From positions 62,001 through 126,000 of the forward strand of contig CAISET010000002.1 of the NCBI GenBank assembly GCA_903884505.1: DNA of 64,000 nucleotides. Reading direction: 5' to 3'. Shown here piece after piece: positions 1-64,000 of this stretch. Within the stretch, counting starts at the first letter, position 1, and every line of letters begins with the position of its first letter. The translations under genes were made by a program, and so were the position numbers. Origin of the DNA: an uncultured Microcaldota archaeon. Its GTDB lineage: Archaea; Micrarchaeota; Micrarchaeia; Burarchaeales; Fermentimicrarchaeaceae. The notes under the pieces were generated by a model. It was not told the origin of the DNA and did not search any database. It worked only from the letters and a program-made list of their open reading frames with translations.

Positions 1-1101
1 ATTCGTTGCCGCGCTTGCCGGCATCGGCGAGATGCCCACATCGCTGTAGTTGCTCAGCAGGTCATTGCAGCCGTTTATGTTGCCCAGTAGCCTCTGGCCT
101 AAGGCGAAGCACTGGTTCAGGTTGGCGCTCGCGCAGACCTGCTGGTTGGTCATTGTGCTTGACGCGTTTGAATAGCGCGAAGTTTCTATCATCGTGTCTA
201 TTATCGGGACCAGGCACGAGTTTATTATCGTGCCGTAGCCGTCGCAGCTGCGCTGCACTTTCTGCAGCGAGGCATTTGAGGCCATCTCGCTCAGCTTCGG
301 CATCAGTGCATTTATGCGGCCGCAGGTGTCGTTGAATTTGGTGACGCTGAGGGTAAGGTCGGCCTTGGATTCGTTGTACTTGGCCTCGCAGAGCGCGTAC
401 TGCCCGGCGCCGAGCAGGTCGGTAGCCTGGATGAACTTGAAAATGCCGGATTCCGCGCTCGCGTTCGCGTCCAGAAAGCTCGTGCGGATAGCGAGGAAGG
501 AGTCCATGTCCCCGCACATTTCCCCTACGAGGGTTGGCGCGTTGTAGCTGCCGCCGAGCACCATGGCCGTGGCTCCGCTGCTGCTGCAGGGCGAGCTCAG
601 GCTCGTGAATTGCGACTCCTGTTGCCTGCAATCGCTAGCAATGGTCTCTGGGACAGTTAAGAAATTCTGGGCGCGGGCCTCACTGCCGAACCTTCCGTAG
701 TTGTAATAGGCGTCGGCAAGAGGCGAAAGGCAGCTCGTGTCAGCTGAAAGAAGCTTGCAGCTTTCATTGTCGGCAGCGACCTCGGCTGGATCAAGGTTCG
801 GAGCCTGCGCAGACAGGTAGTTGCAGTATGCCGCCACGGAACTCCTCAAATCCGTAAGGTCGCTCTTTACGGATGAGCTTCGGCTCATCAGGGTTTCCGC
901 GTTCCTGTCGCCCGTCGCGACCTCGAGCTCCTGAAAGCCGGTTTTGACCTTCTGGAGGTTGCTCTGCACCGTAAGATTGTAATTCGACAGGTTCGTCCTT
1001 ATCTCCGCACGCAGCTGTTCATTTCCGCCTCCTATGCAGCCGAAAAACATTGCGAGGGCTGCGAGCAGCAGGACAGCGGCTAGGAGCAGTTTCTTTTGCA
1101 T
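1..1101 (-). CDS. Exported lipoprotein, 3' end outside the window
   Basis: Reading from the ATG at 1099-1101 on the minus strand there is an open frame of 367 codons that runs off the left edge without a stop. The N-terminus is MQKKLLLAAVLLLAALAM followed by FFGC, a lipobox-like signal peptide with a cysteine at the predicted mature end. The rest is soluble, rich in Ser, Asn, Ala and helix-forming residues, with scattered cysteines, so it is probably an extracytoplasmic helical protein tethered by lipid or an N-terminal anchor. No catalytic motif was recognised. It is the first of several exported proteins in the window. Confidence 0.8.
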   Translation of the reverse strand, partial: MQKKLLLAAVLLLAALAMFFGCIGGGNEQLRAEIRTNLSNYNLTVQSNLQKVKTGFQELEVATGDRNAETLMSRSSSVKSDLTDLRSSVAAYCNYLSAQAPNLDPAEVAADNESCKLLSADTSCLSPLADAYYNYGRFGSEARAQNFLTVPETIASDCRQQESQFTSLSSPCSSSGATAMVLGGSYNAPTLVGEMCGDMDSFLAIRTSFLDANASAESGIFKFIQATDLLGAGQYALCEAKYNESKADLTLSVTKFNDTCGRINALMPKLSEMASNASLQKVQRSCDGYGTIINSCLVPIIDTMIETSRYSNASSTMTNQQVCASANLNQCFALGQRLLGNINGCNDLLSNYSDVGISPMPASAATN

Positions 1102-1151
1102 TCGACCACCGGAGATAAGTTGGCTGGGCGCCGTATTTAAGCCTTTGCGGA

Positions 1152-2201
1152 TTACCTGAACGGCCTCGAATCACGCCGCAATTTCATCATCGCGCTTCTC
1201 AGCCCGGTGCGGATGAATAAGTCTTTGTAAGCATGCTCCAGCTCCAGCGGGTCCATGGCTGCGCGCAAATCTGCCTCTATCAAAACCGCGGGGTAGGCGT
1301 ATTTCTTGTTTATCTTGGAGAGTTCGGTGACCACTGAGGCGGCCTCGGAAGCAGGGGTGGATGAGAGGAATTCAATCCTCAGCGGGCGGTCTTCCGGCGC
1401 CGGCTTCGTGTAGAGCGCGCAGACCTTCGGCCCCCATTCCTTCAGGTCCTTTAGAACGACGTGCTCCTTCGCGGAAGTGGCGTAGGAGAATGAGCAGGTG
1501 CGCTCCCCCTCCCTCAGCAGGTAGTTGAGGAAGGAGGTGTCGTTCGAGTGGCGCAGGGTCTCGCGTTCCCCTTCGACGAGCATCTTCTCAAGGATTTCGA
1601 TGAACCTCCTGCCTCTCGAATCTTTTATTACGCCGATGAGGCGGATGCCCTTGGATTCGCAGGATGAGAAGAGCCGGTTGTAGAGCGCAAGGACCTCCTC
1701 GTAGAGCTTGCGCGCCTCGGTCCCTTCCGTCGGCCGGTCCGAGACCTGCGGGACTATTGAGCCGTCGAGGAGGAGGTAGCTCGGGGAGTGCTTTTCCGCA
1801 AGCTCGGCAGCGCAGCCTATCTCGTTCCTCAGGCGGAACAGGGACTTGTAGGTGTTGAACTCGTGCGTGTCCATGGTGTAGGTTGCGGCTATTTCAGGCT
1901 CGGGGATGGCGGAGGGGTGGTATTTGTGCGAGGAGAGGCGGGAAGCCTCGTAGCCGAATACCACGCCGACAGCCTTTGCCATTATGAGGTCGAAGCCGTG
2001 GAATTCCTGCGCGAGGAGGCCGCCGTCAACCGCGGCGACCGAGGTTGTGAGCGGTTTTATGGAAACCGGAAGAAGCATGCCGCGCTCCAGGGCGTCGGGG
2101 AGGATGTCTATCTTCCTCTCGCGCATGCCCTCGGCTATGGTTTTACGCTCATCGTCTAGCCTGGTGATTGATTCCGCAATTTCACGTAGCCGCTCATTCA
2201 T
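1152..2201 (-). CDS. nurA: NurA-type 5'-3' nuclease
   Basis: The protein has 349 residues, normal for archaeal NurA. After an N-terminal helical stretch it shows the family signature AAVDGG around Asp-59, the first metal-binding aspartate of the RNase H-like fold, followed by a GFDL stretch. A later LLLDGS motif around residue 145 fits the second conserved acidic position. NurA works with the HerA translocase and Mre11/Rad50 in resection of double-strand breaks. None of those partners is visible here, so the gene stands apart from its usual operon. Start is the ATG at 2201; about 250 bases upstream lack any gene and contain a possible degenerate repeat tail. Confidence 0.85.
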   Translation of the reverse strand: MNERLREIAESITRLDDERKTIAEGMRERKIDILPDALERGMLLPVSIKPLTTSVAAVDGGLLAQEFHGFDLIMAKAVGVVFGYEASRLSSHKYHPSAIPEPEIAATYTMDTHEFNTYKSLFRLRNEIGCAAELAEKHSPSYLLLDGSIVPQVSDRPTEGTEARKLYEEVLALYNRLFSSCESKGIRLIGVIKDSRGRRFIEILEKMLVEGERETLRHSNDTSFLNYLLREGERTCSFSYATSAKEHVVLKDLKEWGPKVCALYTKPAPEDRPLRIEFLSSTPASEAASVVTELSKINKKYAYPAVLIEADLRAAMDPLELEHAYKDLFIRTGLRSAMMKLRRDSRPFR

Positions 2202-2346
2202 TTTCTCACTCTTGCCATCGAATTTCCGTGAACGCTTTACCGAGGGACACGCGGCGGTAGCCCGATGTCCCTGGGAAAGGGTTCAATTTCACGCATCTGG
2301 TCGCGCATAACCGGATTTTTACGCAAACCCGTTCATAAGCGTTCCC

Positions 2347-2369
2347 GGACGTGCGTTCCAATCAGGGTG
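2347..2369 (-). repeat. Possible degenerate tail of the dispersed hairpin element
   Basis: On the minus strand this reads CACCCTGATTGG then AACGCACGTCC, close to the tail of the element at 63737-64000 (TTCTGACTGG then AACGCACCTCC). Only the tail is recognisable. It lies upstream of nurA in the same orientation. The rest of 2202-2457 holds the tldD promoter (TTTTTAAG near 2430-2437) and nothing else I can name. Confidence 0.3.
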
Positions 2370-2457
2370 CCGTCGCTTTTCCGGCAGGCCGGCGAGAACG
2401 GCCACGGGCAGGGCAAGTAGGCAGCCTTTTTAAGAATTCGTCGCCAATCCATCTGCT

Positions 2458-3879
2458 ATGCCAAACAAGGAGCTCGCTGATTTTGCGGTAAAGCATGCGC
2501 TGGAGCTAGGCGCGACCTTCGCAGAGGCGAGGTGGGAGAGGGAGGTGAGCAACGGCTTCTCCCTGAAGAACGGCGTGCCGCAACTGGCGGGCTTCGAAGA
2601 TGTGGAGGGCATCGGGATAAGGCTGTTCTACCACGGCGGGGTGGAGCAGGTTTCCACGGATTACATGGACAAGAAGCACGTCTCCGAGCTGGTTGAGAAG
2701 GGGGTTAGGAATGCGAATGCCAGCGCCAAAATGGTGAAGGAGCCCGTGCTGCTTTCCCAGGAGGAGGCGCACAAGAAGAGCTACGAGGTAAAGGAGAAGA
2801 GGAAGATTGCGAATGTTGATGTTGATGAGAAGTTCGAGGTCCTGAGCGACGTCGAGAAGGCGGTGAAGGGGAGCGGGCTGCCGGTAATCTCGCGCTATCT
2901 TAGCCTTGGCGATTCTGTGAATGAGAAATACTTCGTGAGCAGCGACGGGGCGAGGATTAGCTCCGTGATTCCGCGGGTCTATTTCTCGTATATAATAACG
3001 CTTGAGAATGCCGGGCAGACGAGGCAGAGGCACTTCCAGCTGGAGCAGGTCGGCGGATATGAGCGGCTTGGCGAATGGAAGGTCGAGGAGCGTATCGTTG
3101 ATGAGGGAAAGGCGCTGCTCAAGGTTTTGAAGGAAGGGGTTGCCGCGCCTGAAGGGCCGGTTGATGTGGTCTGCGCGCCGGAAGTAGTTGGAATCGCCTC
3201 CCACGAGAGCGTGGGCCACCCGTATGAGGCCGACAGGATTATGGGCAGGGAGGCTGCGCAGGCGGGCGAGTCCTTCCTCACGCAGGATGACATCGGGATG
3301 AGGATTGGGAGCGAGGCCGTGACCGTTGTGGACGACCCGACGCTCGAGGGGAGCGCGGGTTATTACCTTTACGATGACGAGGGCGTGCAGGCGAGGAGGA
3401 AGATGCTGATGACCAACGGCGTGGTCACGGAATTCCTCCACAACAGGGAGACCGCCTATAGGATGGGAATGAATTCGAACGGCGGGGCAAGGGCGATGGA
3501 TTACGAGAGCGAGGCCATCGTCCGGATGAGCAACACTTTCCTGCTTCCCGGCGATTACAAGGACGAGGAGCTTTTCGAGGGCGTGAAGAAAGGGGTCTAT
3601 ATCAAGAGCTTCATGGAGTGGAACATCGACGACAAGCGGATGAACCAGAAGTATGTGAGCAGCGAGGCCTACCTCGTTGAGAATGGGAAAATCACGAAGC
3701 CAGTGAAAAGGGCCGTGCTGGAGACGACTACGAAGGACTTCTGGAGCTCGATTGATGCCGTGGGGAAGACGCCCGAGTATTTCACGGGGAACTGCGGGAA
3801 AGGGGAGCCGATGCAGGGCGTGCCCGTCTGGATGGGCGGCCCGGGTGCGAGGCTGAAGAGCATGAGGCTGGGTGTTTAG
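2458..3879 (+). CDS. tldD: TldD-family metalloprotease
   Basis: This 473-residue protein matches TldD, one half of the TldD/TldE heterodimer that trims unfolded or modified peptides. The zinc motif HESVGH is visible at about residue 248, in the context IASHESVGHPYEADR, as in TldD subunits. The C-terminal part contains the family stretches around YLYDDEG and GGARAMDY. The start ATG at 2458 lies about 25 bases after a TTTTTAAG box, so the message is probably leaderless. The next gene, encoding the partner subunit, begins one base after the stop. Confidence 0.93.
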   Translation: MPNKELADFAVKHALELGATFAEARWEREVSNGFSLKNGVPQLAGFEDVEGIGIRLFYHGGVEQVSTDYMDKKHVSELVEKGVRNANASAKMVKEPVLLSQEEAHKKSYEVKEKRKIANVDVDEKFEVLSDVEKAVKGSGLPVISRYLSLGDSVNEKYFVSSDGARISSVIPRVYFSYIITLENAGQTRQRHFQLEQVGGYERLGEWKVEERIVDEGKALLKVLKEGVAAPEGPVDVVCAPEVVGIASHESVGHPYEADRIMGREAAQAGESFLTQDDIGMRIGSEAVTVVDDPTLEGSAGYYLYDDEGVQARRKMLMTNGVVTEFLHNRETAYRMGMNSNGGARAMDYESEAIVRMSNTFLLPGDYKDEELFEGVKKGVYIKSFMEWNIDDKRMNQKYVSSEAYLVENGKITKPVKRAVLETTTKDFWSSIDAVGKTPEYFTGNCGKGEPMQGVPVWMGGPGARLKSMRLGV

Positions 3880-5259
3880 ATGGAGAAGCTTGCGTTTGAG
3901 GCTGCGCTGGATTATGCGCTGAGGAATGCGCAGCAGAAGTTCGACGACGTGGTGGTGCAGGGCATAAGGACGCAGGCCAGGCAAATCAAGTTCACGAACA
4001 ACGAGATTTCGACGGGAAGGACGTGGATGGACCAGTCTGTGTCGCTTTTCGTCGCGAAGGATAGGCGCGTAGCCGTAACCACGCTGAAGGAGCTGGAGAA
4101 GAAGGGGATAGACGCCACCTTGGAGAAGCTCGTCAAGTTCATCAGGAAATCACAGCCGAATGAGGAGTACTGGAAGATTGCGAAAGGGCATTTCGCGTAC
4201 CGCGACGTGCAGAACCTCTATGACCCGAGGGTGCCGAAGCTGACTCCTGAGGAGCTTGTGGGGTTCGTGGAGACCGGGGTGAATGCCGCGCTCGCCAAGG
4301 GGGCGACGAGGGCGAGCGGAGTCCTGCAGACCTCTATGAGCACAGAGCTTTTGAAGACGAGCGGAGGAGCGCGCGCGCACCAGAAGGGGACGAGCATCAC
4401 CTTCTCGATAAGGGCATTCGCCGAGAAGGATGCGAGCGGGCACAAGCTGAGCTGCGCAAGGGCGATGCAGCACTTCAGGCCGGGCGATGCCGGGGGAAGG
4501 GCAGGGGAGACCGCAAGGCAGGCGCTCCACCCGAAGCCCGGGAAGCCCGGGAAATACGATATTCTTTTCGAGCCGCTTGCCGTCGCAGGGTTCTACGAGA
4601 GCGTTGCGAACGCCGCATCCATCTTCTCGGTGGAGGCGGGCCTCTCATTCCTCGAGGGGAAGATGAACAAGAGGGTCGCGAGCGACATTGTCACGATATT
4701 CGATGACGCGACGCTCCCGGGCGGCATGGCAAGCACGAAATTCGACGCTGAGGGCGTGCCTGCGTCGAAGACAACGCTTGTTCGGTTCGGTGTGCTGAGG
4801 AATTACCTGCACAACACGAGCACTGCGCACAGGTATCACGTGAATACCACGGGGAACGCGGGGATAATACACCCGCACCCGTGGAATGTGGTTGTTGACA
4901 AGGGAAACCTGAACGTCTGGGAAATGCTGCAGGAGCTGAAGAACGGCCTGTATGTGACCAATTTGTGGTATACGAGGTTCCAGAACTACAAGACGGGCGA
5001 TTTCTCGACGATTCCGCGCGATGCGATATTCACCGTGGAGAACGGCGAGATAACGGGCTCGGTGAAGGACTTGCGCATAAGCGACAACCTTTCGAACCTT
5101 TTGATGAATATAGAGGCGCTTAGCGAGGCAAGGGAGCAGATTCTCGGCTGGGAGGTCGAGACGCCGGTGAAATGCGGGCACACACTCATCAGGCACGTGA
5201 ATACCACGAAATCCACGGAAAAGTTCGGGGAGGCGAAGGCCGGGCCGACGCACTCGTGA
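3880..5259 (+). CDS. tldE: TldE/PmbA-family partner of TldD
   Basis: This 459-residue protein is the TldE (PmbA) paralogue. It lacks the HExxxH zinc motif seen in the upstream gene, as expected for the non-catalytic subunit of the heterodimer. Recognisable family stretches are the FDDATLPGG segment, the YLHNTSTAHR segment and a C-terminal DLRISDNLSN segment. It starts directly after the tldD stop, so the two subunits are surely co-translated. The adjacent order tldD-tldE is common in archaea. Confidence 0.92.
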   Translation: MEKLAFEAALDYALRNAQQKFDDVVVQGIRTQARQIKFTNNEISTGRTWMDQSVSLFVAKDRRVAVTTLKELEKKGIDATLEKLVKFIRKSQPNEEYWKIAKGHFAYRDVQNLYDPRVPKLTPEELVGFVETGVNAALAKGATRASGVLQTSMSTELLKTSGGARAHQKGTSITFSIRAFAEKDASGHKLSCARAMQHFRPGDAGGRAGETARQALHPKPGKPGKYDILFEPLAVAGFYESVANAASIFSVEAGLSFLEGKMNKRVASDIVTIFDDATLPGGMASTKFDAEGVPASKTTLVRFGVLRNYLHNTSTAHRYHVNTTGNAGIIHPHPWNVVVDKGNLNVWEMLQELKNGLYVTNLWYTRFQNYKTGDFSTIPRDAIFTVENGEITGSVKDLRISDNLSNLLMNIEALSEAREQILGWEVETPVKCGHTLIRHVNTTKSTEKFGEAKAGPTHS

Positions 5260-5324
5260 GGAAGTGGGAAGATGAAGCGGGCGAGGCCCGAAGGACGGAT
5301 GCTGGCGCATCGGGAAGTGCATTT

Positions 5325-5669
5325 ATGAAGCAGGTTATTGTTGTCCGCGAGGACCTCAAATTGGGGAAGGGAAAGATGGCAGCCCATGTGGCGCACGCTT
5401 CTCTTGCGGCTTACCAGAAAGTGAATAGGAGCCACCCCGAAGTGGTTGAGGAATGGGAGAGCTGGGGCGAGAAGAAGGTAGTCGTGGGGATACGCGGGGA
5501 GAGCGCGATTATCGAGCTTTATGAAAGAGTGAAGCGGGAAATTCCGTGCGAGCTGATTAGGGATGCGGGGCTGACGCAGATTGAGCCCGGGACGATTACT
5601 GCCCTTGGGATAGGCCCGTGGAATGACGAGAAGATAGACAAGTTCACGGGGCATCTGAAGCTGCTTTAG
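5325..5669 (+). CDS. pth2: Peptidyl-tRNA hydrolase, archaeal Pth2 type
   Basis: The 114-residue protein from the ATG at 5325 is a full-length Pth2, which releases peptides from prematurely dissociated peptidyl-tRNA. The signature stretch KLGKGKMAAHVAHAS carries the conserved lysine and histidine, and the C-terminal GIGPWNDEKIDKFTGHLKLL is typical. The open frame extends upstream into tldE, but homology begins at MKQVIVVRED, which decides the start. It follows tldE by 65 bases and may be in the same transcript. Confidence 0.95.
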   Translation: MKQVIVVREDLKLGKGKMAAHVAHASLAAYQKVNRSHPEVVEEWESWGEKKVVVGIRGESAIIELYERVKREIPCELIRDAGLTQIEPGTITALGIGPWNDEKIDKFTGHLKLL

Positions 5670-5670
5670 G

Positions 5671-5678
5671 CTTAAATA
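5671..5678 (+). promoter_or_regulatory. TATA-like box, CTTAAATA
   Basis: CTTAAATA lies 27-40 bases before GTG codons at 5705 and 5711. Archaeal transcription usually starts about 25 bases after the box, so initiation near 5700-5705 would give a leaderless or nearly leaderless message for the next gene. Confidence 0.55.
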
Positions 5679-5704
5679 CCTGAATTGTGCGGGTTTGGCG
5701 GGGT

Positions 5705-6589
5705 GTGAATGTGGCTGAGAATAACGTTGAAGACTGGAAGCTGACTGGAGAGATGCTAATTGACACTTACGGGCAATTTTTGAGGAGCAGGAGCGGCAAG
5801 AAAGAGAAGCATTGGGATAGGATGATGAGCGAGATAGATTATAAAAAAGTCCTGCGGGAGGAAGTTTCCATCTTCGTGCGTTTTCTGGAAAAAAGGATAG
5901 AAAGCAAGGATGACGTTGAGGCACTGCCGCTGCTCGCGAGGATTGGCACCAGAGATGCGGCCGATACCCTGGCAAGGATTGTCTCTGGGTGGTCCGACGA
6001 CCAATTCTGGATGAAAATTGACCGGGATCATGCCCCAAAAATAATCGAAGTGCTCGCGAAGAGAAACGCGGAACTATTGACGGATGTTTCGCGGGTCAAA
6101 AACCAACAGCCATTCCTGGAGAAGTTAAGCGAAGTGATAACGAAGCTCCAGAACGGCGGATACCGCTCCAAAAGCGGGAAAATTGACAATGTCCGCCTAA
6201 GCTCTGACCTGGAGTTGATAGGCTATGACCTCACTCTTGCCAAGCTGGACAATGTGGATTTGCAGGGCGTGGATTGTGGTATGCTTTCGCATATTAGGCT
6301 GTACAACGCGAGTCTCGAAGGCGTGAAAATAACCAAGGACCAGGTCATTCCATTGGCAGCTGCTGCTGGCCTGCTTAAATTGAGCGAGATGGAGTGGGGC
6401 CTACTTTTGGTGAACCCATACCAGATGCTGAAGAAGCGGGGAATTGAGATAGCAAAGGAGATAGACGGGGATATTACGTACAAGACGCTTCCGACTCCGG
6501 AGCGGCGCAAGCATATCTCTGACAATGAGAATAAGCCGAGAGCTGCTTTCCGCCTTGATGGGAAGAAGCGGAAAGTTCCGGTCAGATAA
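5705..6589 (+). CDS. Orphan protein with pentapeptide-like segment
   Basis: About 294 residues, not assigned to any family. The N-terminal two thirds looks all-helical and charged, reminiscent of HEAT or ARM-type repeats (for example ALPLLARIGTRDAADTLARI). Around residues 170-210 a series of short strands with regular leucines (YDLTLAKLDNVDLQGVDC, then YNASLEGVKI) resembles pentapeptide repeats. The C-terminus is basic. GTG codons at 5687, 5705 and 5711 are all in frame; the first is only nine bases behind the TATA-like box, so 5705 or 5711 is more likely. No neighbour suggests a role. Confidence 0.7.
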   Translation: MNVAENNVEDWKLTGEMLIDTYGQFLRSRSGKKEKHWDRMMSEIDYKKVLREEVSIFVRFLEKRIESKDDVEALPLLARIGTRDAADTLARIVSGWSDDQFWMKIDRDHAPKIIEVLAKRNAELLTDVSRVKNQQPFLEKLSEVITKLQNGGYRSKSGKIDNVRLSSDLELIGYDLTLAKLDNVDLQGVDCGMLSHIRLYNASLEGVKITKDQVIPLAAAAGLLKLSEMEWGLLLVNPYQMLKKRGIEIAKEIDGDITYKTLPTPERRKHISDNENKPRAAFRLDGKKRKVPVR

Positions 6590-6599
6590 GAGAGTTGGG

Positions 6600-7067
6600 C
6601 TAGCCGCCGCTGCCGTTCGCAGCCCGCCAGCTAGTGTAGTTGGTCTCATTGCATGGCGTGTAGTAGAACGGCCCGGTCTCGTTGCCGCTCCTGTTGAATT
6701 CGCTCGGGTGGTAGAGGCCGGTCGCGGTTAGGATGCAGCCCTCGGGCGAGTTCTGGCCGTTGCAGTTGCCGTAGGCCAGGTAGTTGTAAACGCCCCAGAG
6801 CGAGCCGAGCATGCTGAGGACGCTCAGGGCCACGAAGAGCCATGAGAGGAGCGTGAAATTCTGGTGCACGAGCCGCGCGCCTGAGGGCGAGTATGTCAGC
6901 AATTTCCCGACAATCTTCCCTTTCACCTTCTGGTCGAAGTTCGCCTTGCAGGGCCTGAGGGTCGCGGTGCTTACGACGCAATCAAAGGCCTCCTTCGCCA
7001 GCTCCCTGTGCGATGCTGAAAACAGGCCCATAATGGCGAGCACCGGGAGCGCGATTATGCATATCAT
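6600..7067 (-). CDS. Small membrane protein downstream of DsbA-like gene
   Basis: From the ATG at 7067 the protein has 155 residues. It begins with a hydrophobic segment (MICIIALPVLAIMGLF), has a roughly 50-residue loop with two cysteines (FDCVVSTATLRPC), a second strong membrane helix around residues 70-95, and a 60-residue exterior tail with several Asn-x-Ser/Thr sites and four more cysteines. It follows the DsbA-like gene by 55 bases on the same strand. The paired cysteines make it a possible substrate or electron partner of that enzyme, but it shows no DsbB or VKOR signature. An upstream in-frame start at 7133 would overlap the DsbA-like gene and is less likely. Confidence 0.7.
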   Translation of the reverse strand: MICIIALPVLAIMGLFSASHRELAKEAFDCVVSTATLRPCKANFDQKVKGKIVGKLLTYSPSGARLVHQNFTLLSWLFVALSVLSMLGSLWGVYNYLAYGNCNGQNSPEGCILTATGLYHPSEFNRSGNETGPFYYTPCNETNYTSWRAANGSGG

Positions 7068-7122
7068 TGAAAAACACCAAAAATAAATGGGGGGTGGCGG
7101 ATGCCCGCCACCAGAGATTTGC

Positions 7123-7899
7123 TTACCTCGCAAGCTGGGCGTCGATTATTGTCTTGAAGCTGGCGATTGGCTGCGCGCCTACGAGCTGCTGGCCGTTTAT
7201 GAAGAACGTGGGTGTGCCCTGGACGCCTGCAGCAGTGCCTGCATCGGACTGCGCCTGGACGATTGCCGCCTTCGAGCCGCTGTCAAGGCACTGGTTGAAG
7301 GTCGCTGTGTTCATGCCAAGCTGCTGGGCGTAGTTCTTCAGGTCGCTTACGGTGAGCGCGGTCTGGTTCGCGAACATCAGGTCGTGCATCTCCCAGAACT
7401 TGCCCTGGTCCGCTGCGCACTCGGCAGCCTCGGCAGCCTTCTGCGCGTTCTCATGGAACGGGAGCGGGAAGTTCAGGAAGACAACCTTGAGCTTGCCTGG
7501 GTAGTCGGTGAGCAGCTGAGTGATTGTTGGCTCAGCCCTGCCGCAGTATGGGCACTGGTAGTCCGAGAACATTACTATCGTCACGGGTGCGTTCGCAGCC
7601 CCGCGGAAGGGCCTGCTTGAGATGTCATAGTTAACGGGGTTGCTTCCGCCTGTGCCGCCGCTCGGCGTGGTTCCGCCAGTCGGGGTTGTCCCGCCCGTCG
7701 GCGTGGTTCCGCCAGTCGGGATTGTCCCTCCGCTCGGAGCGAGGTTCAGCGCCGACAGGGTCCCTTTGAGCGCGTATATGTTTGTGCTCACGGAACTCGC
7801 AGCATAAAGCATCGTTCCGGAGACAAGCACCGCTGCCACTAGTATAGCTATTGGCAGTGCGAGCTGGTGCCAGCTTTCAGACTCGTTTCCCTCCATCAA
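7123..7899 (-). CDS. Membrane-anchored DsbA-like thiol-disulfide oxidoreductase
   Basis: The 258-residue protein has one N-terminal membrane helix (about residues 13-36), a low-complexity linker of Thr-Pro-Gly repeats (about 57-86) and a DsbA/thioredoxin-fold domain. The active site CPYC is at Cys-116 and Cys-119 in FSDYQCPYCG, and the cis-proline loop appears as GTPTFFING near residue 230. It should form or shuffle disulfides in exported proteins outside the membrane. A strong ribosome-binding sequence (AAGGAGGGAT on the minus strand, 7901-7910) precedes the ATG. Upstream there is a palindromic operator that recurs before the divergent regulator gene, so the two are probably co-regulated. 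Confidence 0.9.
   Translation of the reverse strand: MMEGNESESWHQLALPIAILVAAVLVSGTMLYAASSVSTNIYALKGTLSALNLAPSGGTIPTGGTTPTGGTTPTGGTTPSGGTGGSNPVNYDISSRPFRGAANAPVTIVMFSDYQCPYCGRAEPTITQLLTDYPGKLKVVFLNFPLPFHENAQKAAEAAECAADQGKFWEMHDLMFANQTALTVSDLKNYAQQLGMNTATFNQCLDSGSKAAIVQAQSDAGTAAGVQGTPTFFINGQQLVGAQPIASFKTIIDAQLAR
7656..7737 (-). repeat. Tandem repeat coding the Thr-Pro-Gly linker
   Basis: About four units of 18 bases encode GGTTPT-type hexapeptides in the linker between the membrane anchor and the DsbA-like domain. Units differ mainly at third codon positions. Such repeats can change copy number by slippage and would alter the reach of the catalytic domain from the membrane. Confidence 0.75.
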
Positions 7900-7920
7900 G
7901 ATCCCTCCTTATATTCAGTG

Positions 7921-7938
7921 GTTTCATTTATCTGAAAC
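7921..7938. promoter_or_regulatory. Palindromic operator copy 1 (dsbA side)
   Basis: The sequence GTTTCATTTATCTGAAAC is an imperfect palindrome with arms GTTTCA and TGAAAC. It lies between a TATA-like box for the minus-strand gene (GTTTAAATAG, about 7942-7951) and its start codon, overlapping the expected transcription start, which suits a repressor site. Confidence 0.65.
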
Positions 7939-7988
7939 TAACTATTTAAACCTACCTGGTTTGTTAGGCCTTCCGCCGAAAGGTTTAA

Positions 7989-8006
7989 GTTTCGCTTAGT
8001 TGAAAC
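7989..8006. promoter_or_regulatory. Palindromic operator copy 2 (regulator side)
   Basis: GTTTCGCTTAGTTGAAAC matches copy 1 at GTTTC, the central TA and TGAAAC. It lies between a TATA-like box (GGTTTAAG, 7982-7989) and the ATG at 8013. Two copies, one on each divergent promoter, point to one regulator binding both. Confidence 0.65.
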
Positions 8007-8012
8007 CTTACC

Positions 8013-8513
8013 ATGGATGTCACAAGGCCCGGGAGGCGCATAGTTCTTGGCATATTCGCCCTGTCAGCCCTACTTTTCGTGGTTTTCGCCGTAAGCTCCT
8101 ACTACAGCGCGCAGAATAGGGGGCAGGAAATGCAGTTCTCCTGCCCGCTCGGGACGCACGTTTTCACCGTATATGACCTCATGCCTCTTATTGTGATGGC
8201 GAGCCTCGTCTTCGGGGCCGGCATGTATTACCTCATGGCTGGAAGGGTGGAGGCCAGGGAGATGTCAATGCGGCGCAACATGGATATCATGCTGAGGTTC
8301 CTGGGGGATGAAGAGCGAAAGGTCGTCAAAAGGCTCCTGGAGAGCAACGGGAGGATGCCACAGGCCGAGCTGACGCGCATCCAGGGGCTTTCCAAGGTGA
8401 GGGTGCACAGGATTGTGAAGAAGCTCTCGGCAAGGGGAATCGTCGAGACCGAGAAGCACGGGAACACGAACGTCGTGACGCTTGCGAAAGAGGTCATGGA
8501 AGGGCTTGCGTAG
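8013..8513 (+). CDS. Membrane-bound winged-helix regulator
   Basis: The 166-residue protein has two membrane helices (about residues 9-28 and 52-72) joined by a short exterior loop that contains a single cysteine (FSCPLG), followed by a cytoplasmic winged-helix domain (about 90-166) of the MarR-like kind found in archaeal membrane regulators. The recognition-helix region is LTRIQGLSKVRVHRIVKKL and the wing ETEKHGNTNVVTL. It is divergent from the DsbA-like gene and both promoters carry the same operator. I infer that it senses a condition outside the membrane, perhaps thiol state, and controls itself and the oxidoreductase. The function is not demonstrated. Confidence 0.8.
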   Translation: MDVTRPGRRIVLGIFALSALLFVVFAVSSYYSAQNRGQEMQFSCPLGTHVFTVYDLMPLIVMASLVFGAGMYYLMAGRVEAREMSMRRNMDIMLRFLGDEERKVVKRLLESNGRMPQAELTRIQGLSKVRVHRIVKKLSARGIVETEKHGNTNVVTLAKEVMEGLA

Positions 8514-8521
8514 CCTGAGGG

Positions 8522-9436
8522 CTATTCTACCGGAGTGAGCCAGTCCGCATAGTTCCTGTCCTTTCCCCGCGTAACTTCAACGAATTTTTTCTGCAGCCTC
8601 AGGGTTATCGGGCCTGGCTTGCCGTTGCCTACCACGCGGTTGTCTATCTCGCGGATAGGCGTAACTTCTGCCGCAGTGCCCGTGAAGAAGGCCTCGTCCG
8701 CAGTGAATAGCTCCTCGCGCGGGATGTCGCGCTCCTTGAACGGGATGCCCAGGTCCTTCGCGAACCTTATTATCGTATGCCGGGTGATGCCGCGGAGGAT
8801 TCCCGCCTCTGCGGAAGGCGTCATCAGAATCCCGTCCTTAACGATGAATATGTTCTCGCCTGGCCCTTCCGCAACGTAGCCGTTCACGTTCTCGAAAATC
8901 GCCTCATCGTAGCCGGCTGACTTCGCCTCGAGGTTTGCGAGGATGGAGTTCACGTAGTTGCCGCAGCTCTTCGCCTGGGGCGGCAGGACGATGGAGGTGA
9001 TGCGGCACCAGGCGGATATCTTGCACCTCACCCCTTCCTTCATCGCCTTTCCTCCGAAATACTCGAACGGGTAGGCGGCTATTACGGTCTCCACCGGGTT
9101 GCGCTTCGGGTTCAGGCGCAAATCGCCATAGCCATAGAAGACGATGGGCCGGATGTAGCACTGCTTGAACTTGTTGAGCTTCACGAGCTTGATTGTAGCC
9201 TCCTCGAGCTCCTTCTGGGAATACGGGATGCTTATCATGTAGATTTTCGCGCTCTCGAAAAGCCTCTTCACGTGGTCCTGCAGCCTGAAGATTGCCGGCC
9301 CTTTCGCCGTTTCGTAGCAGCGCAGGCCCTCGAATATCCCCGAGCCGTAATGGAGCGAGTGCGTGAGCACGTGGATTTTCGCCTCATCCCAAGCAATGAA
9401 TTTGCCGTTCATCCAGATTTTTTCCGCCTTCTCCAT
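8522..9436 (-). CDS. ilvE: Branched-chain amino acid aminotransferase
   Basis: From the ATG at 9436 this is a 304-residue fold-type IV PLP aminotransferase. The pyridoxal lysine lies in QAKSCGNYVNS, the glycine-rich phosphate motif in EGPGENIFIV, and the conserved segment EAGILRGITR follows. It moves the amino group between glutamate and the keto acids of leucine, isoleucine and valine. Four extra codons upstream (to 9448) are open but homology starts with EKIWMNGKF. No other branched-chain pathway gene is nearby. Confidence 0.92.
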   Translation of the reverse strand: MEKAEKIWMNGKFIAWDEAKIHVLTHSLHYGSGIFEGLRCYETAKGPAIFRLQDHVKRLFESAKIYMISIPYSQKELEEATIKLVKLNKFKQCYIRPIVFYGYGDLRLNPKRNPVETVIAAYPFEYFGGKAMKEGVRCKISAWCRITSIVLPPQAKSCGNYVNSILANLEAKSAGYDEAIFENVNGYVAEGPGENIFIVKDGILMTPSAEAGILRGITRHTIIRFAKDLGIPFKERDIPREELFTADEAFFTGTAAEVTPIREIDNRVVGNGKPGPITLRLQKKFVEVTRGKDRNYADWLTPVE

Positions 9437-9463
9437 CACACCACCCATATGCCATCGCGAATC

Positions 9464-9546
9464 GGAGGTTCAGGAACCGACGATATGCCGCGAGTGAGCC
9501 AGCGAACGAAGCAGCATCGGGGGTTTCTCGACCGGAAACTATCTCC
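9464..9546 (+). repeat. Dispersed hairpin element, copy A
   Basis: It begins GGAGGTTCAGGAACCGACGAT and closes with CATCGGGGGTTTCTCGACC plus the shared tail GGAAACTATCTCC. The start and end can pair (AACC-x-CGATG with CATCG-x-GGTT). It ends about 11 bases before a TATA-like box (GCTTAAATAG) for the helicase gene and has the same orientation. Confidence 0.65.
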
Positions 9547-9586
9547 TGCCGGCTGCTTAAATAGGTAGCGGAGGGAAAAATAATCC

Positions 9587-12139
9587 GTGGATTTCCCGGC
9601 GAAAATCAGGCGCATAAAGGTCCTTGAGCAGGAGGAGACAGCGGGCGCGCTCAGGGAGATAATCGGATTTTTGAACGATGCGGAACCCGCGGTCAGGGCG
9701 CAGGCCGTGATTTCGCTCGCATCCTTCAGGAGCGAGCAGGCTGTCAAGGCGCTCGTTTTGGCGCTTGATGACGACGACGCGCCGGTTAGGTGCCTTGCCT
9801 GCGCATCGCTCGCGAAGCTGGGGATGAAGTCCGCGCTTCCTGCGGTCTACGGGGCGATGGAGGAGGACAAGGACAGGAAGGTCCGCGAGTACGCGAAGAA
9901 GGCGGCCAAGGAGATTGCGGACGCGCAGCCGACCGCGGATTTCCAGGTGTTCGAGGAGGAGAAGGGGGAGGATGCGGAGATAACCGAATTGGAGGAAGGG
10001 GAAAGAAAGCCCGAATTCGCGGATTTTGACATGGACCCCGCAATCCAGAGGATTCTGGAAATTCGCGGAATCCAGAGGCTTTACAAGCACCAGGCAGAGG
10101 CGGTTAAGCTCGTGCAGGAGGGAAAGAACGTCGTGGTTACCGCGCCGACGGCGAGCGGGAAGACGGAAATTTTTCTCATCCCACTGGTTGAAGCAGCGCG
10201 GGAAGGCGGCAGGTCCCTCGTAATCTACCCGACGAAGGCGCTTGCGCGGGACCAGCTGGACAGGTTCCATGAGTTCTCGATTCTTGGGGTGAGGAGCGAA
10301 GTCTATGACGGAGACACATCGCAGCACCTGCGCGAGAGAATCCGCAACGATTTCCCGCATATCCTCATCTCCAACTTCGACATGCTGCACTTCATGCTCA
10401 TGAACTTCCGCCTCTTCGGCGGGTTCTTCCGCAGCCTCCGCTTCGTAGTCATTGACGAGATTCACACCAATTCCGGCTCCATGGGCTCGCACGTTTCGAA
10501 TATCTTGAGGAGGCTGAAAAGGGTTCTGGAGAAGAGCGGAAACAAGAATGGGGTGAGGTTCATCTGCTCCTCGGCGACGATTGGGAATGCCAAGGAGTTT
10601 GCCGAGTCTCTTTGCGGCGAGAAGTTTGAGGTGATTGAGGCTACTTCCGCGCCAAGGGCCAAGGTGAAGCACATAATCGCAAATCCACCGCTTTTCCGCA
10701 ATGACAAGCGCGCGAGCTATACTTCGCTCACCGTGAAAATGGCGAAGAAGCTGCTTGCGGGGAAAGGGAATGTCTTGGTTTTCGGCAATTCGCATTCGGT
10801 TGTCGAGAGGCTCGGGCTTATGGCGAAGCAGGCTGGGATTGACGGGTTCAAGGTCTACCGCTCGGGCCTTTCGCACAAGATGAGGAAGGAGATTGAGAAG
10901 GAGTTCAAGGGCGGGAAGACGAGGGCGCTGGCCACGACGTCGGCATTGGAGCTGGGAATGGATATCGGCTCGGTCGATTCGGTCATCCTTGCGGGTTATC
11001 CGGGGACGATTTCAAGAGTCAGGCAAAGGATTGGAAGGTGCGGGAGGAAGGGGCAAGAATGCACTGCTGTGTTCATTGCGCGCGACAACCCGCTCGACCA
11101 GTTCTATGTGGAGAATCCGCAGCTCTATCTGCACGGGAAACCGGAATCGTGCTATGCGAATGCCGAGAATGATTTCGTGCTGAAATGGCACCTGCTTGCG
11201 ATGATGAGGGATTATCCTGCGGATGAGGGGGAGGTCGCTGCATTCTCACCATCCGGGCCTGCGCTGTTCGAGGAACTCAAGGCTGAGGAGCTCTGCAAGC
11301 CCTATGCTGGCGGCTGGATTCCCACGAAGGAGGGGCTGAAGAGGCTGCAGGCGCTTTCTATCCGCGGAACGGGGGAAGTCATCCGCATCTTTGACGTTGA
11401 ATCCAAGGAGTTCATTGGCGAGAGGGAGAAGCCCGTCGCGCTCGGCGAGCTCTTCCCGGGCGCAATCTATCTGCACGGAGGGGAGAAATATTCTTCGAAG
11501 AAGCTGGATTTGGAGGGCGGAATCGCCTTTGTCGAGAAAATCCGCCACCAGATGAGCGAGTATACGGTCGCGACGAGGGAGAAGACAGCGGAAGTGGTCA
11601 AGGAGCTCTCGCACAGGAAATGCCTCGGAAGCGGGCTGCAGTTCGGCAAGGTGCACATCCACGAAGTGATTACCGGCTACGTGCAGAAGAGCCAGTTCAC
11701 GGATGAGACGGTAGGGAGGTTCACGCTTGATGAGCCGCTGGAGTATGACTTTGACACGCTGGCAATCTGGGTTGATTTTCCAGGAGAAATTATGGCAACG
11801 ACCGCCAATTTCGGGGAGGGGCTGCATGCTGTTGAGCACTGCTCAATTTCAATGCTTCCCGCGCTGACCGGCGCGGATGCGAACGAGGTGGGAGGCATCT
11901 CCTACCCGAGCGGGCGGATGTATATCTACGACGGCGTGCCGCTCGGGAGCGGGGTGACGCAGATTGCATTCCAGCGCTTTGAGGAGATGGCGTCCATGGC
12001 GGAGGAGCGGCTCAGGAAGTGCAAATGCGGGAAGGGCTGCCCGTCGTGCATCCTTGATCCGCAGTGCGGGAACAACAACCGCCATTTGGACAAGGAGGCG
12101 GGAAAGGAAATCCTCGCTAAACTGCTTAAGCATAAATAG
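9587..12139 (+). CDS. DExH helicase with HEAT repeats and DUF1998-like zinc end
   Basis: The 850-residue protein starts with about 110 residues of HEAT-like repeats, an acidic linker, then a superfamily 2 helicase core. Walker A is APTASGKTE near residue 185 and the Walker B box is DEIH near residue 289. Motif VI reads QRIGRCGR. The C-terminal part ends in a four-cysteine cluster (CKCGKGCPSC and later QCG) that fits DUF1998 of the MrfA/YprA family, which repairs or remodels DNA. The GTG at 9587 is the only in-frame start near the TATA-like box at 9560. Fusion of HEAT repeats to an MrfA-like helicase is not usual in bacterial members. Confidence 0.85.
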   Translation: MDFPAKIRRIKVLEQEETAGALREIIGFLNDAEPAVRAQAVISLASFRSEQAVKALVLALDDDDAPVRCLACASLAKLGMKSALPAVYGAMEEDKDRKVREYAKKAAKEIADAQPTADFQVFEEEKGEDAEITELEEGERKPEFADFDMDPAIQRILEIRGIQRLYKHQAEAVKLVQEGKNVVVTAPTASGKTEIFLIPLVEAAREGGRSLVIYPTKALARDQLDRFHEFSILGVRSEVYDGDTSQHLRERIRNDFPHILISNFDMLHFMLMNFRLFGGFFRSLRFVVIDEIHTNSGSMGSHVSNILRRLKRVLEKSGNKNGVRFICSSATIGNAKEFAESLCGEKFEVIEATSAPRAKVKHIIANPPLFRNDKRASYTSLTVKMAKKLLAGKGNVLVFGNSHSVVERLGLMAKQAGIDGFKVYRSGLSHKMRKEIEKEFKGGKTRALATTSALELGMDIGSVDSVILAGYPGTISRVRQRIGRCGRKGQECTAVFIARDNPLDQFYVENPQLYLHGKPESCYANAENDFVLKWHLLAMMRDYPADEGEVAAFSPSGPALFEELKAEELCKPYAGGWIPTKEGLKRLQALSIRGTGEVIRIFDVESKEFIGEREKPVALGELFPGAIYLHGGEKYSSKKLDLEGGIAFVEKIRHQMSEYTVATREKTAEVVKELSHRKCLGSGLQFGKVHIHEVITGYVQKSQFTDETVGRFTLDEPLEYDFDTLAIWVDFPGEIMATTANFGEGLHAVEHCSISMLPALTGADANEVGGISYPSGRMYIYDGVPLGSGVTQIAFQRFEEMASMAEERLRKCKCGKGCPSCILDPQCGNNNRHLDKEAGKEILAKLLKHK

Positions 12140-12170
12140 CGGAACCGTGCGGTTTTAGCGGTGGAATAAA

Positions 12171-13070
12171 ATGGCGTACGTGACAGTCACGGGACCGGTG
12201 GGCGCGGCCAAAAAGAAGGAGGAGGTAGGGCGGAACGTTACTGAAACCCAGGCCCAGCCGGAGCAGCTCAGCACCGCCCTGACAATCGGCAAAATCAGCC
12301 GCGCTTATTTTCATGCCGTGAAGCGGTTGGAGGGCATCTTCCGCGTGATGACCGAATCCGATATGGGCGACAACGCCACTGGCCGCAACTGGGTCGCACT
12401 GCGCATCGTGAGGATTGATGGCAAAGGAGGACATTTTGGGGTTGATTTTCTCGCGCGGAGGAAGGAAGCCAAGGTTCCACCCCTAAAGACGTGGAGCAAA
12501 GATGCGGGTGAGCAGCTCAGGGAGATTGGGGTTGATTACGATTTTACGAGGCGGTTTTTCAAGGCAAGCAAGGGCAAGACGGACGAGGATAACTTCCTGC
12601 GCGAAATGGCGGCAACGGGCGGTGACGAGTGGGTTGCTGAGGGTATGTTTCCAACCAGTTACAGGGACAAGCTTGGCGACCTTGAGAAGAGGCTTGGGCC
12701 GGAGAACGTCCTGAAAAAGGAGTATTCGGCGCACGGTGAGGTGAAGATTTCCGACGCGCATGAATTGTCCGTTAGGGAATCGCCGGACTTCAAAAATCCG
12801 GTCGGCCCTGGTGCTGATGAGGATTCCGCCAGCGGCGCCGGGGGCGGCGCTTACGTTTCGGAAGGGCAGGAAGTGAGGACTTACGTGAAGGAGTATGTGC
12901 TCGAGAAAGATAGGGACGGGAATGACTTCATGGTGAGGTACATCGCCGATGATTGCCTTGGGAAACTCGGTTTTTCAGACGAGGAAAAGGCCGCGCTCGC
13001 ATATGAGATAGTTGCCCGGTTTTTGAAAAAGCAGGAGGAATCGGTTCAGACGCCGGAGCGCCTGGACTAG
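12171..13070 (+). CDS. Orphan soluble protein
   Basis: A 299-residue protein that I do not recognise. It begins with a basic, disordered stretch, has a mixed alpha/beta middle (about residues 40-150) and a Gly/Ser/Ala-rich stretch near 225, then a short helical C-terminus. No membrane segment, signal peptide, nucleotide-binding or metal motif is evident. The start ATG at 12171 follows a TATA-like CATAAATAG by about 40 bases, and it has its own promoter after the helicase stop. It belongs to a group of orphan cytoplasmic genes in this window. Confidence 0.7.
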   Translation: MAYVTVTGPVGAAKKKEEVGRNVTETQAQPEQLSTALTIGKISRAYFHAVKRLEGIFRVMTESDMGDNATGRNWVALRIVRIDGKGGHFGVDFLARRKEAKVPPLKTWSKDAGEQLREIGVDYDFTRRFFKASKGKTDEDNFLREMAATGGDEWVAEGMFPTSYRDKLGDLEKRLGPENVLKKEYSAHGEVKISDAHELSVRESPDFKNPVGPGADEDSASGAGGGAYVSEGQEVRTYVKEYVLEKDRDGNDFMVRYIADDCLGKLGFSDEEKAALAYEIVARFLKKQEESVQTPERLD

Positions 13071-13225
13071 CGCCTGCACGCCTTTCTTCCGCGCTTGCAT
13101 TCCATGCAGATGTCCCCTTCTGGGTCGTAGTGCAGGTCGCAGACGAATGCGCCGCATAGCTGGCACGAGAAGACTTTCCCCGCCCTTCCGCAGACCGCGC
13201 AGACGCCGGCAACATTGTTCGCCAT
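13067..13225 (-). CDS. Small zinc-ribbon protein
   Basis: A 52-codon frame from the ATG at 13225. It contains eight cysteines and a histidine in zinc-finger spacing: CAVC, CQLCG, CDLHY, CMECK, and a final cysteine, with a basic C-terminus. This looks like a B-box or HIT-type small zinc protein. It overlaps the end of the orphan gene at 12171-13070 by four bases, tail to tail, and its start is divergent from endonuclease III. The regular CxxC spacing supports coding despite the short length. Confidence 0.7.
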   Translation of the reverse strand: MANNVAGVCAVCGRAGKVFSCQLCGAFVCDLHYDPEGDICMECKRGRKACRR

Positions 13226-13275
13226 GGTGGGGGTTTGCCGCGCGGTATATTAAAATTGAGCGGCAAAAGCGCAGC

Positions 13276-13953
13276 GTGGAGAAGAGGGCGAAGATTCTCA
13301 GGATTGCGGAATTGCTCGAGGGCGAGTATGGCAAGCCCGTGTGGGCGCACGAGAAGCACGAACCGGTTGCCACGCTCGTCGGGACGATTCTCTCGCAGAA
13401 TACGAGCGACAGGAATTCCGGGCCTGCATTCGATGCGCTGAGGAAGAAATATCCGAAGTGGGAGCAGGTGCTAAATGCTGATGAGCGGCAGCTCGCGAAG
13501 GTGATAAGGGGGGGAGGGCTGCCGCAAATCAAGGCGAGAAGAATCAAGTCCGTGCTTGCGGAGGTTAAGAGGAGGAACGGGAGGATTACGCTCGCTCCGC
13601 TGGCGAGGATGCCGAAGAAGGAGGCGCGGGAGTGGCTCATGTCGATGGGCGGGATAGGGCCTAAGACGGCGGCGGTCACGCTTATTTTCGGGTTCGGGAT
13701 GCCGGTCTTTCCTGTTGACACACATGTGTGGAGGATTGCAAAGAGGCTCGGGTGGATTGGGGAGAAAACGGGCTATGGGCGGGCGCACGAGATTCTCGAT
13801 GAGCTGGTTCCCGACAGGAAGAAGGCGAGCCTGCACGTCAACCTGCTGGAGCACGGGAGGAGAATCTGCGCGGCAAGGAACCCGAAGTGCGGGGAGTGCG
13901 TGCTGAACAGGCTCTGCCCTTCAGCATTCAGGTTTCCGAATTTCCGCAGATGA
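13276..13953 (+). CDS. nth: Endonuclease III-type DNA glycosylase/AP lyase
   Basis: From the GTG at 13276 the protein has 225 residues. The helix-hairpin-helix motif GGIGPKTAA carries the catalytic lysine, and the catalytic aspartate follows in PVDTHVWRI. The C-terminal iron-sulfur cluster motif C-x6-C-x2-C-x5-C is complete. It removes oxidised pyrimidines and nicks abasic sites. The frame is open to 13147, but a TATA-like box (GTATATTAAA near 13244) lies about 28 bases before 13276, which favours a leaderless GTG start. Confidence 0.92.
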   Translation: MEKRAKILRIAELLEGEYGKPVWAHEKHEPVATLVGTILSQNTSDRNSGPAFDALRKKYPKWEQVLNADERQLAKVIRGGGLPQIKARRIKSVLAEVKRRNGRITLAPLARMPKKEAREWLMSMGGIGPKTAAVTLIFGFGMPVFPVDTHVWRIAKRLGWIGEKTGYGRAHEILDELVPDRKKASLHVNLLEHGRRICAARNPKCGECVLNRLCPSAFRFPNFRR

Positions 13954-13962
13954 TTGCCCTGC

Positions 13963-15777
13963 TCACGCCGCCAGTCCCTTCCGCCTAATCGCGAGCATTA
14001 GCGCAGCAGCGCCCCCTAAAGGCAGCAGCACGAACCCTGAGCAGCAGTTGGGGGAAGGAGGAGTGGTGGTGCAGTCGCCCTCCACCCACACCCAGTCCGC
14101 GCCTGAAGAGCTCCCATCGCTTGAGCCAGCCGAGGTTCCAGAAAGGCATCTCCCTTGCGCATCGCTCCACCCGCACCCCGAATACTGCGTGCAGCCGCCG
14201 CAGGAAAAGGAGTGCGTTCCACAGTTCGCCGGAGCGGGCGTTGGGGTCGGAGATGCGCCAGCGCAATTCGATTGGACCCACGCCCAGTCGCTTCCTGACG
14301 AGTTTCCATCAGTTGAGCCGTTCGAACTCCCAGCGAGACAGGTTCCTCTTGACTTGCTCCACCCGCACCCGGAGTAAGCTGTGCAGTTCGCGCAGGAGAT
14401 TAAATGGGTGCTGCAGCCCGAAGGCGCAGGCGTCGGCTCCGGGTTGGGGAAGTACGGGGAGCCAAGGCGCCCGATGTATGCAGTGAAATCCGTCTCGTTG
14501 CCCATCATGCCCCTCCCAGGATTCATTATCTCCTCCGGGTCCGCGCCCCCGGAGGCGTTGCTCATGCAGCCAAGCACTACATCGTTGAACTCCTGGCGAG
14601 GCAGAGCATCACCGCCATGGGCCGCAAGGCATGCATATGCAACGCGCAGTGCGCCCGGCCCGTGGTCGTCCACATAGGTCCTTATCACCAGTTGTGAGTA
14701 GGCATAGCCGAAGTCCTGCCATTCATCGAAGGACGCGTTTGTCGGGTCCCACTGCTCCATGAGGGAGTAGTTGTTCCTGTAGTAGTAAATCAGGTCCGAG
14801 ATGCGCACCTTGTCACTGGAGCGGTTGGAGAAGAGGTGCCCCTCGTAATCTGTTCCCGTTTCCAGAAAGGCCAGATGCTCCATGTATTTGGCGGTGCCCT
14901 CGTCAAACCAGTTGTCGCCGCCTTTCACCTGCGGAATCTGCGAGTTGAACGCGTGCGTCGTTTCATGGACAGCCGCCTCCTCCACCCCGTAGGAAGTGGT
15001 GGCATTCGGCCTGAGAAGCACGACGCCGGGAGAGTGGTATTCACCCGATGCCCACGATCGTATCTCCGTGCTCTGGTTGGGGAGGATTACGTACGCCACG
15101 TGCGCGAACGGAAACGGCAGGCCAAGCTCGCTTTCGATGCGTGGGATGAAAGCGGTTGCGTTCGCTATCTCCCCGGAAAAGTTCTCCTGCGAGTTGTGCA
15201 GCAGCAGGTAGTTCTCGCCGATGCGGCTCAGCGTGTAGCCCCCATCCGTCTCCCTGATGTAAGTGAGCTTGATGCACCCGGGCAGGAAGAGCCCGACTGA
15301 AGGCGGGGAGCCTTCGAAATCTGCATGCGGCTCGCTTGAGAGGAACTCGCTTCCCGCTGGCAGCGTTATGCGCGAGGTTATGTTCGCGGCGAAGGGGCAT
15401 GCCGTCGCCTGCACCAGCCGTCCGTAGGCCTTTATGTCCGGAGGCGTGTCGTAGCTCAGCCTCAGTGCATATTCCGACACCGCCCCATCGAAATCGGCGC
15501 GGAGGCGCAGAAGGGAAAAGTCATCGCTGTAGGGCGTTATGCCATCGTCCGTGATGGTGCCCCTGTCGCCATGCCAGTTCACATTGTACGCCCTTTTAGG
15601 TATGTAGTATGACAGCGTCATCGACGAAACCGGCTCCGGGGAGACATAGCCCACATCATAGATGTGCGAGATTGTCCCGTCTTCCGCAAGCGTTCCCGAA
15701 TAGCTCTGTGATGATACCGAAACCGTAACGGCCTGCACGGCAAGCGGCAGCAGGAGCAGCAGTGCGAAGAGCCTCAT
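13963..15777 (-). CDS. Exported gluzincin-like metalloprotease with PSI-like repeats and C-terminal anchor
   Basis: From the ATG at 15777 the 604-residue protein begins with a signal peptide (MRLFALLLLLPLAVQA). The middle has HETTH near residue 270 followed 18 residues later by a glutamate in NWFDEG, the zinc ligand pattern of M1-like gluzincins. Residues about 455-570 hold two near-identical Cys-rich units (ISCANCTAYSGCGW and FSCGGCTQYSGCGW) that resemble PSI domains, each followed by a Pro/Thr linker. The end is NCCSGFVLLPLGGAAALML plus AIRRKGLAA, matching the shared C-terminal tail of this window. It should be a surface-anchored peptidase. Confidence 0.85.
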   Translation of the reverse strand: MRLFALLLLLPLAVQAVTVSVSSQSYSGTLAEDGTISHIYDVGYVSPEPVSSMTLSYYIPKRAYNVNWHGDRGTITDDGITPYSDDFSLLRLRADFDGAVSEYALRLSYDTPPDIKAYGRLVQATACPFAANITSRITLPAGSEFLSSEPHADFEGSPPSVGLFLPGCIKLTYIRETDGGYTLSRIGENYLLLHNSQENFSGEIANATAFIPRIESELGLPFPFAHVAYVILPNQSTEIRSWASGEYHSPGVVLLRPNATTSYGVEEAAVHETTHAFNSQIPQVKGGDNWFDEGTAKYMEHLAFLETGTDYEGHLFSNRSSDKVRISDLIYYYRNNYSLMEQWDPTNASFDEWQDFGYAYSQLVIRTYVDDHGPGALRVAYACLAAHGGDALPRQEFNDVVLGCMSNASGGADPEEIMNPGRGMMGNETDFTAYIGRLGSPYFPNPEPTPAPSGCSTHLISCANCTAYSGCGWSKSRGTCLAGSSNGSTDGNSSGSDWAWVQSNCAGASPTPTPAPANCGTHSFSCGGCTQYSGCGWSDAQGRCLSGTSAGSSDGSSSGADWVWVEGDCTTTPPSPNCCSGFVLLPLGGAAALMLAIRRKGLAA

Positions 15778-15820
15778 GGTTGAAGTGAGAGCGTAGGGGG
15801 TAAATAACCCTGCTGCCAGT

Positions 15821-15994
15821 GGAGATTCAGGAACCAAGGATGTTGCCGAGGCGAGCGAGGCAATGTTGCCGAGCAACGCGAGGCAACAGGCGGTTGCCGG
15901 AGGCAACCGGACAGGCAGTCGCCGTAGGCGACTGGATATGACGGGGAGCGATAGCGACAATGCCAACCATTGGTTCTGACTGGAAACCACGTCC
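15821..15994 (+). repeat. Dispersed hairpin element, copy B
   Basis: It begins GGAGATTCAGGAACCAAGGA, contains internal hairpins (for example GTTGCC-GGA-GGCAAC and GTCGCC-GTA-GGCGAC), and ends CCAACCATTGGTTCTGAC with the tail TGGAAACCACGTCC. The ends pair as AACCAA with TTGGTT. A TATA-like TTTATAAAC follows eight bases later, before the gene at 16044. It fills most of the 266-base gap 15778-16043. Confidence 0.75.
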
Positions 15995-16043
15995 CTGGCC
16001 TGGTTTATAAACGCGGGAAATGACATGCTAGCGGCGACCGAAT

Positions 16044-16325
16044 ATGCCGATTGAAGAAGAGATTATACATTGGTGGCGGGACGAGGCTGGTGAGCTTCAC
16101 CGGAACGCGCTACGCCTTGAGAGCGAGCAGCCCCAGAGGGTGAACGGCTTCCCCCGGGACGGGGTCGTGACGCTCAGGCTCATGAATACCGTGAGCCAGC
16201 AGGCGATCAGGCTCTCCCCTGAGGAAGCGCTGAAGGTGAGCACCCAGCTTCTTTCCGTTGCGAAGGAGATAATGAACCAGAAGCGGGTCCTCTGGAACGA
16301 GCAGGAGGAACAGGCGCGAGTCTAG
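16044..16325 (+). CDS. Small orphan protein
   Basis: A 93-residue, mostly polar protein that I do not recognise. It has an acidic N-terminus with two tryptophans (EEIIHWWRDEAGE), a short strand-rich middle and a helical C-terminal half (SPEEALKVSTQLLSVAKEIM). It may be a small helical DNA- or protein-binding factor, but nothing proves it. A TTTATAAAC box lies about 35 bases upstream, just behind hairpin element B. It is convergent with the next gene; the two coding regions abut without a spacer. Confidence 0.65.
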   Translation: MPIEEEIIHWWRDEAGELHRNALRLESEQPQRVNGFPRDGVVTLRLMNTVSQQAIRLSPEEALKVSTQLLSVAKEIMNQKRVLWNEQEEQARV

Positions 16326-16613
16326 TTACTTCAGGAGGTGGGCGAAGTCCTTCGAGGTCTTCCCCTTTGGGAAAATATTCCCGTTCTTGGCGGTTACCGG
16401 GAGGCCGTATTCCTCTGCGACGCGGATCAGCTCGCTAAGGTCAACAAATTTGTCTATGAATAGGTAGGGGTATTCGCCTGCCGGGCTAATCCCCTTCTTA
16501 ACGATGAAATCCTGGCGCTGGAATACGCCTGCGCGCTTCACCCTTATCTCGGCCTTCCCCTTCGCGAGAATCTCCGCAACGGAGGGCCTTGGCGGCGGTG
16601 CTTCTTCTTCCAT
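16326..16613 (-). CDS. Small orphan protein
   Basis: A 95-residue protein, not recognised. The N-terminus is acidic and proline-rich (MEEEAPPPRPSV), followed by a basic strand-rich section and a helical section ending in a Lys-rich tail. No membrane or export signal is present. It lies just downstream of two exported-protein genes on the same strand with a spacing of nine bases, so it may be the last gene of that transcript. Confidence 0.6.
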   Translation of the reverse strand: MEEEAPPPRPSVAEILAKGKAEIRVKRAGVFQRQDFIVKKGISPAGEYPYLFIDKFVDLSELIRVAEEYGLPVTAKNGNIFPKGKTSKDFAHLLK

Positions 16614-16622
16614 TTTAATCCC

Positions 16623-17183
16623 TCACGAGCGCCTTGCGAGCAGCGTGATTCCGGCGCCAGCCAAAAGGACCAGGCCCGTGCCGGGGCACCCTCCCGGCCC
16701 CGGCTCAACGGGCGTAGGCGTGGGCGTAGGCTGCGAGGAGTAGCAGTTCGTGTAGGCCGAGTCACAGGCGTTCGTGCATGCGCCGTAGCTCGCGTCGGTT
16801 CCGAAATCCGTGTTTGCGCACTGGATTTGGCCTGCGGCTATGAAGGGATTGCCTGCCGCAGCGGAGCAGCACCCGACTACGCATGCTTCCCAGGACGGGT
16901 AGCACGCGTCGGGGGTGTAATTAACTGCAGCGGATGCGCAGCTCTGCCAATTGACACCGCAGTTCCTATTGCAGGCAGCTAGTGCAGTTCTGTGCGAGTC
17001 GGGAATGCTGGCGCACCGGCCGCCGCCATTCGGCGCATTGCTGTATGCGCCCCCGGCAGAGCTGCAACAGCCTGCGGCGCATGTGTTGAGCCCGGCATTG
17101 CAAGCCGATAGGCCATCGGCCTGGGCATATGCGAGGCAAGCCAAAAGTGAAAACGCCAGGATGATGGCGATTAGTAGTTTCAT
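16623..17183 (-). CDS. Exported Cys-rich protein with C-terminal anchor tail
   Basis: From the ATG at 17183 the protein has 186 residues: a signal peptide (MKLLIAIILAFSLLACLAYA), about 130 residues with some 18 cysteines in repeated patterns (CAAGCCSSA and CVVGCCSAA suggest an internal duplication), a PTPTPTP linker, then the tail GGCPGTGLVLLAGAG with ITLLARRS. The tail matches the other anchored proteins here. It is likely a disulfide-rich surface protein. It lies five bases behind the next similar gene on the same strand, so the two form an operon. Confidence 0.8.
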   Translation of the reverse strand: MKLLIAIILAFSLLACLAYAQADGLSACNAGLNTCAAGCCSSAGGAYSNAPNGGGRCASIPDSHRTALAACNRNCGVNWQSCASAAVNYTPDACYPSWEACVVGCCSAAAGNPFIAAGQIQCANTDFGTDASYGACTNACDSAYTNCYSSQPTPTPTPVEPGPGGCPGTGLVLLAGAGITLLARRS

Positions 17184-17187
17184 GCGC

Positions 17188-17529
17188 TCACGAGTGCCTT
17201 GCGAGCAGTATGCCTGCTGCGCCCAATAGAAGCACGAACCCTGAGCCGCAGCAGCCCCCACCGGGCGTAACACCGGTGCCTGGAGAACTCCCGGAAACTT
17301 GCTGCGTGCAGGAGAGGTATGGCGCCTGGCAGTTCGCGTCTATCAGGCTATCCCACTGCGTTTCCTGCGCAGACGAACAGAAGCATTGCGTCCCTGACAG
17401 GCTGCAGCCGGCCTGGGTGCACATGTTGGATACACACTGCGCCAGCTGGTTATCGCAGTCCTGCGCGGTCAGGGCGGACGCGAAAGATGTCATGAGGCAG
17501 GCGGCTAACAGCACAAGGAGCATTTTCAT
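17188..17529 (-). CDS. Small exported Cys-rich protein with C-terminal anchor tail
   Basis: The 113-residue protein has a signal peptide (MKMLLVLLAACLMTSFASA), a 65-residue domain with eight cysteines (CDNQLAQCVSNMC and CFC), a Ser/Gly/Thr linker and the tail GGGCCGSGFVLLLGAAGILL plus ARHS. The mature domain is short enough to be a single disulfide-bonded module. It is the first gene of a two- or three-gene operon with the similar protein at 16623-17183. A TATA-like CTTAAATAG lies about 30 bases upstream on the minus strand. Confidence 0.8.
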   Translation of the reverse strand: MKMLLVLLAACLMTSFASALTAQDCDNQLAQCVSNMCTQAGCSLSGTQCFCSSAQETQWDSLIDANCQAPYLSCTQQVSGSSPGTGVTPGGGCCGSGFVLLLGAAGILLARHS

Positions 17530-17602
17530 CGCATCACCGCGAGAGGTTTGCCGCCTTTCTATTTAAGGATTTGCGGGGAAACTCCTTCGACGGACCGAAA
17601 AA

Positions 17603-17610
17603 CTTATATA
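17603..17610 (+). promoter_or_regulatory. TATA-like box, CTTATATA
   Basis: CTTATATA stands alone in a stretch with no convincing protein gene. Transcription would start near 17630 and cover the two hairpins described at 17630-17720. Confidence 0.45.
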
Positions 17611-17629
17611 TGAAGGTCAGGAAAAGGAT

Positions 17630-17720
17630 TGTTCGAATCGCGTCTTCTACGTGCTGCCCGACGGCAGCAAACTGGTCGCCTTGCCAGCGCGTTCGTCCGC
17701 GCTGGCCTAATTTTCTATTC
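17630..17720 (+). ncRNA. Candidate small structured RNA
   Basis: Between genes at 17530 and 17721 there is a TATA-like box, then two perfect hairpins: TGCTGCC-CGAC-GGCAGCA (17652-17669) and GCCAGCGCG-TTCGTC-CGCGCTGGC (17683-17706), the second followed by a T-rich run (CTAATTTTCTATTCTT) like an intrinsic terminator. Open frames across it are short and not convincing. I know no family that matches. A short peptide from the ATG at 17610 cannot be excluded. Confidence 0.35.
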
Positions 17721-17721
17721 T

Positions 17722-17931
17722 TCATACTTTAGGCGGCAGCCTTGCTGCTTCCCCGCCGATTTTTACCGCCTCGGAGACGGAGAATGTGTCGCGGATGAGC
17801 TCCAGGACGACGAGCACGGCGACAAGAATGGCGCGGTAAAGGGCATTGTCAACGATTATTATCAGGGCGAGGAGGAAGGCTGCCGGGACTATCAGCAGCA
17901 TCCGGCCTGCGACGAATTTCGAGAAATTCAT
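17722..17931 (-). CDS. Small membrane protein
   Basis: A 69-residue protein with one long or two short hydrophobic segments (MLLIVPAAFLLALIII, then a second one after NALYRA). The C-terminus is polar. Nothing identifies a function. The ATG at 17931 lies about 10-15 bases from a TATATA-containing stretch, and a separate box (CTTAAAATT) serves the divergent gene at 17964. Confidence 0.6.
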   Translation of the reverse strand: MNFSKFVAGRMLLIVPAAFLLALIIIVDNALYRAILVAVLVVLELIRDTFSVSEAVKIGGEAARLPPKV

Positions 17932-17963
17932 GGTGCACTTATATAGCGCAACTGCTTAAAATT

Positions 17964-18686
17964 ATGACGCTTAAGGATGTGGTGGCGATGGAGTCGAGAA
18001 TGAAGACGACCGGATCAAAGACCGATGAAGGATTGATCGCGGAGATAAGAGAGATTCATGAGAAGCGCGAAAAAACCATCAAATTGCTACGAGACGTGGA
18101 GAGCGAGGTAAAAAAGCAGTGTGACCCTAAGGGACCGATGTTCTCGGTGACGAAAACCAGGATAGAGGACGGGGAGGGCGGCGTCCTTGACGCCCAAACT
18201 TATGCGCGCAAGCTCCTGATTCGCAAGATAGTCGAAAGGGTACCGGATGAGACGCTGAGCGGGAAAATTGAACGCATATTGCGCTCAGGGCCCGAGGAGA
18301 TACGGGGAGCCAGGGTAATTGCGTTGGAAATCGGGGAGAACTTCACTGTACTACAGAAGATGCTAAAGGAGATGAACATCGAAGCGCGCTTTTTCGAGAC
18401 TGATATATTGGCTAACGCAACCTCGACCATGCGCTTCATGCTGGATAAGATATGTAGTGAGTATACACCTGCGGAAGCGAAGAGGACGGGGGACCTGCAC
18501 GTTGAGTTGTTTCAGTTGCTGAAGAAAGGGTACATAAATAAGGAAACCGGGCGCCGGGATGAGGAGTTTGAGAGGTACCTGTTCGAACTCGAGATGAGGG
18601 AGCAGTGGAATGACCTCGAATATTACCTTACCCGGAGTGGGATGGGAATGGACCCGCGCAAGTCATCCGGGGCGAAAGTACCTTGA
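17964..18686 (+). CDS. Orphan helical protein
   Basis: A 240-residue, highly charged protein predicted to be almost all helical, with a coiled-coil-like start (LIAEIREIHEKREKTIKLLRD). I do not recognise it. No membrane segment or catalytic motif is seen. It overlaps the start of rtcA by four bases and is thus translationally coupled to it, which hints at a role in RNA processing, but this is inference from position only. Another in-frame ATG lies nine codons further in. Confidence 0.7.
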   Translation: MTLKDVVAMESRMKTTGSKTDEGLIAEIREIHEKREKTIKLLRDVESEVKKQCDPKGPMFSVTKTRIEDGEGGVLDAQTYARKLLIRKIVERVPDETLSGKIERILRSGPEEIRGARVIALEIGENFTVLQKMLKEMNIEARFFETDILANATSTMRFMLDKICSEYTPAEAKRTGDLHVELFQLLKKGYINKETGRRDEEFERYLFELEMREQWNDLEYYLTRSGMGMDPRKSSGAKVP

Positions 18687-19726
18687 TTGAGATTGACGGC
18701 TCCCACGGGGAGGGCGGCGGAGCGATTCTGAGGAATGCCATCGCACTTTCTGCTGCTTTTGGGGAGCCTGCCCGGGTTTTTAACATCCGGAAGGGGAGGA
18801 AGGAGCCTGGCTTGAAGCTGCAGCACCTCACTGCCGTGAAGGCGCTGCAGGAGATTGCGGGCGCGAAAGTCAGGGGCGCGGAAAAGGGCTCGCAGGAGAT
18901 TTCTTTCGGGCCCGGGAAGATTGCCGGTGGAAAGCACAGATTTGACATCGGGAGCGCGGGCTCCGTCACGCTCGTTTTGCAGGCGCTCATGCCCGCGCTT
19001 GCCTTTGCGGAAAAGGAGACCGAGCTTGAGATTGTTGGCGGAACGCACGTGAATTGGAGCCCGCCTTTCGAGTACCTGAAGGAGGTGCTGCTGCCGCAGC
19101 TCAGGAAGATGGGCTACAGGTGTGAGGTTGAGCTGCTGCGGCACGGGTTTTATCCGAAGGGCGGAGGAATCGTGAGGGCGGAGATTGAACCGTGTGGAAG
19201 GCTGAATCCGCTGAAGCTTGCTGGGAGAGGGGAGTTGGCGGGCATTGAGGGCGTTTCCATTTCCGCAAACCTTCCTGAGCACATTGCGAAAAGGCAGGCG
19301 CATGCCGCAGCGGCTGCGCTGGTGAAGGCGGGGCATGAAAGCAGGATAGGTACGCGGGTGGCGCAGGCCGACTGCCCCGGGACTGCAATCGCCTTGTGGG
19401 CGAAATACTCTTCGGGCGCAATCCTGGGCGCGGGCAGCCTCGGGGAGATTGGGAAGAAGGCGGAAAAGGTCGGCGAGGAGGCCGCGGGTAAGCTGCTGAA
19501 GGAGATGGAAAGCGGCGCGGCGGTTGATGAGCACCTTGCGGACCAGCTCCTCGTTTATATGGCGCTCGCGGAAGGCAGGTCCGAGATTCTCGCCTCAAGG
19601 CTCACCGGACATGCAAAGACGAACGCCTGGCTGATAGGGCACTTTATTAAAAACAGGTTTGAAATAGAGGAGAAGCCTGGCGGGACGGCGCGAATAGCGA
19701 TGGAAGGCGCCGGCCACGGGGCGTGA
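18683..19726 (+). CDS. rtcA: RNA 3'-terminal phosphate cyclase
   Basis: The 347-residue protein matches RtcA, which converts RNA 3'-phosphate to a 2',3'-cyclic phosphate via an adenylylated enzyme. The N-terminal signature IDGSHGEGGGAILRNAIALS and the segment DIGSAGSVTLVLQAL are clear, and the catalytic histidine lies in VDEHLADQLL. Translation begins at TTG 18683, overlapping the previous stop by four bases. The gene is followed by a GTGA overlap into the next gene. In an archaeon with many tRNA introns, RNA end processing is of interest. Confidence 0.93.
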   Translation: MIEIDGSHGEGGGAILRNAIALSAAFGEPARVFNIRKGRKEPGLKLQHLTAVKALQEIAGAKVRGAEKGSQEISFGPGKIAGGKHRFDIGSAGSVTLVLQALMPALAFAEKETELEIVGGTHVNWSPPFEYLKEVLLPQLRKMGYRCEVELLRHGFYPKGGGIVRAEIEPCGRLNPLKLAGRGELAGIEGVSISANLPEHIAKRQAHAAAAALVKAGHESRIGTRVAQADCPGTAIALWAKYSSGAILGAGSLGEIGKKAEKVGEEAAGKLLKEMESGAAVDEHLADQLLVYMALAEGRSEILASRLTGHAKTNAWLIGHFIKNRFEIEEKPGGTARIAMEGAGHGA

Positions 19727-20373
19727 GGCTGCGAATGTCATTGCAACTCCTGCTGCTTGATATCTGGGGCATACTCGCTTCGGTGCTAGTGGGCGCGCTC
19801 ATATTTTACCTTGGCGGCGCATATGCCACCGAATACCTTGTCCTGATGCTCATATTCCTCGTCTCGGGAACGATAGCCACGGTTATAGGCAGGGAGAAGA
19901 AGGAGGCCATGGGGATTTACGAGTACGGGAGAAGCTGGCGCAACGTCTTTGCCAATGGGCTCGTGCCCCTCATCGCAATCCTCCTGAACTCCCCTTCGGC
20001 CTACTTTGGGGCAGTGGCGGCAATTGGCGCAGACAAGTTCTCCTCCGAGATAGGCTCGCTTGGCGAGGAGCCCATTTTCCTGGGCGATTTCAAGCGGTGC
20101 AAGCGCGGGACGAGCGGTGCAATAACCATCCTTGGGACTGCGGCTGGATTCATAGGGGCGGTGATAATCGCTATTTCGGTCTACTTCATCTTCCCGGGCA
20201 TAACGCTGACGCAGGCCCTCCTGCTTCCGTTTGTGGGCCTTGCGGGGAGCATGGCGGACAGCCTTGCGGGAATTCTTGAGACGAATGGATTCGGGGACAA
20301 AGCAACATCGAATATCGCGGGTGCCGTGGCAGGCGCAATCCTTGGGTACCTGCTTTTCGCACTTGTTCAGTAG
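19723..20373 (+). CDS. DUF92 membrane protein (phytol-phosphate kinase-like)
   Basis: A 216-residue protein with about six membrane helices. The family signature is GADKFSSEIGSLG, the counterpart of ADTWASEIG in DUF92/TIGR00297 proteins, with FGDKATSNIAGA near the end. Plant VTE6, a phytyl-phosphate kinase, belongs to this family, so a role in isoprenoid phosphate metabolism is possible. The GTG at 19723 overlaps the rtcA stop; an ATG at 19735 is the alternative. It converges with the prepilin peptidase gene, overlapping by seven bases. Confidence 0.8.
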   Translation: MRLRMSLQLLLLDIWGILASVLVGALIFYLGGAYATEYLVLMLIFLVSGTIATVIGREKKEAMGIYEYGRSWRNVFANGLVPLIAILLNSPSAYFGAVAAIGADKFSSEIGSLGEEPIFLGDFKRCKRGTSGAITILGTAAGFIGAVIIAISVYFIFPGITLTQALLLPFVGLAGSMADSLAGILETNGFGDKATSNIAGAVAGAILGYLLFALVQ

Positions 20374-21224
20374 AAGAGCAGCCAGAGCGGGTCCCCGAAA
20401 ACAAGCAAAAGGAGGACTGCAAGCAGGATGTACGGGACGAAGGCAGGCATCCCCTTGAAAACCGGGAATTTCTTCAGCCCGGTCTTCTTCAGTTTCTCAA
20501 GCTCCGTTCTTGTCGCAACGCGCTGCAGGGAGTATTTGGCAACGAGTTTCGGGTTGAGCAGGTCCAGGGCGACCACGTCCTCATCATCTATCTGGGAGAA
20601 CGGCACCCATTCTATCATCGAGGAGGAGATGTGGTCCTTGAAGAGGATTAGAAAAATCGCGAGGAGCATGACAAGCGCCAAAATGGCCTGCCCCGACTGG
20701 AATGGGATGTACGGGCCGAGCACGTAGATGACCGCGAGGAAGCTGATGAGCATCGCAAATGCGGAGAAGGCTGATGTGGCGTTCAGCTTAACCTTGCCTT
20801 TTGCCAGGTCGCGGAGCACGCGCGGGATGTAGATTGCGCCTATGCCGAAGATGGAGAGCAGGCCGGAAATTATGAAGACTGAGGCAACGAACGGGAATTC
20901 GAAGAAGGGCGGGGCGGATGGAGCGAGAATTGATGCCGGGAACGACGGGAAGAGCAGGGCTATGGCCGCGAATATGAGGACGTCTGCGCCCCCGATCTGC
21001 CCAGTCCTGTAGATTAGGTAGCCGAGCCCCATGACGATGAGCGCTGCAAGCGAGGAGTATGCGATTAGGGATATGTCGAGGGTTGCGATGTTCAGGAGAA
21101 AACCTGCTCCAATCATGAAGTAGGTGATGTTCACGGGCACGTTGCGCTTGTTGAATAGGTCGTAGTAGGTCGCGACGAGCAGGCCCGCGGCCGCGACTGC
21201 GATTCTCAGCATCTCAAACTGCAT
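20367..21224 (-). CDS. Archaeal prepilin peptidase (A24 family)
   Basis: The 285-residue membrane protein has the two aspartate positions of A24 aspartic peptidases: the first in YYDLFNKRNVP near residue 22 and the second in GGADVLIFAAIALLFPS near residue 80, a variant of the GxGD motif. Further helices follow up to the C-terminus. It should cleave class III signal peptides of archaeal pilins or archaellins at the inner face of the membrane. It ends one base before the pus10 region on the same strand. No pilin gene is next to it. Confidence 0.85.
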   Translation of the reverse strand: MQFEMLRIAVAAAGLLVATYYDLFNKRNVPVNITYFMIGAGFLLNIATLDISLIAYSSLAALIVMGLGYLIYRTGQIGGADVLIFAAIALLFPSFPASILAPSAPPFFEFPFVASVFIISGLLSIFGIGAIYIPRVLRDLAKGKVKLNATSAFSAFAMLISFLAVIYVLGPYIPFQSGQAILALVMLLAIFLILFKDHISSSMIEWVPFSQIDDEDVVALDLLNPKLVAKYSLQRVATRTELEKLKKTGLKKFPVFKGMPAFVPYILLAVLLLLVFGDPLWLLFY

Positions 21225-22241
21225 TCATCCACCCAGCTCGAAATCAACATCGATTACGTCAAGCTCCAGAGGCTTGCAGGTGCAGCCAAGCACTTCTGAA
21301 ACGCTCGGCCGAGTCCTTCCCTTGTCACCGGTCACAAATTCCTTCACATAAGTACCGGACTGTGCTTTGACGGTTAGCTCGAGAGTGTTTTTATCGACTT
21401 GTTTCGCCTTCAGGCCAAGAATTTTCCGCCTCCGCACCAAATCCGCACGCCGATGCAGGACGCGCTCCGGCGTTTTCTGATGGATTAGTTTTCCGCTGAG
21501 GCGGAGGAGTTTTGTGAAATCTGATTTGGTGATTGCGCGGGTGCAGCTGACCTTCAGCTGATAAGTCTTGGCTGGCTGGGCTGCCTTCACCTTTCCGATT
21601 GCGTCCTTCTCCACGAACCGCAGGCCATTGGCTGCCATCTTGCCCTTATTTTTCCGGTTGATTTCTTCCTCGAACTTCGCCAGGCTGATTTTTCTCTTCT
21701 TTGGGCTGGCAAGTTCAAGCACGAACGGCCTGCCTGTCCCGAGCATCCTTGCGTCTATGTCTTCCCGCCCAACTGCGTGCATCTTCGTCGCCTTCGCGCC
21801 AGTTGCCTTGAGGAGCGGGGAAGCGAGCAGGCCTTCCACTGTTTCCGAGTACATCGCACCTTCGCCCTTGCAGTAGTCGCAGCCGCTTCCTTGGCACTTT
21901 CGGCAGGGCCATTTGCTCTGCGGAATCTCCCTGGAATATTTCAGATACCTCCCATAGATGTAGAGGGGCTTGATGGAGAGAATGAGCCTCTTGCGGTAGA
22001 AATCTAGGGTAAACTTCACGTCAGGGTCCGTGAAATCCGCCCTGATTCCTCTCTTCTTCCAGGCCGTCTCCAGCCTCATTCCGAGGGAGCGCTTCATCCC
22101 GGCCTTTGCAGCGAGACGCTCCTCCTCGGATAGCTTCTCCTCGAAATCGGTTGGTAGGACTACGCCCAGGAGGAATGTGGAGAATTCCAGCGATTTCGCC
22201 TTCTCCATTATCTCCTTCTCGAATTTTGCAGTTGAAAGCAT
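21225..22241 (-). CDS. pus10: tRNA pseudouridine synthase Pus10
   Basis: From the ATG at 22241 the protein has 338 residues. It has the Pus10 zinc cluster CRKCQGSGCDYC, the segment MHAVGREDIDARMLGTGRPF with the catalytic aspartate, and the typical C-terminal GTYVKEFVTGDKGRTRPS. In archaea Pus10 makes pseudouridine 54 and 55 in the T-loop. That site is next to the T-loop introns of both tRNAs in this window, so its timing relative to splicing is of interest. A TATA-like GGTTTATATACC at about 22264-22275 serves this gene on the minus strand. Confidence 0.93.
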   Translation of the reverse strand: MLSTAKFEKEIMEKAKSLEFSTFLLGVVLPTDFEEKLSEEERLAAKAGMKRSLGMRLETAWKKRGIRADFTDPDVKFTLDFYRKRLILSIKPLYIYGRYLKYSREIPQSKWPCRKCQGSGCDYCKGEGAMYSETVEGLLASPLLKATGAKATKMHAVGREDIDARMLGTGRPFVLELASPKKRKISLAKFEEEINRKNKGKMAANGLRFVEKDAIGKVKAAQPAKTYQLKVSCTRAITKSDFTKLLRLSGKLIHQKTPERVLHRRADLVRRRKILGLKAKQVDKNTLELTVKAQSGTYVKEFVTGDKGRTRPSVSEVLGCTCKPLELDVIDVDFELGG

Positions 22242-22275
22242 CGCTGCAGGTTGGGGGGAGCAAGGTTTATATACC

Positions 22276-22299
22276 ATTAATTAACAATTGTTAATTAAT
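22276..22299. promoter_or_regulatory. Perfect 24-bp palindrome before the iron-sulfur operon
   Basis: Two 12-base arms, ATTAATTAACAA and TTGTTAATTAAT, form a perfect inverted repeat. It overlaps the start codon of the regulator at 22298 and lies next to the TATA-like box shared by the divergent pus10 promoter. This is the expected position for an autoregulatory operator. Confidence 0.75.
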
Positions 22300-22666
22300 G
22301 AAAGCGCCGTGCCAGGTCGTCGTCTGGTACCTGCTTCCCGCGGTCGGAGCCGAGCTCGCAAGGGAGCTTGGCGGGCGCGGGATGCCGCAGAAGGAGATAG
22401 CGAAGCGGCTGGGCATAACGCCGTCTGCAGTTTCGCAGTATCTGAAAGGGAAAAGAGGGAGCGAGGCGAAGCTCGGAAAGAAATCGCTTGCCGAGGTGAA
22501 GAAGCTCGCTGATGACGTGCAGAAGGGGAAGGCGGACGAGGCGCGGATGATTACTGCGGTTTGCGGGATATGCAAGATTGCGTGGAAGGAAAGGACGCTC
22601 TGCGGGCTGCATGCGAAGAAGGGGACCTGTGCGAGTTGCAGCGATGGGAAGTCGAGGTGCCGCTAG
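22298..22666 (+). CDS. COG2522-type HTH regulator with Cys-rich C-terminus
   Basis: The 122-residue protein has a helix-turn-helix (QKEIAKRLGITPSAVSQYLKGKRG, about residues 30-54) of the type in COG2522 regulators, and a C-terminal segment with six cysteines (CGIC, a single one, CASC, and a terminal one) that could hold an iron-sulfur cluster or metal. It is directly followed by IscS and IscU, and its start lies in a 24-bp palindrome. I infer an IscR-like role: it represses the operon when cluster supply is adequate. Related archaeal regulators next to iron-sulfur genes are known in methanogens. Confidence 0.82.
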   Translation: MKAPCQVVVWYLLPAVGAELARELGGRGMPQKEIAKRLGITPSAVSQYLKGKRGSEAKLGKKSLAEVKKLADDVQKGKADEARMITAVCGICKIAWKERTLCGLHAKKGTCASCSDGKSRCR

Positions 22667-23872
22667 ATGAACAGGATTTACATGGACAACGGCGCAAGCT
22701 CCCGCGTTGATGATGAGGTAGTAAAGGAGATGCTCCCCTACTTCTCCGAGAAATACGGCAACGCCTCATCTCTCCATTCTTTCGGAAGCGAGGCGAGGGA
22801 AGCGATGGAGAACGCAAGGGGGAAGGTGGCTGCGCTAATCGGCGCGAAGCCGGAGGAGATAATCTTCACCTCGGGCGGAACGGAAAGCGACAATCTCGCA
22901 ATAAAAGGCACCGCGGCAGCGAAATGCGGAAAGGGCGACCACATAATCACCACGAATATCGAGCATCCGGCAGTCCTCGAACCGTGCAGGTACCTTGGGA
23001 AGATCGGCTACAAGATTGCTTACGTGAAAGTTGGCAACGACGGCATCGTGCGGGCCGAAGACATCGAAGCAGCAATTACGGACAAAACCGTCGTCGTTTC
23101 CGTGATGCACGCGAACAATGAGATAGGCACGATTCAGCCTATCGCGGAGATAGGGAAGATTGCTGAGAAGCGCGGCATTGCATTTCATTGTGACGCAGTC
23201 CAGTCAGCAGGCAAGATTCCCGTAGATGTGAATAAGCTTGGCGTTTCGCTCCTCTCCATCTCAGGGCACAAGGTGCACGGGCCTAAAGGCGTCGGCGCCC
23301 TCTATGTGCGGAAAGGAACGGCAATCGAGCCGATACTGCACGGGGGAGGGCATGAGGCGGGGCTGCGCTCAAGCACCGAAAACATCCCGGGGATAGTCGG
23401 GATGGGGAAGGCCTGTGAGATTGCAAAAAGGGATTTGGAGAGAAATGCGGCGCATGTGCTGAAACTGCGCGACAGGCTGATTGACGCGGCGCTTAAGCTT
23501 GAGGAGGCTTATCTGAACGGAAGCAGGGAGACGCGGCTGCCCTACAATGCGAACTTCAGGTTTCTGGGGATTGAGGGCGAGTCGCTACTCATGATGCTGG
23601 ATGGGATGGGGATTGCCGCCTCAACCGGCTCTGCCTGCTCCTCGAAGAAGCTGCAGGCATCGCACGTGCTCCTTGCATTGGGCCTGCCTGAGTGGCAGAC
23701 GCATGGCTCGCTGAGATTGACGCTTTCCAAGTACAATACGATGGAGGAGGTCGATTTCGTGCTTGGCGAGCTTCCGGAAGCCGTATCAAAATTGCGTTCG
23801 ATGTCTCCCGTCTGGAGAAAATTGAAGATGGGAGGCAGGATAGAGGATGTTCATGGCAAGCACATACACTGA
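22667..23872 (+). CDS. iscS: Cysteine desulfurase, IscS/NifS type
   Basis: The 401-residue protein is a full-length class V aminotransferase-fold desulfurase. The PLP lysine is in SGHKVHGPKGVG and the catalytic cysteine in STGSACSSKKLQASHVL. HCDAVQSAGK is another family segment. It takes sulfur from cysteine for cluster assembly and tRNA thiolation. It starts immediately after the regulator stop and overlaps iscU by 26 bases, so the three genes form one operon. Confidence 0.95.
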   Translation: MNRIYMDNGASSRVDDEVVKEMLPYFSEKYGNASSLHSFGSEAREAMENARGKVAALIGAKPEEIIFTSGGTESDNLAIKGTAAAKCGKGDHIITTNIEHPAVLEPCRYLGKIGYKIAYVKVGNDGIVRAEDIEAAITDKTVVVSVMHANNEIGTIQPIAEIGKIAEKRGIAFHCDAVQSAGKIPVDVNKLGVSLLSISGHKVHGPKGVGALYVRKGTAIEPILHGGGHEAGLRSSTENIPGIVGMGKACEIAKRDLERNAAHVLKLRDRLIDAALKLEEAYLNGSRETRLPYNANFRFLGIEGESLLMMLDGMGIAASTGSACSSKKLQASHVLLALGLPEWQTHGSLRLTLSKYNTMEEVDFVLGELPEAVSKLRSMSPVWRKLKMGGRIEDVHGKHIH

Positions 23873-24230
23873 GAAGGTAATGGAGCTTTTCCGCAACCCG
23901 AAGAATATGGGCGAGATGAAGGACCCGGACGGGGTTGGGGAGGTAGGAAACCCGTCCTGCGGCGACGTCATGTCAGTGATGATTAAGGTGAAGGGGAACC
24001 GCATCACGGACATAAAGTTCCAGACGTTCGGATGCGTTGCGGCAATAGCCACAAGCTCCATGATAACCGAGTTGGCGAAAGGGAAGACGCTGGAAGAGGC
24101 GGAGAAGCTGTCGCGGCAGGATGTTGCTGACTCGCTTGGCGGGCTGCCACCGATAAAGATGCACTGCTCCAATCTTGCAGCGGATGCACTGAAGGCTGCG
24201 ATTGAAGATTACAGGAAGAAGAGGAGCTAA
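23847..24230 (+). CDS. iscU: Iron-sulfur cluster scaffold IscU/NifU
   Basis: The 127-residue protein carries the three ligand cysteines of IscU: NPSCGD, FGCVAAIATSS and MHCSNLA. The segment GLPPIKMHCSNLAADALKAAI is typical. It accepts sulfur from IscS to build the cluster. In-frame ATGs at 23847 and 23853 both lie inside the end of iscS; homology begins around YTEKVMELFRNP, so either may be used. No HscA/HscB or ferredoxin gene follows. Confidence 0.94.
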   Translation: MFMASTYTEKVMELFRNPKNMGEMKDPDGVGEVGNPSCGDVMSVMIKVKGNRITDIKFQTFGCVAAIATSSMITELAKGKTLEEAEKLSRQDVADSLGGLPPIKMHCSNLAADALKAAIEDYRKKRS

Positions 24231-24568
24231 TCGGGAAGGGCCGGGGGCATCTTTTTCTGCTCCTCGAGCCACTTCGTGACGATTTCGCTTGACAGTATCT
24301 CCCCTGCGTGCGCCCTAACTGTATCCAAGAGTTCTTTTAGCTCGGGCCTTAGCTTATCTTTGGCTGCCAAGTCATTCACAAACGGGTCGGCAGGTTTCCC
24401 CGTCTGGTCGCAGCTGATGGTGTTCCCAGTCTCATCGCGTGCCTTGAGTATCGGCTTCCCTTCCTTGCGATCAACGCAGCCATCGATGTCGCCGATTTTG
24501 AAGGTCGGCATGTTCATAGGAAATCCTGACAGTTTGACTTCGAGCCCGCGCGTTATTGTTTTTACCAT
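24227..24568 (-). CDS. Small orphan protein
   Basis: A 113-residue soluble protein, not recognised. It has a strand-rich N-terminal half with two cysteines (GCVDRKEGKP and ISCDQTGKP) and a helical C-terminal half ending in a Glu/Lys-rich tail. It overlaps the end of iscU by four bases in the opposite direction. A TATA-like stretch near 24600 fits a minus-strand promoter. Confidence 0.6.
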   Translation of the reverse strand: MVKTITRGLEVKLSGFPMNMPTFKIGDIDGCVDRKEGKPILKARDETGNTISCDQTGKPADPFVNDLAAKDKLRPELKELLDTVRAHAGEILSSEIVTKWLEEQKKMPPALPD

Positions 24569-24675
24569 TTACACCACGTGCCTGATTACAGCACGCTGCT
24601 ATAAATTCATTTCTATGCTGCGGGGCTTGTGGGAACTGGGCGTTAATATTAAAAGGAAAACCGCCCTCGCCGAGA

Positions 24676-24769
24676 TTGACGGCTTCGCCGGCAAATTTTC
24701 ACCGCCGCGATTTGCGCCGAAGCGCAAATGCGGCGCCTTCGCCGAAGGCGAAGAGCGCAGGCGAATGCT
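24676..24769 (-). other. tRNA-Arg intron 2 (T-loop, about 59/60)
   Basis: 94 bases inside the T-loop. It contains the hairpins TTCGCC-TTC-GGCGAA and ATTTGCGC-TTCG-GCGCAAAT. The second is shared with the hairpin element at the right end of the window (about 63871-63897), 23 of 27 positions alike with differences only in the loop. Exact borders may shift by one base because of repeated A residues. Confidence 0.75.
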
Positions 24770-24790
24770 TTCGAACTCGGATTACCGGCT

Positions 24791-24853
24791 TTCGTCAGCC
24801 AGGGTTTTCTTCCGAACCCAGGGGCCTTTTCTTTTCCAAAAGAAAAGGGGCCT
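24791..24853 (-). other. tRNA-Arg intron 1 (position 37/38)
   Basis: 63 bases at the canonical anticodon-loop site. It contains a long near-perfect hairpin, CCCCTTTTCTTTT with AAGAAAAGG, and a second possible pairing GGGTT with AACCC. Confidence 0.8.
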
Positions 24854-24880
24854 TCGGAGGCCAGCGTCCTATCCATTAGA

Positions 24881-25522
24881 CTACGAGGGCTTCACGCGTT
24901 CTATGCACGGCTTTGGGATGTCTGCATTTGAAAGGCTGATGGTGAGCATGCGTTCGCCAACCAGCATGTCGGATTTGGCCCCGCTCTGCTTGCAATAGGC
25001 TTTCAGGAAATCCTCACCCTGGCCGGTCAGGGAAAACGAGGTGACCGACTCAACATCCCTGCTTTTTGAATAAAGGTCATGGAAGGAGCGGAGGAAGGAA
25101 CCGATGCCTTTGAACCTTCCCCCGGCGCGGGAGGAGTATGGGTCGAAGACGATTGTCGCCTCGTCAAAAACCATGCGCATCTTCTCCGCTTCCTTTAGGT
25201 GCTCCGGGGAGCGGTCTGAGATGTCCCAGGGGAGCGAGGTGCACGCCTCGGCACATTTCCTGCCGTCATCGTGGAAGACGTTCGTCCTGTCCGCACGCGC
25301 CGCTGGCGTGAGCTTCCCCCCTTCGGAGTGGAAAAGGTCAAGCTTCACCTCTTCGTGCATGCAGGAACCGGCTTTATAGGAGTACTTCCGTGCGAGCAGG
25401 ACGAACTCGTCTCCGGATGAGATGCGGAAGTGATAGCCGCCGGGCGAGAGCGCCTTTTTGAGGGCTTCGCTGAACTCGTATTTCTCGAGAGGCTCGGCAA
25501 CCGGCCTGTATTTCACTCTCAT
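24881..25522 (-). CDS. Orphan protein, 213 residues
   Basis: A soluble mixed alpha/beta protein that I do not recognise. It has three cysteines in the middle (GSCMHEE, KCAEAC) and a central segment RMVFDEATIVFDPYSSRAGG. The stop codon TAG lies within the tRNA-Arg gene behind it (positions 8-10 of the tRNA), so the two overlap by ten bases and may share a transcript. The ATG at 25522 is one base away from the srp54 stop, on the same strand. Confidence 0.65.
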   Translation of the reverse strand: MRVKYRPVAEPLEKYEFSEALKKALSPGGYHFRISSGDEFVLLARKYSYKAGSCMHEEVKLDLFHSEGGKLTPAARADRTNVFHDDGRKCAEACTSLPWDISDRSPEHLKEAEKMRMVFDEATIVFDPYSSRAGGRFKGIGSFLRSFHDLYSKSRDVESVTSFSLTGQGEDFLKAYCKQSGAKSDMLVGERMLTISLSNADIPKPCIERVKPS

Positions 25523-25523
25523 C

Positions 25524-26855
25524 TCATCCTGCCCCTGGCATCTTGAGCCCGCCGCCCTTCATCATTTTCTCCATCTTCTTCCTGAAGCCGCGGTCCCGCT
25601 TGAACATGCCCATCATCTTCTCCATTTTCTCGAACTCGGAGAGAAGGCGGCGCACGTCCTCGGGCTTCACGCCCGCCCCTTTTGCGATGCGCTCCTGCCG
25701 CGAGCGGCTCTTCTTCAGGAGCGAGGCGTCCTCGCGCTCAGCCGGAGTCATGGAGTTGATGATTACCTCGTATGTCTTCAGCTTCTCCTCGCTCTGCTCC
25801 AGCATTTCCTTTGGCATGTCCGCCATGCCGAGCATTCCGAAGACAGATTTGAGCGGGCCCATCTTCTTAGTGGCCTTGAGCTGCTCATAGAAGGTTTTGA
25901 TTGTAAATTTTTCTTCGAGGAGCTCTTCGGGCTTGATATTCTCCTCCTTCACGATGGTGTCCATTTTCGAGATGAGCGTCTCCAGGTCCGGGAAGCCGAG
26001 CAGGCGCCCGACGTATTTCTTCGAGTCGAATGTCTCTATGTCCGGAATCTTCTCCCCTGTGCCGATGAACGCGACCTTTGCGCCCGTTGCTGCGACCGCG
26101 GAGAGCGCACCGCCCCCCTTCCCAGAACCATCCATCTTCGTGATCAGTACGCCGGTGAGCGGGACCGAGGCGTTGAACTCGGCTGCCTGCTTTCCCGCAA
26201 CCTGGCCTATGTCCGCCGAGATGACGAGGAAGCGCTCGTTTGGCTCGAAATTCTGGGAGATAAGCTTCAGCTCGCGCTGCAGGTCCGTGTCGAAGGCTGA
26301 GCGGCCTGAGGAATCCAGGATTATCACGTCATTGTCTTTCAGCCTTTCAAGGCCGTTGCGTATTATGCGCGTGGCATCGGTGCCGCCCTTCTCCCCGTAA
26401 AAGGGTATGCCGTTCCTCTCCGAAAGCTGCTGCAGCTGCTCGAAGGCTGCCGGGCGGAATGTGTCGCAGCATATGACGCCGCTCTTCAGGCCCTTCGACT
26501 GGTAGAACTTGGCAAGCTTTGCGACCGAGGTTGTTTTGCCGGAGCCGAACAGGCCGAGGAGCAGGATGCGCTGCTTCTCCAGGCGCGGCTCGTGCCTCTC
26601 GCCCATCATGTTTGTAAGCTCGTCATAGACGACGCGGACGGCGTGCTCCTTGGGCGAGACGCCTGGTAGCGGTTTTTCCTTCAGCGTCTTTTCCTCTATC
26701 CGCTTTGAAAGCTCAAAAACCAGCTTGACATTGACGTCATTTGAAATCAGGATGCGCTGGAGCTCCTTTATGAACTCCTTTACCGCCTTCTCGTCCATTA
26801 TGGCCGCGCCCGTAAGCTTTGCCAGCGCCTTCCTCAGCCCCTCGCCTAAATCCAT
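25524..26855 (-). CDS. srp54: Signal recognition particle 54 kDa protein
   Basis: The 443-residue GTPase has the N domain, the G domain (GLFGSGKTTSVAK near residue 105, DTFRPAAFEQL, TKMDGSGKGG) and a Met-rich M domain ending in MEKMMKGGG. It binds signal peptides of nascent exported proteins and docks to FtsY. Two usual motifs are altered: the P-loop has Phe where Gln is common (GLQGSGKTT), and the G3 motif reads DSSGR instead of DTAGR. The protein is otherwise complete. FtsY is encoded 13 kb downstream. Confidence 0.93.
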   Translation of the reverse strand: MDLGEGLRKALAKLTGAAIMDEKAVKEFIKELQRILISNDVNVKLVFELSKRIEEKTLKEKPLPGVSPKEHAVRVVYDELTNMMGERHEPRLEKQRILLLGLFGSGKTTSVAKLAKFYQSKGLKSGVICCDTFRPAAFEQLQQLSERNGIPFYGEKGGTDATRIIRNGLERLKDNDVIILDSSGRSAFDTDLQRELKLISQNFEPNERFLVISADIGQVAGKQAAEFNASVPLTGVLITKMDGSGKGGGALSAVAATGAKVAFIGTGEKIPDIETFDSKKYVGRLLGFPDLETLISKMDTIVKEENIKPEELLEEKFTIKTFYEQLKATKKMGPLKSVFGMLGMADMPKEMLEQSEEKLKTYEVIINSMTPAEREDASLLKKSRSRQERIAKGAGVKPEDVRRLLSEFEKMEKMMGMFKRDRGFRKKMEKMMKGGGLKMPGAG

Positions 26856-26908
26856 CAGCCAAGGTTTCGGCGTTGTAGTTTATAATTCTGAGGCGAGAAA
26901 TTAGTGAT

Positions 26909-27583
26909 ATGGCCCATAAGGAGAAGAAGGCGGAGGCGGCCGGAAAAAGCGAGAGCCCGGAGGCTGCGTTGAGGTCGTTTGCAGTCTCAACGCGGATTGG
27001 CGATATTGACTTTGAGGTCACTGCTCGCGCTAGGCTGAAGCAGGCCAGGATTTTCCCCAATGAAGAGGCTTTGAGGGCGGCAGTAGAGCTGGTCAGGGAA
27101 GGGCGCATTGTAGACGCGAACGGTGTTGAGATAAAAAAAGCAGGCCTCGTGGTGAATGGCAGGACAACGGTGTTGCCGTACGATGACGTGCGCTGGCTTA
27201 AAGATGCCACGCTGAAGTGGCCTTATTTTACTCCGGAGATGGGAACGGGACCGCTACTCGGCGACCGGGAGCATTTGAAGCTGCTCACCCAGATTCTGCC
27301 GGAAAGGACTGCCCTGCTTTTGGCAAAGTTCGTTGCCGGGGGCCATTACGCGCGATCAGTTGAGAGGTTTCTCAATGGGCCGGATGGCAGGGAATTCGTG
27401 CAGGAGCTCATTAAGAATCTAGCAAGTGGTGGCGAATCCCTTGATGCAAAGGTGCGGCTTTCAGATGAGGCGAAAGGTGTGTTCATTAATGCGGGAACGA
27501 GTTTCGTTAAGAGCAAGGACGAGGGCGGAACGCTCGGATTCGTGTCTGCGCTGAAGGCGCTCGGCGAGAGGCTCAATGCGTAG
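26909..27583 (+). CDS. Orphan protein upstream of the large repeat protein
   Basis: A 224-residue soluble protein that I do not recognise. It starts Lys/Ala-rich and then has a mixed fold; residues 75-120 contain VVNGRTTVLPYDDVRWLKDATLKWPYFTPEMG. The C-terminal half is helical. It has its own promoter-like AT-rich region and is followed 32 bases later by the 370-residue gene and then the 1632-residue gene, all on the plus strand, so the three may act together. Confidence 0.7.
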   Translation: MAHKEKKAEAAGKSESPEAALRSFAVSTRIGDIDFEVTARARLKQARIFPNEEALRAAVELVREGRIVDANGVEIKKAGLVVNGRTTVLPYDDVRWLKDATLKWPYFTPEMGTGPLLGDREHLKLLTQILPERTALLLAKFVAGGHYARSVERFLNGPDGREFVQELIKNLASGGESLDAKVRLSDEAKGVFINAGTSFVKSKDEGGTLGFVSALKALGERLNA

Positions 27584-27615
27584 ATTTCTTATACTTCGGC
27601 ATCGCGGTTGATGCG

Positions 27616-28728
27616 ATGATCACTATTGCTCATGCGCCAAAGACGGAGACGCCAAAAAATGGGGCGCCGCCTTCCGAGTTCAACAGGTATGCGAAGACTG
27701 CGGACGAAGAACCGAAGAAGAGGAGGGCGAGGGTCGGAAATTCCGCAGTCAAAAAGTTTGTCTCAAACCTTGAGGAGATTTGGAAGGACGAAGGAAACAG
27801 GGGCTACCAGCTCCCCTGGTATTCCGAGATGGCACGGAAGGGGACTGGACTGGCGGAAAAGAGGGCGCTAGGAGTCCTCCACCGCAACATTTACCAGAAG
27901 CGGAAGGGGTGCGACCCGGAGCTGGTGAAGCGGATTGACGCGTTCAGGAAGGCCGTGGCAGAGTGGCGCGCAAATGTCGGGAAGAAGGCGACTAGTGAAA
28001 GGAAGGCGCTCTGGAAGAGATATGCGGAAGAGGCGAGCGCGCGGCAGAAGCGCGAGGACGAGGAATTCCGCACGGCACACCGCCTAGTGGCGAAGCCCTA
28101 CCGTGGGCCTACGATTGCCGAGCTTGTGGATGAAACTGGCCTGAGCGCGCACAAGGTGTACAAGCGCGCGGAGAGGCTCGGGCTTGAGACGTGCTTCGCG
28201 AACATTGCGCATGCGCTCGACATGATAGTCGCGCTCGTGGAGAAGAGGGGCGGCAAGGTCCCCAAAATCTCCGGTATCATCAGGGAAACCAGATTCTCCA
28301 GGGAGCGGGTTAACAGGTGCCTGGAAAGGCTGGAGGCTTGCGGCGCATTCCAATGGGACTGGGAGCCCGGGGCAGCGGCAGCGCGCACTAGCGATGGCGA
28401 GGCCCTGGCGTGCATAAAGCTACTCAGGCTCGGGATGCTCCCGAGCCATATTCTTCTACGCGAAGTCAGGGACATGGATGCGCTGGTGGAGGAGTTCAAC
28501 AAGCTTCCGATTGGCTGCAGGGTCAAACTCTTCTTACACATTGCTGAGGGAAGTGGCAAGGTTTCAAAGGCCGAACTGGCCATCATACGGGGAATGGGCC
28601 TTGCGGCAGGGCGCGAACTGGAAAGCATCCGGCCGGACGCCCTTAAACGCTTGCGGGAGATTGGGAAGAGTGGTAAGCGGGCGAAGGAGAAGCCGGGCGC
28701 CGAAAGTGCTGAAGCGGAGTCCCAATAA
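27616..28728 (+). CDS. Orphan protein with helix-turn-helix-like domain shared with next gene
   Basis: The 370-residue protein has a basic N-terminal half with long helices (to about residue 155), then a domain beginning KPYRGPTIAELVDETGLS (about 160-255) containing two helix-turn-helix-like units, GLETC, and GGKVPKISGIIRETRFSRERVNRCLERLEACG. The same domain order and words (KPYRKPTINELIDETG, LGLETC, NGGKVPNK) recur in the 1632-residue protein. A third helical unit (GSGKVSKAELAIIRGMGL) lies near residue 315. I infer DNA or RNA binding. No enzymatic motif is visible. The stop is 38 bases before the large gene. Confidence 0.75.
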   Translation: MITIAHAPKTETPKNGAPPSEFNRYAKTADEEPKKRRARVGNSAVKKFVSNLEEIWKDEGNRGYQLPWYSEMARKGTGLAEKRALGVLHRNIYQKRKGCDPELVKRIDAFRKAVAEWRANVGKKATSERKALWKRYAEEASARQKREDEEFRTAHRLVAKPYRGPTIAELVDETGLSAHKVYKRAERLGLETCFANIAHALDMIVALVEKRGGKVPKISGIIRETRFSRERVNRCLERLEACGAFQWDWEPGAAAARTSDGEALACIKLLRLGMLPSHILLREVRDMDALVEEFNKLPIGCRVKLFLHIAEGSGKVSKAELAIIRGMGLAAGRELESIRPDALKRLREIGKSGKRAKEKPGAESAEAESQ

Positions 28729-28737
28729 CTCTAAGAT

Positions 28738-28749
28738 TCATATATTTGA
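28738..28749 (+). promoter_or_regulatory. TATA-like box of the large orphan gene
   Basis: TTCATATATTTG lies 18-29 bases before the GTG at 28767. An AGGAGG sequence overlaps the same GTG, so the ribosome-binding sequence is too close for that codon; a leaderless start is the simplest reading. Confidence 0.5.
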
Positions 28750-28766
28750 ACCTCGCGTTTTAGGAG

Positions 28767-31700
28767 GTGAGCCCTACTGCTGAAGTGCAGAAGCCTGAGA
28801 AGAAAGAGGAGAAGAAAATCTCCGAAGGAGCCATCGGGATATTCGTGCTCGTCAAGCTCTACCTGGAACATGCCGGGTACGAGAAGGAGCGGATGAAGAA
28901 GGTCATCATTGCCCGCGCCAAGGAGCATAAGGATGACGTTAAAGAGGTCTGGGAAAACCCGGCGAAGTATGGCAAGGAGATGCCGACTGCCTTCCTCGAA
29001 GACCCTTTTGGGAAGGAATTTGACGCGCAGGTCAGGAGCGGCAATCCGTTCCCCGACACGGTTGAGGTGCAGCCTCCGAAAGCCGGCACGGCCAAAGTGC
29101 AGCATCCGAAAGATGAGCTGGATTTCGCCGCCATTTCCAGGAGGATAGAGGCCAGCGGGCTCGAATGGCTCAGAATGCAGGAGGATGAACGCCGTGAGCA
29201 AATCCTGTATGGCTGGAAGAGCCTGACACTCTCCGCTGCTGAGAGGCTGCTCCGCGATTTCAGGGTAGATTTAAACCAGAGGGGGTATATCCCGGCGCAC
29301 GAGTGGAAAGTCTATACGCAGATTAAGCATCTGAAAAAAGAGATGGAGAAGGAGACAGCGGCAGGCGGCCAGGAGACGAAGAGCGAAGGGGCGGCGAAGG
29401 TGGATTCTGCGGCGCTGAAAATCTTCGCGCTTGCCCGCATCTATTGCGAATGCCCCGATGACCGCAAGGAGCTGGAGAATGCAATCGTCGAGCTGGCGCA
29501 GAGATATCCGGGGGATGTCAGGATTGCTTGGACCCATGCGGGCAGATGGAAGACAGGGGTGTCCCCGAAATTCTTCACGACTGAGTTCGGGAAGGCATTC
29601 GACGCCGCCATGCGGGGCGCCGACCAGCTTACGAAGTGCGGGGAGGCGGGTTTCTTTGCGACCGCCTCCAAAAAAATCGGGGAAGGCGGGGTCGGGTGGT
29701 TCGAGCAGCAGTCGAAGGGGTACAAAAGGGCGATTTTGAGCTGCTGGGCCGAGCTGTCTGCCGGTGCGGTCGGCAGTTTCCTCAGCGAATTCGAGAAGGC
29801 AGCCGCGCAAGGGGCGCTCCCGGTATATTTCTACAGGGCGTATTCTGAGATGCGGCTGCGCAGGAAAAAATGGGAAGTTCCGCGGCCCGTGGAGACGAAG
29901 GAGCCCGAACCGAAGGGTATGGAAGTGATGACGGAAAAGAAGAACGAGGAAGCTGCGGGGAAGAAGGAAACGGAGCCGCTTATTGCCATGCCCATAGACC
30001 GCGAGAGACTCTTCCTGGAGATGGTTGCCGCAGGAAAGAAGCTGGAGGAGATTGAGTCGCGATTGCAGATGAATAAGGTGGAATTGGGGAAGTTTGCGCT
30101 TGATTTGATGATGAATGGGAAACTCCGCCCTGCAGAAGTTACGGAAAATGTGAAGGTAGGGAGGTCTCAGAGGCCGGTTGCTGGAAAAAATTTGAATGAA
30201 AAAACGCTGAAGGAGGCGCATGAAGCACTGGAGAAGCCGTACCGCAAGCCGACAATAAACGAGCTCATAGATGAAACAGGATGGAAGAGGAAAAAAGTTC
30301 TCGCAGTCAAATGCGCCCTCGGCCTGGAAACTTGCCATCCGCGCATCGCCGACGCGCGCGACAGGATAGTGGAGGCGATTGGGAAGAATGGCGGGAAGGT
30401 TCCGAACAAGGTAGTGTTGAGGAAGCTGACCGGCCTTTCGCGGTTCCATATAGACGAGCAGCTGCCGCACTTGATGAAAGCAGGTATATTCCCAGAAGCC
30501 AAGGCCATGAAGCCCGAATGGAAGACGACGGCGGTTACCGATAATCCTTACAAACTGGCTGCGAGGTTGATGGTATCGCAGCTCGCCCCTAACGAAAGCC
30601 GCTATCTCCTGCTCAAGCATCTGGCAGAAGGTGGAAAGAACAGGTACGAAATCGCGAAAAAGACGGGCGTCTCTTCTGGGTCATTGCACTACGAACTGAA
30701 AAACCTCAAGGATACGGGACTTGTCCTGCAGGACGGTGAAGGTTACGCGGTCACCAAACGGGGAAGAAAGGTGCTGAAGGCGACTGAGGCGATTTTCTTC
30801 TGGGGCCATCCGCCCTCGAGATTGGACAAGAAGAAGGAATGGGGCCTCACAAAAATATTCGGCAATGCGGCACACAGTGGCAACTGCGCCGCATTGCTGG
30901 ACCTTGCGGACATGCAGGAATCAGTTCCCGGAAGGGGATGGGTGACCCACGGGCAGAGTGAGGAGGCGGAGCTTTACCTGCATGACAGCGCGTCGTTTTA
31001 CAAGCTGGCAGGGATGGGAATCGTCGCGGAAGAGGACATCGGAAAGTCGGGGCGCTTCGCTTATGGTTTCAGCGAAGATTTTGCAAAGCTGAAACGGATT
31101 CCTTTCGGCGAGATCGCGCGGAAATGCCCGTTCAAACGGCATTACTCTTCGGAAGACAGGCAGACGGCAGACAAACTGCTCCAAAAGCATGATATCCCGC
31201 TTTCCGTGCGTGAAACCATTGACAACCCGTCCAAGCTGCAGGTCGGCTGGTGCATCGCAAGCGGAATATTCGCGCACAATGCAATTGCGAGAAAAACTGG
31301 GATGAGACGGACGGATGTGACGATGAATACCGGGATGCTCGAGGACGCGGGACATGTGCGCAAGAGACTGCCCGGAATCAGGATAAATGTGGAGGAGAAG
31401 CACGCAAGAATGCTGCTTGAATATTTGCGCGCGCTCGAAGGGATTGTCGCTGGCGAGCTGAAGGGGAGAAGGCTCGAGGTGAAGGTTCCCGAAAAGGGAG
31501 GGCGCGACAAGTTTGTGTCCCTCCCGCTGCCTCCGCCAGTAGAAGCGTCTGGTCGGAAGGCCTACGGGTACTGGACGGGGCCTGGGGGCAAGCGGAAATT
31601 CCTCAGGGAACTTGGCGAGACCATAGATGAGGAGGGAACTTCTTCCTACGAGACGATTGGCAAGGCGCGCCCAGACGTCCGCGGAGCATTCGAGCGCCAT

Positions 31701-33665
31701 AGAAGGGAATGGGGAATCAAAAACTGGAAGGATGCAGTCGTGAAGACCGGCCGCACGCATACCGTGAAATGGAAACTGACTAAGAAGGAATGCTTGAAAG
31801 AACTGAAGGCCGAGTCGCTTAAGGCGAAAAGCACGGCGTCGTGCGCGATGCCAAAATGGGTGCTGAGATATTTCTTCAATCACAAGAGGGAGTGGGGGTT
31901 CAAGGGATGGAAGGACGCGGTCAACGCATGCGGCATGAAGCACACTGTGAGGGAAGTAACGAAGAAGGATTGGGTCGCCGCAATGCGCAAGAATTACAGG
32001 GAAACGGGCCTCACCTCCTCCACTTCGGTCCCTTCGAAGCTGGTTGGCCAGTTCAAGGCGCACTGGAAGGAGTGGGGCCTTCCCGAGAAATGGAAAGAGG
32101 CAGTGCCCAGGATTGGTCTCCCGTATGTGGCCGGCTACGCGGTGCTGACCAAGGAGGAGTTCTTCGAAGGCCTTGGGGAATTCAGCAGGAAATACGGGAC
32201 GAACTCCCAAAGGGCCGTAGCGAAGAAGAAAAGATGGCGCTGGCTGCTGAGCGGGTTCGCGTACCATAAGGAGGAATGGGGGCTGAAGAGCTGGAAGGGC
32301 GCGCTTGACGAGGCGGGCATTGAACGGGTTTTGAAAGGCGGCAAATACGACGAGGAGAAATTCCTTAAGGAGCTGAAGGCTGCCTGCAAGAAACATAAGA
32401 CGACTTCCTCAACGATGATTAAGACGAAAACAAATCTTTGGGGAATCTTCACGCAACACAAGGAGAAGTGGGGGTACAAGGGAATTGATGACGCCCTGGA
32501 GAAGATAGGCCTTCAGGCAGTTGGGCGTGGCAAGCCGCGCACCAGGGCGCGCGAAAAAGCTGTCGGGAGAAAAGAGGCACTTGGCAGGAAGCCGAAAAAG
32601 CCGCCAGTTGGGGAACGGGGGAGCGAACTTGGCGGAGAGCCGGAGAAGCCTCCGGTGAAGAAGCTAGAGGAAACCGTTGACGGGAAGCCGAAGAAACCGC
32701 CGCTGAAGGAGATGGGGGGAGCGGTTGGTGAGGGGCCGAAGAAACCGCCAGTTGGGGAACAGGGGGAAGAGATCGGCGATGAGCCGAATAAGCCCCCTGT
32801 GAATGAATTGGGTAGAGAGATTGGCGGAGAACCAGCCCAGCCGCGCACATTTCTCATCGAAAGGGTCAGGAGGGAAGCGAAGGATGACGTTGATTTCTTC
32901 ATCAGGCTTGCGAAGCAGGCTAATGCGATGCAGCTCAGCAAGATGGAGATGGAGGATGCAGTTGCGCTCGTCGCCGGGATGGATGAAAAAACAAAGCGCA
33001 AGCTGATGCAGGAGGCACCTGACGCGTACTCGCGGCTCATCCTGCTTGCGCCCGGCGTGAAGAAGCCGGCGCCAGAACCTCCACCCCCGCCTCCGCCCAA
33101 GCCAATCCCGGTGGAGATTCCCGTTGCGTTAACCAGAAAAGTCAGTGCGAAAACTCAGGAGAAGGTTGATGAGTTCAAGGCACTTGCTGTGCGGTTCGGG
33201 GAAATTGAATGGGAGAAGAAGGCGCTCATCCAAAACGGGAAGGTGGACCAGGATACGAATGACGCGCTGGTACTCCTTGAGGTGGAGAAGGAGCGGGCAA
33301 TAAAGCAGATAAAGAATATGGACTCCGACACGAACGATGCGCTTGCGCGCCAGGCAGTGCGTGTGCACATGCAGCTTATCATGTATGCGGAGAACTGGGA
33401 AGGGAAGAAGAAAGAGAGGTCTGAAACTGCCAGGAAAGAAGCGCGGGAGATGCTCAGGGCAGGCGGGCAGGAAAAGAAAACGCTCTTCAGGTATATGGGC
33501 ACGCTGGAGGAGTCGGGCTTCACATTCGCCGGAAACAATCTCCGCTTCATCGAGAAGGAGCAGCCTGAGGACGCGAAGCTCATCGCGCAGGCCCTGCGCG
33601 TCTTCAAGCTGGATTACACAAACCTTGTCGAAGAGTTCAGGAACTGGAAGAGGCATAACGCATAG
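28767..33665 (+). CDS. Giant modular orphan protein (1632 residues)
   Basis: Visible parts in order: two related helical units (about residues 18-195 and 212-370; each has a KxFxxDPF/TEFGKxFDA segment), a domain shared with the preceding gene (about 490-590), a winged-helix-like unit (RYEIAKKTGVSSGSLHYELKNL, about 627-650), a long unassigned middle, five units of 50-60 residues (about 934-1250) with the core HKxEWGxKxWKDA, a Lys/Pro linker with five copies of a KKPPV-x-E-x-G pattern (about 1265-1365), a run of prolines, and a coiled-coil-rich C-terminus. The five units resemble the homing-endonuclease-associated HNH repeat, a DNA-binding module, but I see no nuclease motif. A large DNA-binding scaffold is the best guess. 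Confidence 0.85.
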   Translation: MSPTAEVQKPEKKEEKKISEGAIGIFVLVKLYLEHAGYEKERMKKVIIARAKEHKDDVKEVWENPAKYGKEMPTAFLEDPFGKEFDAQVRSGNPFPDTVEVQPPKAGTAKVQHPKDELDFAAISRRIEASGLEWLRMQEDERREQILYGWKSLTLSAAERLLRDFRVDLNQRGYIPAHEWKVYTQIKHLKKEMEKETAAGGQETKSEGAAKVDSAALKIFALARIYCECPDDRKELENAIVELAQRYPGDVRIAWTHAGRWKTGVSPKFFTTEFGKAFDAAMRGADQLTKCGEAGFFATASKKIGEGGVGWFEQQSKGYKRAILSCWAELSAGAVGSFLSEFEKAAAQGALPVYFYRAYSEMRLRRKKWEVPRPVETKEPEPKGMEVMTEKKNEEAAGKKETEPLIAMPIDRERLFLEMVAAGKKLEEIESRLQMNKVELGKFALDLMMNGKLRPAEVTENVKVGRSQRPVAGKNLNEKTLKEAHEALEKPYRKPTINELIDETGWKRKKVLAVKCALGLETCHPRIADARDRIVEAIGKNGGKVPNKVVLRKLTGLSRFHIDEQLPHLMKAGIFPEAKAMKPEWKTTAVTDNPYKLAARLMVSQLAPNESRYLLLKHLAEGGKNRYEIAKKTGVSSGSLHYELKNLKDTGLVLQDGEGYAVTKRGRKVLKATEAIFFWGHPPSRLDKKKEWGLTKIFGNAAHSGNCAALLDLADMQESVPGRGWVTHGQSEEAELYLHDSASFYKLAGMGIVAEEDIGKSGRFAYGFSEDFAKLKRIPFGEIARKCPFKRHYSSEDRQTADKLLQKHDIPLSVRETIDNPSKLQVGWCIASGIFAHNAIARKTGMRRTDVTMNTGMLEDAGHVRKRLPGIRINVEEKHARMLLEYLRALEGIVAGELKGRRLEVKVPEKGGRDKFVSLPLPPPVEASGRKAYGYWTGPGGKRKFLRELGETIDEEGTSSYETIGKARPDVRGAFERHRREWGIKNWKDAVVKTGRTHTVKWKLTKKECLKELKAESLKAKSTASCAMPKWVLRYFFNHKREWGFKGWKDAVNACGMKHTVREVTKKDWVAAMRKNYRETGLTSSTSVPSKLVGQFKAHWKEWGLPEKWKEAVPRIGLPYVAGYAVLTKEEFFEGLGEFSRKYGTNSQRAVAKKKRWRWLLSGFAYHKEEWGLKSWKGALDEAGIERVLKGGKYDEEKFLKELKAACKKHKTTSSTMIKTKTNLWGIFTQHKEKWGYKGIDDALEKIGLQAVGRGKPRTRAREKAVGRKEALGRKPKKPPVGERGSELGGEPEKPPVKKLEETVDGKPKKPPLKEMGGAVGEGPKKPPVGEQGEEIGDEPNKPPVNELGREIGGEPAQPRTFLIERVRREAKDDVDFFIRLAKQANAMQLSKMEMEDAVALVAGMDEKTKRKLMQEAPDAYSRLILLAPGVKKPAPEPPPPPPPKPIPVEIPVALTRKVSAKTQEKVDEFKALAVRFGEIEWEKKALIQNGKVDQDTNDALVLLEVEKERAIKQIKNMDSDTNDALARQAVRVHMQLIMYAENWEGKKKERSETARKEAREMLRAGGQEKKTLFRYMGTLEESGFTFAGNNLRFIEKEQPEDAKLIAQALRVFKLDYTNLVEEFRNWKRHNA
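32580..32850 (+). repeat. In-frame tandem repeat coding Lys-Pro linker
   Basis: About five degenerate units of 48-54 bases encode GEPxKPPVxExGxExGG-like segments in the large orphan protein. Units have diverged at third positions and by small length changes. They probably form a flexible charged spacer. Confidence 0.65.
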
Positions 33666-33666
33666 C

Positions 33667-34308
33667 CTAGGCGTGCCTCGCGATTAGCAGGGGGAGCGGA
33701 AGGAGGAGAAGGATAAAGCCGGGGAGGCATGCCTGCACTTTTTCGTCATCGGTTTTTTCAGGGATTTCCAGACCGTAGGGCGGCATGGTCGCATTAAGGT
33801 TCGCGCCTGCCGGGCCGCACCTCACGCAGTTTCCGTCCGGGAAGCAATTGTTCTGGATTGCGGTCCAGTTGCCGTCCTTCCAGTAGGCGTAGGAGTTGGT
33901 GTTGTTGGCGAGAAGGCCGGCTATTTGCGAAACGTCTTCAGGAGTGGTACCGTTTATCACTTTGTGGCTCCAGAGCCAGTCGAGCTCGGTCCATGCTGCC
34001 TCGCTCCAGTTGGCATCATGCGGCTGCCCCATCGCCGAGGCGTTCGGCAGGCCGATTCTCAAGGCCCAGCCGTATTCGTCCTCGCCGAGGGATGCAAGGA
34101 GAGTCTCGTTGTAGTGGCTGCGGAAGAAGAGGGTGCCGTTCTGGAGGGTGTAGTTGCTTCCGAGAGTCGCGTTGCTTTCCGTGATTGCGGAGAGGTTCAC
34201 CGTGACGTTGGGCTTGTTGAGGTAGACAACGCCTCCGCCGTAGACGATGCACGCGGAAATTGAACCTGCGGAAAACAACAGCGCAAGAAGGATGATTATG
34301 CCCCTCAA
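33667..34308 (-). CDS. Exported protein with C-terminal anchor tail
   Basis: The 213-residue protein has a signal peptide (MRGIIILLALLFSAGSISAC) whose last cysteine might be a lipid site, a soluble part rich in Asn-x-Ser/Thr sites, a few cysteines near the end (NNCFPDGNCVRCGPAG), and the tail QACLPGFILLLLPLPLLIARHA with the shared Cys-Gly-hydrophobic-Arg pattern. It is convergent with the giant orphan gene, with one base between stops. It is probably a glycosylated surface protein. A promoter-like AT-rich stretch lies near 34340, shared with the tRNA behind it on the other strand. Confidence 0.8.
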   Translation of the reverse strand: MRGIIILLALLFSAGSISACIVYGGGVVYLNKPNVTVNLSAITESNATLGSNYTLQNGTLFFRSHYNETLLASLGEDEYGWALRIGLPNASAMGQPHDANWSEAAWTELDWLWSHKVINGTTPEDVSQIAGLLANNTNSYAYWKDGNWTAIQNNCFPDGNCVRCGPAGANLNATMPPYGLEIPEKTDDEKVQACLPGFILLLLPLPLLIARHA

Positions 34309-34412
34309 TCCATCACCAGCTAAGCTTTCATCGCAGATATTAAAAATGGTGCATGAGAAAGGATAGCCCTGTCGGGCCCGTAGCTCAGCCTGGTCAGAGC
34401 GGCGGTCTTATA

Positions 34413-34463
34413 TGACGCCGTGCGGGACAAGATGAAATCCGCACGGATTAGGCGCTCTGGGAG
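34413..34463 (+). other. tRNA-Ile intron 1 (position 37/38)
   Basis: 51 bases at the canonical anticodon-loop site. It holds a strong pairing GTGCGG with CCGCAC, which brings the two splice sites together. Confidence 0.8.
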
Positions 34464-34485
34464 AGCCGTAGGTCTGGAGTTCAAA

Positions 34486-34528
34486 CACGGATTCGCTGGC
34501 GCGAATGCGCTTTCGACTCCGTCGAAAG
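34486..34528 (+). other. tRNA-Ile intron 2 (T-loop, 59/60)
   Basis: 43 bases in the T-loop, at the same position as in tRNA-Arg. It consists mainly of two perfect hairpins, ATTCGC-TGGC-GCGAAT (34491-34506) and CTTTCGAC-TCC-GTCGAAAG (34510-34528); the second ends exactly at the 3' splice site. Confidence 0.8.
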
Positions 34529-34551
34529 TCTCCACGGGCCCATTTTTGCTT

Positions 34552-34872
34552 ATGCGGATTGACAGAAGGAAGCCGGAGCCGCTTTTGCAGATTGTCAACG
34601 AGCGGATTGCCATCCTGCTCAGCCTGGCGGAGAAGAACGCGAAGAGCCGCCCGGAGAGGAGCAAGCGCTACGTCAGATTGGCGAGGAGGCTTGCGACCAG
34701 GTACAGGGTGAAGCTCGGGAAATTGAAGTGGAAGTTCTGCAGGGAGTGCAGCGCTTTCTGGGTGCCGGGCTTCAACGTGAAGGTGAGGATGAGGCCGAGG
34801 GAGAAGAGGGTCGTTTACACCTGCGAATGCGGTGCTGAGAGGAGCGCTATTTACGCGAAGAGGAAAAGCTAA
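34552..34872 (+). CDS. rnp4: RNase P protein component 4 (Rpp21/Rpr2)
   Basis: From the ATG at 34552 the protein has 106 residues. The basic helical N-terminus (KSRPERSKRYVRLARRLATRY) and the zinc ribbon CRECSAFWVPG...CECG are typical of Rpp21. It is part of archaeal RNase P, which trims the 5' leader of pre-tRNA. It starts ten bases after the 3' end of tRNA-Ile and both may come from one transcript. The frame is open upstream through the tRNA, but that stretch is RNA gene. Confidence 0.93.
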   Translation: MRIDRRKPEPLLQIVNERIAILLSLAEKNAKSRPERSKRYVRLARRLATRYRVKLGKLKWKFCRECSAFWVPGFNVKVRMRPREKRVVYTCECGAERSAIYAKRKS

Positions 34873-35099
34873 AGCTCCTCGATTTCTTCGACGCGGGCCT
34901 TGTAGACCTCGATGTGCGGCTTCCATTTCCTGAAGAAGGAGTCCGCGAGGCGCTCCTTATCATCGGAGACGAGGAGGGCCGATTTTGTCTTCCACCTCTG
35001 TGAGGAAAGCTCGGAGCGGCCGAGCTGGTAGTAGAAGCGGCGCTTGAGGCGGTTGTAGTCGCGCACCTTTACCTTGAGGTCATAGAGGTAGAGAAGCAT
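34869..35099 (-). CDS. Small orphan protein
   Basis: A 76-residue protein, beginning MLLYLYDLKVKVRDYNRLKRRFYYQL, strongly basic in the first half. The strand-then-helix start vaguely recalls Cas2-like or ferredoxin-like small folds, but this is weak and no CRISPR array is near. It overlaps the rnp4 stop by four bases, tail to tail. A TATA-like GGTATATATTCC (35121-35132, minus strand) lies about 25 bases before the ATG, which supports expression. Confidence 0.65.
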   Translation of the reverse strand: MLLYLYDLKVKVRDYNRLKRRFYYQLGRSELSSQRWKTKSALLVSDDKERLADSFFRKWKPHIEVYKARVEEIEEL

Positions 35100-35245
35100 G
35101 TAACTATGGTTACAGCAGCGGCAGGAATATATACCTTGCCGCCGAAATATGTCTGTTCTTTCTCGTTCTGTGAACAGGAAGGAACCGCGATAATCCTCCG
35201 CAAGGAGGAGCCTGCGATGCAGGCAGAGAGGTTCGAGGTGAGAGT

Positions 35246-35653
35246 TTGAGGAATGTTTTCGACGTACCCGCGGACAGGCTCATAGCCGGGGCCGCGGAGA
35301 AGCTGAAGGCCGTGCCAGATATCAAGCCGCCGGCTTGGATGGCTTATGCGAAGACGGGCGCGCACAAGGAGAGGGCGCCTGAGCAGCCTGATTTCTGGTA
35401 CCTAAGGTGCGCCTCGCTCGTGAGGCAAATCTACATAGACGGACCGGTCGGAGTGAGCAAGTTCCGCAGGCACTACGGCGGCGCGAAGGGCCACACGGTC
35501 CAGCGCGCGCACAAGAAAGTGGCGGGCGGGAACATCATACGAAAGGCCCTGCAGCAGCTTGAGAAGGCAGGCTTTATCGAGAAGAAGAAGGAGGGGCGCT
35601 TAATCACGGGGAAGGGCAAATCCTTCCTCGACGGGATTGCAAAAGGTCTTTGA
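35246..35653 (+). CDS. rps19e: Ribosomal protein S19e
   Basis: The 135-residue protein matches S19e, a small-subunit protein of archaea and eukaryotes. [44 protein letters not shown] is the hallmark region (given here as about residues 36-79), and [18 protein letters not shown] the C-terminal one. It starts with TTG at 35246, after a GAGGTGAGA ribosome-binding sequence. It opens the ribosomal block, followed by a hairpin element and the PDCD5-like gene. Confidence 0.94.
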
Positions 35654-35660
35654 TATGTGC

Positions 35661-35784
35661 GGAGGTTCAGGAACCGACGATGTTGCGCAACGCGCAACAG
35701 GCAGTCGCCGAAGGCGACTGGATATGCGCCGCGAGCGAGCTCGTTTGGCAACGAGGAGCGAGCGTGCGCAACGGGGGTTCTGAA
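35661..35784 (+). repeat. Dispersed hairpin element, copy C
   Basis: Between rps19e and the PDCD5-like gene. It begins GGAGGTTCAGGAACCGACGA, has perfect internal hairpins TTGCGC-AAC-GCGCAA and CAGTCGCC-GAA-GGCGACTG, and ends GGGGGTTCTGAA one base before the ATG. Its first 55 bases match the right-end element (copy F) almost exactly. It separates two genes that are normally close together. Confidence 0.8.
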
Positions 35785-36090
35785 ATGGATGAGGGGCAGC
35801 TCGAGGAGCTGAGGCAGAAGAAGCTTCAGGAGATACAGCAGGCGCAGGCAATGGATACGCAGAAGAAGCTCCTGCTGAAGAACCTCGTGGAGCCCAAGGC
35901 CTACGAGAGGCTGATGAACGTCAGGCTGGCGAACCCAGAGCTCTACGACCAGTTGATAAGCCTGCTCGCCTACCTTTTCAAGAGCGGGCAGGTGAAGGGG
36001 AAAATCGGCGAGGCGCAGGTGCTGCAGCTGCTCTCGAAGCTAAGCGGCGGAAGAAGGGAGCCGACGATTACGGTCAGTAGGAGGAAGTGA
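35785..36090 (+). CDS. PDCD5-like DNA-binding protein
   Basis: From the ATG at 35785 the protein has 101 residues, the normal size for archaeal PDCD5/TFAR19 proteins. It has a helical start (QLEELRQKKLQEIQQAQA), then VEPKAYERLMNVRLANPELYDQL and the C-terminal GGRREPTITVSRRK typical of the family. The archaeal members bind nucleic acid and are always in the ribosomal block with S19e and L39e. The frame runs upstream through hairpin element C, but homology starts at MDEGQLEEL. Confidence 0.92.
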   Translation: MDEGQLEELRQKKLQEIQQAQAMDTQKKLLLKNLVEPKAYERLMNVRLANPELYDQLISLLAYLFKSGQVKGKIGEAQVLQLLSKLSGGRREPTITVSRRK

Positions 36091-36097
36091 TGTTAGT

Positions 36098-36166
36098 GGA
36101 GGTTCAGGAACCAAGGAAATGGCGACGTAGCGCGAAGCGCGGAGGAAGCCAACCATTGGTTCTGAA
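36098..36166 (+). repeat. Dispersed hairpin element, copy D
   Basis: A short member between the PDCD5-like gene and rpl39e: GGAGGTTCAGGAACCAAGGA ... GCGCGAAGCGC ... CCAACCATTGGTTCTGAA. The ends pair TTCAG-AACCAA with TTGGTTCTGAA, with one bulged G. It closely resembles copy E. Confidence 0.8.
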
Positions 36167-36188
36167 GAGAAAGTAAGAGGTGTTTACG

Positions 36189-36353
36189 ATGTCTAGGAAC
36201 AAAAGCGCGGCAAGAAAGAGGAAGCTTGTGAAGGCGATAAGGCAGAACAGGCGCATGCCGCTGTTCGTCGTCGCGAAGACGAAGAGAAGGGTGACGCAGA
36301 ACAGGATGAGAAGGGACTGGCGGCATGAGAAGATGGACTTGAAGGAGGATTGA
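36189..36353 (+). CDS. rpl39e: Ribosomal protein L39e
   Basis: A 54-residue, strongly basic protein: MSRNKSAARKRKLVKAIRQN and then RRMPLFVVAKTKRRV and a final WRHEKMDLKED. L39e lies in the wall of the peptide exit tunnel. It is too short for many gene finders but is unmistakable by context and sequence. It is followed directly by L31e, whose ATG starts five bases after the stop. Confidence 0.93.
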   Translation: MSRNKSAARKRKLVKAIRQNRRMPLFVVAKTKRRVTQNRMRRDWRHEKMDLKED

Positions 36354-36357
36354 TTTG

Positions 36358-36780
36358 ATGGCTGAACTCGAAAGGATTTACACTGTCCCGCTTTCACGGG
36401 CGTACAACTACAGCGAAAGGTACAGGGTGTGGTTCGCGATGAAGCTACTGCGCGCTTTCCTGGCAAGGCACATGAAGGTGGAGCCGGAGAGCGTGAGGCT
36501 CAGCGCAGGTATAAACGACCTCATGTGGACGCACGGCATGTCCAGGCCGCCGAGAAAACTGAAGCTCAAAGTGAGCAAGGACAGCGGCGGGATGGTCCGC
36601 GCAGTCCTGCTCGAGGAGAAGAAAGAGGAAAAGAAGAAGGCGGAGACTAAGCCTGTCGCGCCTGTTGCCGGAATGCCTGCCGAGGAGCACGCCGGGAAGA
36701 AAATAAAGGAGGCCTCCTCTGAGAAAAAGCCCAAGAAAGAAAAGACAGTTAAAGAAGAGAAGGGTGAAAAGAAGCAGTAA
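36358..36780 (+). CDS. rpl31e: Ribosomal protein L31e with long Lys-rich tail
   Basis: The first 85 residues match L31e (ERIYTVPLSRAYNYSERYR, then DLMWTHGMSRPPRKLKLKV). L31e sits beside the exit tunnel. A further 55 residues form a Lys/Glu/Pro-rich tail (KKEKTVKEEKGEKKQ at the end) that typical archaeal L31e lacks; extended ribosomal tails occur in some DPANN archaea. The ATG at 36358 directly follows the rpl39e stop. An in-frame TTG one codon earlier is possible. Confidence 0.93.
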   Translation: MAELERIYTVPLSRAYNYSERYRVWFAMKLLRAFLARHMKVEPESVRLSAGINDLMWTHGMSRPPRKLKLKVSKDSGGMVRAVLLEEKKEEKKKAETKPVAPVAGMPAEEHAGKKIKEASSEKKPKKEKTVKEEKGEKKQ

Positions 36781-36783
36781 CGT

Positions 36784-36858
36784 GGAGGTTCAGGAACCAA
36801 GGAGATGGCGAGGAGGAGCGCGAAGCGCGACGACGAAGCCAACCATTGGTTCTGAAAA
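36784..36858 (+). repeat. Dispersed hairpin element, copy E
   Basis: Between rpl31e and eif6: GGAGGTTCAGGAACCAAGGA at the start, GCGCGAAGCGC in the middle, and CCAACCATTGGTTCTGAA at the end. Nearly identical in plan to copy D, 690 bases upstream. Confidence 0.8.
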
Positions 36859-36870
36859 GAGTGAGAGGTT

Positions 36871-37543
36871 GCACGCAGAGAAGGCGGCCATAGATGGCAA
36901 TTCATTCATAGGCATGTTCGCCAGGTGCAGTGACAAGGCTGTCCTGGTCCCGCGCGCAGCCCCTGAGAAGTTCGTTCTGAAGTGCAGGGGTGCGCTCGGC
37001 GTAGAGGTGCTCGAGGCGGGAATAGCCGGCTCCAACCTTGTAGGCTTGTTTTCGGTGATGAACTCCAACGGGGTTGTCCTAACCGGGCTTGCCTACAGGG
37101 ACGAAGCGCGGGAGATTAAGAAAATGCTTGGAATGGACGTCGCAATCCTGAAGGGGAAGCACAGCGCGGTTGGCAACGGGATTCTTGCGAACGACAAGGC
37201 CGCGCTGGTGAACCCCGGGATGAGCGCCGCGGACGTGAAGACCATTGCCGACTGCCTCGGTGTCGAAGTGCTGAAGCGCGACATCGCCGGCCTCCCGAAT
37301 GTGGGAAGCGCGGCGGTCGTCACGAACCGCGGCCTTCTTGTTCACGGCGAAGTCGAGGACGAGGAGATGGAGGAGCTCGAGGGGATTTTTGGCGTGAAGG
37401 GCTCTGCCGGGACCGCGAATATGGGAGTCCCTTACGTTGGAATCTGCATAATCGCGAACAGCAATGGCTATCTTGTTGGGGAACGGACCTCGGGATTCGA
37501 GATGTCGCGCATCGACGAGGCGCTCGGGATGCTGAGGAGGTAA
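36871..37543 (+). CDS. eif6: Translation initiation factor 6
   Basis: A 223-residue aIF6 with the five-fold repeat fold; clear segments are GNSFIGMFARCSDKAVLVP, LPNVGSAAVVTNRGLLVH and GICIIANSNGYLVG. It binds the large ribosomal subunit and blocks premature joining. The frame is open upstream through hairpin element E, but homology starts near DGNSFIG. TTG at 36871 is the best start; a GAGAGG sequence lies directly before it, unusually close. The next gene starts four bases after the stop. Confidence 0.92.
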
Positions 37544-37547
37544 TGGC

Positions 37548-37871
37548 ATGGAGATAGCTTACGATGATTTTGCGAAGCTCGAGATTCGCATCGGGAAGAT
37601 TGAGGCTGCCGAGAAGGTCGTGGGGACGGACAAGCTGCTGAAGCTCAGTGTCGACATCGGAGCCGAGAAGAGGCAGCTGGTTGCCGGGATTGCGGACACT
37701 TATACCCCGGAGAGCCTCATCGGGAAGAAAATCGTCGTGTTGGCGAACCTGAAACCTAGGGTGATAAAAGGAACCGAGTCCAAAGGTATGTTGCTGGCGG
37801 CCGATGTTGAAGGCAAGGCGGTGCTGCTGGCACTTGACAGGGAGGCCCCAGTGGGGGCAGCAGTCAGGTAG
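37548..37871 (+). CDS. tRNA-binding domain protein (CsaA / MetRS beta-like)
   Basis: The 107-residue protein is a stand-alone OB-fold tRNA-binding domain: KLEIRIGKIEAAEKVVGTDKLLKL, VAGIADTYTPE, and VVLANLKPRVIKGTESKGMLLAA are the family segments. Such proteins serve as the C-terminal domain or separate beta subunit of methionyl-tRNA synthetase. Here it is inserted between eif6 and the LX gene, which are usually adjacent. The gene follows eif6 by four bases. Confidence 0.88.
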   Translation: MEIAYDDFAKLEIRIGKIEAAEKVVGTDKLLKLSVDIGAEKRQLVAGIADTYTPESLIGKKIVVLANLKPRVIKGTESKGMLLAADVEGKAVLLALDREAPVGAAVR

Positions 37872-37884
37872 GGGGTGTATTCTC

Positions 37885-38430
37885 TTGAGCGGTATTCCCT
37901 TGAGCGGTATCCGGAAGATATTGCAGCCCGAGCTGGAGGTCAGGCCGATCGGGAGCGTTCTGCTCGCACACTGCGAGCATGTGCTCGCAAAGCTTGGGGA
38001 GGACGGCATCGAGCCGCTCCACCCCGAGGAGTTCAAGAAGCTGAGGGACAGGATTGCGAGCAGCGCGGACTCTGGGCCGCTTGCCGCGAATCCGTTCAGG
38101 CCGGTGAATATAGGCGGGTTCGAGCTCAACTGGGCAGAGGGCGAGCATATGGCCCTCGCGGAACTGAGCGGGATGCTGCGGGAACTCGGCGGCTTCGACC
38201 CCATCGTTGCGCACATAGACAAGCTTTCGAATATGGGCGTTAAGGGGCTGGGCAGGCCGATGCTCATCAAGGCAAGCTGGGACAGGGCATATCTGAACTG
38301 CATAAAGGAGGACAGCCTGCGCGACAGGTACCTTGCGACGAGGCTGAAGGCGCTCGAGAGCTACAGCGAAAGGAAATCCTATGCGCTTGCGCTCGGGCTC
38401 ATGGAGTTCCAGGATGAGGTGATTGTTTGA
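37885..38430 (+). CDS. Orphan protein inside the ribosomal block
   Basis: About 181 residues, soluble and helical, not recognised. Words such as GELNWAEGEHMALAELSGML and DPIVAHIDKLSNMGVKG are visible. Two tandem TTG starts at 37885 and 37900 come from a 15-base duplication (TTGAGCGGTATYCCS). It overlaps the LX start by four bases (TTTGA), so it is translated together with the ribosomal genes. Position suggests a role in translation or ribosome assembly; this is inference. Confidence 0.75.
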   Translation: MSGIPLSGIRKILQPELEVRPIGSVLLAHCEHVLAKLGEDGIEPLHPEEFKKLRDRIASSADSGPLAANPFRPVNIGGFELNWAEGEHMALAELSGMLRELGGFDPIVAHIDKLSNMGVKGLGRPMLIKASWDRAYLNCIKEDSLRDRYLATRLKALESYSERKSYALALGLMEFQDEVIV

Positions 38431-38606
38431 AATTCATGGTGGAGGGTTCGGTGGATTTGGGCAGGGAGATGAGGCGCTTCGCGAAGGAGATTGAGGCGCC
38501 GAACGAGAACGCGGCGAGGGAGCTCGCGCTAACGCTGCTCGGAAGCGCGCACGGAAGGAAGAGGACGCGCATCGAGATAAAGGTCGTCAGGAAGGTGGAG
38601 AGCTGA
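38427..38606 (+). CDS. rplX: Ribosomal protein LX (L18a/L20a)
   Basis: A 59-residue protein starting at TTG 38427: MKFMVEGSVDLGREMRRFAK with the family end IEIKVVRKVES. It is a short large-subunit protein found in many archaea. The TTG overlaps the previous stop and its own stop overlaps the ATG of prefoldin alpha by one base. It is too short to be listed as a long open frame but is clear by homology and position. Confidence 0.9.
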   Translation: MKFMVEGSVDLGREMRRFAKEIEAPNENAARELALTLLGSAHGRKRTRIEIKVVRKVES

Positions 38607-39058
38607 TGGCGGAAGGCGGGGACGAGAAGACGGGAAGGGAGGCTCTTTCAAGGATGGCTTACGAGGCGCAGCTGCTGCAGGGGCAGGGGCGGGCGCTTGA
38701 GCAGCAGGTTGGCGCGCTGGCCGAGGGCGCCGCGCAGCTGAATGTCGCGCTTGATTCGCTGAAGAGCCTGAAAGGCGGAGACGGCGGAGTCGCGCTGGTG
38801 CCCCTTGGCGCGGGCACAATGGTGCGCGCGAAGCTTACGGGCGAGAAGAAGGTGCTGATTGACGTCGGGGCGGGCGTGGTCGTCGAGAAGGAGCTCGGCG
38901 ACGCGATTGCGGTTCTTGAGAAGCGGCTTGAGGAGACGGAAGGCATGAGGGGAGGCGTCGAGCGCGACATGCTCGCGGTTTCGCGCAGGCTTCAGGCCAT
39001 TGACGGCGAGGCACGCGGCCTGATGCAGAAGCTCAAGATGATGCCAGGGGAGGAGTAG
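38606..39058 (+). CDS. pfdA: Prefoldin alpha subunit
   Basis: The 150-residue protein has two long coiled-coil helices (about residues 12-50 and 95-145) around a central beta-hairpin (VPLGAGTMVRAKL, then KVLIDVGAGVVVEK), the plan of the alpha subunit. Prefoldin hands unfolded proteins to the thermosome. Its position between LX and ftsY is the standard archaeal order. The N-terminal coil is Ala/Gln-rich. Confidence 0.92.
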   Translation: MAEGGDEKTGREALSRMAYEAQLLQGQGRALEQQVGALAEGAAQLNVALDSLKSLKGGDGGVALVPLGAGTMVRAKLTGEKKVLIDVGAGVVVEKELGDAIAVLEKRLEETEGMRGGVERDMLAVSRRLQAIDGEARGLMQKLKMMPGEE

Positions 39059-39059
39059 G

Positions 39060-40349
39060 ATGTTCGGCCTCCTGAAGGCTAAGATTTCTTCTTTCGTCGA
39101 TTCCCTTACTAAAAGGGAGGAGCAGAAGGCAGCGGAGGAGGCGAAGCCGGAGGTTTCTGAAAAAAAGCCGGAACCACTTGCTGAGCCAAAACCCGTGGCC
39201 CCGGCCGCAAGGCCGGCAATTGAAACGAAGAAGCCGGCTCATGTGCCGGCGCCTTTGCCGGAAGTGAAGAAGCCCGCTGCTGTTGAAAAGCCGCATGTTG
39301 TGGCTGAGGAAAAGAAGCCTCTTGTTGCGGTTGAGAAGCCGCGTGTGCCTGCGCCAGAAATGAAGAAGCCGGAGCCTGTTGCCGAGAAGCCCCGTGCGCC
39401 CGAACCATGGGCGAGGAAGCCCGTTGCCGTTCCTGCTAAGGAAGAGGAAAAGAAGCCGATGAAGGTCAGCCTCTCGCTTGAGAGCAAGGTGAAGGGCCTT
39501 CTCTTGGGCGAGGTCGAGGTAAAGGAGAAGGACATCGACGACCTTCTCCAGGAGCTTGAGATGTCGATGCTCGAGGCAGACGTCGCGTACGAAGTTGCGC
39601 AGGCGGTCGGCGCGGAGCTGAAGGCCGGGCTCGTTGGAAAGAGGATTAAGGCTGGCGAGATCCAGGTGAGGGTGAAGGCGATTGTGCGCGAGGCTCTTCG
39701 CGCGCAGCTCGAGAAGGAGAAGCCTGACCTGCTGAAGCTTGCCGCAGCGAAGGAGAAGCCGTTCAAGATTCTTTTCGTCGGCCCGAATGGCGCGGGAAAA
39801 ACAACCACTATGGCGAAGGTTGCCGAGCTCTTCATGAAGAACGGGAAGAGCGTCGTCTTCTCGGCGAGCGATTCCTACAGGGCCGCGGCGATTGAGCAGA
39901 CCGAGGCGCACGCGAACAAGCTCGGGATAAAGGCGATAAAGCACTCCTACGGCGCGGACCCTGCCGCAGTCTGCTTTGATGCGATTAACTATGCGAAGGC
40001 GCACAACATCGATGTCGTGCTGATGGACACGGCAGGGAGGCAGGAGACGAACCGCAACCTCGTTGACGAGATGAAGAAGATTGCCAGGATTGCGAAGCCT
40101 GACATGAAGATTTTCGTAGGGGAAAGCATCGCCGGCAACGCGATTGTGGAGCAGGTGAAGAGCTTCAACGAGGCGGTCGGCCTTGACGGGGTAGTCCTTA
40201 CCAAGCTGGACTGCGATGCGAAGGGGGGCGCTGCGCTGTCAATAACAAAGGCGACGGGCGTGCCCATCCTCTACTTCGGGGTGGGGCAGGGGTATGGCGA
40301 TTTGAGGGAATTCGACGCCGATTTCCTGCTTTCACAGCTCCTCGAATAG
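39060..40349 (+). CDS. ftsY: SRP receptor FtsY
   Basis: The 429-residue protein has about 130 residues of Lys/Pro/Ala/Glu-rich low-complexity N-terminus (repeated EKKP and EVKKP words), then the N and G domains. GTPase motifs are GPNGAGKTTTMAK, DTAGRQETNRNL and TKLDCDAKGG. It docks SRP-ribosome complexes at the membrane. The N-terminal extension is longer than in most archaeal FtsY and could bind membrane or ribosome. It starts one base after the prefoldin stop. Confidence 0.94.
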   Translation: MFGLLKAKISSFVDSLTKREEQKAAEEAKPEVSEKKPEPLAEPKPVAPAARPAIETKKPAHVPAPLPEVKKPAAVEKPHVVAEEKKPLVAVEKPRVPAPEMKKPEPVAEKPRAPEPWARKPVAVPAKEEEKKPMKVSLSLESKVKGLLLGEVEVKEKDIDDLLQELEMSMLEADVAYEVAQAVGAELKAGLVGKRIKAGEIQVRVKAIVREALRAQLEKEKPDLLKLAAAKEKPFKILFVGPNGAGKTTTMAKVAELFMKNGKSVVFSASDSYRAAAIEQTEAHANKLGIKAIKHSYGADPAAVCFDAINYAKAHNIDVVLMDTAGRQETNRNLVDEMKKIARIAKPDMKIFVGESIAGNAIVEQVKSFNEAVGLDGVVLTKLDCDAKGGAALSITKATGVPILYFGVGQGYGDLREFDADFLLSQLLE

Positions 40350-40414
40350 GCTTGTTTTTATATCTGAAAAGCAGAAATTGCCGTTTGCGCATCTTGCGCT
40401 TTGGTGATAATGTG

Positions 40415-41761
40415 ATGAAATCCTTGATTGCCTGTGCTGCCGTTGCCGTAGCCGCGCTCCTCATGTTCGGGTGCACCGGGCCGGTGAATGACACCGGGGG
40501 GATGCACACGCCGCCCGTATGCACTAATTACTGCCAGTTGGGGCAGACGCAGGCGCCTTATCCCGACTGCTCTTGCAGCGGGGAGGGCGGGATTTCTCCT
40601 ATGCCGAGCCCCGGCTACGGGGGCGGGGGGTACTTGACGCCGGTCGGCGGTGGAACGGGTGGCAGTGGATGGAACGGAAGTGCTTGGCAGGGCAGCCCAG
40701 GCTGGGGCGTGAGCGGTGACGATGTGCTGAGGGCGGGCGCGGCTGCACGAAGCGGCGGGCCCAGTTCCGAAGAGGGAATGATAGTCGTGTTCATAGGCTC
40801 CAAAAATGCGAACGAGACGCCCTACACCAATTTCAGCCTGACAGTAGGCGCGGTTTCAACCTACCGGGTAGGCGCTGGAGGCGGATGGAGCATCCTCTCG
40901 ACAGGCTATAAGAACTTCGAGCTCATGAAGCTCGACGGGAAGCATGCCCTGTTTGCACAGGGAAGGACGGGCACGGGCACGCACACGAGGCTGCTCATCG
41001 AGCTCAGGAACCTGAGTGTCTATTACAACGATTCGGCCCAAAATGTTAGCACACCGAAAGACTACTATGTTATCGTTGACGCCGTACCTGTCACGGGGAT
41101 TTCGGCAGTAATGCTCACGTTCGATCTCAACCGCTCCTTCGCGATGAGCCCCGATGGAAGCGCGCTCGTCTTCACCCCTGTTGTCGAAATCGACAGCCTG
41201 AACGGCGTAAGGTATTCTATAGGGGATGACGGCGCTGTAGACATGAGTGCCGGAACGCTCGGACTAAGGGAACTTGCGCTCTTCAACGAAACGGGAGGCT
41301 CCGCATACTCGATACTGGGCGGGACGATTGCCGCGTGCATGGAGGCCTGCACCGGCAACTGCAGCAGCATCACGGCCGCGAGCTGCCACGCCCGCTGCTC
41401 TCCGCGGTGCTTCGGAGTCGTGGATACGGTACCGAATTCCTGCGATGACGGGACGGCCTACGGCGCGTGCTCCAGCAACGAGCCGCTCTATTGCGTGACG
41501 GGCACCTACACCCTCAGGTGCGGCTCGTGCGGATGCCCTCAGAACTATGAGTGCCTGCCGGACGGCTCATGCACCTATATGTCCATCAGCGGCAGCAACG
41601 CGTGCGGCGGGACCGGATGCATAGGGGGAAACCAGCCGATGGCGTGCAGTAACGGAGTGAAGGTCAGCGACTGCGTCGCGTGCGGGTGCCCTGAAGGTAG
41701 TGCCTGCAGGGAAAGCACCGGGATGTGCGAGGCTACAGTTACTCCGACTCCGACGCCCTGA
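40415..41761 (+). CDS. Large exported lipoprotein, Cys-rich C-terminal half
   Basis: From the ATG at 40415 the 448-residue protein has a lipoprotein-like signal (MKSLIACAAVAVAALL then MFGC), a Gly/Ser/Tyr-rich section (to about residue 105), a beta-rich middle of about 180 residues, and a C-terminal half with about 25 cysteines in short repeated units (CGSCGCPQNYECLPDGSC and CVACGCPEGSACRE). It ends PTPTPTP with no membrane tail, unlike the other exported proteins. The middle region gives no known domain. Promoter-like GTTTTTATATC lies about 55 bases before the ATG. Confidence 0.8.
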   Translation: MKSLIACAAVAVAALLMFGCTGPVNDTGGMHTPPVCTNYCQLGQTQAPYPDCSCSGEGGISPMPSPGYGGGGYLTPVGGGTGGSGWNGSAWQGSPGWGVSGDDVLRAGAAARSGGPSSEEGMIVVFIGSKNANETPYTNFSLTVGAVSTYRVGAGGGWSILSTGYKNFELMKLDGKHALFAQGRTGTGTHTRLLIELRNLSVYYNDSAQNVSTPKDYYVIVDAVPVTGISAVMLTFDLNRSFAMSPDGSALVFTPVVEIDSLNGVRYSIGDDGAVDMSAGTLGLRELALFNETGGSAYSILGGTIAACMEACTGNCSSITAASCHARCSPRCFGVVDTVPNSCDDGTAYGACSSNEPLYCVTGTYTLRCGSCGCPQNYECLPDGSCTYMSISGSNACGGTGCIGGNQPMACSNGVKVSDCVACGCPEGSACRESTGMCEATVTPTPTP

Positions 41762-41770
41762 AGCGAGATT

Positions 41771-42073
41771 TCACACCTTTATCCGGTAGACCTGGACGTG
41801 CGGCACTCCGCCTATTGTGCGCACGCCCGCCTTCGATACGAGCCCCAGCTTCGCGGCCAATGCGATTGAGCGCTTGCCGACCAGGTTCAGCGAATCTGCG
41901 TCCATGAGCGCGCGGCGCGCGCCTTCAGCAGTCACAAGCTCGCCCTTGTAAAATGAGGAGTAGGTCTTCAGGTCGAGGCGCAGTTCGCCTTCGCGGAACA
42001 CCTTCCCCAGATGCTCCCGGTCGCAGAGCGCGAGTATCGTGCTCCCATCGCACGAGTGAAACTTCATATACAT
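41771..42073 (-). CDS. DUF424 protein
   Basis: The 100-residue protein matches the archaeal DUF424 family: ILALCDREHLGKVFREGEL, FYKGELV, a segment NLVGKRSIALAAKLGLV, and GGVPHVQVYRIKV at the end. The family is widespread in archaea, often next to translation genes, and its role is not known to me. Here it follows the glycosyltransferase gene on the same strand, with coding regions that touch. A second in-frame ATG lies two codons in. Confidence 0.85.
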   Translation of the reverse strand: MYMKFHSCDGSTILALCDREHLGKVFREGELRLDLKTYSSFYKGELVTAEGARRALMDADSLNLVGKRSIALAAKLGLVSKAGVRTIGGVPHVQVYRIKV

Positions 42074-43596
42074 TAGGTTGCCTCCGGGGATGCACGCTGG
42101 CCTACCACGTCCGTCGCGTAGGTGAAGAGGAACGCGCAGAAGAACAGCCAGGAGTACCAGAAGAGCCAGAAGGCGCTTATCACGTCAGAGCGCATGAATG
42201 AGATTACCGCGAAGACGAGCAGAAGGGCCGCGAATGCTGTCTCCACCAGGGTCAGGCGCAGCGCACCCATCACCGTGAGCTTGTGCTCGCTTTGCCTTGT
42301 TATAACGAATTTGGAGGGCAGCCCTAGGAAGCCGACAACTATCGCCCGTGCCCTGAGGATTGCGCTGGCGAAGTTCAGGAAGAACGCGAGCAGGCCTGCG
42401 CGGAATGAGCCGAAGTAGAGCTTCCCGCCGACGACCACGAGCAGGACTATGGCGATTATGTAGCTTATTGCCACGAGCTTCAGCTGCTCCGGAACGAGGA
42501 CCTGGGAGTAGATGCTCCGCAGGCTTATGTCATATAGCACGAACGCCATGGCAAGCAGCGAGTAGAAGATGAATAGGACCGAGAGGTAGAGGTAGCCGCA
42601 CACCTGCGAGACGTAGTGTATGTGCTTTTCCAGGGTGAACCTGCGCAGGTTCGCGAAATACTCGTAGAACGTCCAGATGTTGCCGACTGTGTAGCGCCAC
42701 TGCTGGGAGAGGAAGTCCGCGAAGCTCTCTATGGGCGCGCCGTAGGCGTAGCGCTTGAAGGAGAAAACGCCGCCGTGGCCTGCGAGGTCCGCCTTCAGCG
42801 CGAACCAGAGGTCCTCGGTCGGGGAGTAGGGGAAGCCGCCGACCTCCTGCACGACCGATTTCCTCACGATTCCACAGGAGCCGCAGAACATCGGGGAGCG
42901 GCAGAAATGGCGGACGGGCTGCATGAACTTGTAGAAGAACAGGTAGTAGACATTCACCGCGTTGGCGAAGAACGAGCCCGGGGCGAACTCCTTTATCGTC
43001 TGCACGAAGCCCGCCTTCGGGTCCTGCTGAAGCTGCGCGAGCGATTCCTTCAGGAATGCCGGGTCCGTGAGGCGTTCGTCAGCGTCGAAGATTGCGATGT
43101 ACTCCTCATCAAGCCCCTCCATGTACTCGTTGAGCACATAGGCCTTGTATTTCGGCGGGTTGAGCATGAACTTGTAGGTTATCCCAAGCTCCCTGCACTC
43201 CTTCTCCACCTCCTTCATCGGTGTGGTGGAGTTGTCTATGAGATGGATGCTGAGCTTGTCCTTAGGGTAATCCAGAATCATCATTGAGCGGAGGTTCCGC
43301 TTCACCATCTCCGGGTCCTCGTTCCTGCAAGGGATGAGGACTGCGACCTTCGGCATGAATTTGAGCTCCCGCGGCGCGTACTTGTCGAGCCCGTAGGAGC
43401 GTATATAGTAGTAGCAGCCGACGGTGTTGAAGATTGCGTTTATTACCACGAGGAGAAGGAAGAACGCTGCGAGCAGCCGCTCGACAATAGAGGTTGTTAT
43501 GAACGCGAGCAGGTATACCCCGTAGATTAGGCCCCCGATCGACACTATCATTATCGCAATCACTAGGGCCCATCGGATAGCCAAGTCCTTTTCCAT
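42073..43596 (-). CDS. Membrane glycosyltransferase, family 2 (cellulose synthase-like)
   Basis: The 507-residue protein has two N-terminal membrane helices, a GT2 catalytic domain (VLIPCRNEDPEM, DADERLTD, TEDLW, and QQWRYTVG as the QxxRW motif) and about five C-terminal helices. This is the plan of processive or lipid-linked glycosyltransferases that build surface polysaccharide. The substrate cannot be told from sequence. Next to it is a GT-C-type protein on the same strand, which suggests a shared glycosylation role. Confidence 0.88.
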   Translation of the reverse strand: MEKDLAIRWALVIAIMIVSIGGLIYGVYLLAFITTSIVERLLAAFFLLLVVINAIFNTVGCYYYIRSYGLDKYAPRELKFMPKVAVLIPCRNEDPEMVKRNLRSMMILDYPKDKLSIHLIDNSTTPMKEVEKECRELGITYKFMLNPPKYKAYVLNEYMEGLDEEYIAIFDADERLTDPAFLKESLAQLQQDPKAGFVQTIKEFAPGSFFANAVNVYYLFFYKFMQPVRHFCRSPMFCGSCGIVRKSVVQEVGGFPYSPTEDLWFALKADLAGHGGVFSFKRYAYGAPIESFADFLSQQWRYTVGNIWTFYEYFANLRRFTLEKHIHYVSQVCGYLYLSVLFIFYSLLAMAFVLYDISLRSIYSQVLVPEQLKLVAISYIIAIVLLVVVGGKLYFGSFRAGLLAFFLNFASAILRARAIVVGFLGLPSKFVITRQSEHKLTVMGALRLTLVETAFAALLLVFAVISFMRSDVISAFWLFWYSWLFFCAFLFTYATDVVGQRASPEAT

Positions 43597-43641
43597 GACG
43601 GGGAAGTTTCGGATGGGCGATTTAAATGCCTATCCTTATCG

Positions 43642-45840
43642 TTACTGCGCGCGGAAGGCGTGCATGTATCCGTTGTCATACACGCGGTCGTAGGGAACTG
43701 CGCGCGGGGCATTGTAGAAGTCGTGCAGCAGGAAGATGTTGATGCCGTATGGCTGGACCACAGTGGCATTTGCGTTCCAGGCGAAATTGCTCTCCGCTTC
43801 CCACTTCTGCTGGTCCGCATATTCGACGTACAGGTCCGCGAGCACGGGCCGCCCTCCCTTCCATGCCTCGAGATGGCCGTAGAGCGGGTCAAGCGCGACC
43901 TTCGAGCTGGCCGGGGTGTAAAATGAGAGGTATCTCATCGGTGAAGTGCACACATCATCGGCTAGGCCCCATGAGCAGTGGTAGCTCATGCCTGAGAGGA
44001 CGATTGCGCCGAAGAGGAAGTTCGGGGCGATGAACAGGGCGAGGAGCAAGGGGAAGGCAAGCTTTTCTTTCAGTTCCTTTGCGAAGACGAGCGGGAAAAG
44101 GCCTGCGCCGACCATCGCGACTATCAGGTCAGTGCGCAAAGAGACGTATGTGTTGAAGAGAAGGAGGGCTAGGAGGAGAAGGGAAGGGATGCGGTAGCGG
44201 TTTGCAATTATTCCGTAGATTGCGCAGCCTGCGAGGAGCGGGAGCAGGAACTGGAAGTCGAACCGCATCCCGTCCAGCCCATAGCTAAGGAGGTAGCCCC
44301 ATGTGCCCGGGACTATTTCGTATGGGAGCCCGGCACGCAGGAAAATCGGGATGTAAAAGGGAAGCGAGATGAGGACTGCTGAAACCGGCCAGAGAATTGT
44401 GCGCTTGAGGTCGAACTTGAACCCATTCGTTGCGTAGAAGTAGAAGGGGAAGAAGACGAGGGTAAGCGGGTGGGCTGCGAAGGCGAGCCCAAGTGCGGCG
44501 ACGCTTGCGAGCGGGGATGAGAGCATGAGGATGAGCGCGATGTTTAGGAGTGTGAAGGCGAAGATGTGCAGCCCTATCCCCGTTGCAGTGAGGAGAAACG
44601 CCCACTGGGAGATGAACATCAGGGAGGCGAGCACCCGCGATTTCGGCTCCAGCTTCCCGAAGAGGAGATAGGTTGTTGCCGCGAAGGCGAAAGCGGATAG
44701 GATGTTCAGGGGAATGCGGACTGGCTCGAATGAATTCTGGGCGAGGATGCTGGTAAGCTGGGCAGCGAACTCGAAGAAGACGGGCGGGTAGGTAAAGGGC
44801 CTGCCCAGGTAGCTTAGGCTATCGAAATAGTTAGTCGTTCCGCGCTCGAATGTCTCCTGCACCTGCCTGAAATAGTACGCACCCCAGACGTCGTAGCTTG
44901 AGATGAGCAGGCTGTAGGCGAGGATTATTGCTGCGAAGGCGAAGCCGAAGACTGCGGCCTCTTTGAGGATTCCTGGAACTCCTGCCAGCCTTTTCTCGGG
45001 CTTGCGGAACTTGAGGAGGTAGGCGAAACATGCGAGCAGGAGGAGCGGCACCAGCCAATCGATTCCGTAAGGCGCGAGCCGGAATACCGCTACGAGCGAT
45101 GCGACCAGGATGACGGCTGGAACGAGAGCTCGCTTCAGTTCATCGCCCTTGAAAACGAATGCGAATGCGAGCGACAGGATGCCTGCGAACAGTGCTGTGA
45201 GCGGATAAATGGTTTGCGATTCGACCTCGTTTGAGAAGAGGATATGGCCAAGGAACCTCACTTCGACCAAATGCTTCCCTGGCTGGATGGGAAGCTTCTC
45301 CGAGATGCTGAACGTGCCGTTGAAGGAATAGAGCGGTGCTGAGGCGCGCACGCCATCAATGAGAATCTCCAGCGGCTTGTAGCCATTAGTCCTCGCGTTG
45401 CCGCTTACCGTGATGAAAAGAGACTTGTTCTCCATATTGGTTTGGACTGAGGCATTAACTGTTTCGGGCTGGATTGACGCGGCCTCGTTGAAGGAGAATG
45501 AAACTGTTTTGCTACTGCAGGAAAGCGTGGCGTTGCGGCCGCAGGCCGCGGAATCGAACGGGATTTGGTTTTCGCCTTCCTGAATTTGGAGTTGCGTTGC
45601 ATTGCAGAGCGTGCATGAGGAGGCGAAGTTCGAGAAGACGGTGAAGGAGGAGTTGCTTGCTACTTCCTTTGGGTAGGAGGTAAGGTAAAGCTCCTGCGAT
45701 TTGGGCAGCGGAAGGCCGTTGAACCCTATCTCGTTCATCTTCTGCACGTGGAAGAATAGGTAGATGATGAATGCCGTAACTAGCAGGATGACGAACCAGT
45801 TCTGCCTGAACTTTCCGCTCCAGTCAGCTTTTTTCTTCAT
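43642..45840 (-). CDS. GT-C-type polytopic glycosyltransferase-like protein
   Basis: The 732-residue protein has one N-terminal membrane helix, an exterior beta-rich domain of about 180 residues with a CTLC motif, then about 11 membrane helices. The first loop of the hydrophobic core (SSYDVWGAYYFRQVQETF and GRPFTYPPVFFEFAA) resembles GT-C enzymes such as GT39/GT87, which use lipid-linked sugars. A second exterior domain forms the C-terminus. The gene overlaps truD by 17 bases. It could glycosylate the Asn/Ser/Thr-rich exported proteins encoded here. Confidence 0.78.
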   Translation of the reverse strand: MKKKADWSGKFRQNWFVILLVTAFIIYLFFHVQKMNEIGFNGLPLPKSQELYLTSYPKEVASNSSFTVFSNFASSCTLCNATQLQIQEGENQIPFDSAACGRNATLSCSSKTVSFSFNEAASIQPETVNASVQTNMENKSLFITVSGNARTNGYKPLEILIDGVRASAPLYSFNGTFSISEKLPIQPGKHLVEVRFLGHILFSNEVESQTIYPLTALFAGILSLAFAFVFKGDELKRALVPAVILVASLVAVFRLAPYGIDWLVPLLLLACFAYLLKFRKPEKRLAGVPGILKEAAVFGFAFAAIILAYSLLISSYDVWGAYYFRQVQETFERGTTNYFDSLSYLGRPFTYPPVFFEFAAQLTSILAQNSFEPVRIPLNILSAFAFAATTYLLFGKLEPKSRVLASLMFISQWAFLLTATGIGLHIFAFTLLNIALILMLSSPLASVAALGLAFAAHPLTLVFFPFYFYATNGFKFDLKRTILWPVSAVLISLPFYIPIFLRAGLPYEIVPGTWGYLLSYGLDGMRFDFQFLLPLLAGCAIYGIIANRYRIPSLLLLALLLFNTYVSLRTDLIVAMVGAGLFPLVFAKELKEKLAFPLLLALFIAPNFLFGAIVLSGMSYHCSWGLADDVCTSPMRYLSFYTPASSKVALDPLYGHLEAWKGGRPVLADLYVEYADQQKWEAESNFAWNANATVVQPYGINIFLLHDFYNAPRAVPYDRVYDNGYMHAFRAQ

Positions 45841-47050
45841 CTATGAACTCCCTCAGTGCGGATGTCGCGTAAGAGCCAGGCGGCAGCATGAACTTGAAAG
45901 TTGCGGCATCGCCCCTCTGCGCGAAACTGAACTTCTTCAGCGGGACGAAGGCTGCGCGGAACCCTCCTTTCGGGCTCAGCTCGGGGAGCGATTTGAGCAG
46001 GAAGCTCTTGGTGCTCATGCCTTCCTTTCGCAGAAGCGCCTCCTCTCCCTCGCTGAGCCCGCTGCTCTCATATCCTATTAGCGGAAGGCAGAGGAATCCC
46101 TTTTCCCCGGCTTTGGCTGCCTTCTTTGCCTTGCCTGCCTCCGGAAATCCCAACTTGTCCTTTGGGCATACCCAGTCGCCTTTCTCCACTTTCAGCTTCC
46201 CGTGCGCCACCCTTGCGCCGAGGAGCTCGTTGAAAAGCTGGGACTGGTAGGCATGGACGAACATCAGCGAGATTCCGCGCGGGAGCCTGCGGATTGCGCC
46301 GGCGTAATCATTCTTGAACTCGGCGAGGTGCCGTATCATTGAGAGCTCGTAGCGGAGGTATCCTGGGAAATACTCCAGCGCTTCCGCGTAGTTCTTCTCC
46401 CTTGAGAGCCGCTCCCTGGCTGCCTGCGCAGCATGGTTCTCCTCACTGCCTGCGAAACACAGGTAGTTCTGCACCGCTGCCTCGAGGTCGCCTCTTGCTA
46501 TAAGTTTCCCCACGGCTGCGGTGTTCGCGCGGGCGCTGCCGAACCTCTGCAATCCAAAATAGTTCGGAAAGGCGCCCTTCAATTCTGAGAGTATCTTCTT
46601 CACCTTCGCTGAAGAGCGCGGCTTTGCGCCGCGGACAGTAATGGTAAATGCGTTCCCGGCAAGGTCGCCGAGCTGCAGCCTCTTGCCCGAAGCCCATGCG
46701 CCGCTTATCTGGATGTCGCGGATGCTCAGGGATTTTAGCTGCTTAGGGGATGCGCCCCATACCGAGCAGAGCTGCGTTGTCAGGGCTCTGCGGTCCTTGG
46801 TCCCGGCATAGCCGAAGCTTGCCTGCCCGCGGCCGAGCTTGTCGCCTATCGCCCGCAGCGCCTGCACTGTGTTCCACTCCTTCTTCTGCATGACGAAAAG
46901 CGTGAATTCGCCCTTGCGCGACGGGCGCGAGACCTTTTTGCCGAGTTTGAGGAGGGTGCCGTCTGGCATCATCTCCTCTACTACGAAGTCTTCGGCATTC
47001 TCCTTCAGCTGCCCCCCTATTCCGGGCGCCTTCGAGAGGTAGGAAAGCAC
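45824..47050 (-). CDS. truD: tRNA pseudouridine synthase TruD
   Basis: The 408-residue protein matches TruD, which forms pseudouridine 13 in the D-arm of tRNA. The catalytic segment GYAGTKDRRALTTQL carries the aspartate; FGLQRFGS and AYQSQLFNELL are further family segments. A TATA-like TTTATATT box lies before the divergent start. The gene is the first of a three- or four-gene minus-strand transcript with the two glycosyltransferases. Confidence 0.94.
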   Translation of the reverse strand: MLSYLSKAPGIGGQLKENAEDFVVEEMMPDGTLLKLGKKVSRPSRKGEFTLFVMQKKEWNTVQALRAIGDKLGRGQASFGYAGTKDRRALTTQLCSVWGASPKQLKSLSIRDIQISGAWASGKRLQLGDLAGNAFTITVRGAKPRSSAKVKKILSELKGAFPNYFGLQRFGSARANTAAVGKLIARGDLEAAVQNYLCFAGSEENHAAQAARERLSREKNYAEALEYFPGYLRYELSMIRHLAEFKNDYAGAIRRLPRGISLMFVHAYQSQLFNELLGARVAHGKLKVEKGDWVCPKDKLGFPEAGKAKKAAKAGEKGFLCLPLIGYESSGLSEGEEALLRKEGMSTKSFLLKSLPELSPKGGFRAAFVPLKKFSFAQRGDAATFKFMLPPGSYATSALREFIDEEKS

Positions 47051-47086
47051 GAACTGTTTATATTGGAAGGGAATATATAGCTCGAT

Positions 47087-47893
47087 ATGGAAAGGCGCTT
47101 CTCGGATTTCAAGGGCTTCATTTTCGACATAGATGGCGTGCTGAAGGTCGGGGAGACCCCGGTGGAAGGCGCTGCGAACGTCGTGGAGTTTTTGCAGAAC
47201 GAGGGGAAGAAGGTAGCCATCCTTACGAACAACGCGACGAGGACGAGGAAGGACATCGTCGCGCAGATGGCGCGGATTGGAATAAAGGTCGGGGTGGGGG
47301 ACGTTTTCGGAAGCGCATACGGCACCGCAAAATACCTGAAGGAGGAATTCGGGGAAGGGAATGCGGTGATAATCGGAGAGAAGGCGCTGGCTGAGGAACT
47401 GAAAGCTGCTGGCATCGCCGTCCTTCCTGCCGAAAAGGCTGAAGAGGCGGATTTTGTTGTTGTGGGATTGGATAGGAGCTTTGACTATGGGGAGCTTGCG
47501 GCAGCGCTCCGCGCTATCGAGGCTGGTGCGAAGTTTATAGCAACGAATGAAGACCCGAGGCTTCCCACTGAGAAAGGCCCGGTGCCTGGCGCAGGCTGCA
47601 TGGTTGCGGCGCTCTCGGCATGCGCGAGGAGGAGGCCGGACGTCGTGATAGGCAAGCCCCAGCCCTATCTTCTTGAGATTGCGATGAATTCGATGGGGCT
47701 TGGCAGGAAGGATGTGGTTATGGTTGGCGATGGCCTGGAGACAGACATCCTGATGGCGAACAGCGCCGGAGTGTTCAGCGTGCTCGTCCTTACCGGGACC
47801 ACCCCGAAGAAAATCGAGCCGCTGAAGCTTCCGCGCAAGCTGAGGCCTTCAGCAATCCTTATGTCCGTGAAGCAGCTGGCTGCGAGATGGTAG
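47087..47893 (+). CDS. HAD-superfamily phosphatase, NagD-like
   Basis: The 268-residue protein has the HAD nucleophile motif FDIDGVL near residue 12, the second motif with ILTNNATR, and the C-terminal GKPQPYLLEIAM ... VGDGLETDILMA. The cap between motifs is of the C2 type as in NagD and 4-nitrophenylphosphatase-like enzymes. Substrate unknown; members act on sugar phosphates and phosphoglycolate. The gene is divergent from truD with promoter-like GAATATATAG about 20 bases before the ATG. Confidence 0.9.
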   Translation: MERRFSDFKGFIFDIDGVLKVGETPVEGAANVVEFLQNEGKKVAILTNNATRTRKDIVAQMARIGIKVGVGDVFGSAYGTAKYLKEEFGEGNAVIIGEKALAEELKAAGIAVLPAEKAEEADFVVVGLDRSFDYGELAAALRAIEAGAKFIATNEDPRLPTEKGPVPGAGCMVAALSACARRRPDVVIGKPQPYLLEIAMNSMGLGRKDVVMVGDGLETDILMANSAGVFSVLVLTGTTPKKIEPLKLPRKLRPSAILMSVKQLAARW

Positions 47894-49006
47894 TTAAAGC
47901 TCTGCTTCCAGCTTACCCTTCTCCTTGTTAATCTTCGCCTTTCCCTTGAGCTCCTTCTCTATCTCTTCCCAGGGAACGTTGGCTTTCCGCTTGCCCTTCA
48001 CCAGCCCGAGCAGCGCATCGACCTCCTGGTATTTTTCGTATATCTTGTCTCCAGCGAGCTTCGCCTCCCCGGACTTTGCCTTCAGCCCGATTACGGCCTC
48101 GCGCTGCCCTTTCAGCGTGAACTCCAGCTTTCGCTTCTGCTCCCCAAGCTTGGACTCCTCGGGCTTTGCAGGCGGGGGAGCACCTGCGTAGAACTCATCG
48201 AACATTTCAGAGAGCGACTTGAACTGCTTCGCCTCAAGGCCGGCGAGCTTCTCGAGCGGAAAGGGTGAGTAGTCGAAGGGCTTGCCGTCTTTGTAATAGA
48301 TTGTTGGCGAAGGGCGGTTCTCCTGCTGCATAACCTCGATGAATGCTTCCATCAGCTTCCCGAGCTCATCATCGTTCAGCGAATCAGCGCGCTTGTCGAA
48401 CGGCAGCTCCGCGCGGTGGAGTATCTCCTCAAGGTATGCTGCCCCCAGGTTTACGCGGCTGGCCAGGCAGGCGATGAGCTTCTTCTCGTTCATCACGTCG
48501 CGGAGCTTCTCCACGCTGAGGTCGAATGGGTTCACCTTGGTTGAAGCCGGGAAGGTGTAGTGCGCGCCGCGCTTCTGCTTCCTGTCCTTCCACTCCTCGG
48601 CACGGTAGGGCACGATTATTTTCCCGCTTCCGTCCGCAAGGATGAGGTTGCCATCGGAGAACATCTCTATTACGAGGCGGATGGGCTTGCCGTCCCGTTC
48701 CAAATCGAGAAACATCACCCTGTCCATGCTGTACTGCTCAATCTTTTTCACGGCTGCACCCTCTAAGTGCTTGCGGAGCTGCATCGCAAACTGGGTAGGC
48801 TCCTTCGGCGCGGGCCTGATGAACTTCGTGAGCCCGAGCCGCTTCTTCAGCTCTATCGCGAGGTCCTGGGTCCCTTTCCCGGAGATGAAGAACTCTATGC
48901 GGAACTCGCCGTCCCCGAGCTCGTAGAATTTCTGGAGCCTTGCGCCGACCAGCGGCTGGAGCTCCCTGGCAAGGCAGTGGATTTCAAGGTTTGAGATTTC
49001 GCGCAT
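47894..49006 (-). CDS. Short NFACT (Rqc2/Tae2-like) protein without the R domain
   Basis: From the ATG at 49006 the protein has 370 residues. The N-terminal NFACT-N domain is clear (REISNLEIHCLARELQPLVGARL, then EPTQFAMQLRKHLEGAAV and GNLILAD), followed by a helix-hairpin-helix region and a coiled coil. It then stops at about the middle of the coil; the C-terminal NFACT-R domain of normal Rqc2 proteins, which are usually over 550 residues, is missing. Rqc2 proteins bind split large subunits and add C-terminal tails. Its coding region abuts the HAD gene. Confidence 0.85.
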   Translation of the reverse strand: MREISNLEIHCLARELQPLVGARLQKFYELGDGEFRIEFFISGKGTQDLAIELKKRLGLTKFIRPAPKEPTQFAMQLRKHLEGAAVKKIEQYSMDRVMFLDLERDGKPIRLVIEMFSDGNLILADGSGKIIVPYRAEEWKDRKQKRGAHYTFPASTKVNPFDLSVEKLRDVMNEKKLIACLASRVNLGAAYLEEILHRAELPFDKRADSLNDDELGKLMEAFIEVMQQENRPSPTIYYKDGKPFDYSPFPLEKLAGLEAKQFKSLSEMFDEFYAGAPPPAKPEESKLGEQKRKLEFTLKGQREAVIGLKAKSGEAKLAGDKIYEKYQEVDALLGLVKGKRKANVPWEEIEKELKGKAKINKEKGKLEAEL

Positions 49007-49011
49007 GGGAA

Positions 49012-49266
49012 TCACACATCCTCCCAGTTCGCGCACAGGTTATAGATAGTATGCTTGACAGACTCCAGGCCCTCCAAATCCACCACCACGTTGGGGCGGG
49101 GCTTCCCGTCCTCCGCGAATTTCACCGCATCGCACACCGTTGCGTCAAAGCCGGACATTTCGGCCTCCTGCCTGACCAGCTCCGCGCACTCGGCGTAGTT
49201 CGACTTTTTCGCCGAGTCCGTGTCGAGGGCGACAAGCTTCGAGAGCAGCCTAAGTTCCCAGTTCAT
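49012..49266 (-). pseudogene. N-terminal fragment of an M20 peptidase
   Basis: The 84 residues from ATG 49266 match only the beginning of ArgE/DapE-type M20 metallopeptidases (ELRLLSKLVALDTDSAKKSNYAECAELV ... as far as PNVVVDLEG). The metal ligands and the rest of about 400 residues are absent, and the stop comes just before the NFACT gene. It is probably the remnant of a gene lost by deletion. A functional small protein cannot be fully excluded. Confidence 0.6.
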
Positions 49267-49328
49267 GCGAATCAAAAGCCTATTTAATTGCTGGGGAATA
49301 AAAAGTCCTGCGCAATGGTGGCGGTCGA

Positions 49329-50579
49329 ATGCAAATTCTTGATGCCCGGAAAGGGATTGTTACCCCTGAAGTGAAGGCGGTCGCGAAGGCGGAAGGCGTG
49401 CCCGCGGACTTCGTGCGGAGGAAGGTCGCGGCAGGCCGCATTGTCGTGATGGGAAAAGGCGGGCATGCGCTTGGCATAGGCGAGGGACTCAGGACGAAGG
49501 TGAATGCCAATATCGGGATGTCGCCGGACAGGGCGAAGCCTTCCGAGGAGCTCGCGAAGCTGCGCGCCGCCGTAAAGGCCGGCGCGGACACCGTGATGGA
49601 CCTCAGCATTGCCGGGGACGTCGATGCCGCGCTCGCGGAACTCGTGCGCCGCTCCCCGATTCCGGTCGGAAGCGTTCCAGCCTACTCCGCAGTGCTTGCC
49701 GGGAAGGAAAAGGGGCGCGGGATTGCGGAGCTTGAGGCTGAGGATTTCATCGGCGCGGTTGAGAGGCAGATGAAGCTCGGGGTGGATTTCCTCACTATTC
49801 ATGCCGCGATAACGCGGAGGGGGGTGGAGCTTGCGCGCAGGAGGACGCTGAAGATAGTGAGCCGCGGCGGCTGCTTCCTCGGAGCGTGGATGGTGCGCAA
49901 CAGGAAGGAGAATCCCTATTTCACCGAATTCGGCTACCTGCTCGAGATGGCGAAGGAGAAGGACGCCGTGATAAGCCTTGGCGATGCGCTGAGGCCCGGC
50001 TGCCTCGCTGATGCCGGGGACAGGGCGCAGACCCTGGAGCTGGTCGTGCAGGGGAAGCTCGTGAAGGAGGCGCTGAGGCAGGGAGTGCAGGTAATCTGCG
50101 AAGGGCCGGGGCACATGCCGCTCGGAAAAATCGGGGCGAATGTGCGGATGCAGAAGAGGCTCTGCTCGGGAGTGCCATATTATGTTCTTGGGCCGCTCGT
50201 GACTGATATTGCCGTTGGCTATGACCACATTGCGGCAGCGATAGGCGGGACCGTGGCTGCGGCTGAGGGCGCGGACTTCCTGTGCGTCGTAACCCCGAGC
50301 GAGCACGTCGCGCTGCCGGATGCGGAGGACGTGCGCGAGGGAGTGATTGCTGCGAGGATTGCCGCGCACGCGGCGGACATCGCGAAGCGGATGGACGGGA
50401 AAAGGGACCTTGAGATGAGCAAGGCGAGGTGGGCGCTTGACTGGAGAAAGCAGTTCGCGCTTGCGCTCGATGCGGGGAAGGCGCGCGAATACCGCAGGAA
50501 AAGGGGGGGCGGGAGCGGGGCGTGCTCGATGTGCGGCAAGTATTGCGCCTACAAAATCGGGAAGGGGGCGTTAGGTTAA
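49329..50579 (+). CDS. thiC: Phosphomethylpyrimidine synthase ThiC
   Basis: The 416-residue radical SAM enzyme makes the pyrimidine of thiamine from aminoimidazole ribotide. Family segments are NANIGMSPDR, GADTVMDLS, EGPGHMPL and the C-terminal cluster motif CSMCGKYC. The ATG at 49329 lies about 40 bases behind a TATA-like CTATTTAA. No room exists for a TPP riboswitch in the 50-base leader. No other thi gene is near. Confidence 0.94.
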   Translation: MQILDARKGIVTPEVKAVAKAEGVPADFVRRKVAAGRIVVMGKGGHALGIGEGLRTKVNANIGMSPDRAKPSEELAKLRAAVKAGADTVMDLSIAGDVDAALAELVRRSPIPVGSVPAYSAVLAGKEKGRGIAELEAEDFIGAVERQMKLGVDFLTIHAAITRRGVELARRRTLKIVSRGGCFLGAWMVRNRKENPYFTEFGYLLEMAKEKDAVISLGDALRPGCLADAGDRAQTLELVVQGKLVKEALRQGVQVICEGPGHMPLGKIGANVRMQKRLCSGVPYYVLGPLVTDIAVGYDHIAAAIGGTVAAAEGADFLCVVTPSEHVALPDAEDVREGVIAARIAAHAADIAKRMDGKRDLEMSKARWALDWRKQFALALDAGKAREYRRKRGGGSGACSMCGKYCAYKIGKGALG

Positions 50580-50606
50580 AGAACAGGCTGCGGGCAAGGT
50601 CTGATT

Positions 50607-50849
50607 ATGCGCAACAGGCCCAAGAAGCTGCATTCGATAATCATGCTGCACGGCGACCTTAACTGGTGTGCTATTGCCCGCGAGGCGCTCCGGAAGAAGA
50701 TGCATTCGCACGGCCTGCTGCCGGAATTGACCAAGGCAAAGGGGCTCACCGTTCGGCAGATTGTGAAGCTGGACAAGGTTGTGAAGGAGGCCTTTTCAGA
50801 AAGAAGGCGCAGGCGGCGCGTATCAGACGGTGAGGAGGAGGGCGACTAG
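50607..50849 (+). CDS. Small basic orphan protein
   Basis: An 80-residue protein, basic in the first half (NRPKKLHSIIMLHGDLNWCAIAREALRKK) and with an Arg-rich then acidic tail. I do not recognise it. It follows thiC by 27 bases and overlaps the 3' end of the MgtC-like gene on the other strand by about 27 bases. It may be a small nucleic-acid-binding protein. Confidence 0.55.
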   Translation: MRNRPKKLHSIIMLHGDLNWCAIAREALRKKMHSHGLLPELTKAKGLTVRQIVKLDKVVKEAFSERRRRRRVSDGEEEGD

Positions 50850-52079
50850 GCCGGCTATCATGGCTACCGCGAGCACGGGCAGGGACTTCTTCTTGAGTTC
50901 TGGTGAGGCCGCGAACGCAAGCACCCCCATCTTCGCAATCAGGCCCGCGAATGTGGCAACGAAGACTGCACGCGCACCCTCGGTGACTGGCAGCGTTCCG
51001 GAAGAGACCTGCAGCGCGATGGAGACGACAACGGACGTGACGCTTGCCAGACCAGCGAGGAATGACGCCACGAGCAGCGCACCGCTGCCGAACGCGGAGA
51101 CGTACTGCGTCACGATGAGCACAATGAAGAAGGCCAGCGCGAATTTCGCCCCGTACAGGACCGAGAATGGCTGGCCGAGCTCGACCCTGAAATCGCTGTG
51201 CTCCTTGTGCCTGAAGAACGGCAGGGACGCGACCACCAGCGCAGCCATCATGATTAGGTAGGCTGGGAACAGCAGCAGGAGCAAAGGTGCACAGGCATAT
51301 GCCAGTATTATCACATCGCCCAAAAGGCTCGAGATGCTTGCGGCCGAGACTCCGGCTGAGAACGTCCATGGGTCGGCTCCCCGGTCCCTGGAGTGGTTGC
51401 AGAACGTGGCGATGACGCTCAGCGCGCTCACGAAGCCTGCAAGGAACCCTGTCAGCGGCAGTATCCTCTGCCCGACGAGCCTGATGGCAATGAAGCCCAG
51501 GAACGACATCACAGACAGGACGATTATTATCTCCACGAACCGTTTCAGCATGAGATCGACGCCAAGGATAGCGAGAGGAGCATCCGGAAGTATCGGGTAT
51601 ATCACGAAAAGCACTATCGCGAACTGCAGCGCATCAGCGAGCTCCACCTCGGTCAGATGGCTGACGAAGATGTGTGAGTACCTGCGGGAATATAGAAGCA
51701 GCGTGAGCAGTACCGCCGCTATTATCGCGTCAAGGAACAGCCCGTAGCCGATGAACATCCCGAACAGGTACGTGAGCGGGAGCGCCAGCGTGGTTGTGAT
51801 GCCGAAGAACTGCTTTTTCGCCATGAAGTAGTAGACCAGGAACGCATAGCCTATCACGATTATGAGGCCGAGGTATGGGAGATACGGGAGCTCTATCGGG
51901 AGCGGGAAGAGCAAAGGCTGGGAAAGGAGTACGCTGATGCAGCCGAGCAGCGAGACCAAGGCGAATGACCTCAGCCCTACCGTCTGCTGCTTCTTCGTGT
52001 ATTCCCTCTCAAGGCCTATCAGCGCGCCCACGCCCAGAGAGAGGAGTGCGCGCTGCAGGAATTCGTATTCAATAGGCAT
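50823..52079 (-). CDS. MgtC/SapB-DUF4010 membrane protein
   Basis: The 418-residue protein has about 12 membrane helices. The first 140 residues match MgtC/SapB (LLSLGVGALIGLEREYTKKQ ... VGLRSFALVSLLGC), the rest is a DUF4010-like region. Proteins of this build are common in archaea and bacteria; their transport function is not settled. It follows the GGGP synthase gene on the same strand with 12 bases between. Confidence 0.85.
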   Translation of the reverse strand: MPIEYEFLQRALLSLGVGALIGLEREYTKKQQTVGLRSFALVSLLGCISVLLSQPLLFPLPIELPYLPYLGLIIVIGYAFLVYYFMAKKQFFGITTTLALPLTYLFGMFIGYGLFLDAIIAAVLLTLLLYSRRYSHIFVSHLTEVELADALQFAIVLFVIYPILPDAPLAILGVDLMLKRFVEIIIVLSVMSFLGFIAIRLVGQRILPLTGFLAGFVSALSVIATFCNHSRDRGADPWTFSAGVSAASISSLLGDVIILAYACAPLLLLLFPAYLIMMAALVVASLPFFRHKEHSDFRVELGQPFSVLYGAKFALAFFIVLIVTQYVSAFGSGALLVASFLAGLASVTSVVVSIALQVSSGTLPVTEGARAVFVATFAGLIAKMGVLAFAASPELKKKSLPVLAVAMIAGLVALLLTV

Positions 52080-52091
52080 TTCGGACCACGC

Positions 52092-52871
52092 TCATCTCCG
52101 CTTTTTCCCCTCTTCCTTTATGGCCTTGACAAATTCCGCCATCGCCTTCTTCGGCTCCTTCGCCTTCTCCGCTGCAGTGCCAACCTGGACCCACTGTGCG
52201 CCCGCCCCTATGACGTCCGCAGCCTCCTTCGGAGTTCTTATCCCACCTCCAACAAGGTACGGGATGTCGATTGCCTTTGATACTGCGCGCACCATCTCAA
52301 CCGGCACCGGGCCGAGAGAGGATGCGGAGCCCGCATCCGTATAGATTATCCTGCATCCCAGGTATTGGCCTGCTAGCGCGAGCGCTGCCGCGATTCCCGG
52401 CTTGCTGCGCGGGACCAGGTTCGCATCGCCGACCCAGCCGACCGTGCCGCCCGGCTCCACGACTATGTAGCCCATGGGCAGCGGCTCGATGCCGAGCCTC
52501 TTCACTATTGGCGCTGCGAGCGTCTGCGCCTGGGAAATCCAGTAGGGGTTGCGCGAGTTGAGCAGGCTCATGAAATAGACAGCATCAGCATAGCGGGTGA
52601 GGGTGGCGATGTTCCCCGGAAAGAGCGCAACCGGGACGCCTGCCTTCTCCTTTATCGACTTCGTGACTATGTCGAGGAGCTCCCCCTGCGCACCCATGCT
52701 TCCCCCCACTGCAATCAGGTCTGCGCCAGCCTCTGCCGCCCCTATCCCGGCCTTTATCGCTGCGTCCGGGGAAGGCCAGTCAACCGGGTCTATCAGGACG
52801 GAGAGCATTGCGCCGTCCCGGTGTATCGCCTCGTTTATGTACTTCTCCGTCTTGCCAATCACGACCATCAC
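52092..52871 (-). CDS. Geranylgeranylglyceryl phosphate synthase
   Basis: The 259-residue TIM-barrel enzyme makes the first ether bond of archaeal lipids from glycerol-1-phosphate and geranylgeranyl diphosphate. Typical segments are SVLIDPVDWPSP, GADLIAVGGSMGAQG, VVEPGGTVGWVGDAN and PYLVGGGIRTPKEA. Its presence proves an archaeal source. The gene overlaps the epimerase stop by four bases on the same strand. Confidence 0.95.
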   Translation of the reverse strand: MMVVIGKTEKYINEAIHRDGAMLSVLIDPVDWPSPDAAIKAGIGAAEAGADLIAVGGSMGAQGELLDIVTKSIKEKAGVPVALFPGNIATLTRYADAVYFMSLLNSRNPYWISQAQTLAAPIVKRLGIEPLPMGYIVVEPGGTVGWVGDANLVPRSKPGIAAALALAGQYLGCRIIYTDAGSASSLGPVPVEMVRAVSKAIDIPYLVGGGIRTPKEAADVIGAGAQWVQVGTAAEKAKEPKKAMAEFVKAIKEEGKKRR

Positions 52872-53959
52872 TTACCACCTTTTGACCTGTAGTATTCCAC
52901 CATCTCTTGTATCCCGTCGTCGAGCTTCACCTTCGGCTTGAAGCCGATGTCTTCCTTCGCCCGGTCGATGTTGAACCTCCTGTTTGATGTGAGTATGTCT
53001 ATATAATCCTCGGTTATTTTCGGTTTGCCGAAGAGGCGCGCGAACTTCAGCCTGAGCTTCACGAGCCAGAGCCACGAGTGCCCGATTGGCGGGCTTGTGC
53101 CGAGATGCTTGCATGCGAGTGCGAACACCTGCTTCTGCGTCATGTTATCTTCTGGCGCTATCACATACGTATTGCCAACAGCCCTTTCCGCACGCGATGC
53201 AAGGAGCATCGCCTGCACGACATCCGTTGCATGGATGAATGGGATGTTGTTGTTCCCATCGCCTAGGATGCTCATTCTGCCCTTCTTGAGCGCCGAGAGC
53301 ACGGATAGGTAGGCCTCATCGAACCCCTCGCCGTAGATGACCGCTGGCCTCAGTATCACGTATGGAATCTTGTCCCCGTACTGCCCGACCGCCTCCTCTG
53401 CCATCATCTTCGACTTTCCGTAGTTGTCCGTCGGGTTCAGGCCCGTTTCCTCATCAGCGGGAATTTCCGCGGGCTCCTTCCCGTAGACCGAAATTGAGCT
53501 GATGAAGATGAAGCGCTTCAGGTGGTATGACTTGTCCCTGCAGGCCTCGAGAAGGTTCCTCGTTCCCCTGTAGTTCACATCAAGCAGCTCTTCGAACCTC
53601 GCTTCCGGGTTGACGAGCGCTGCGAGGTGATAAACATAATCCACATCTTCAGCTGCCTTTTCGAGAGATGCCTTATCGAGCAGGTCGCCGCTGGCAATCT
53701 CCACGCCCTTCGGGCACCCCTCCCAGCTGCCCTTTGAATGCTGGAGCACGCGCACCCGTTCCCCGCGCTCCGCGAGCGCCTTTACAAGGTATCTCCCGAG
53801 CCTTCCGCAACCTCCAGTCACAAGGTTCAGGGGCGGCTCCTCCTTAGGCCTCTTTCTCGCGACTGCCTTCTCATTCTCACTGGAGATGCGCATCAGCGTT
53901 TTCATTTCCTTGTCAACGCTCGGCCCTTTGCGCGCCTTTCGCGCCTTCCTTTTCTTCAT
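52868..53959 (-). CDS. NAD-dependent epimerase/dehydratase
   Basis: The 363-residue protein has a 40-residue basic N-terminal extension, then an extended short-chain dehydrogenase fold: NAD motif VTGGCGRLGRYLV, catalytic SSISVYGKE, YGKSKMM (Tyr-x3-Lys). It resembles sugar-nucleotide epimerases and 3-beta-hydroxysteroid dehydrogenase-like enzymes. The precise substrate is unknown. It is translated together with GGGP synthase, which may point to lipid or polar head-group metabolism. Confidence 0.87.
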   Translation of the reverse strand: MKKRKARKARKGPSVDKEMKTLMRISSENEKAVARKRPKEEPPLNLVTGGCGRLGRYLVKALAERGERVRVLQHSKGSWEGCPKGVEIASGDLLDKASLEKAAEDVDYVYHLAALVNPEARFEELLDVNYRGTRNLLEACRDKSYHLKRFIFISSISVYGKEPAEIPADEETGLNPTDNYGKSKMMAEEAVGQYGDKIPYVILRPAVIYGEGFDEAYLSVLSALKKGRMSILGDGNNNIPFIHATDVVQAMLLASRAERAVGNTYVIAPEDNMTQKQVFALACKHLGTSPPIGHSWLWLVKLRLKFARLFGKPKITEDYIDILTSNRRFNIDRAKEDIGFKPKVKLDDGIQEMVEYYRSKGGK

Positions 53960-53993
53960 CGGGGTAGTTCGGGCGGCCGCTATTTAAATCGCT

Positions 53994-54578
53994 TCACTCA
54001 ACCGGCCCGTGCCCCGGGCAGAGCCTCTCATATTTCATCTTCTTCAGCATCTCGAGCGACTCCTGCAGCGTGTCTTCGTCGCCTCCGAACAAATCAGTCC
54101 TGCCGCAGTCGCCTGCCGCGAACTTCGTGTCGCCGCTGAAAAGGGTTTTTGTGCTTTCTTCGAAAAAGCAGACTGAGCCGGGCGTGTGGCCCGGCGTGTG
54201 GATTATTTTCAGGCGGAATTTGCCGAATGTTATTGCGTCTGGGCCGAGCTTCTCGATGTTGCCCGGAATCTTGAATCCCGGAAAGTATTTGTTGAGCTGC
54301 GGCAGGATTTCCAGGTCTGCCTCATGGAGAAAGGCGTCCGCGGAGATGTAGTTCATGCCATTGATATGGTCGGCGTGGCCGTGGGTGAGGAGGACTTTCG
54401 CTATTTTCTTGTTCAAGAGCTCCTCGTCCAGTGCAGGAAGGGAGGCGCCGTCACCTGAGTCGATGAGGAGCACTTCCTTGCCGTCCTCGAGAATGTAGAT
54501 ATTCGAGCAGAGGCCCTCGCCGACTATTAGGCGGATGCCGGAGCAAACTCGTTCAATTCCCTCTTTGCTCATCGCCAA
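53994..54578 (-). CDS. Metallo-beta-lactamase-fold hydrolase
   Basis: The 194-residue protein has the zinc motif THGHADHINGM, a second histidine in IIHTPGHTPGS and a further one in FSGDT and CPGHGP. It is close in build to glyoxalase II-like hydrolases. No adjacent gene explains its substrate. Its start overlaps the end of the next gene upstream by about 25 bases. Confidence 0.88.
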   Translation of the reverse strand: MAMSKEGIERVCSGIRLIVGEGLCSNIYILEDGKEVLLIDSGDGASLPALDEELLNKKIAKVLLTHGHADHINGMNYISADAFLHEADLEILPQLNKYFPGFKIPGNIEKLGPDAITFGKFRLKIIHTPGHTPGSVCFFEESTKTLFSGDTKFAAGDCGRTDLFGGDEDTLQESLEMLKKMKYERLCPGHGPVE

Positions 54579-55191
54579 ACCTCTTTTCCGCTTTCGCCAG
54601 CCCGCCTTCGAGGCGCTTCTTTACCACCGGGTCCTTGATGTCATCCTGCAGGATATCGTGGGCCAAGTGCGGGTCATAATTGAAGATATAATCCGCTTCC
54701 CCTATCGTCAGGTCGTTGAACTGTGCCTTCGCTGCCGGCTCGAAAATATCGCCTCCGAAGCTGCAGATGGAACTTAACGGTGACCACATGTTGTTCCTGC
54801 GCATCCAGGTGCAAAGAAGGTCCGCTGCCTCTGCGTCCATGTTCCGCTTGGCCCTTTCCTTCACTTTATAGCTTTTGAAGCATACCCATTTTCTCAGTTC
54901 CTCTCCGATGCTCTTGAGTTTTGTCTCATCCACCTGGGTGGAAAAAAGTCTTTCCGTTGCAGCTTCCCTTTTCCAAGAGTCAGTTTTGGAGCGGAAGACC
55001 ACTTCCCAAAGCTGAAGCCAGCTTTTCCTTTCCTGAAGCTTGTCGAGTGCATGCCACACCAACTTTATGTCGCCATCTGCACCAGTGTTAAGCACCAGGT
55101 TGCGCAGGCCTTTGCTTGTCCTTAGAAGTTGCAGGTGTTGCCATATGGAAGGCTCGACGTACGGCTTTTCAGCAACCTTCTGAATGACCAT
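54553..55191 (-). CDS. Orphan helical protein
   Basis: About 212 residues from the ATG at 55191. It is helical and charged, with several tryptophans (IWQHLQLLRT, WLQLWEVVFR, CTWMRRNNMWSPL). It could be an HEAT-like fold similar in style to the orphan at 5705, but no clear homology is seen. It is followed by the MBL-fold gene on the same strand with overlap. Upstream codons to 55230 are open. Confidence 0.7.
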   Translation of the reverse strand: MVIQKVAEKPYVEPSIWQHLQLLRTSKGLRNLVLNTGADGDIKLVWHALDKLQERKSWLQLWEVVFRSKTDSWKREAATERLFSTQVDETKLKSIGEELRKWVCFKSYKVKERAKRNMDAEAADLLCTWMRRNNMWSPLSSICSFGGDIFEPAAKAQFNDLTIGEADYIFNYDPHLAHDILQDDIKDPVVKKRLEGGLAKAEKRFGDEQRGN

Positions 55192-55270
55192 TGAGGTAAA
55201 TTTTGCCTTTCCGAGAATAAATACCCGCACGCCTGCACGTTATTTTAACCCTGCCGCGCAAAAAAAGGCC

Positions 55271-56542
55271 GTGCTCGAATTCTTGAAGGACGCGGAAGCG
55301 CTGAAGGAAAGGCTCCACCGCGAGCGCGGGATAGGCAGGGAAAGGCTCGCCGAGATGGTGAAGCAGAAGCAGGAGGAGTTCGCGGGCCTGCTTAACGAGC
55401 AGGCGGCGGTTTATGCTATTGCGAAAGAGCACGGGCTGGCTGTCGTCACCGAGGCTCCGGTCCTGTTCGGGAAGGTTGCTGCCCTTGATGAAAAAAGCAG
55501 GGGGGTGAACCTCCTGTGCCGCGTGAAGCGCATCTATGCCTTGAAAACGTTTGAGAGGAACGGCAAGCCTGGCAGCGTCGTAAACCTGCAGGTGGAAGAT
55601 GATTCGGGAGCGATTAAGCTCGTGCTTTGGAATTTGGAGGCCGAGCGCGCTGACAAGGGCGCGATTGAGAAGGGCGACGTGGTTGAGATAAGGAACGCAT
55701 TCGTGAAGCCGGCGCTGGGCGGTGGGGTTGAGCTCCACCTTGGCATGGCCGGGACCATGAGGAGGAGCGAGAGGAAGCTCGAGCGTGTTGCCGAGGGAAA
55801 GGCGCCTGAGAAGATAGGCAAGCTTGCAGACGGGATGCTGGAGGTGGATGTCCTTGCGCGCATCCTTGAGCTCGGGAGCAAGACCGAGTTCGAGCGCAAC
55901 GGGAAGAAGTCGCAGGTCGCCTCGCTCGTAATCGGGGATGAGACCTCCACGATAAGGCTTGCCCTCTGGGAGTCGGTCGCGAACTGCTTCGACAGGCTGA
56001 AGGTCAATGACATAGTGAAGATTGAGGGAGGCTACGTGCGCAAGGGAAGGGACGGGGCGAACGAGCTGCACCTCGGCTGGAGCGGAAGGCTTCTTCTGAA
56101 CCCTAGGAACGCGCAGATTGCCGAGAGGAAGGAGATCCTGAACGTGCCGCTGGTGAAGGTCGGCGAGCTAAAGCCTGGAGAGGCAGCCGAGATTAAGGCT
56201 ACCCTGAAGGGGATTCTCGAGGCGTATGACATGAAGACCTGCGGCGACTGCGGGGGCGAGGTCGGGGAGAAGATGTGCCTTTCGTGCAAATCAACGAACG
56301 TGAAGAGGAGGAGCTTCCTGCGGGCGGCGCTTTCTGACGGGAGCGGAGAAATTGAGGCTGTTACATATGGAAGGAACGCCATGAAGTTTGTCGGAGTGAA
56401 GAAGATTGCAGATGACATCGATTTTGCGACCGTGGTAACTCTCAAGAAGGCGGAGCTGCTAGGGAAGGAATTTTATCTCATGGGAAGGATGCAGGAGAGG
56501 AAGGAAAAGCGCGAGTTTTCGGTCGAGAGTGTCATCTCCTAG
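55271..56542 (+). CDS. rpa1: RPA-like single-strand DNA-binding protein
   Basis: From the GTG at 55271 the 423-residue protein has a helical N-terminus, then OB folds (about residues 70-160, 180-270 and 300-420): ALKTFERNGKPGSVVNLQVEDDSG, KTEFERNGKKSQVASLVIGDETS repeat the same OB pattern. A zinc finger CGDCGG ... CLSC lies in the last OB fold near residue 320, as in RPA70-type proteins. It protects single-stranded DNA in replication and repair. A TATTTTAA box lies about 28 bases before the GTG, suiting a leaderless start; the frame is open back to 55184. Confidence 0.88.
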   Translation: MLEFLKDAEALKERLHRERGIGRERLAEMVKQKQEEFAGLLNEQAAVYAIAKEHGLAVVTEAPVLFGKVAALDEKSRGVNLLCRVKRIYALKTFERNGKPGSVVNLQVEDDSGAIKLVLWNLEAERADKGAIEKGDVVEIRNAFVKPALGGGVELHLGMAGTMRRSERKLERVAEGKAPEKIGKLADGMLEVDVLARILELGSKTEFERNGKKSQVASLVIGDETSTIRLALWESVANCFDRLKVNDIVKIEGGYVRKGRDGANELHLGWSGRLLLNPRNAQIAERKEILNVPLVKVGELKPGEAAEIKATLKGILEAYDMKTCGDCGGEVGEKMCLSCKSTNVKRRSFLRAALSDGSGEIEAVTYGRNAMKFVGVKKIADDIDFATVVTLKKAELLGKEFYLMGRMQERKEKREFSVESVIS

Positions 56543-57495
56543 GGGCTGTGCGCCTTTGCCGCCAGGAGTTCGCCGCTCCATGCATCGAAGTAGTAATACG
56601 TCCCGCTTCCACCTGAGATGAACGCATACTCGCCTTCGTATTTCGCGGGCTCATTCAGCGCAAGTACCACCCACGCCCCCATCACGTGCTCCCTGTTGTT
56701 CATGTGCGCCACGTCGCTGAGAACCGGGTCGTCGTATTTTGAGAGGTAATTGTCGGCGCTTATCGTGCCTGCGAACGCGCGGGGCGCTATGTAGTATGCC
56801 AGGTATTGCGACGCACCGGGGCTAATCTCCCTTGCCTGCCCGATGAGGTAGCTTTCAGTCTTGTAGTTGGAGCCTACGAAGAGCGAGAATGCGAGAAGAG
56901 CTGCAAGGAGGATAGCGAACGGGATGAGCACCGGGATTATTACCCCCTTGCGGAAGAGATGATGTTTCGGGGAGAATTTGTCGAGCAGCTCTATGAGGAG
57001 ATAGTACATCACAGTGAATGCTGACGCGAAGCCTGTTGCGACACGCACCGCCGCGCTGCTCTCCCACCAGCCGATGAGCTGCGCAACCCCGTCGATTCCC
57101 AGCAGCCCTATGGAGAGTGCGATTGCGGCGAGCATCACCCTGCCGTCCCTGAAAATTCGCGGCAGGCGTTTCCCATTGAACGCGATGGGGTAGGCTGCGA
57201 GCGCGCCGACCATTATGGCTAAGCAGCGTTCACAGAGCCCTATCTGCTGCCCGAAAAGGAAGAAGGCGCGCTCGGGCATCTGGTGGCACATGTAAACGTT
57301 GAAGAGGTATGCCAGCGCGCCAAGCCCGAGCATGAGCCTGTTGTCGCTCTGGATGAGGAGGCCCGCGAGGATTGAGAGCAGGACATAAAGGGCGAGGACC
57401 AGCAGGGAGAGCAGGATTGCAAGCTCTGCGAAGTAGCGCCTGTTTTCCAGGTGGTCTTTTCCCAATTCGAGGTTCAGCGCTTTGAAAAGGTCCAT
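56539..57495 (-). CDS. DUF2085 membrane protein
   Basis: From the ATG at 57495 the 318-residue protein has about seven membrane helices and a soluble C-terminal domain. Near residue 70 it shows CHQMPERAFFLFGQQIGLCERC, the DUF2085 signature with cysteines that could bind metal. The C-terminal 90 residues look extracytoplasmic (YLAYYIAPRAFAGTISADNY ...). Function is unknown. It is convergent with rpa1, overlapping by four bases. Confidence 0.82.
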   Translation of the reverse strand: MDLFKALNLELGKDHLENRRYFAELAILLSLLVLALYVLLSILAGLLIQSDNRLMLGLGALAYLFNVYMCHQMPERAFFLFGQQIGLCERCLAIMVGALAAYPIAFNGKRLPRIFRDGRVMLAAIALSIGLLGIDGVAQLIGWWESSAAVRVATGFASAFTVMYYLLIELLDKFSPKHHLFRKGVIIPVLIPFAILLAALLAFSLFVGSNYKTESYLIGQAREISPGASQYLAYYIAPRAFAGTISADNYLSKYDDPVLSDVAHMNNREHVMGAWVVLALNEPAKYEGEYAFISGGSGTYYYFDAWSGELLAAKAHSP

Positions 57496-57580
57496 GCGGC
57501 TCGAATGTAGTTTCACGCAAGCATTAATAATAAAGGTGCGCGCAAAAGCCCCTGACGGGATTTCGCGAGAGGAAGACGCC

Positions 57581-58684
57581 ATGGGGGGCTTTGGTGAAGG
57601 GTTGCGCAGGGCTGCAAGCTGGGATCGGGGCTTCCCAGTAGCCCTGCTCGCCCTCCTGCTGTTTTCGCAGTTCGCGTATGCCGGGTGGAGCGACCTGGTG
57701 TTCTCTTCGCAGGAGAACTACTGGGATTTCCACCAGGGGAGGCCTGTTTCCCTGAGCGTGAATGTGAGCAACAACGGGGATACGAGCGGCTATGCGGTCT
57801 ACATAACGAACGTGACGCTCCATCCCCCCGACTGCGTGAATGGCGGGATGCCGATTACCTCCTCTGGCATAATCCTCTGCCCGAACCAGGATGACACCGG
57901 ATGCAGGAACAGGTTCAGGAATGCGGGTGCAACCGCAATATTCAACTTCACAAACATTACCACTGATGCCTCGTGCATAAACGGGCTGCGCACCTACAAC
58001 TTCACGTTCGAGGGGAGCGACGAGCTCCTCGGGGTCGGAAGCAGCTGGTACAACAGGACGCCGGCGAGCACGGCCAACTATTACATGCGTTTCATCGGCG
58101 CGGACAGCTGCGGGGACGGGGTTTGCGCGCCCACCGAGAACTGCACGCTCTGCGAGGCCGACTGCGGAAGGTGCCCGGAATGTTCCGGAAGCACCCGAAC
58201 CTGCTACAACCATTCCGTGATGGAATGCAGCAATGGATTCTACACGAGGCTGATTGAGGCGTGCGCATATGGCTGCGAAATAGTGAATGGCACTCCGGCA
58301 TGCAGGCATATTTGCAGTGAAGGCGAGAGGCATTGCGCGGATGATGCGAGAACGCTGCAGACCTGCAGGAATAATGCCTGGGCGAATGAAACCTGCCCCC
58401 GCGGATGCGTGGACAACGCCTGCGAGACGGACCTCTGCACCGGAATCGCGTGCCCTGACAAGTGCGAAGCCGGCAGGGCCTATTCCTACGGCTCCTGCAA
58501 CCCGTCTACGGGCAACTGCACGTATTACGGCACGGTAGCGTGCCAATACGCGTGCAGCGGGACGGTATGCGCCACCTCTCCGCCCACAACGCCTACGCCG
58601 GCCCCTTCGCCCGGAGGGATTCCCTGCTGCAGCCTCGGCCTGCTTCTGCTTTCCGGCCTTGCGTTCGCCGCGTTCAGGAGATGA
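57581..58684 (+). CDS. Exported Cys-rich protein with C-terminal anchor tail
   Basis: From the ATG at 57581 the 367-residue protein has a signal anchor (VALLALLLFSQFAYA), a beta-rich first domain (about residues 45-170) with some cysteines, then about 180 residues with some 28 cysteines in EGF-like spacing (CGDGVCAPTENCTLCEADCG), a PTPTPAPSPGG linker and the tail IPCCSLGLLLLSGLAFAAFRR. It is a surface protein of the same tail class as four others here. The DsbA-like enzyme at 7123 is a likely folding helper. Confidence 0.82.
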   Translation: MGGFGEGLRRAASWDRGFPVALLALLLFSQFAYAGWSDLVFSSQENYWDFHQGRPVSLSVNVSNNGDTSGYAVYITNVTLHPPDCVNGGMPITSSGIILCPNQDDTGCRNRFRNAGATAIFNFTNITTDASCINGLRTYNFTFEGSDELLGVGSSWYNRTPASTANYYMRFIGADSCGDGVCAPTENCTLCEADCGRCPECSGSTRTCYNHSVMECSNGFYTRLIEACAYGCEIVNGTPACRHICSEGERHCADDARTLQTCRNNAWANETCPRGCVDNACETDLCTGIACPDKCEAGRAYSYGSCNPSTGNCTYYGTVACQYACSGTVCATSPPTTPTPAPSPGGIPCCSLGLLLLSGLAFAAFRR

Positions 58685-58727
58685 AAGCTCGCTCGTTTTA
58701 TTAAGCTGCACCCCGCCAAATTTCCCG

Positions 58728-59519
58728 ATGCTCAGGGTAGGAATTATCGGCTGCGGGGCGATAGGCACCGTGCTTGCAGAAGCCATGTGCAAAGGCGATG
58801 CCGGCTCTGCCGAGCTTGCCACTGTCTACGATGCGGACGGGGGAAAGGCTGAGGGGCTGCGGAAAAGCCTGGGAAAGGAATTTTCCGTTGCCAGCAGCAT
58901 AAGCGAGCTTCTTGCGGAGAGGCTGGACCTCGTTGTTGAGGCGGCATCGCAGGAAGCGGTGAGGCAGTACGGGGAGCATGTGCTGGAATCCGGAAGGCAC
59001 CTGATGATTATGAGCGTCGGCGCGCTGCTCGACGAGAGTCTCAGGGAAAGGCTGATGAAGGCGGCCAAAAAGTCCGGGGCCATGATTTACATCCCTACGG
59101 GCGCAGCCATTGCGATTGACGCGCTGAAGGCCGCGAATGTAGGGAAGTTGAAGTCCGTAACGCTAACCACGCGCAAGCCGCCCGCGGCGCTCGGAATCAA
59201 GGGGAAGCTGAAGGCTGCGAAAGTAATCTACCGCGGCTCTGCTGAGGAAGCTGTCAGGAGATACCCGCAGAACATCAATGTTGCAGCGACCATAAGCATC
59301 GCGGGAATCGGGGGAAAGAAGACGAAAGTCATGATAATCGCCGACCCGAAGGCCTCGCGGAACATGCATGAGCTTGAAGTGAAGGGCGATTTTGGGCAGT
59401 TCATTGCGAAAATCGAGAACGTCCCTTCGCCGAAGAACCCCAAGACGAGCTACATGGCAGCGCTTTCAGCGATAAGGCTTCTGAGGAGTCTCACAGAGGT
59501 GCTGAAGGTTGGGACTTGA
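58728..59519 (+). CDS. L-aspartate dehydrogenase
   Basis: From the ATG at 58728 the 263-residue protein matches archaeal aspartate dehydrogenase: NAD motif RVGIIGCGAIG, MSVGALLDESL, IPTGAAIAIDALKAA, and NVAATISIAGIGG near the end. It oxidises aspartate to iminoaspartate for NAD synthesis. A TATA-like GTTTTATTAAG lies about 28 bases upstream. The gene overlaps nadA by 11 bases, so the three genes of the NAD branch form one operon. Confidence 0.93.
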   Translation: MLRVGIIGCGAIGTVLAEAMCKGDAGSAELATVYDADGGKAEGLRKSLGKEFSVASSISELLAERLDLVVEAASQEAVRQYGEHVLESGRHLMIMSVGALLDESLRERLMKAAKKSGAMIYIPTGAAIAIDALKAANVGKLKSVTLTTRKPPAALGIKGKLKAAKVIYRGSAEEAVRRYPQNINVAATISIAGIGGKKTKVMIIADPKASRNMHELEVKGDFGQFIAKIENVPSPKNPKTSYMAALSAIRLLRSLTEVLKVGT

Positions 59520-60429
59520 GGAGCTGAAGCTGAAGACAAGGGAGATGGCTGCGGAGATGAACGCGGTCATCCTCGCCCACAACTACCAGAGGCCCGAGAT
59601 ACAGGATGTTGCGGATTTTGTCGGCGATTCACTGGACTTGGCAATGAAGGCGTATCGCACGAAGGCGGACTACATACTCTTCTGCGGAGTTGATTTCATG
59701 GCAGAGACGGCTGCTGTCCTTAATCCGGACAAGAAGGTCCTTATGCCTGACGTTGCCGCGCGGTGCCCGATGGCGGGCATGCTCCCGCGCGAGGCGGTTG
59801 TTGAGGCGAAGAAGAAGCATCCGGATGCCGCAGTCGTCCTCTACATAAATACGCTCGCTGAGGCGAAGGCTGAGGCGGACATAGTCTGCACGTCCGCGAA
59901 CGCCTTGCGCGTGGTCAAGGCTCAGCCGAACAGAAAAATCCTTTTCGGCCCGGATGAGAACCTTGCCTATTTCGTCCAGAAGCATTTGCCTGAGAAGAAG
60001 ATTATTCCTGTTCCTGCGCACGGCTTCTGCGTCGTTCACAAGAGCATGCTTTTGAAAGGGGAATTCGACCTGATGAAGGCGGAGCACCCCGATGCCGTGA
60101 TTTTTGCGCACCCCGAGTGCAACCCCGACGTGCAGGACATGGCTGATTTCGTCCTGAGCACAAACGGCATGGTGGAGAAGGCCCGCGAGCTCCCGAATAA
60201 GGAGTTCATAATCGGCACGGAGCAGGGGCTCGCCTACCGCTTGAGGAAGGAGAACCCCGGGAAGAAATTCTACGTGGTGGATACTGCCGTCTGCGTGAAC
60301 ATGAAAAAGCACACACTGGAGAAGGCGTACAATGCGCTAAGGGACAGGAAGCCGATGATAACCGTGCCTGAGAATATTGCTGAGAAGGTGAGGATTGCGA
60401 CTGAGAGGATGCTGAACCTCACGATTTAG
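59509..60429 (+). CDS. nadA: Quinolinate synthase NadA
   Basis: The 306-residue iron-sulfur enzyme condenses iminoaspartate with dihydroxyacetone phosphate. Ligand cysteines are in ILFCGVDFMAE, PECNPDVQDMADF and VDTAVCVNMKKHTLEK, with AHNYQRPEIQDVADFVGDS at the start. The TTG at 59509 overlaps the previous gene. The length is normal for the archaeal form. It depends on cluster assembly by IscS/IscU encoded in the same window. Confidence 0.95.
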   Translation: MGLEELKLKTREMAAEMNAVILAHNYQRPEIQDVADFVGDSLDLAMKAYRTKADYILFCGVDFMAETAAVLNPDKKVLMPDVAARCPMAGMLPREAVVEAKKKHPDAAVVLYINTLAEAKAEADIVCTSANALRVVKAQPNRKILFGPDENLAYFVQKHLPEKKIIPVPAHGFCVVHKSMLLKGEFDLMKAEHPDAVIFAHPECNPDVQDMADFVLSTNGMVEKARELPNKEFIIGTEQGLAYRLRKENPGKKFYVVDTAVCVNMKKHTLEKAYNALRDRKPMITVPENIAEKVRIATERMLNLTI

Positions 60430-60439
60430 GGTGGTATGG

Positions 60440-61285
60440 ATGGAGAAGAGCAGCGAGGCGCTTCTGCGTGGATTGGCCCGCGAGGATGTCGGAAAAGGCG
60501 ATGCAACCAGCGAAGCCGTGATTCCGAAATGTATTGAGCTGGTTGCTGAAGTGGTGGCGAACCGCGGGGGAATTGCTGCCGGGATTGAGGAGGCCTGCTG
60601 GCTGTTCAAGAAATCGGGCATTTCCGCCACTCAGAAGGTGAAGGATGGGGCGCGCATCCAGGAAAGGGCGAGGCTGGTTGAGCTAAAGGGGGATGCAAGG
60701 AAGATTTTTGCTGCTGAGAGGGTTGCGCTGAACATCATCGGGAGGATGGGTGGCATTGCGACGATGACTGCCCATGCCGTGGAGATTGCCAGGAAGGAAG
60801 GCTCGCATGCGCAAATCGCTGCCACTCGGAAGACTATTCTCGGCCGCCTTGACAAGAAGGCGGTCTCTCTCGGCGGCGGGTGGCCCCATCGGCTTGGCCT
60901 CCACGATATGATTTTGATAAAGACGGGCCACCTCGCGGTTGTCGGAAGCATTACCCGGGCCGTTGAGGCCGCGAAAAAGAAGGCTGGGAAGATGATGGTC
61001 GAGATTGAAGTCCAAAATCCGGAGCAGGCGGTTGAGGCCGCGTCTGCCGGCGCGGACATTATTATGCTGGATAATTTTTCACACGCTGGGATTGAGGAGG
61101 CACTCAGGAAATTGCATGCTGCTGGCTTGCGTGCGAAAGTCAAGGTCGAACTGTCCGGAGGGATAACGCTTGAGGGCCTTCATGAGTTCGCAAGGCATGA
61201 TGCGGATGTAATTTCAATGGGCTGCCTCACGCACTCGGCGCCATGGCTGGATGTGAATCTTCGGGTCCGTAGCTTCAGCCGCTAG
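60440..61285 (+). CDS. nadC: Nicotinate-nucleotide pyrophosphorylase NadC
   Basis: The 281-residue protein transfers phosphoribose to quinolinate with loss of carbon dioxide. Family segments are REDVGKGDATSEAVIP, ERVALNIIGRMGGIATMT, ATRKTILGRLDKKAV, HRLGLHDMILIKTGH and VELSGGITLEGL. A GTG at 60431 is also in frame. It follows nadA by ten bases and completes the aspartate route to nicotinate mononucleotide. Confidence 0.94.
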   Translation: MEKSSEALLRGLAREDVGKGDATSEAVIPKCIELVAEVVANRGGIAAGIEEACWLFKKSGISATQKVKDGARIQERARLVELKGDARKIFAAERVALNIIGRMGGIATMTAHAVEIARKEGSHAQIAATRKTILGRLDKKAVSLGGGWPHRLGLHDMILIKTGHLAVVGSITRAVEAAKKKAGKMMVEIEVQNPEQAVEAASAGADIIMLDNFSHAGIEEALRKLHAAGLRAKVKVELSGGITLEGLHEFARHDADVISMGCLTHSAPWLDVNLRVRSFSR

Positions 61286-61295
61286 TCCTTCAGCC

Positions 61296-61835
61296 TTACG
61301 GGGTGGGAAGGCCAAAGTATTCGAACGGAATTACGTTAAAAAAGTAGTCACACTTGACCGACTTGATATATGCCAGAACATCTGCATAGCTTTTCTGTTT
61401 GAACCAGTCATTCAGCACATAAACATACTTCACTTGCAAGCTGAGTGGCGCAAGAAGCTTCTGGTACTGTTTCAGCTTGAAATCGCACGTTTGGAGCTTC
61501 TCGTCAACAGAACCGGAAACTGTTTGGAATTTTATTTCTATGACAAAAAGCGTGTTCCGTACTTGGACCAGCATCGCGTCATCAGGGACTAGTCTTTTAG
61601 AGACCATTGTTTTGTAGTTGATCCGGTTCGGTACCAGCAGATCTGAATAAAGTTTGTGTTTTTTGTAAAGCGTCGCCACATGTTTCCCTTTAAAGAATAC
61701 TTTGCTAGTTCGTACAGAATAACCCGGAACTTTTGAGATCGCTGCGGCTAAGTCCATCCGCTTTTCGAAACGCAGTCCGTGTCGCGCTGGAATTCTACCT
61801 CCTTTGCCGCCTCTGATCATACAGACGATCTTCAT
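61296..61835 (-). CDS. Type II restriction endonuclease (PD-(D/E)xK-like)
   Basis: The 179-residue protein has PDDAM followed 14 residues later by VIEIKF, a PD-(D/E)xK nuclease core. It is located 15 bases after a DNA methyltransferase gene on the same strand, which makes a restriction enzyme the obvious reading. The N-terminal third is basic and may bind DNA. Recognition sequence unknown. Its lower GC content compared with the neighbours (many AAA, TTT and AT-rich codons) fits recent transfer. Confidence 0.75.
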   Translation of the reverse strand: MKIVCMIRGGKGGRIPARHGLRFEKRMDLAAAISKVPGYSVRTSKVFFKGKHVATLYKKHKLYSDLLVPNRINYKTMVSKRLVPDDAMLVQVRNTLFVIEIKFQTVSGSVDEKLQTCDFKLKQYQKLLAPLSLQVKYVYVLNDWFKQKSYADVLAYIKSVKCDYFFNVIPFEYFGLPTP

Positions 61836-61850
61836 CGCCTCCGTTTAAAA

Positions 61851-62639
61851 TTAGTGTGCTTCTACGACTTCAGTTAGTTCATTCAGCATTTTCTGCGGCG
61901 GATTCAGCCTTTTCTTTGCTATGTCGATGTACTTCTGCTCCCTGTCGATACCTATTGAGTTCCGTCCTAGCATCTTTGCCGCAACACACGTCGTACCTGA
62001 GCCTACGAATGGATCAAGAACGGTCTCGTGTTCGCTTTCATTTGTGCAGGCAAGGATTATGCGTTTGAGGAGCTCGAGTGGCTTTTGTGTTGGGTGCTCG
62101 CCAGCCCACTTCTCGCGCCGGGGCGTGAGGGGAATCTCCCAGACGTTGCGCATCTGCTTGCCACCATTCATCGACTTCATCAACTCGTAATTGAAGGTCC
62201 ACTTCTTGCCGTCTCCATTCTTCGACGCCCAAATGAGGTGCTCCGTGCTCTCGGTAAAGAAGCGGCAGGTGATGTTCGGTTGCGCATTTGGCTTGAACCA
62301 TACGATGCTGTTGTTGGTCTTCAAGTCGTGGAAATGCTGGAGGATGAAGCCAATCTGGTAAATGTTGTGGAAGGAGCCACAAACCCAAAGGCTGCCTCCG
62401 TGTTTCGTGACGCGCACGCATTCAGCGAGCCAGTCCTGATTGAACTTGAAGAAGGAATCCTTCGTGAATATGTCCCACTCCTCCTGGAGAGTAATGTGTT
62501 TGCTGTACGCCCAGCCCAAACCCTTCTTCTTCGCCAGGCCATAGGGCGGATCTGCGAAGACGAGATCTATCGAATTAGACGGAATTTTCTTTAGCTCATC
62601 GATGGCATCTCCGCAAATGAGCTTGTGCTGGGTTTTCAT
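61851..62639 (-). CDS. DNA methyltransferase, beta class
   Basis: From the ATG at 62639 the 262-residue protein has motif IV DPPY in LVFADPPYGLAKKKGLGW and then motif I as DPFVGSGTTCVAAKMLG, the order of beta-class N6-adenine/N4-cytosine methyltransferases. SNSIDLVFADPPYGL and HPTQKPLELLKRII are typical. It should protect the host DNA from the restriction enzyme behind it. The longer frame up to 62681 begins inside the promoter (GGTTTTAAAC), so 62639 is the better start. Confidence 0.92.
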   Translation of the reverse strand: MKTQHKLICGDAIDELKKIPSNSIDLVFADPPYGLAKKKGLGWAYSKHITLQEEWDIFTKDSFFKFNQDWLAECVRVTKHGGSLWVCGSFHNIYQIGFILQHFHDLKTNNSIVWFKPNAQPNITCRFFTESTEHLIWASKNGDGKKWTFNYELMKSMNGGKQMRNVWEIPLTPRREKWAGEHPTQKPLELLKRIILACTNESEHETVLDPFVGSGTTCVAAKMLGRNSIGIDREQKYIDIAKKRLNPPQKMLNELTEVVEAH

Positions 62640-62700
62640 ATCGGAATCAAAGAGATATGACTCCTCGCTGTTTAAAACCATGGCTCCAGCCTCGGAAGCC

Positions 62701-63651
62701 TTAGTCCTTCAGCCCTTCCTGCGTTACGCGGAATACGCACTCGCCCTCAGGCATGCTGGGGGAGTCAACGAGCCTCGCAACCCTTTTCTCCTCCTTTCCC
62801 TTTCGGAAGTAGAGGCGGTAGGTTGCTGCGTGGGCGAGCACGTGCCCGCCAATCGGGGTGGTCGGGTCTCCGAAAAGAATTCCCGGGTTGTCCATGACCT
62901 GGTTCGTGACATAGACCGCGAGATTGTAGGTATCTGCGAGCCTCTGGAGAGCGTGGATGTGCTTGTTCAGCTTCTGCTGCCTCTCGCTGAGCGCCCCCCT
63001 TCCGACGTAGTCCGCGCGGAAGTGCGCTGTGAGGGAATCGACCACGATAAGGCGGATGTTGTTCGCCTTAATTATCTCCTCCATCTTGTCAACTAGAATC
63101 ATCTGGTGGTCGGAGTTCACTGCCTTCGCCACGTGGATGTTCTTTAGGACCGCTTCAACATCCATCCCAGCTGCTTCGGCGATCTGCTTTATCCTCTCAG
63201 GGCGGAAGGTCGACTCCGTGTCCACGAAAAGGGCTGCGCCACCGAGCCCGCCCTGCTCAGCGGGCTTCTGGGCATTGACTGCGAGTTGGAATCCGAGCTG
63301 CGTCTTCCCGCTCGAATATTTTCCGAATGCCTCGGTGATTGCCTGCGTCTCAACGCCCCCGCCAAGCAAGCCATCGAGCTCCTTCGAGCCGGTGGTCAGC
63401 CTGCCAATCGCCTTCCTCCTCTCAAGAATCATGTCAGCGGACTCATAGCCCATCTCAAGCGAGTCCCTCGCGGCGGCGATGGCCTTCTTCCCGGTTTCTA
63501 TGGCTATTCCCGCCACTTCCTCGAGCTCGTGCGGAGATGAGGTTGCTATCTTCTCGAAGCAGTCGTAGCCTGCGGCCTTCAGCTTCTCCGCGGTAGTCGG
63601 CCCGACGCCGGGCAAATCTTCCAAATCCTTGGCTTTTTTCTCCTTGGGCAT
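62701..63651 (-). CDS. radA: DNA repair and recombination protein RadA
   Basis: From the ATG at 63651 the 316-residue protein is archaeal RadA. N-terminal helix-hairpin-helix region ([20 protein letters not shown]), Walker [10 protein letters not shown] near residue 112, Walker [18 protein letters not shown], and the DNA-binding L2 area around [13 protein letters not shown]. It forms filaments for homologous recombination. Hairpin element F lies upstream in the same orientation. Confidence 0.95.
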
Positions 63652-63736
63652 TTCAATCACCAGTCCTAATCAGCGAGTTGTTTTTTACCCGCCGAAGAAT
63701 TTAACCCTTTGGGAGGCTTAAAAAGAGTCTGGGGGA

Positions 63737-64000
63737 GGTGCGTTCCAGTCAGAACCCCCGATGCGCAGGCTTGAGTCGCCTTCGGCGATTGTGTCGCCTT
63801 CCGGCGACAGCTCGCCAACTTCGTTGGCGACTGCTGCGCAACTTCTGTTGCGCATCGCTCTTCGTTCCAACGCGATTTGCGCTTCGGCGCAAATGCGTCG
63901 CAGTTCGCCACCGAGGCGAACTTGCGAACGAACTCGCTCGCCGCGCGTATCCAGTCGCCTTCGGCGACTGCCTGTTGCGCGTTGCGCAACATCGTCGGTT
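63737..64000 (-). repeat. Dispersed hairpin element, copy F, cut by the right edge
   Basis: On the minus strand it starts at the window edge with AACCGACGATGTTGCGC, has about eight successive hairpins with 6-11 base stems and 3-5 base loops (for example CAGTCGCC-GAA-GGCGACTG, TTGCGC-AAC-GCGCAA, GTTCGCC-TCGGT-GGCGAAC), and ends GGGGGTTCTGACTGG with tail AACGCACCTCC. Then TTTTTAAG, a TATA-like box, follows before radA. It fills the 349-base gap behind radA; no protein gene is credible here. Confidence 0.8.

Follow-up and report, generated by a model that had tools for sequence, protein, structure and literature searches.

Within the window, the 64,000-nucleotide stretch of DNA analysed here, five genes encode secreted proteins that end in a Cys-centred tail. 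Three of them are clustered on the minus strand at 13963–17529. The gene at 13963–15777 encodes a metallopeptidase-like protein of 604 residues, with a signal peptide, the motif VHETTHAF and a PSI repeat (PF01437, E 2.4e-5); its true start lies near 15777 and not at 16026. The protein ends in SPNCCSGFVLLPLGGAAALMLAIRRKGLAA, and its Cys tail, CCSGFVLLPLGGAAALMLAIRRKGLAA plus the stop codon, occupies 13963–14046 and was matched at E 8e-10 in the phylum-wide profile search. The zinc-peptidase-like motif together with a plexin PSI repeat would seem an uncommon combination in a surface protein of an archaeon. The neighbouring gene at 16623–17183 encodes a Cys-rich secreted protein of 186 residues with a signal peptide, for which no family was matched; it ends in GGCPGTGLVLLAGAGITLLARRS, with the Cys tail CPGTGLVLLAGAGITLLARRS plus stop at 16623–16688 (16.2 bits against MYXO-CTERM, short of the cutoff of 20). 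Directly upstream, at 17188–17529, lies the gene of a small Cys-rich secreted protein (113 residues, signal peptide) ending in GGGCCGSGFVLLLGAAGILLARHS, whose Cys tail, CCGSGFVLLLGAAGILLARHS plus stop, was assigned by the tail profile to 17188–17253. The two latter genes are separated by a gap of 4 bases and may be co-transcribed. Further along the minus strand, at 33667–34308, is a gene for a secreted protein of 213 residues that ends in VQACLPGFILLLLPLPLLIARHA; its Cys tail, CLPGFILLLLPLPLLIARHA plus stop (33667–33729), is supported by the tail profile and by comparison with an orthologue. The fifth gene, at 57581–58684 on the plus strand (C2:119437 in the whole genome), encodes a secreted Cys-rich protein of 367 residues with a signal peptide, ending in GIPCCSLGLLLLSGLAFAAFRR, and the same two lines of evidence place its Cys tail, CCSLGLLLLSGLAFAAFRR plus stop, at 58625–58684. 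After the start correction, a signal peptide is present in 5/5 of these proteins. The five tails claimed in the earlier note thus lie in frame, at the extreme C-termini of ORFs with signal peptides; the end residues listed there do not hold for the 13963 protein, which really ends in IRRKGLAA. A 732-residue ORF elsewhere in the window (43642–45840, minus strand) had no match in a Pfam search at E 0.001.

The own genome (G000; 1,508,669 bp in 37 contigs, 56% G+C) was searched whole, the profiles being run against the C-terminal 60 residues of the 12,068 ORFs in its 1.51 Mb that are at least 60 residues long. A profile built from the five window tails alone retrieved eight further proteins below E = 1, six of them below 0.02. 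All eight carry a Cys tail at the C-terminal end, and there was no unrelated match; thus the sharing of the tail among the five proteins is not a matter of chance. With a 19-tail profile, most seed tails of which were chosen by pattern, 23 proteins were found at E < 0.1, including four non-seed proteins, and a score gap followed beyond them. The reversed profile and five column-shuffled profiles gave no match at E < 0.01 among the C-termini of G000. A census of proteins that combine a signal peptide with a C-terminal helix, in which the signal peptide was thus itself a selection criterion, yielded three extra members (C2:263610, C10:2499 and C27:52105), bringing the family to about 26 in G000. 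Of the members found by profile, 22 have a complete N-terminus, and each of these 22 has a signal peptide, judged by eye; C36:2, whose N-terminus is cut by a contig end, was left out of this count. The profile search proposed in the earlier note therefore brought in more members, and the scattered matches without signal peptides that the note had envisaged as the opposite outcome did not occur. The protein bodies are diverse, comprising metallopeptidase-like, Ig-like, carboxypeptidase-regulatory-like, FecR-like, PSI and Cys-rich types. The shared tail in the window is real, and its family is larger than first noted.

Analysis of the 26 tails revealed a common layout, in which a Pro/Thr/Gly-rich linker leads to a Cys at the membrane edge (often as C-P-x-G-F or C-C-x-G-F); a short helix of weak hydrophobicity follows, and the tail closes with a few basic residues. 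The residue following the Cys is Pro in 9 tails, Cys in 7 and Gly in 4; Gly occurs at +2 or +3, Phe at +4 in 14/26 and Leu at +6 in 20/26. From the Cys to the protein end there are 18–29 residues (median 20), and a stretch rich in Pro, Thr, Ser, Ala and Gly precedes the tail in 18/26. We compared these tails with 13 hand-picked ordinary C-terminal anchors, also from G000. The median hydropathy of the helix is 2.02 in the Cys tails versus 2.59 in the ordinary anchors (p = 8e-6), and 3 versus 10 residues extend beyond the helix (p = 3e-5); a Cys near the helix start is found in 2/13 ordinary anchors.

The nearest named record is that of a sister genome, Candidatus Iainarchaeum sp. STA_44 (G002, of a sister genus), from which the phylum name used here, Candidatus Iainarchaeota, is taken. 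The 767 kb of it that were read, about three quarters of the genome, contain at least 10 Cys tails, and another sister genome, G003, contains 6–7, so that the tails are present in sister genomes, where the earlier note had suggested looking for them. The Cys is kept in 6/6 orthologue pairs of G000 and G002, the aligned bodies of which are 37–69% identical, and the remainder of the tail diverges. Among these pairs, the orthologue of the 33667 protein is 69% identical with the Cys kept, and that of the 57581 protein is 49% identical and has a Cys tail. A second G002 homologue of the latter (C20:13211–14611) has an ordinary transmembrane segment with a long basic, Lys-rich end in place of the Cys tail. 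As homologous bodies occur with either anchor, the Cys tail and the ordinary transmembrane segment look like interchangeable modules.

Such exchange would suit the view that the tails are plain transmembrane anchors retained on the mature proteins, the Cys being structural or S-acylated and no cleavage taking place, given that anchoring alone may suffice. The many tail-bearing genomes without a clear candidate protease of the MrtA type and, where tested, without an archaeosortase also fit this view. However, the ordinary anchors of G000 are more hydrophobic, have longer basic ends and seldom (2/13) bear a Cys near the helix start; moreover, the Cys is the sole position kept in all orthologue pairs, and one motif recurs in 26 largely unrelated proteins. 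We thus consider plain anchoring unlikely. Conservation centres on the Cys, and the tail is distinct from ordinary anchors; it is probably a sorting tag of the CGP-CTERM kind.

The earlier note regarded the system that processes CGP-CTERM tails as unidentified, which is out of date: the CPBP protease MrtA is reportedly the sorting enzyme now predicted for CGP-CTERM. G000 encodes two CPBP (PF02517) proteins, CPBP1 (C8:12783–13640) and CPBP2 (C2:214502–215263, outside the window). The best NCBIfam family for CPBP2 is NF040590, archaeomyxosortase MrtA, at 140.1 bits (E 1e-40), and a G002 relative scores 111.3 bits; neither protein reaches the cutoff of 200 bits, and all other families score far lower (MrtS weakly, at 35 bits, for the G000 protein). 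The gene neighbourhood is partly conserved between G000 and G002, and the MrtA gene is not adjacent to any tail gene. Both MrtA relatives have TEFFFR where CPBP1 has EEIFFR, that is, Thr replaces the first Glu of EExxxR, and both keep the second Glu, the Arg, His153, His188 and Asn192 of the CPBP catalytic set. CPBP1 possesses the complete EExxxR/His/HxxxN set. A contig scan with both MrtA sequences returned the sister genome only, and the MrtA profile gave no match among PDB chains; a single-sequence AlphaFold model of the G002 protein was poor (pLDDT 52).

A phylum survey of 301 genomes with a 50-tail profile (E ≤ 0.01) found tail matches in 39 genomes, concentrated in the own order and family f18, together with three marginal matches in f9 and f13, the two largest families. 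In most of the tail loci whose sequence was inspected, the protein has a signal peptide and finishes with the tail. Families f18, f11 and others (loci L101–L153) have clear Cys tails on signal-peptide proteins, with MrtA not detected. A clear MrtA is present in 2/301 genomes, G000 and G002, and 37 genomes with tail matches are without one, including G003, an 88% complete assembly of 140 contigs in which the MrtA search detected none. Within the own family, five g2 genomes have neither a clear MrtA nor tails. Over its eight genomes, tails occur in 2/2 with MrtA and 1/6 without, an association that is not significant. As for a protease tracking the tail, which the earlier note had proposed looking for, MrtA accompanies the tails in G000 and G002, but G003 has tails with no MrtA detected.

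The presence of a CPBP protein in general was rejected as a tail marker, being near-universal in the phylum (262/301 genomes). The same ubiquity, extending to every tail-bearing genome examined for CPBP, raises the alternative that CPBP1, with its full catalytic set, or another widely conserved enzyme does the processing, which would explain the tails in genomes without MrtA. Yet CPBP proteins are equally common in large, nearly tail-less families, and their presence does not track the tail; we hold this alternative to be highly doubtful.

Another candidate is an archaeosortase/exosortase-family protein (PF09721) with a long C-terminal domain, encoded in G000 at C30:66285–67073 (L264:1444–2964), which matches no specific Art/Xrt family above cutoff. 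This enzyme, rather than MrtA, might process the tail, since each of the three tail-rich genomes in the own family, including G003 with no MrtA detected, encodes a PF09721 protein, and these proteins form a subtype of their own, separate from the one in the tail-less g2 genomes. The subtype keeps the Cys and Arg, whereas the usual His of the g2 enzymes is replaced by Tyr (G000) or Gln (G002 and G003). Presence of the family does not follow the tail: PF09721 proteins were found in all six own-family genomes tested, tail-bearing or not, the tested g2 genomes among them, whereas twelve tail-bearing genomes of other families gave no match above cutoff. Furthermore, the known signals of these enzymes are not Cys-based (PMC11980579). 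Processing by the archaeosortase therefore appears distinctly unlikely. GlyGly-CTERM sorting by a rhombosortase was rejected, as no rhomboid (PF01694) match was found in G000, G002 or G003.

Our preferred reading, to which we assign a probability slightly below 0.6, is that a variant or diverged sorting system of the CGP-CTERM/MrtA (archaeomyxosortase) type operates in Candidatus Iainarchaeota, with predicted lipidation of the Cys and cleavage of the tail. Its support lies in the clean separation of the family, the null controls, the signal peptides, the tail anatomy, the Cys kept in 6/6 pairs and the MrtA relative itself. The joint occurrence of MrtA and tails is observed directly in G000 and G002, as is the anatomy; the g2 genomes, which lack both a clear MrtA and the tails, and the search of the own family that found no rhomboids agree with this reading. 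So does the parallel of MrtX, a related myxosortase shown to cleave MYXO-CTERM in a Cys-dependent manner (PMC11980579). The reading is weakened by the tails of G003 with no MrtA detected, by tail matches in 39/301 genomes versus a clear MrtA in 2, by the sub-cutoff score, the Glu-to-Thr change at the first position of EExxxR, the archaeosortase that is also encoded and the location of MrtA away from the tail genes, and by an own-family association that rests on eight genomes and is not significant.

The MrtA reading enables us to propose a putative sorting pathway, in which cleavage and lipidation are modelled on MYXO-CTERM. Initially, the tail protein would be exported by Sec and held temporarily in the membrane by its C-terminal helix. 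The thiol of the Cys would then receive an archaeal lipid from a transferase. The MrtA-family protease (C2:214502–215263), an intramembrane enzyme of the glutamic type, would cut the chain beyond the Cys, and the cleaved protein would stay outside the cell, anchored by its lipid. This organism can probably lipidate Cys residues of its exported proteins, as a handful of G000 proteins resemble lipoproteins with an N-terminal lipobox; in Haloferax, AliA and AliB lipidate the Cys of exported proteins (PMC12186497). It is also conceivable, albeit tentatively, that Cys-tail sorting is old in Iainarchaeota and relies on at least two enzymes: one family would use a diverged MrtA whose catalytic pair has changed, and the other tail-bearing genomes, without a clear MrtA and, where tested, without an archaeosortase, would use another protease.

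If the MrtA reading is true, Cys-based, CPBP-processed surface anchoring spreads wider in archaea, into a phylum of small genomes. The tail family would provide an inventory of surface proteins for uncultured cells with poorly known envelopes, and its natural variation (tails lacking CGP, Thr for a catalytic Glu, genomes that have tails without MrtA) would make the pairing of enzyme and substrate, as well as the lipid transferase, testable. A literature search on protein sorting in Iainarchaeota/Diapherotrites returned an S-layer review as its sole match.

Among known systems, CGP-CTERM (TIGR04288)/MrtA, described as Thermococcales-only (PMC4870337), shares with the present tails a membrane-edge Cys, a short helix and a basic extreme C-terminus on archaeal secreted proteins. 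In addition, G000 has an MrtA relative, and the 33667 cargo is weakly homologous to TIGR04292, a CGP-CTERM-anchored Cys-rich protein (35 bits, E 7e-9, cutoff 200). The likeness claimed in the earlier note thus stands for the shared Cys-centred anchor tail on secreted proteins and fails for the motif: Cys-Gly-Pro occurs in 0/26 tails, an absence stronger than the note had reported. A TIGR04288 search of G000 gave none at E ≤ 0.001, with control genomes also without a match and the sensitivity hence unproven, and TIGR04288 (21-bit cutoff) was not among the matches listed in an hmmscan of the tails; the MrtA of G000 differs further by its score below the curated cutoff, its Thr for the first catalytic Glu and its phylum. 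MYXO-CTERM (TIGR03901)/MrtX/MrtC/MrtP resembles the tail in its Cys signature, helix, basic end and CPBP-family protease, and two of ten G000 tails match TIGR03901 at 15.8–16.2 bits (best 16.2, below the cutoff of 20); its hosts, however, are bacteria with an outer membrane and T2SS, and the protease subfamily differs. Synerg-CTERM/MrtS and JDVT-CTERM/MrtJ also combine Cys-containing signals with CPBP proteases, MrtS weakly matching the G000 MrtA relative, but both are bacterial and score far below cutoffs. PGF-CTERM/ArtA of Haloferax is likewise an archaeal tripartite C-terminal signal for lipid-anchored surface proteins, and an archaeosortase-family protein is also found in G000, although without a specific Art/Xrt match. 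To our knowledge, none of the archaeosortase/exosortase signals known so far, PGF-CTERM and PEP-CTERM, is Cys-based. The system known from Thermococcales seems to exist as a variant in a distant archaeal phylum. Judged from its sequence, the tail lies outside CGP-CTERM by the curated model and is probably a variant of the Cys-based C-terminal signals that are paired with CPBP proteases.

Follow-up and report, generated by a model that had tools for sequence, protein, structure and literature searches.

Micrarchaeota very probably read the isoleucine codon AUA with a tRNA whose UAU anticodon is encoded in the genome, TiaS having been abandoned, and cut two BHB introns, an old one at 37/38 and a young, portable one in the T-loop, from its precursor with an epsilon-2 endonuclease. 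The usual archaeal reader of AUA is tRNA-Ile2, in which TiaS converts the CAU anticodon to agmatidine-AU, and it is this tRNA-Ile2(CAU)/TiaS arrangement that the Micrarchaeota would have given up. Both introns would be removed by the ARMAN-type enzyme. The 37/38 intron appears to have been kept across most of the phylum, whereas the younger T-loop intron would have a 3' end complementary to bases 54-57 of the T-loop, which are invariant, and this pairing would let the same intron type occupy site 59/60 of almost any tRNA. The proposal is drawn from the DNA itself, namely from the UAU anticodon, the BHB motifs predicted at both introns, an empty insertion site in a relative, the absence of TiaS, the large number of T-loop introns and the type of the endonuclease. 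An intron-bearing tRNA-Ile(UAU) is already known in ARMAN-2 (PMC12397907), as is the use of UAU for agmatidine-CAU in Nanoarchaeum and Korarchaeum. What is new is the phylum-wide scale of UAU decoding and TiaS loss, which turns 'life without agmatidine' from a trait of two archaea into one of a phylum, and a correlation between Elp3 and the 37/38 intron.

The gene lies at 34374..34542 (+) of the window, the whole 64,000-nucleotide stretch of DNA that was analysed, which comes from a genome of 1.51 Mb in 37 contigs. The sequence-only reading had placed here a UAU tRNA-Ile with a T-loop intron, and direct reading agrees with it in letters and coordinates; the T-loop intron is borne out, but a second intron, in the anticodon loop of the same tRNA, had gone unmentioned. 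The gene is also found by an intron-aware scan, its mature form folds into a cloverleaf, and BLAST of the mature form matches relatives. A syntenic gene is present at locus L034 of G003, an uncultured Candidatus Micrarchaeota MAG that belongs to another genus of the host's family and to whose FtsY that of the host genome is closest (63%). Exon 1 (34374..34412, +; positions 1-37, anticodon at 34-36) is identical over all 39 nt to this syntenic gene. It is followed by intron 1 (34413..34463, +), 51 nt at the canonical 37/38 site, whose boundaries are set by the anticodon stem and the BHB motif and whose architecture is shared by relatives. Exon 2 (34464..34485, +; positions 38-59) is defined by the L034 comparison and the cloverleaf fold. 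Intron 2 (34486..34528, +) comprises 43 nt at T-loop site 59/60 and is delimited by the exact empty site in L034, the complementarity of its 3' end to T54-57 and a constrained fold. Exon 3 (34529..34542, +; positions 60-73) rests on direct reading and the cloverleaf. In the spliced 75-mer the anticodon stem is GCGGU/GCCGU and the loop CU-UAU-AA corresponds to C32 U33 U34 A35 U36 A37 A38; the anticodon is therefore UAU. An alternative anticodon produced by shifted splicing was considered and proved inconsistent between families. Neither ARAGORN nor Rfam at its gathering score called any tRNA in the window, because introns interrupt the tRNA genes, and relaxing the ARAGORN thresholds gave hundreds of false calls.

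Codon AUA is in normal use: of the 1046 Ile codons counted in ORFs of the window that were picked greedily by length, 306 are AUA, and a reader for it is therefore needed. TiaS was searched as domain PF08489 with a cut-off of 21 bits. The domain was not found in the host genome, in any of 60 relatives, 41 of which have a completeness of 90% or more, or, above the cut-off, in any of 245 genomes of the phylum (96 of high quality); one partial match of 15.6 bits fell short of the cut-off, and all four archaeal controls scored in the same search. The inventories of CAU tRNAs agree with this. Two relatives in three contigs each, G023 and G051 (97% and 95% complete), have 45 tRNA matches apiece, nearly all of them decoded; CAU was found there in the initiator and elongator tRNA-Met and in no third tRNA, and both genomes carry Ile-UAU and Ile-GAU besides. 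Among the 31 tRNA matches of the host genome, an incomplete list, CAU likewise occurs only in iMet and eMet, and a pattern search for a hidden CAU tRNA with an intact 3' half gave at most one initiator-type match per genome among the matches listed. The two absences predicted from the window alone, of tiaS and of a CAU tRNA-Ile, were thus both encountered, in the second case across the host genome, the two large inventories and the pattern search. The UAU-Ile gene itself was read in 51 of the 60 relatives.

It might be argued that there is a CAU tRNA-Ile after all, served by a TiaS that has diverged or by an enzyme like TilS, and that the UAU tRNA is redundant or a pseudogene. The tRNA list of the host genome is incomplete and could conceal a heavily interrupted CAU-Ile gene; against this stand the 0/245 score for TiaS, the want of a third CAU tRNA in two near-complete inventories, and the conservation of the UAU tRNA, whose stem changes are compensatory, across 51 genomes. 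The idea is largely refuted and we consider it highly improbable. Under direct UAU decoding, we infer that the UAU tRNA accepts Ile and that it would read AUA without reading AUG.

Among 167 archaeal genomes, two were reported to have a UAU anticodon (PMC6000648); in these species, Nanoarchaeum equitans and Korarchaeum cryptofilum, it has been explained as replacing Ile2 (PMC8450103). The tRNA described here resembles their tRNA-Ile3(UAU) in standing in for tRNA-Ile2(CAU), and the gene of K. cryptofilum is also intron-bearing (PMC6000648). Unlike those cases, which are two species among 167 or 217 genomes, that of the Micrarchaeota spans a phylum and adds T-loop introns and a conserved 37/38 intron tied to Elp3. 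The suggestion of a lineage-specific system is accordingly supported, with the correction that the trait is not confined to this genome; and UAU decoding and T-loop introns, which had been treated together, are separate matters, since many relatives have the UAU tRNA and lack the T-loop intron.

Both introns have recognizable BHB motifs. That of intron 1 has a central helix CUUA/UGGG with bulges UA^U and AG^A, and in most genomes the two 3-nt bulges and all four base pairs (CUUA/URRG) are present at the 37/38 splice sites, with compensatory changes in the anticodon stem. Intron 2, which parts A59 from U60, has the central helix UUC(A)/(C)GAA, bulges AA^C and AG^U and an inner helix ACGGA/UCCGU; three of the four central pairs form, the remaining one being an A.C at position 57. 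Its constrained BHB fold has an energy of -49.6 kcal/mol, compared with -53.3 kcal/mol for the minimum, and an 8-bp hairpin within the intron, which speaks against the BHB, competes by about 4 kcal/mol. At L034 the T-loop reads TTCAAATCTCC with nothing inserted, and exon 1, exon 2 and the 37/38 intron (about 92% by eye) are shared with the window gene, so that gain or loss of the T-loop insert was exact to the base. Given this empty site, the insert is evidently not a product of chance, and the site lends indirect support to its probable excision with ligation of the exons. Both introns of the tRNA are presumably excised in the cell.

T-loop introns are widespread in this genome. The claim that they might be a genome-wide feature, based on two of two tRNAs, set the number too low: at least six tRNAs carry them, namely Ile-UAU, Arg-CCG, Arg-UCG (L024), Ala-UGC (L018), Gly-GCC (L022) and Glu-UUC (L025). 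They are present in tRNA-Ile(UAU) of at least 9 relatives and elsewhere in Lys, Arg and His tRNAs, so the proposed list of tRNAs with such inserts is a long one. The second example in the window, tRNA-Arg(CCG) at 24662..24890 (-), was recovered by the intron-aware scan; it is interrupted by an intron in the anticodon region and by a T-loop insert of 94 nt (24676..24769, -). The boundary of this insert slides over AA, from 57/58 to 59/60, and its motif is a relaxed one, with 2/4 central pairs at the BHB register.

A BHB at 59/60 requires T54-57 to pair with the four bases that precede the last two of the intron. Among 21 T-loop introns full 4/4 pairing at this register was found in 10, against 0.4 in shuffles; overall 64 of 84 positions were paired where 32.6 were expected, and none of 5000 shuffles reached 64. 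The pairing peaks solely at the predicted register and at no other, although about half of the introns (those of G012, G015, G059 and G013 and the host Arg-CCG) have an imperfect or absent central helix. These data bear on the possibility that the T-loop inserts are mobile-element insertions that disable the tRNA. The variability of the inserts and the duplications of tRNA 3' ends downstream in some relatives would fit such insertions, but the flanking tRNA halves are intact, no second copy was seen, and the 3' ends of the inserts fit the BHB register far above chance; we give this possibility very little credence.

Nearly all tRNAs have UUCR at T54-57, so that any of them should be able to splice out an intron with the 3' end YGAANN, and introns of this kind are thus probably portable between tRNAs. 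A splice motif built on bases that are near-universal in tRNAs suggests why unrelated tRNAs host introns at one site. Four T-loop introns (host Ile, host Arg-UCG, Ile of G002 and Arg of G011) resemble one another with z of 3.7-6.6 against mononucleotide shuffles. This fits movement between tRNAs, the case being a modest one as the introns are short and hairpin-rich, and we infer that T-loop introns do move from one tRNA to another. Similar behaviour is known in Thermoproteales, where BHB introns occur at many positions, similar introns are shared by different tRNAs and introns have transposed (PMC4033280, PMC4090602). These differ in phylum and in endonuclease type, and the set seen here is one of T-loop introns in tRNA-Ile and tRNA-Arg whose 3' ends match UUCR.

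The enzyme expected to act on these introns is a three-unit fused endonuclease of 392 aa, encoded in the host genome, with domains PF01974 and PF02778. It matches PDB 4fz2 from ARMAN-2 over its full length (residues 6-392, E=4.5e-141) and is, as judged from this match, of the epsilon-2 (ARMAN-2) type. ARMAN-2 (Micrarchaeum acidiphilum) belongs to the same phylum, has the same enzyme type, and its BHB intron-bearing pre-tRNA-Ile(UAU) has served as a substrate (PMC12397907). In that work the precursor is treated as a splicing substrate, and we did not find TiaS loss, Elp3 or T-loop introns discussed there.

A conserved 5' block, YGRCnCGYUCURRYAYA, marks the 37/38 intron of tRNA-Ile(UAU) in families f1, f2, f4, f6-f8, f11, f17, f18 and f20. 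The block partly resembles the anticodon loop UCUUAUA and has been assigned no structure. A box C/D or H/ACA guide was considered for intron 1: no guide complementarity was seen by eye, the ACA-like motif YUCURRYACA, though shared by many families, is not kept in f19, and the letters resembling a C box in the window gene's intron are disrupted in the sister gene.

The presence of this intron follows that of Elp3. Searched as TIGR01211, Elp3 was found in 47 of the 60 relatives. A 37/38 intron starting with YGRC is present in each of the 39 Elp3-bearing genomes in which the gene could be read (38 parsed; G045, with TGGC, by eye), a count that leaves aside G050, whose gene is cut by a contig end after TATATG, and in none of the 11 Elp3-lacking genomes with a readable gene (7 are intronless and 4 have short, unrelated A-type introns). 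The correlation suggests that the intron might control modification of U34, and may rest on a single clade. The UAU anticodon is thereby linked to an intron whose occurrence goes with that of an enzyme modifying U34, and an old question becomes testable, namely how an unmodified or differently modified UAU anticodon escapes the reading of AUG.

One possibility, which we put forward tentatively and think less likely than not, is that the 37/38 intron shields U34 from the 5-carbon side chain added by Elp3, or sets the time of a different change at U34, for example to pseudouridine, by letting another enzyme act first, and so prevents reading of AUG; the intron would have disappeared after the loss of Elp3. 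Such a role would add to the explanation given above and is not its alternative; if true, the intron would be dispensable only where Elp3 has been lost. Besides the contrast of 39/39 with 0/11, such shielding is favoured by the fact that other tRNAs of Elp3-bearing genomes are often intronless, and that G051, which lacks Elp3, still keeps introns in other tRNAs. A U34-mutant haloarchaeal tRNA-Ile (UAU) with cnm5U34 binds AUG (PMC7694415). The intron of yeast tRNA-Ile(UAU) prevents Elp-dependent formation of ncm5U34 and permits Psi34/36 (PMC11408192); shielding here would make the archaeal intron a counterpart of the yeast one that does without Pus1. Yeast and Cyanidioschyzon merolae both have an intron-bearing tRNA-Ile(UAU), with control of U34 modification by the intron in yeast (PMC9602550, PMC11408192); that of C. 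merolae has introns in its D, anticodon and T arms (PMC9602550), with the T-arm intron at 53/54, not 59/60. Both are eukaryotes and Pus1-dependent, whereas the TruA/Pus1 family (PF01416) was found in none of the 60 Micrarchaeota relatives searched, 12 controls being positive, and a yeast-like Pus1 step is therefore unlikely. Of the features of yeast-type intron-controlled U34 modification, the co-occurrence of Elp3 and intron is thus present, as a correlation over few independent events, and TruA/Pus1 is absent. Elp3 could, moreover, act after splicing unless U34 had already been changed, and the readable Elp3-lacking genomes all fall in f9 and f13 and may represent one or two events.

The same distribution might result from shared ancestry, a reduced clade having lost Elp3 and the introns independently, with the intron as neutral baggage tolerated by a broad endonuclease. 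We think this rather more likely than not: Elp3 is lacking only in f9 and f13, plus one 64%-complete genome (G034), the length of the intron outside its 5' block varies freely, and T-loop introns have been gained or lost between sister genera. It is less easily reconciled with retention of the intron in 39/39 Elp3-bearing genomes of about 17 families in which other tRNAs are often intronless.

Several further observations concern the tRNA genes and their surroundings. tRNA-Ile(UAU) adjoins a gene for the RNase P Rpr2/Rpp21 subunit (34552..34872, +; PF04032, E=5.1e-15), and upstream of it is an ORF of 1632 aa with a KKPP-rich tail (28767-33665). Introns of elongator tRNA-Met contain the C/D-box-like motifs TGATGA and CTGA in the host (L026), G023 (L203) and G051 (L225); such motifs have been published for eMet of Nanoarchaeum (PMC3491384). 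A scan of 187 tRNA 3' ends showed 8 that recur as a 13-17-nt copy 81-211 nt downstream (L066, L068, L073, L128, L134, L314 and L315 in relatives, L050 in Woesearchaeota). The spacing equals the size range of T-loop introns, and the copies may have been left by small elements that integrated at the ends of tRNAs, or may be where T-loop introns come from. Finally, the repeat TAAAAGCGYYARCGGAAA, mostly after a CCCTTTTC..hairpin, is found at 39 places in the host genome (control 1). It sits inside many tRNA introns and directly after protein genes (for example L029, L012, L015, L016, L017, L021 and L027; outside tRNAs L262, L254 and L268), and resembles either a small dispersed element or a family of BHB introns that transposes.
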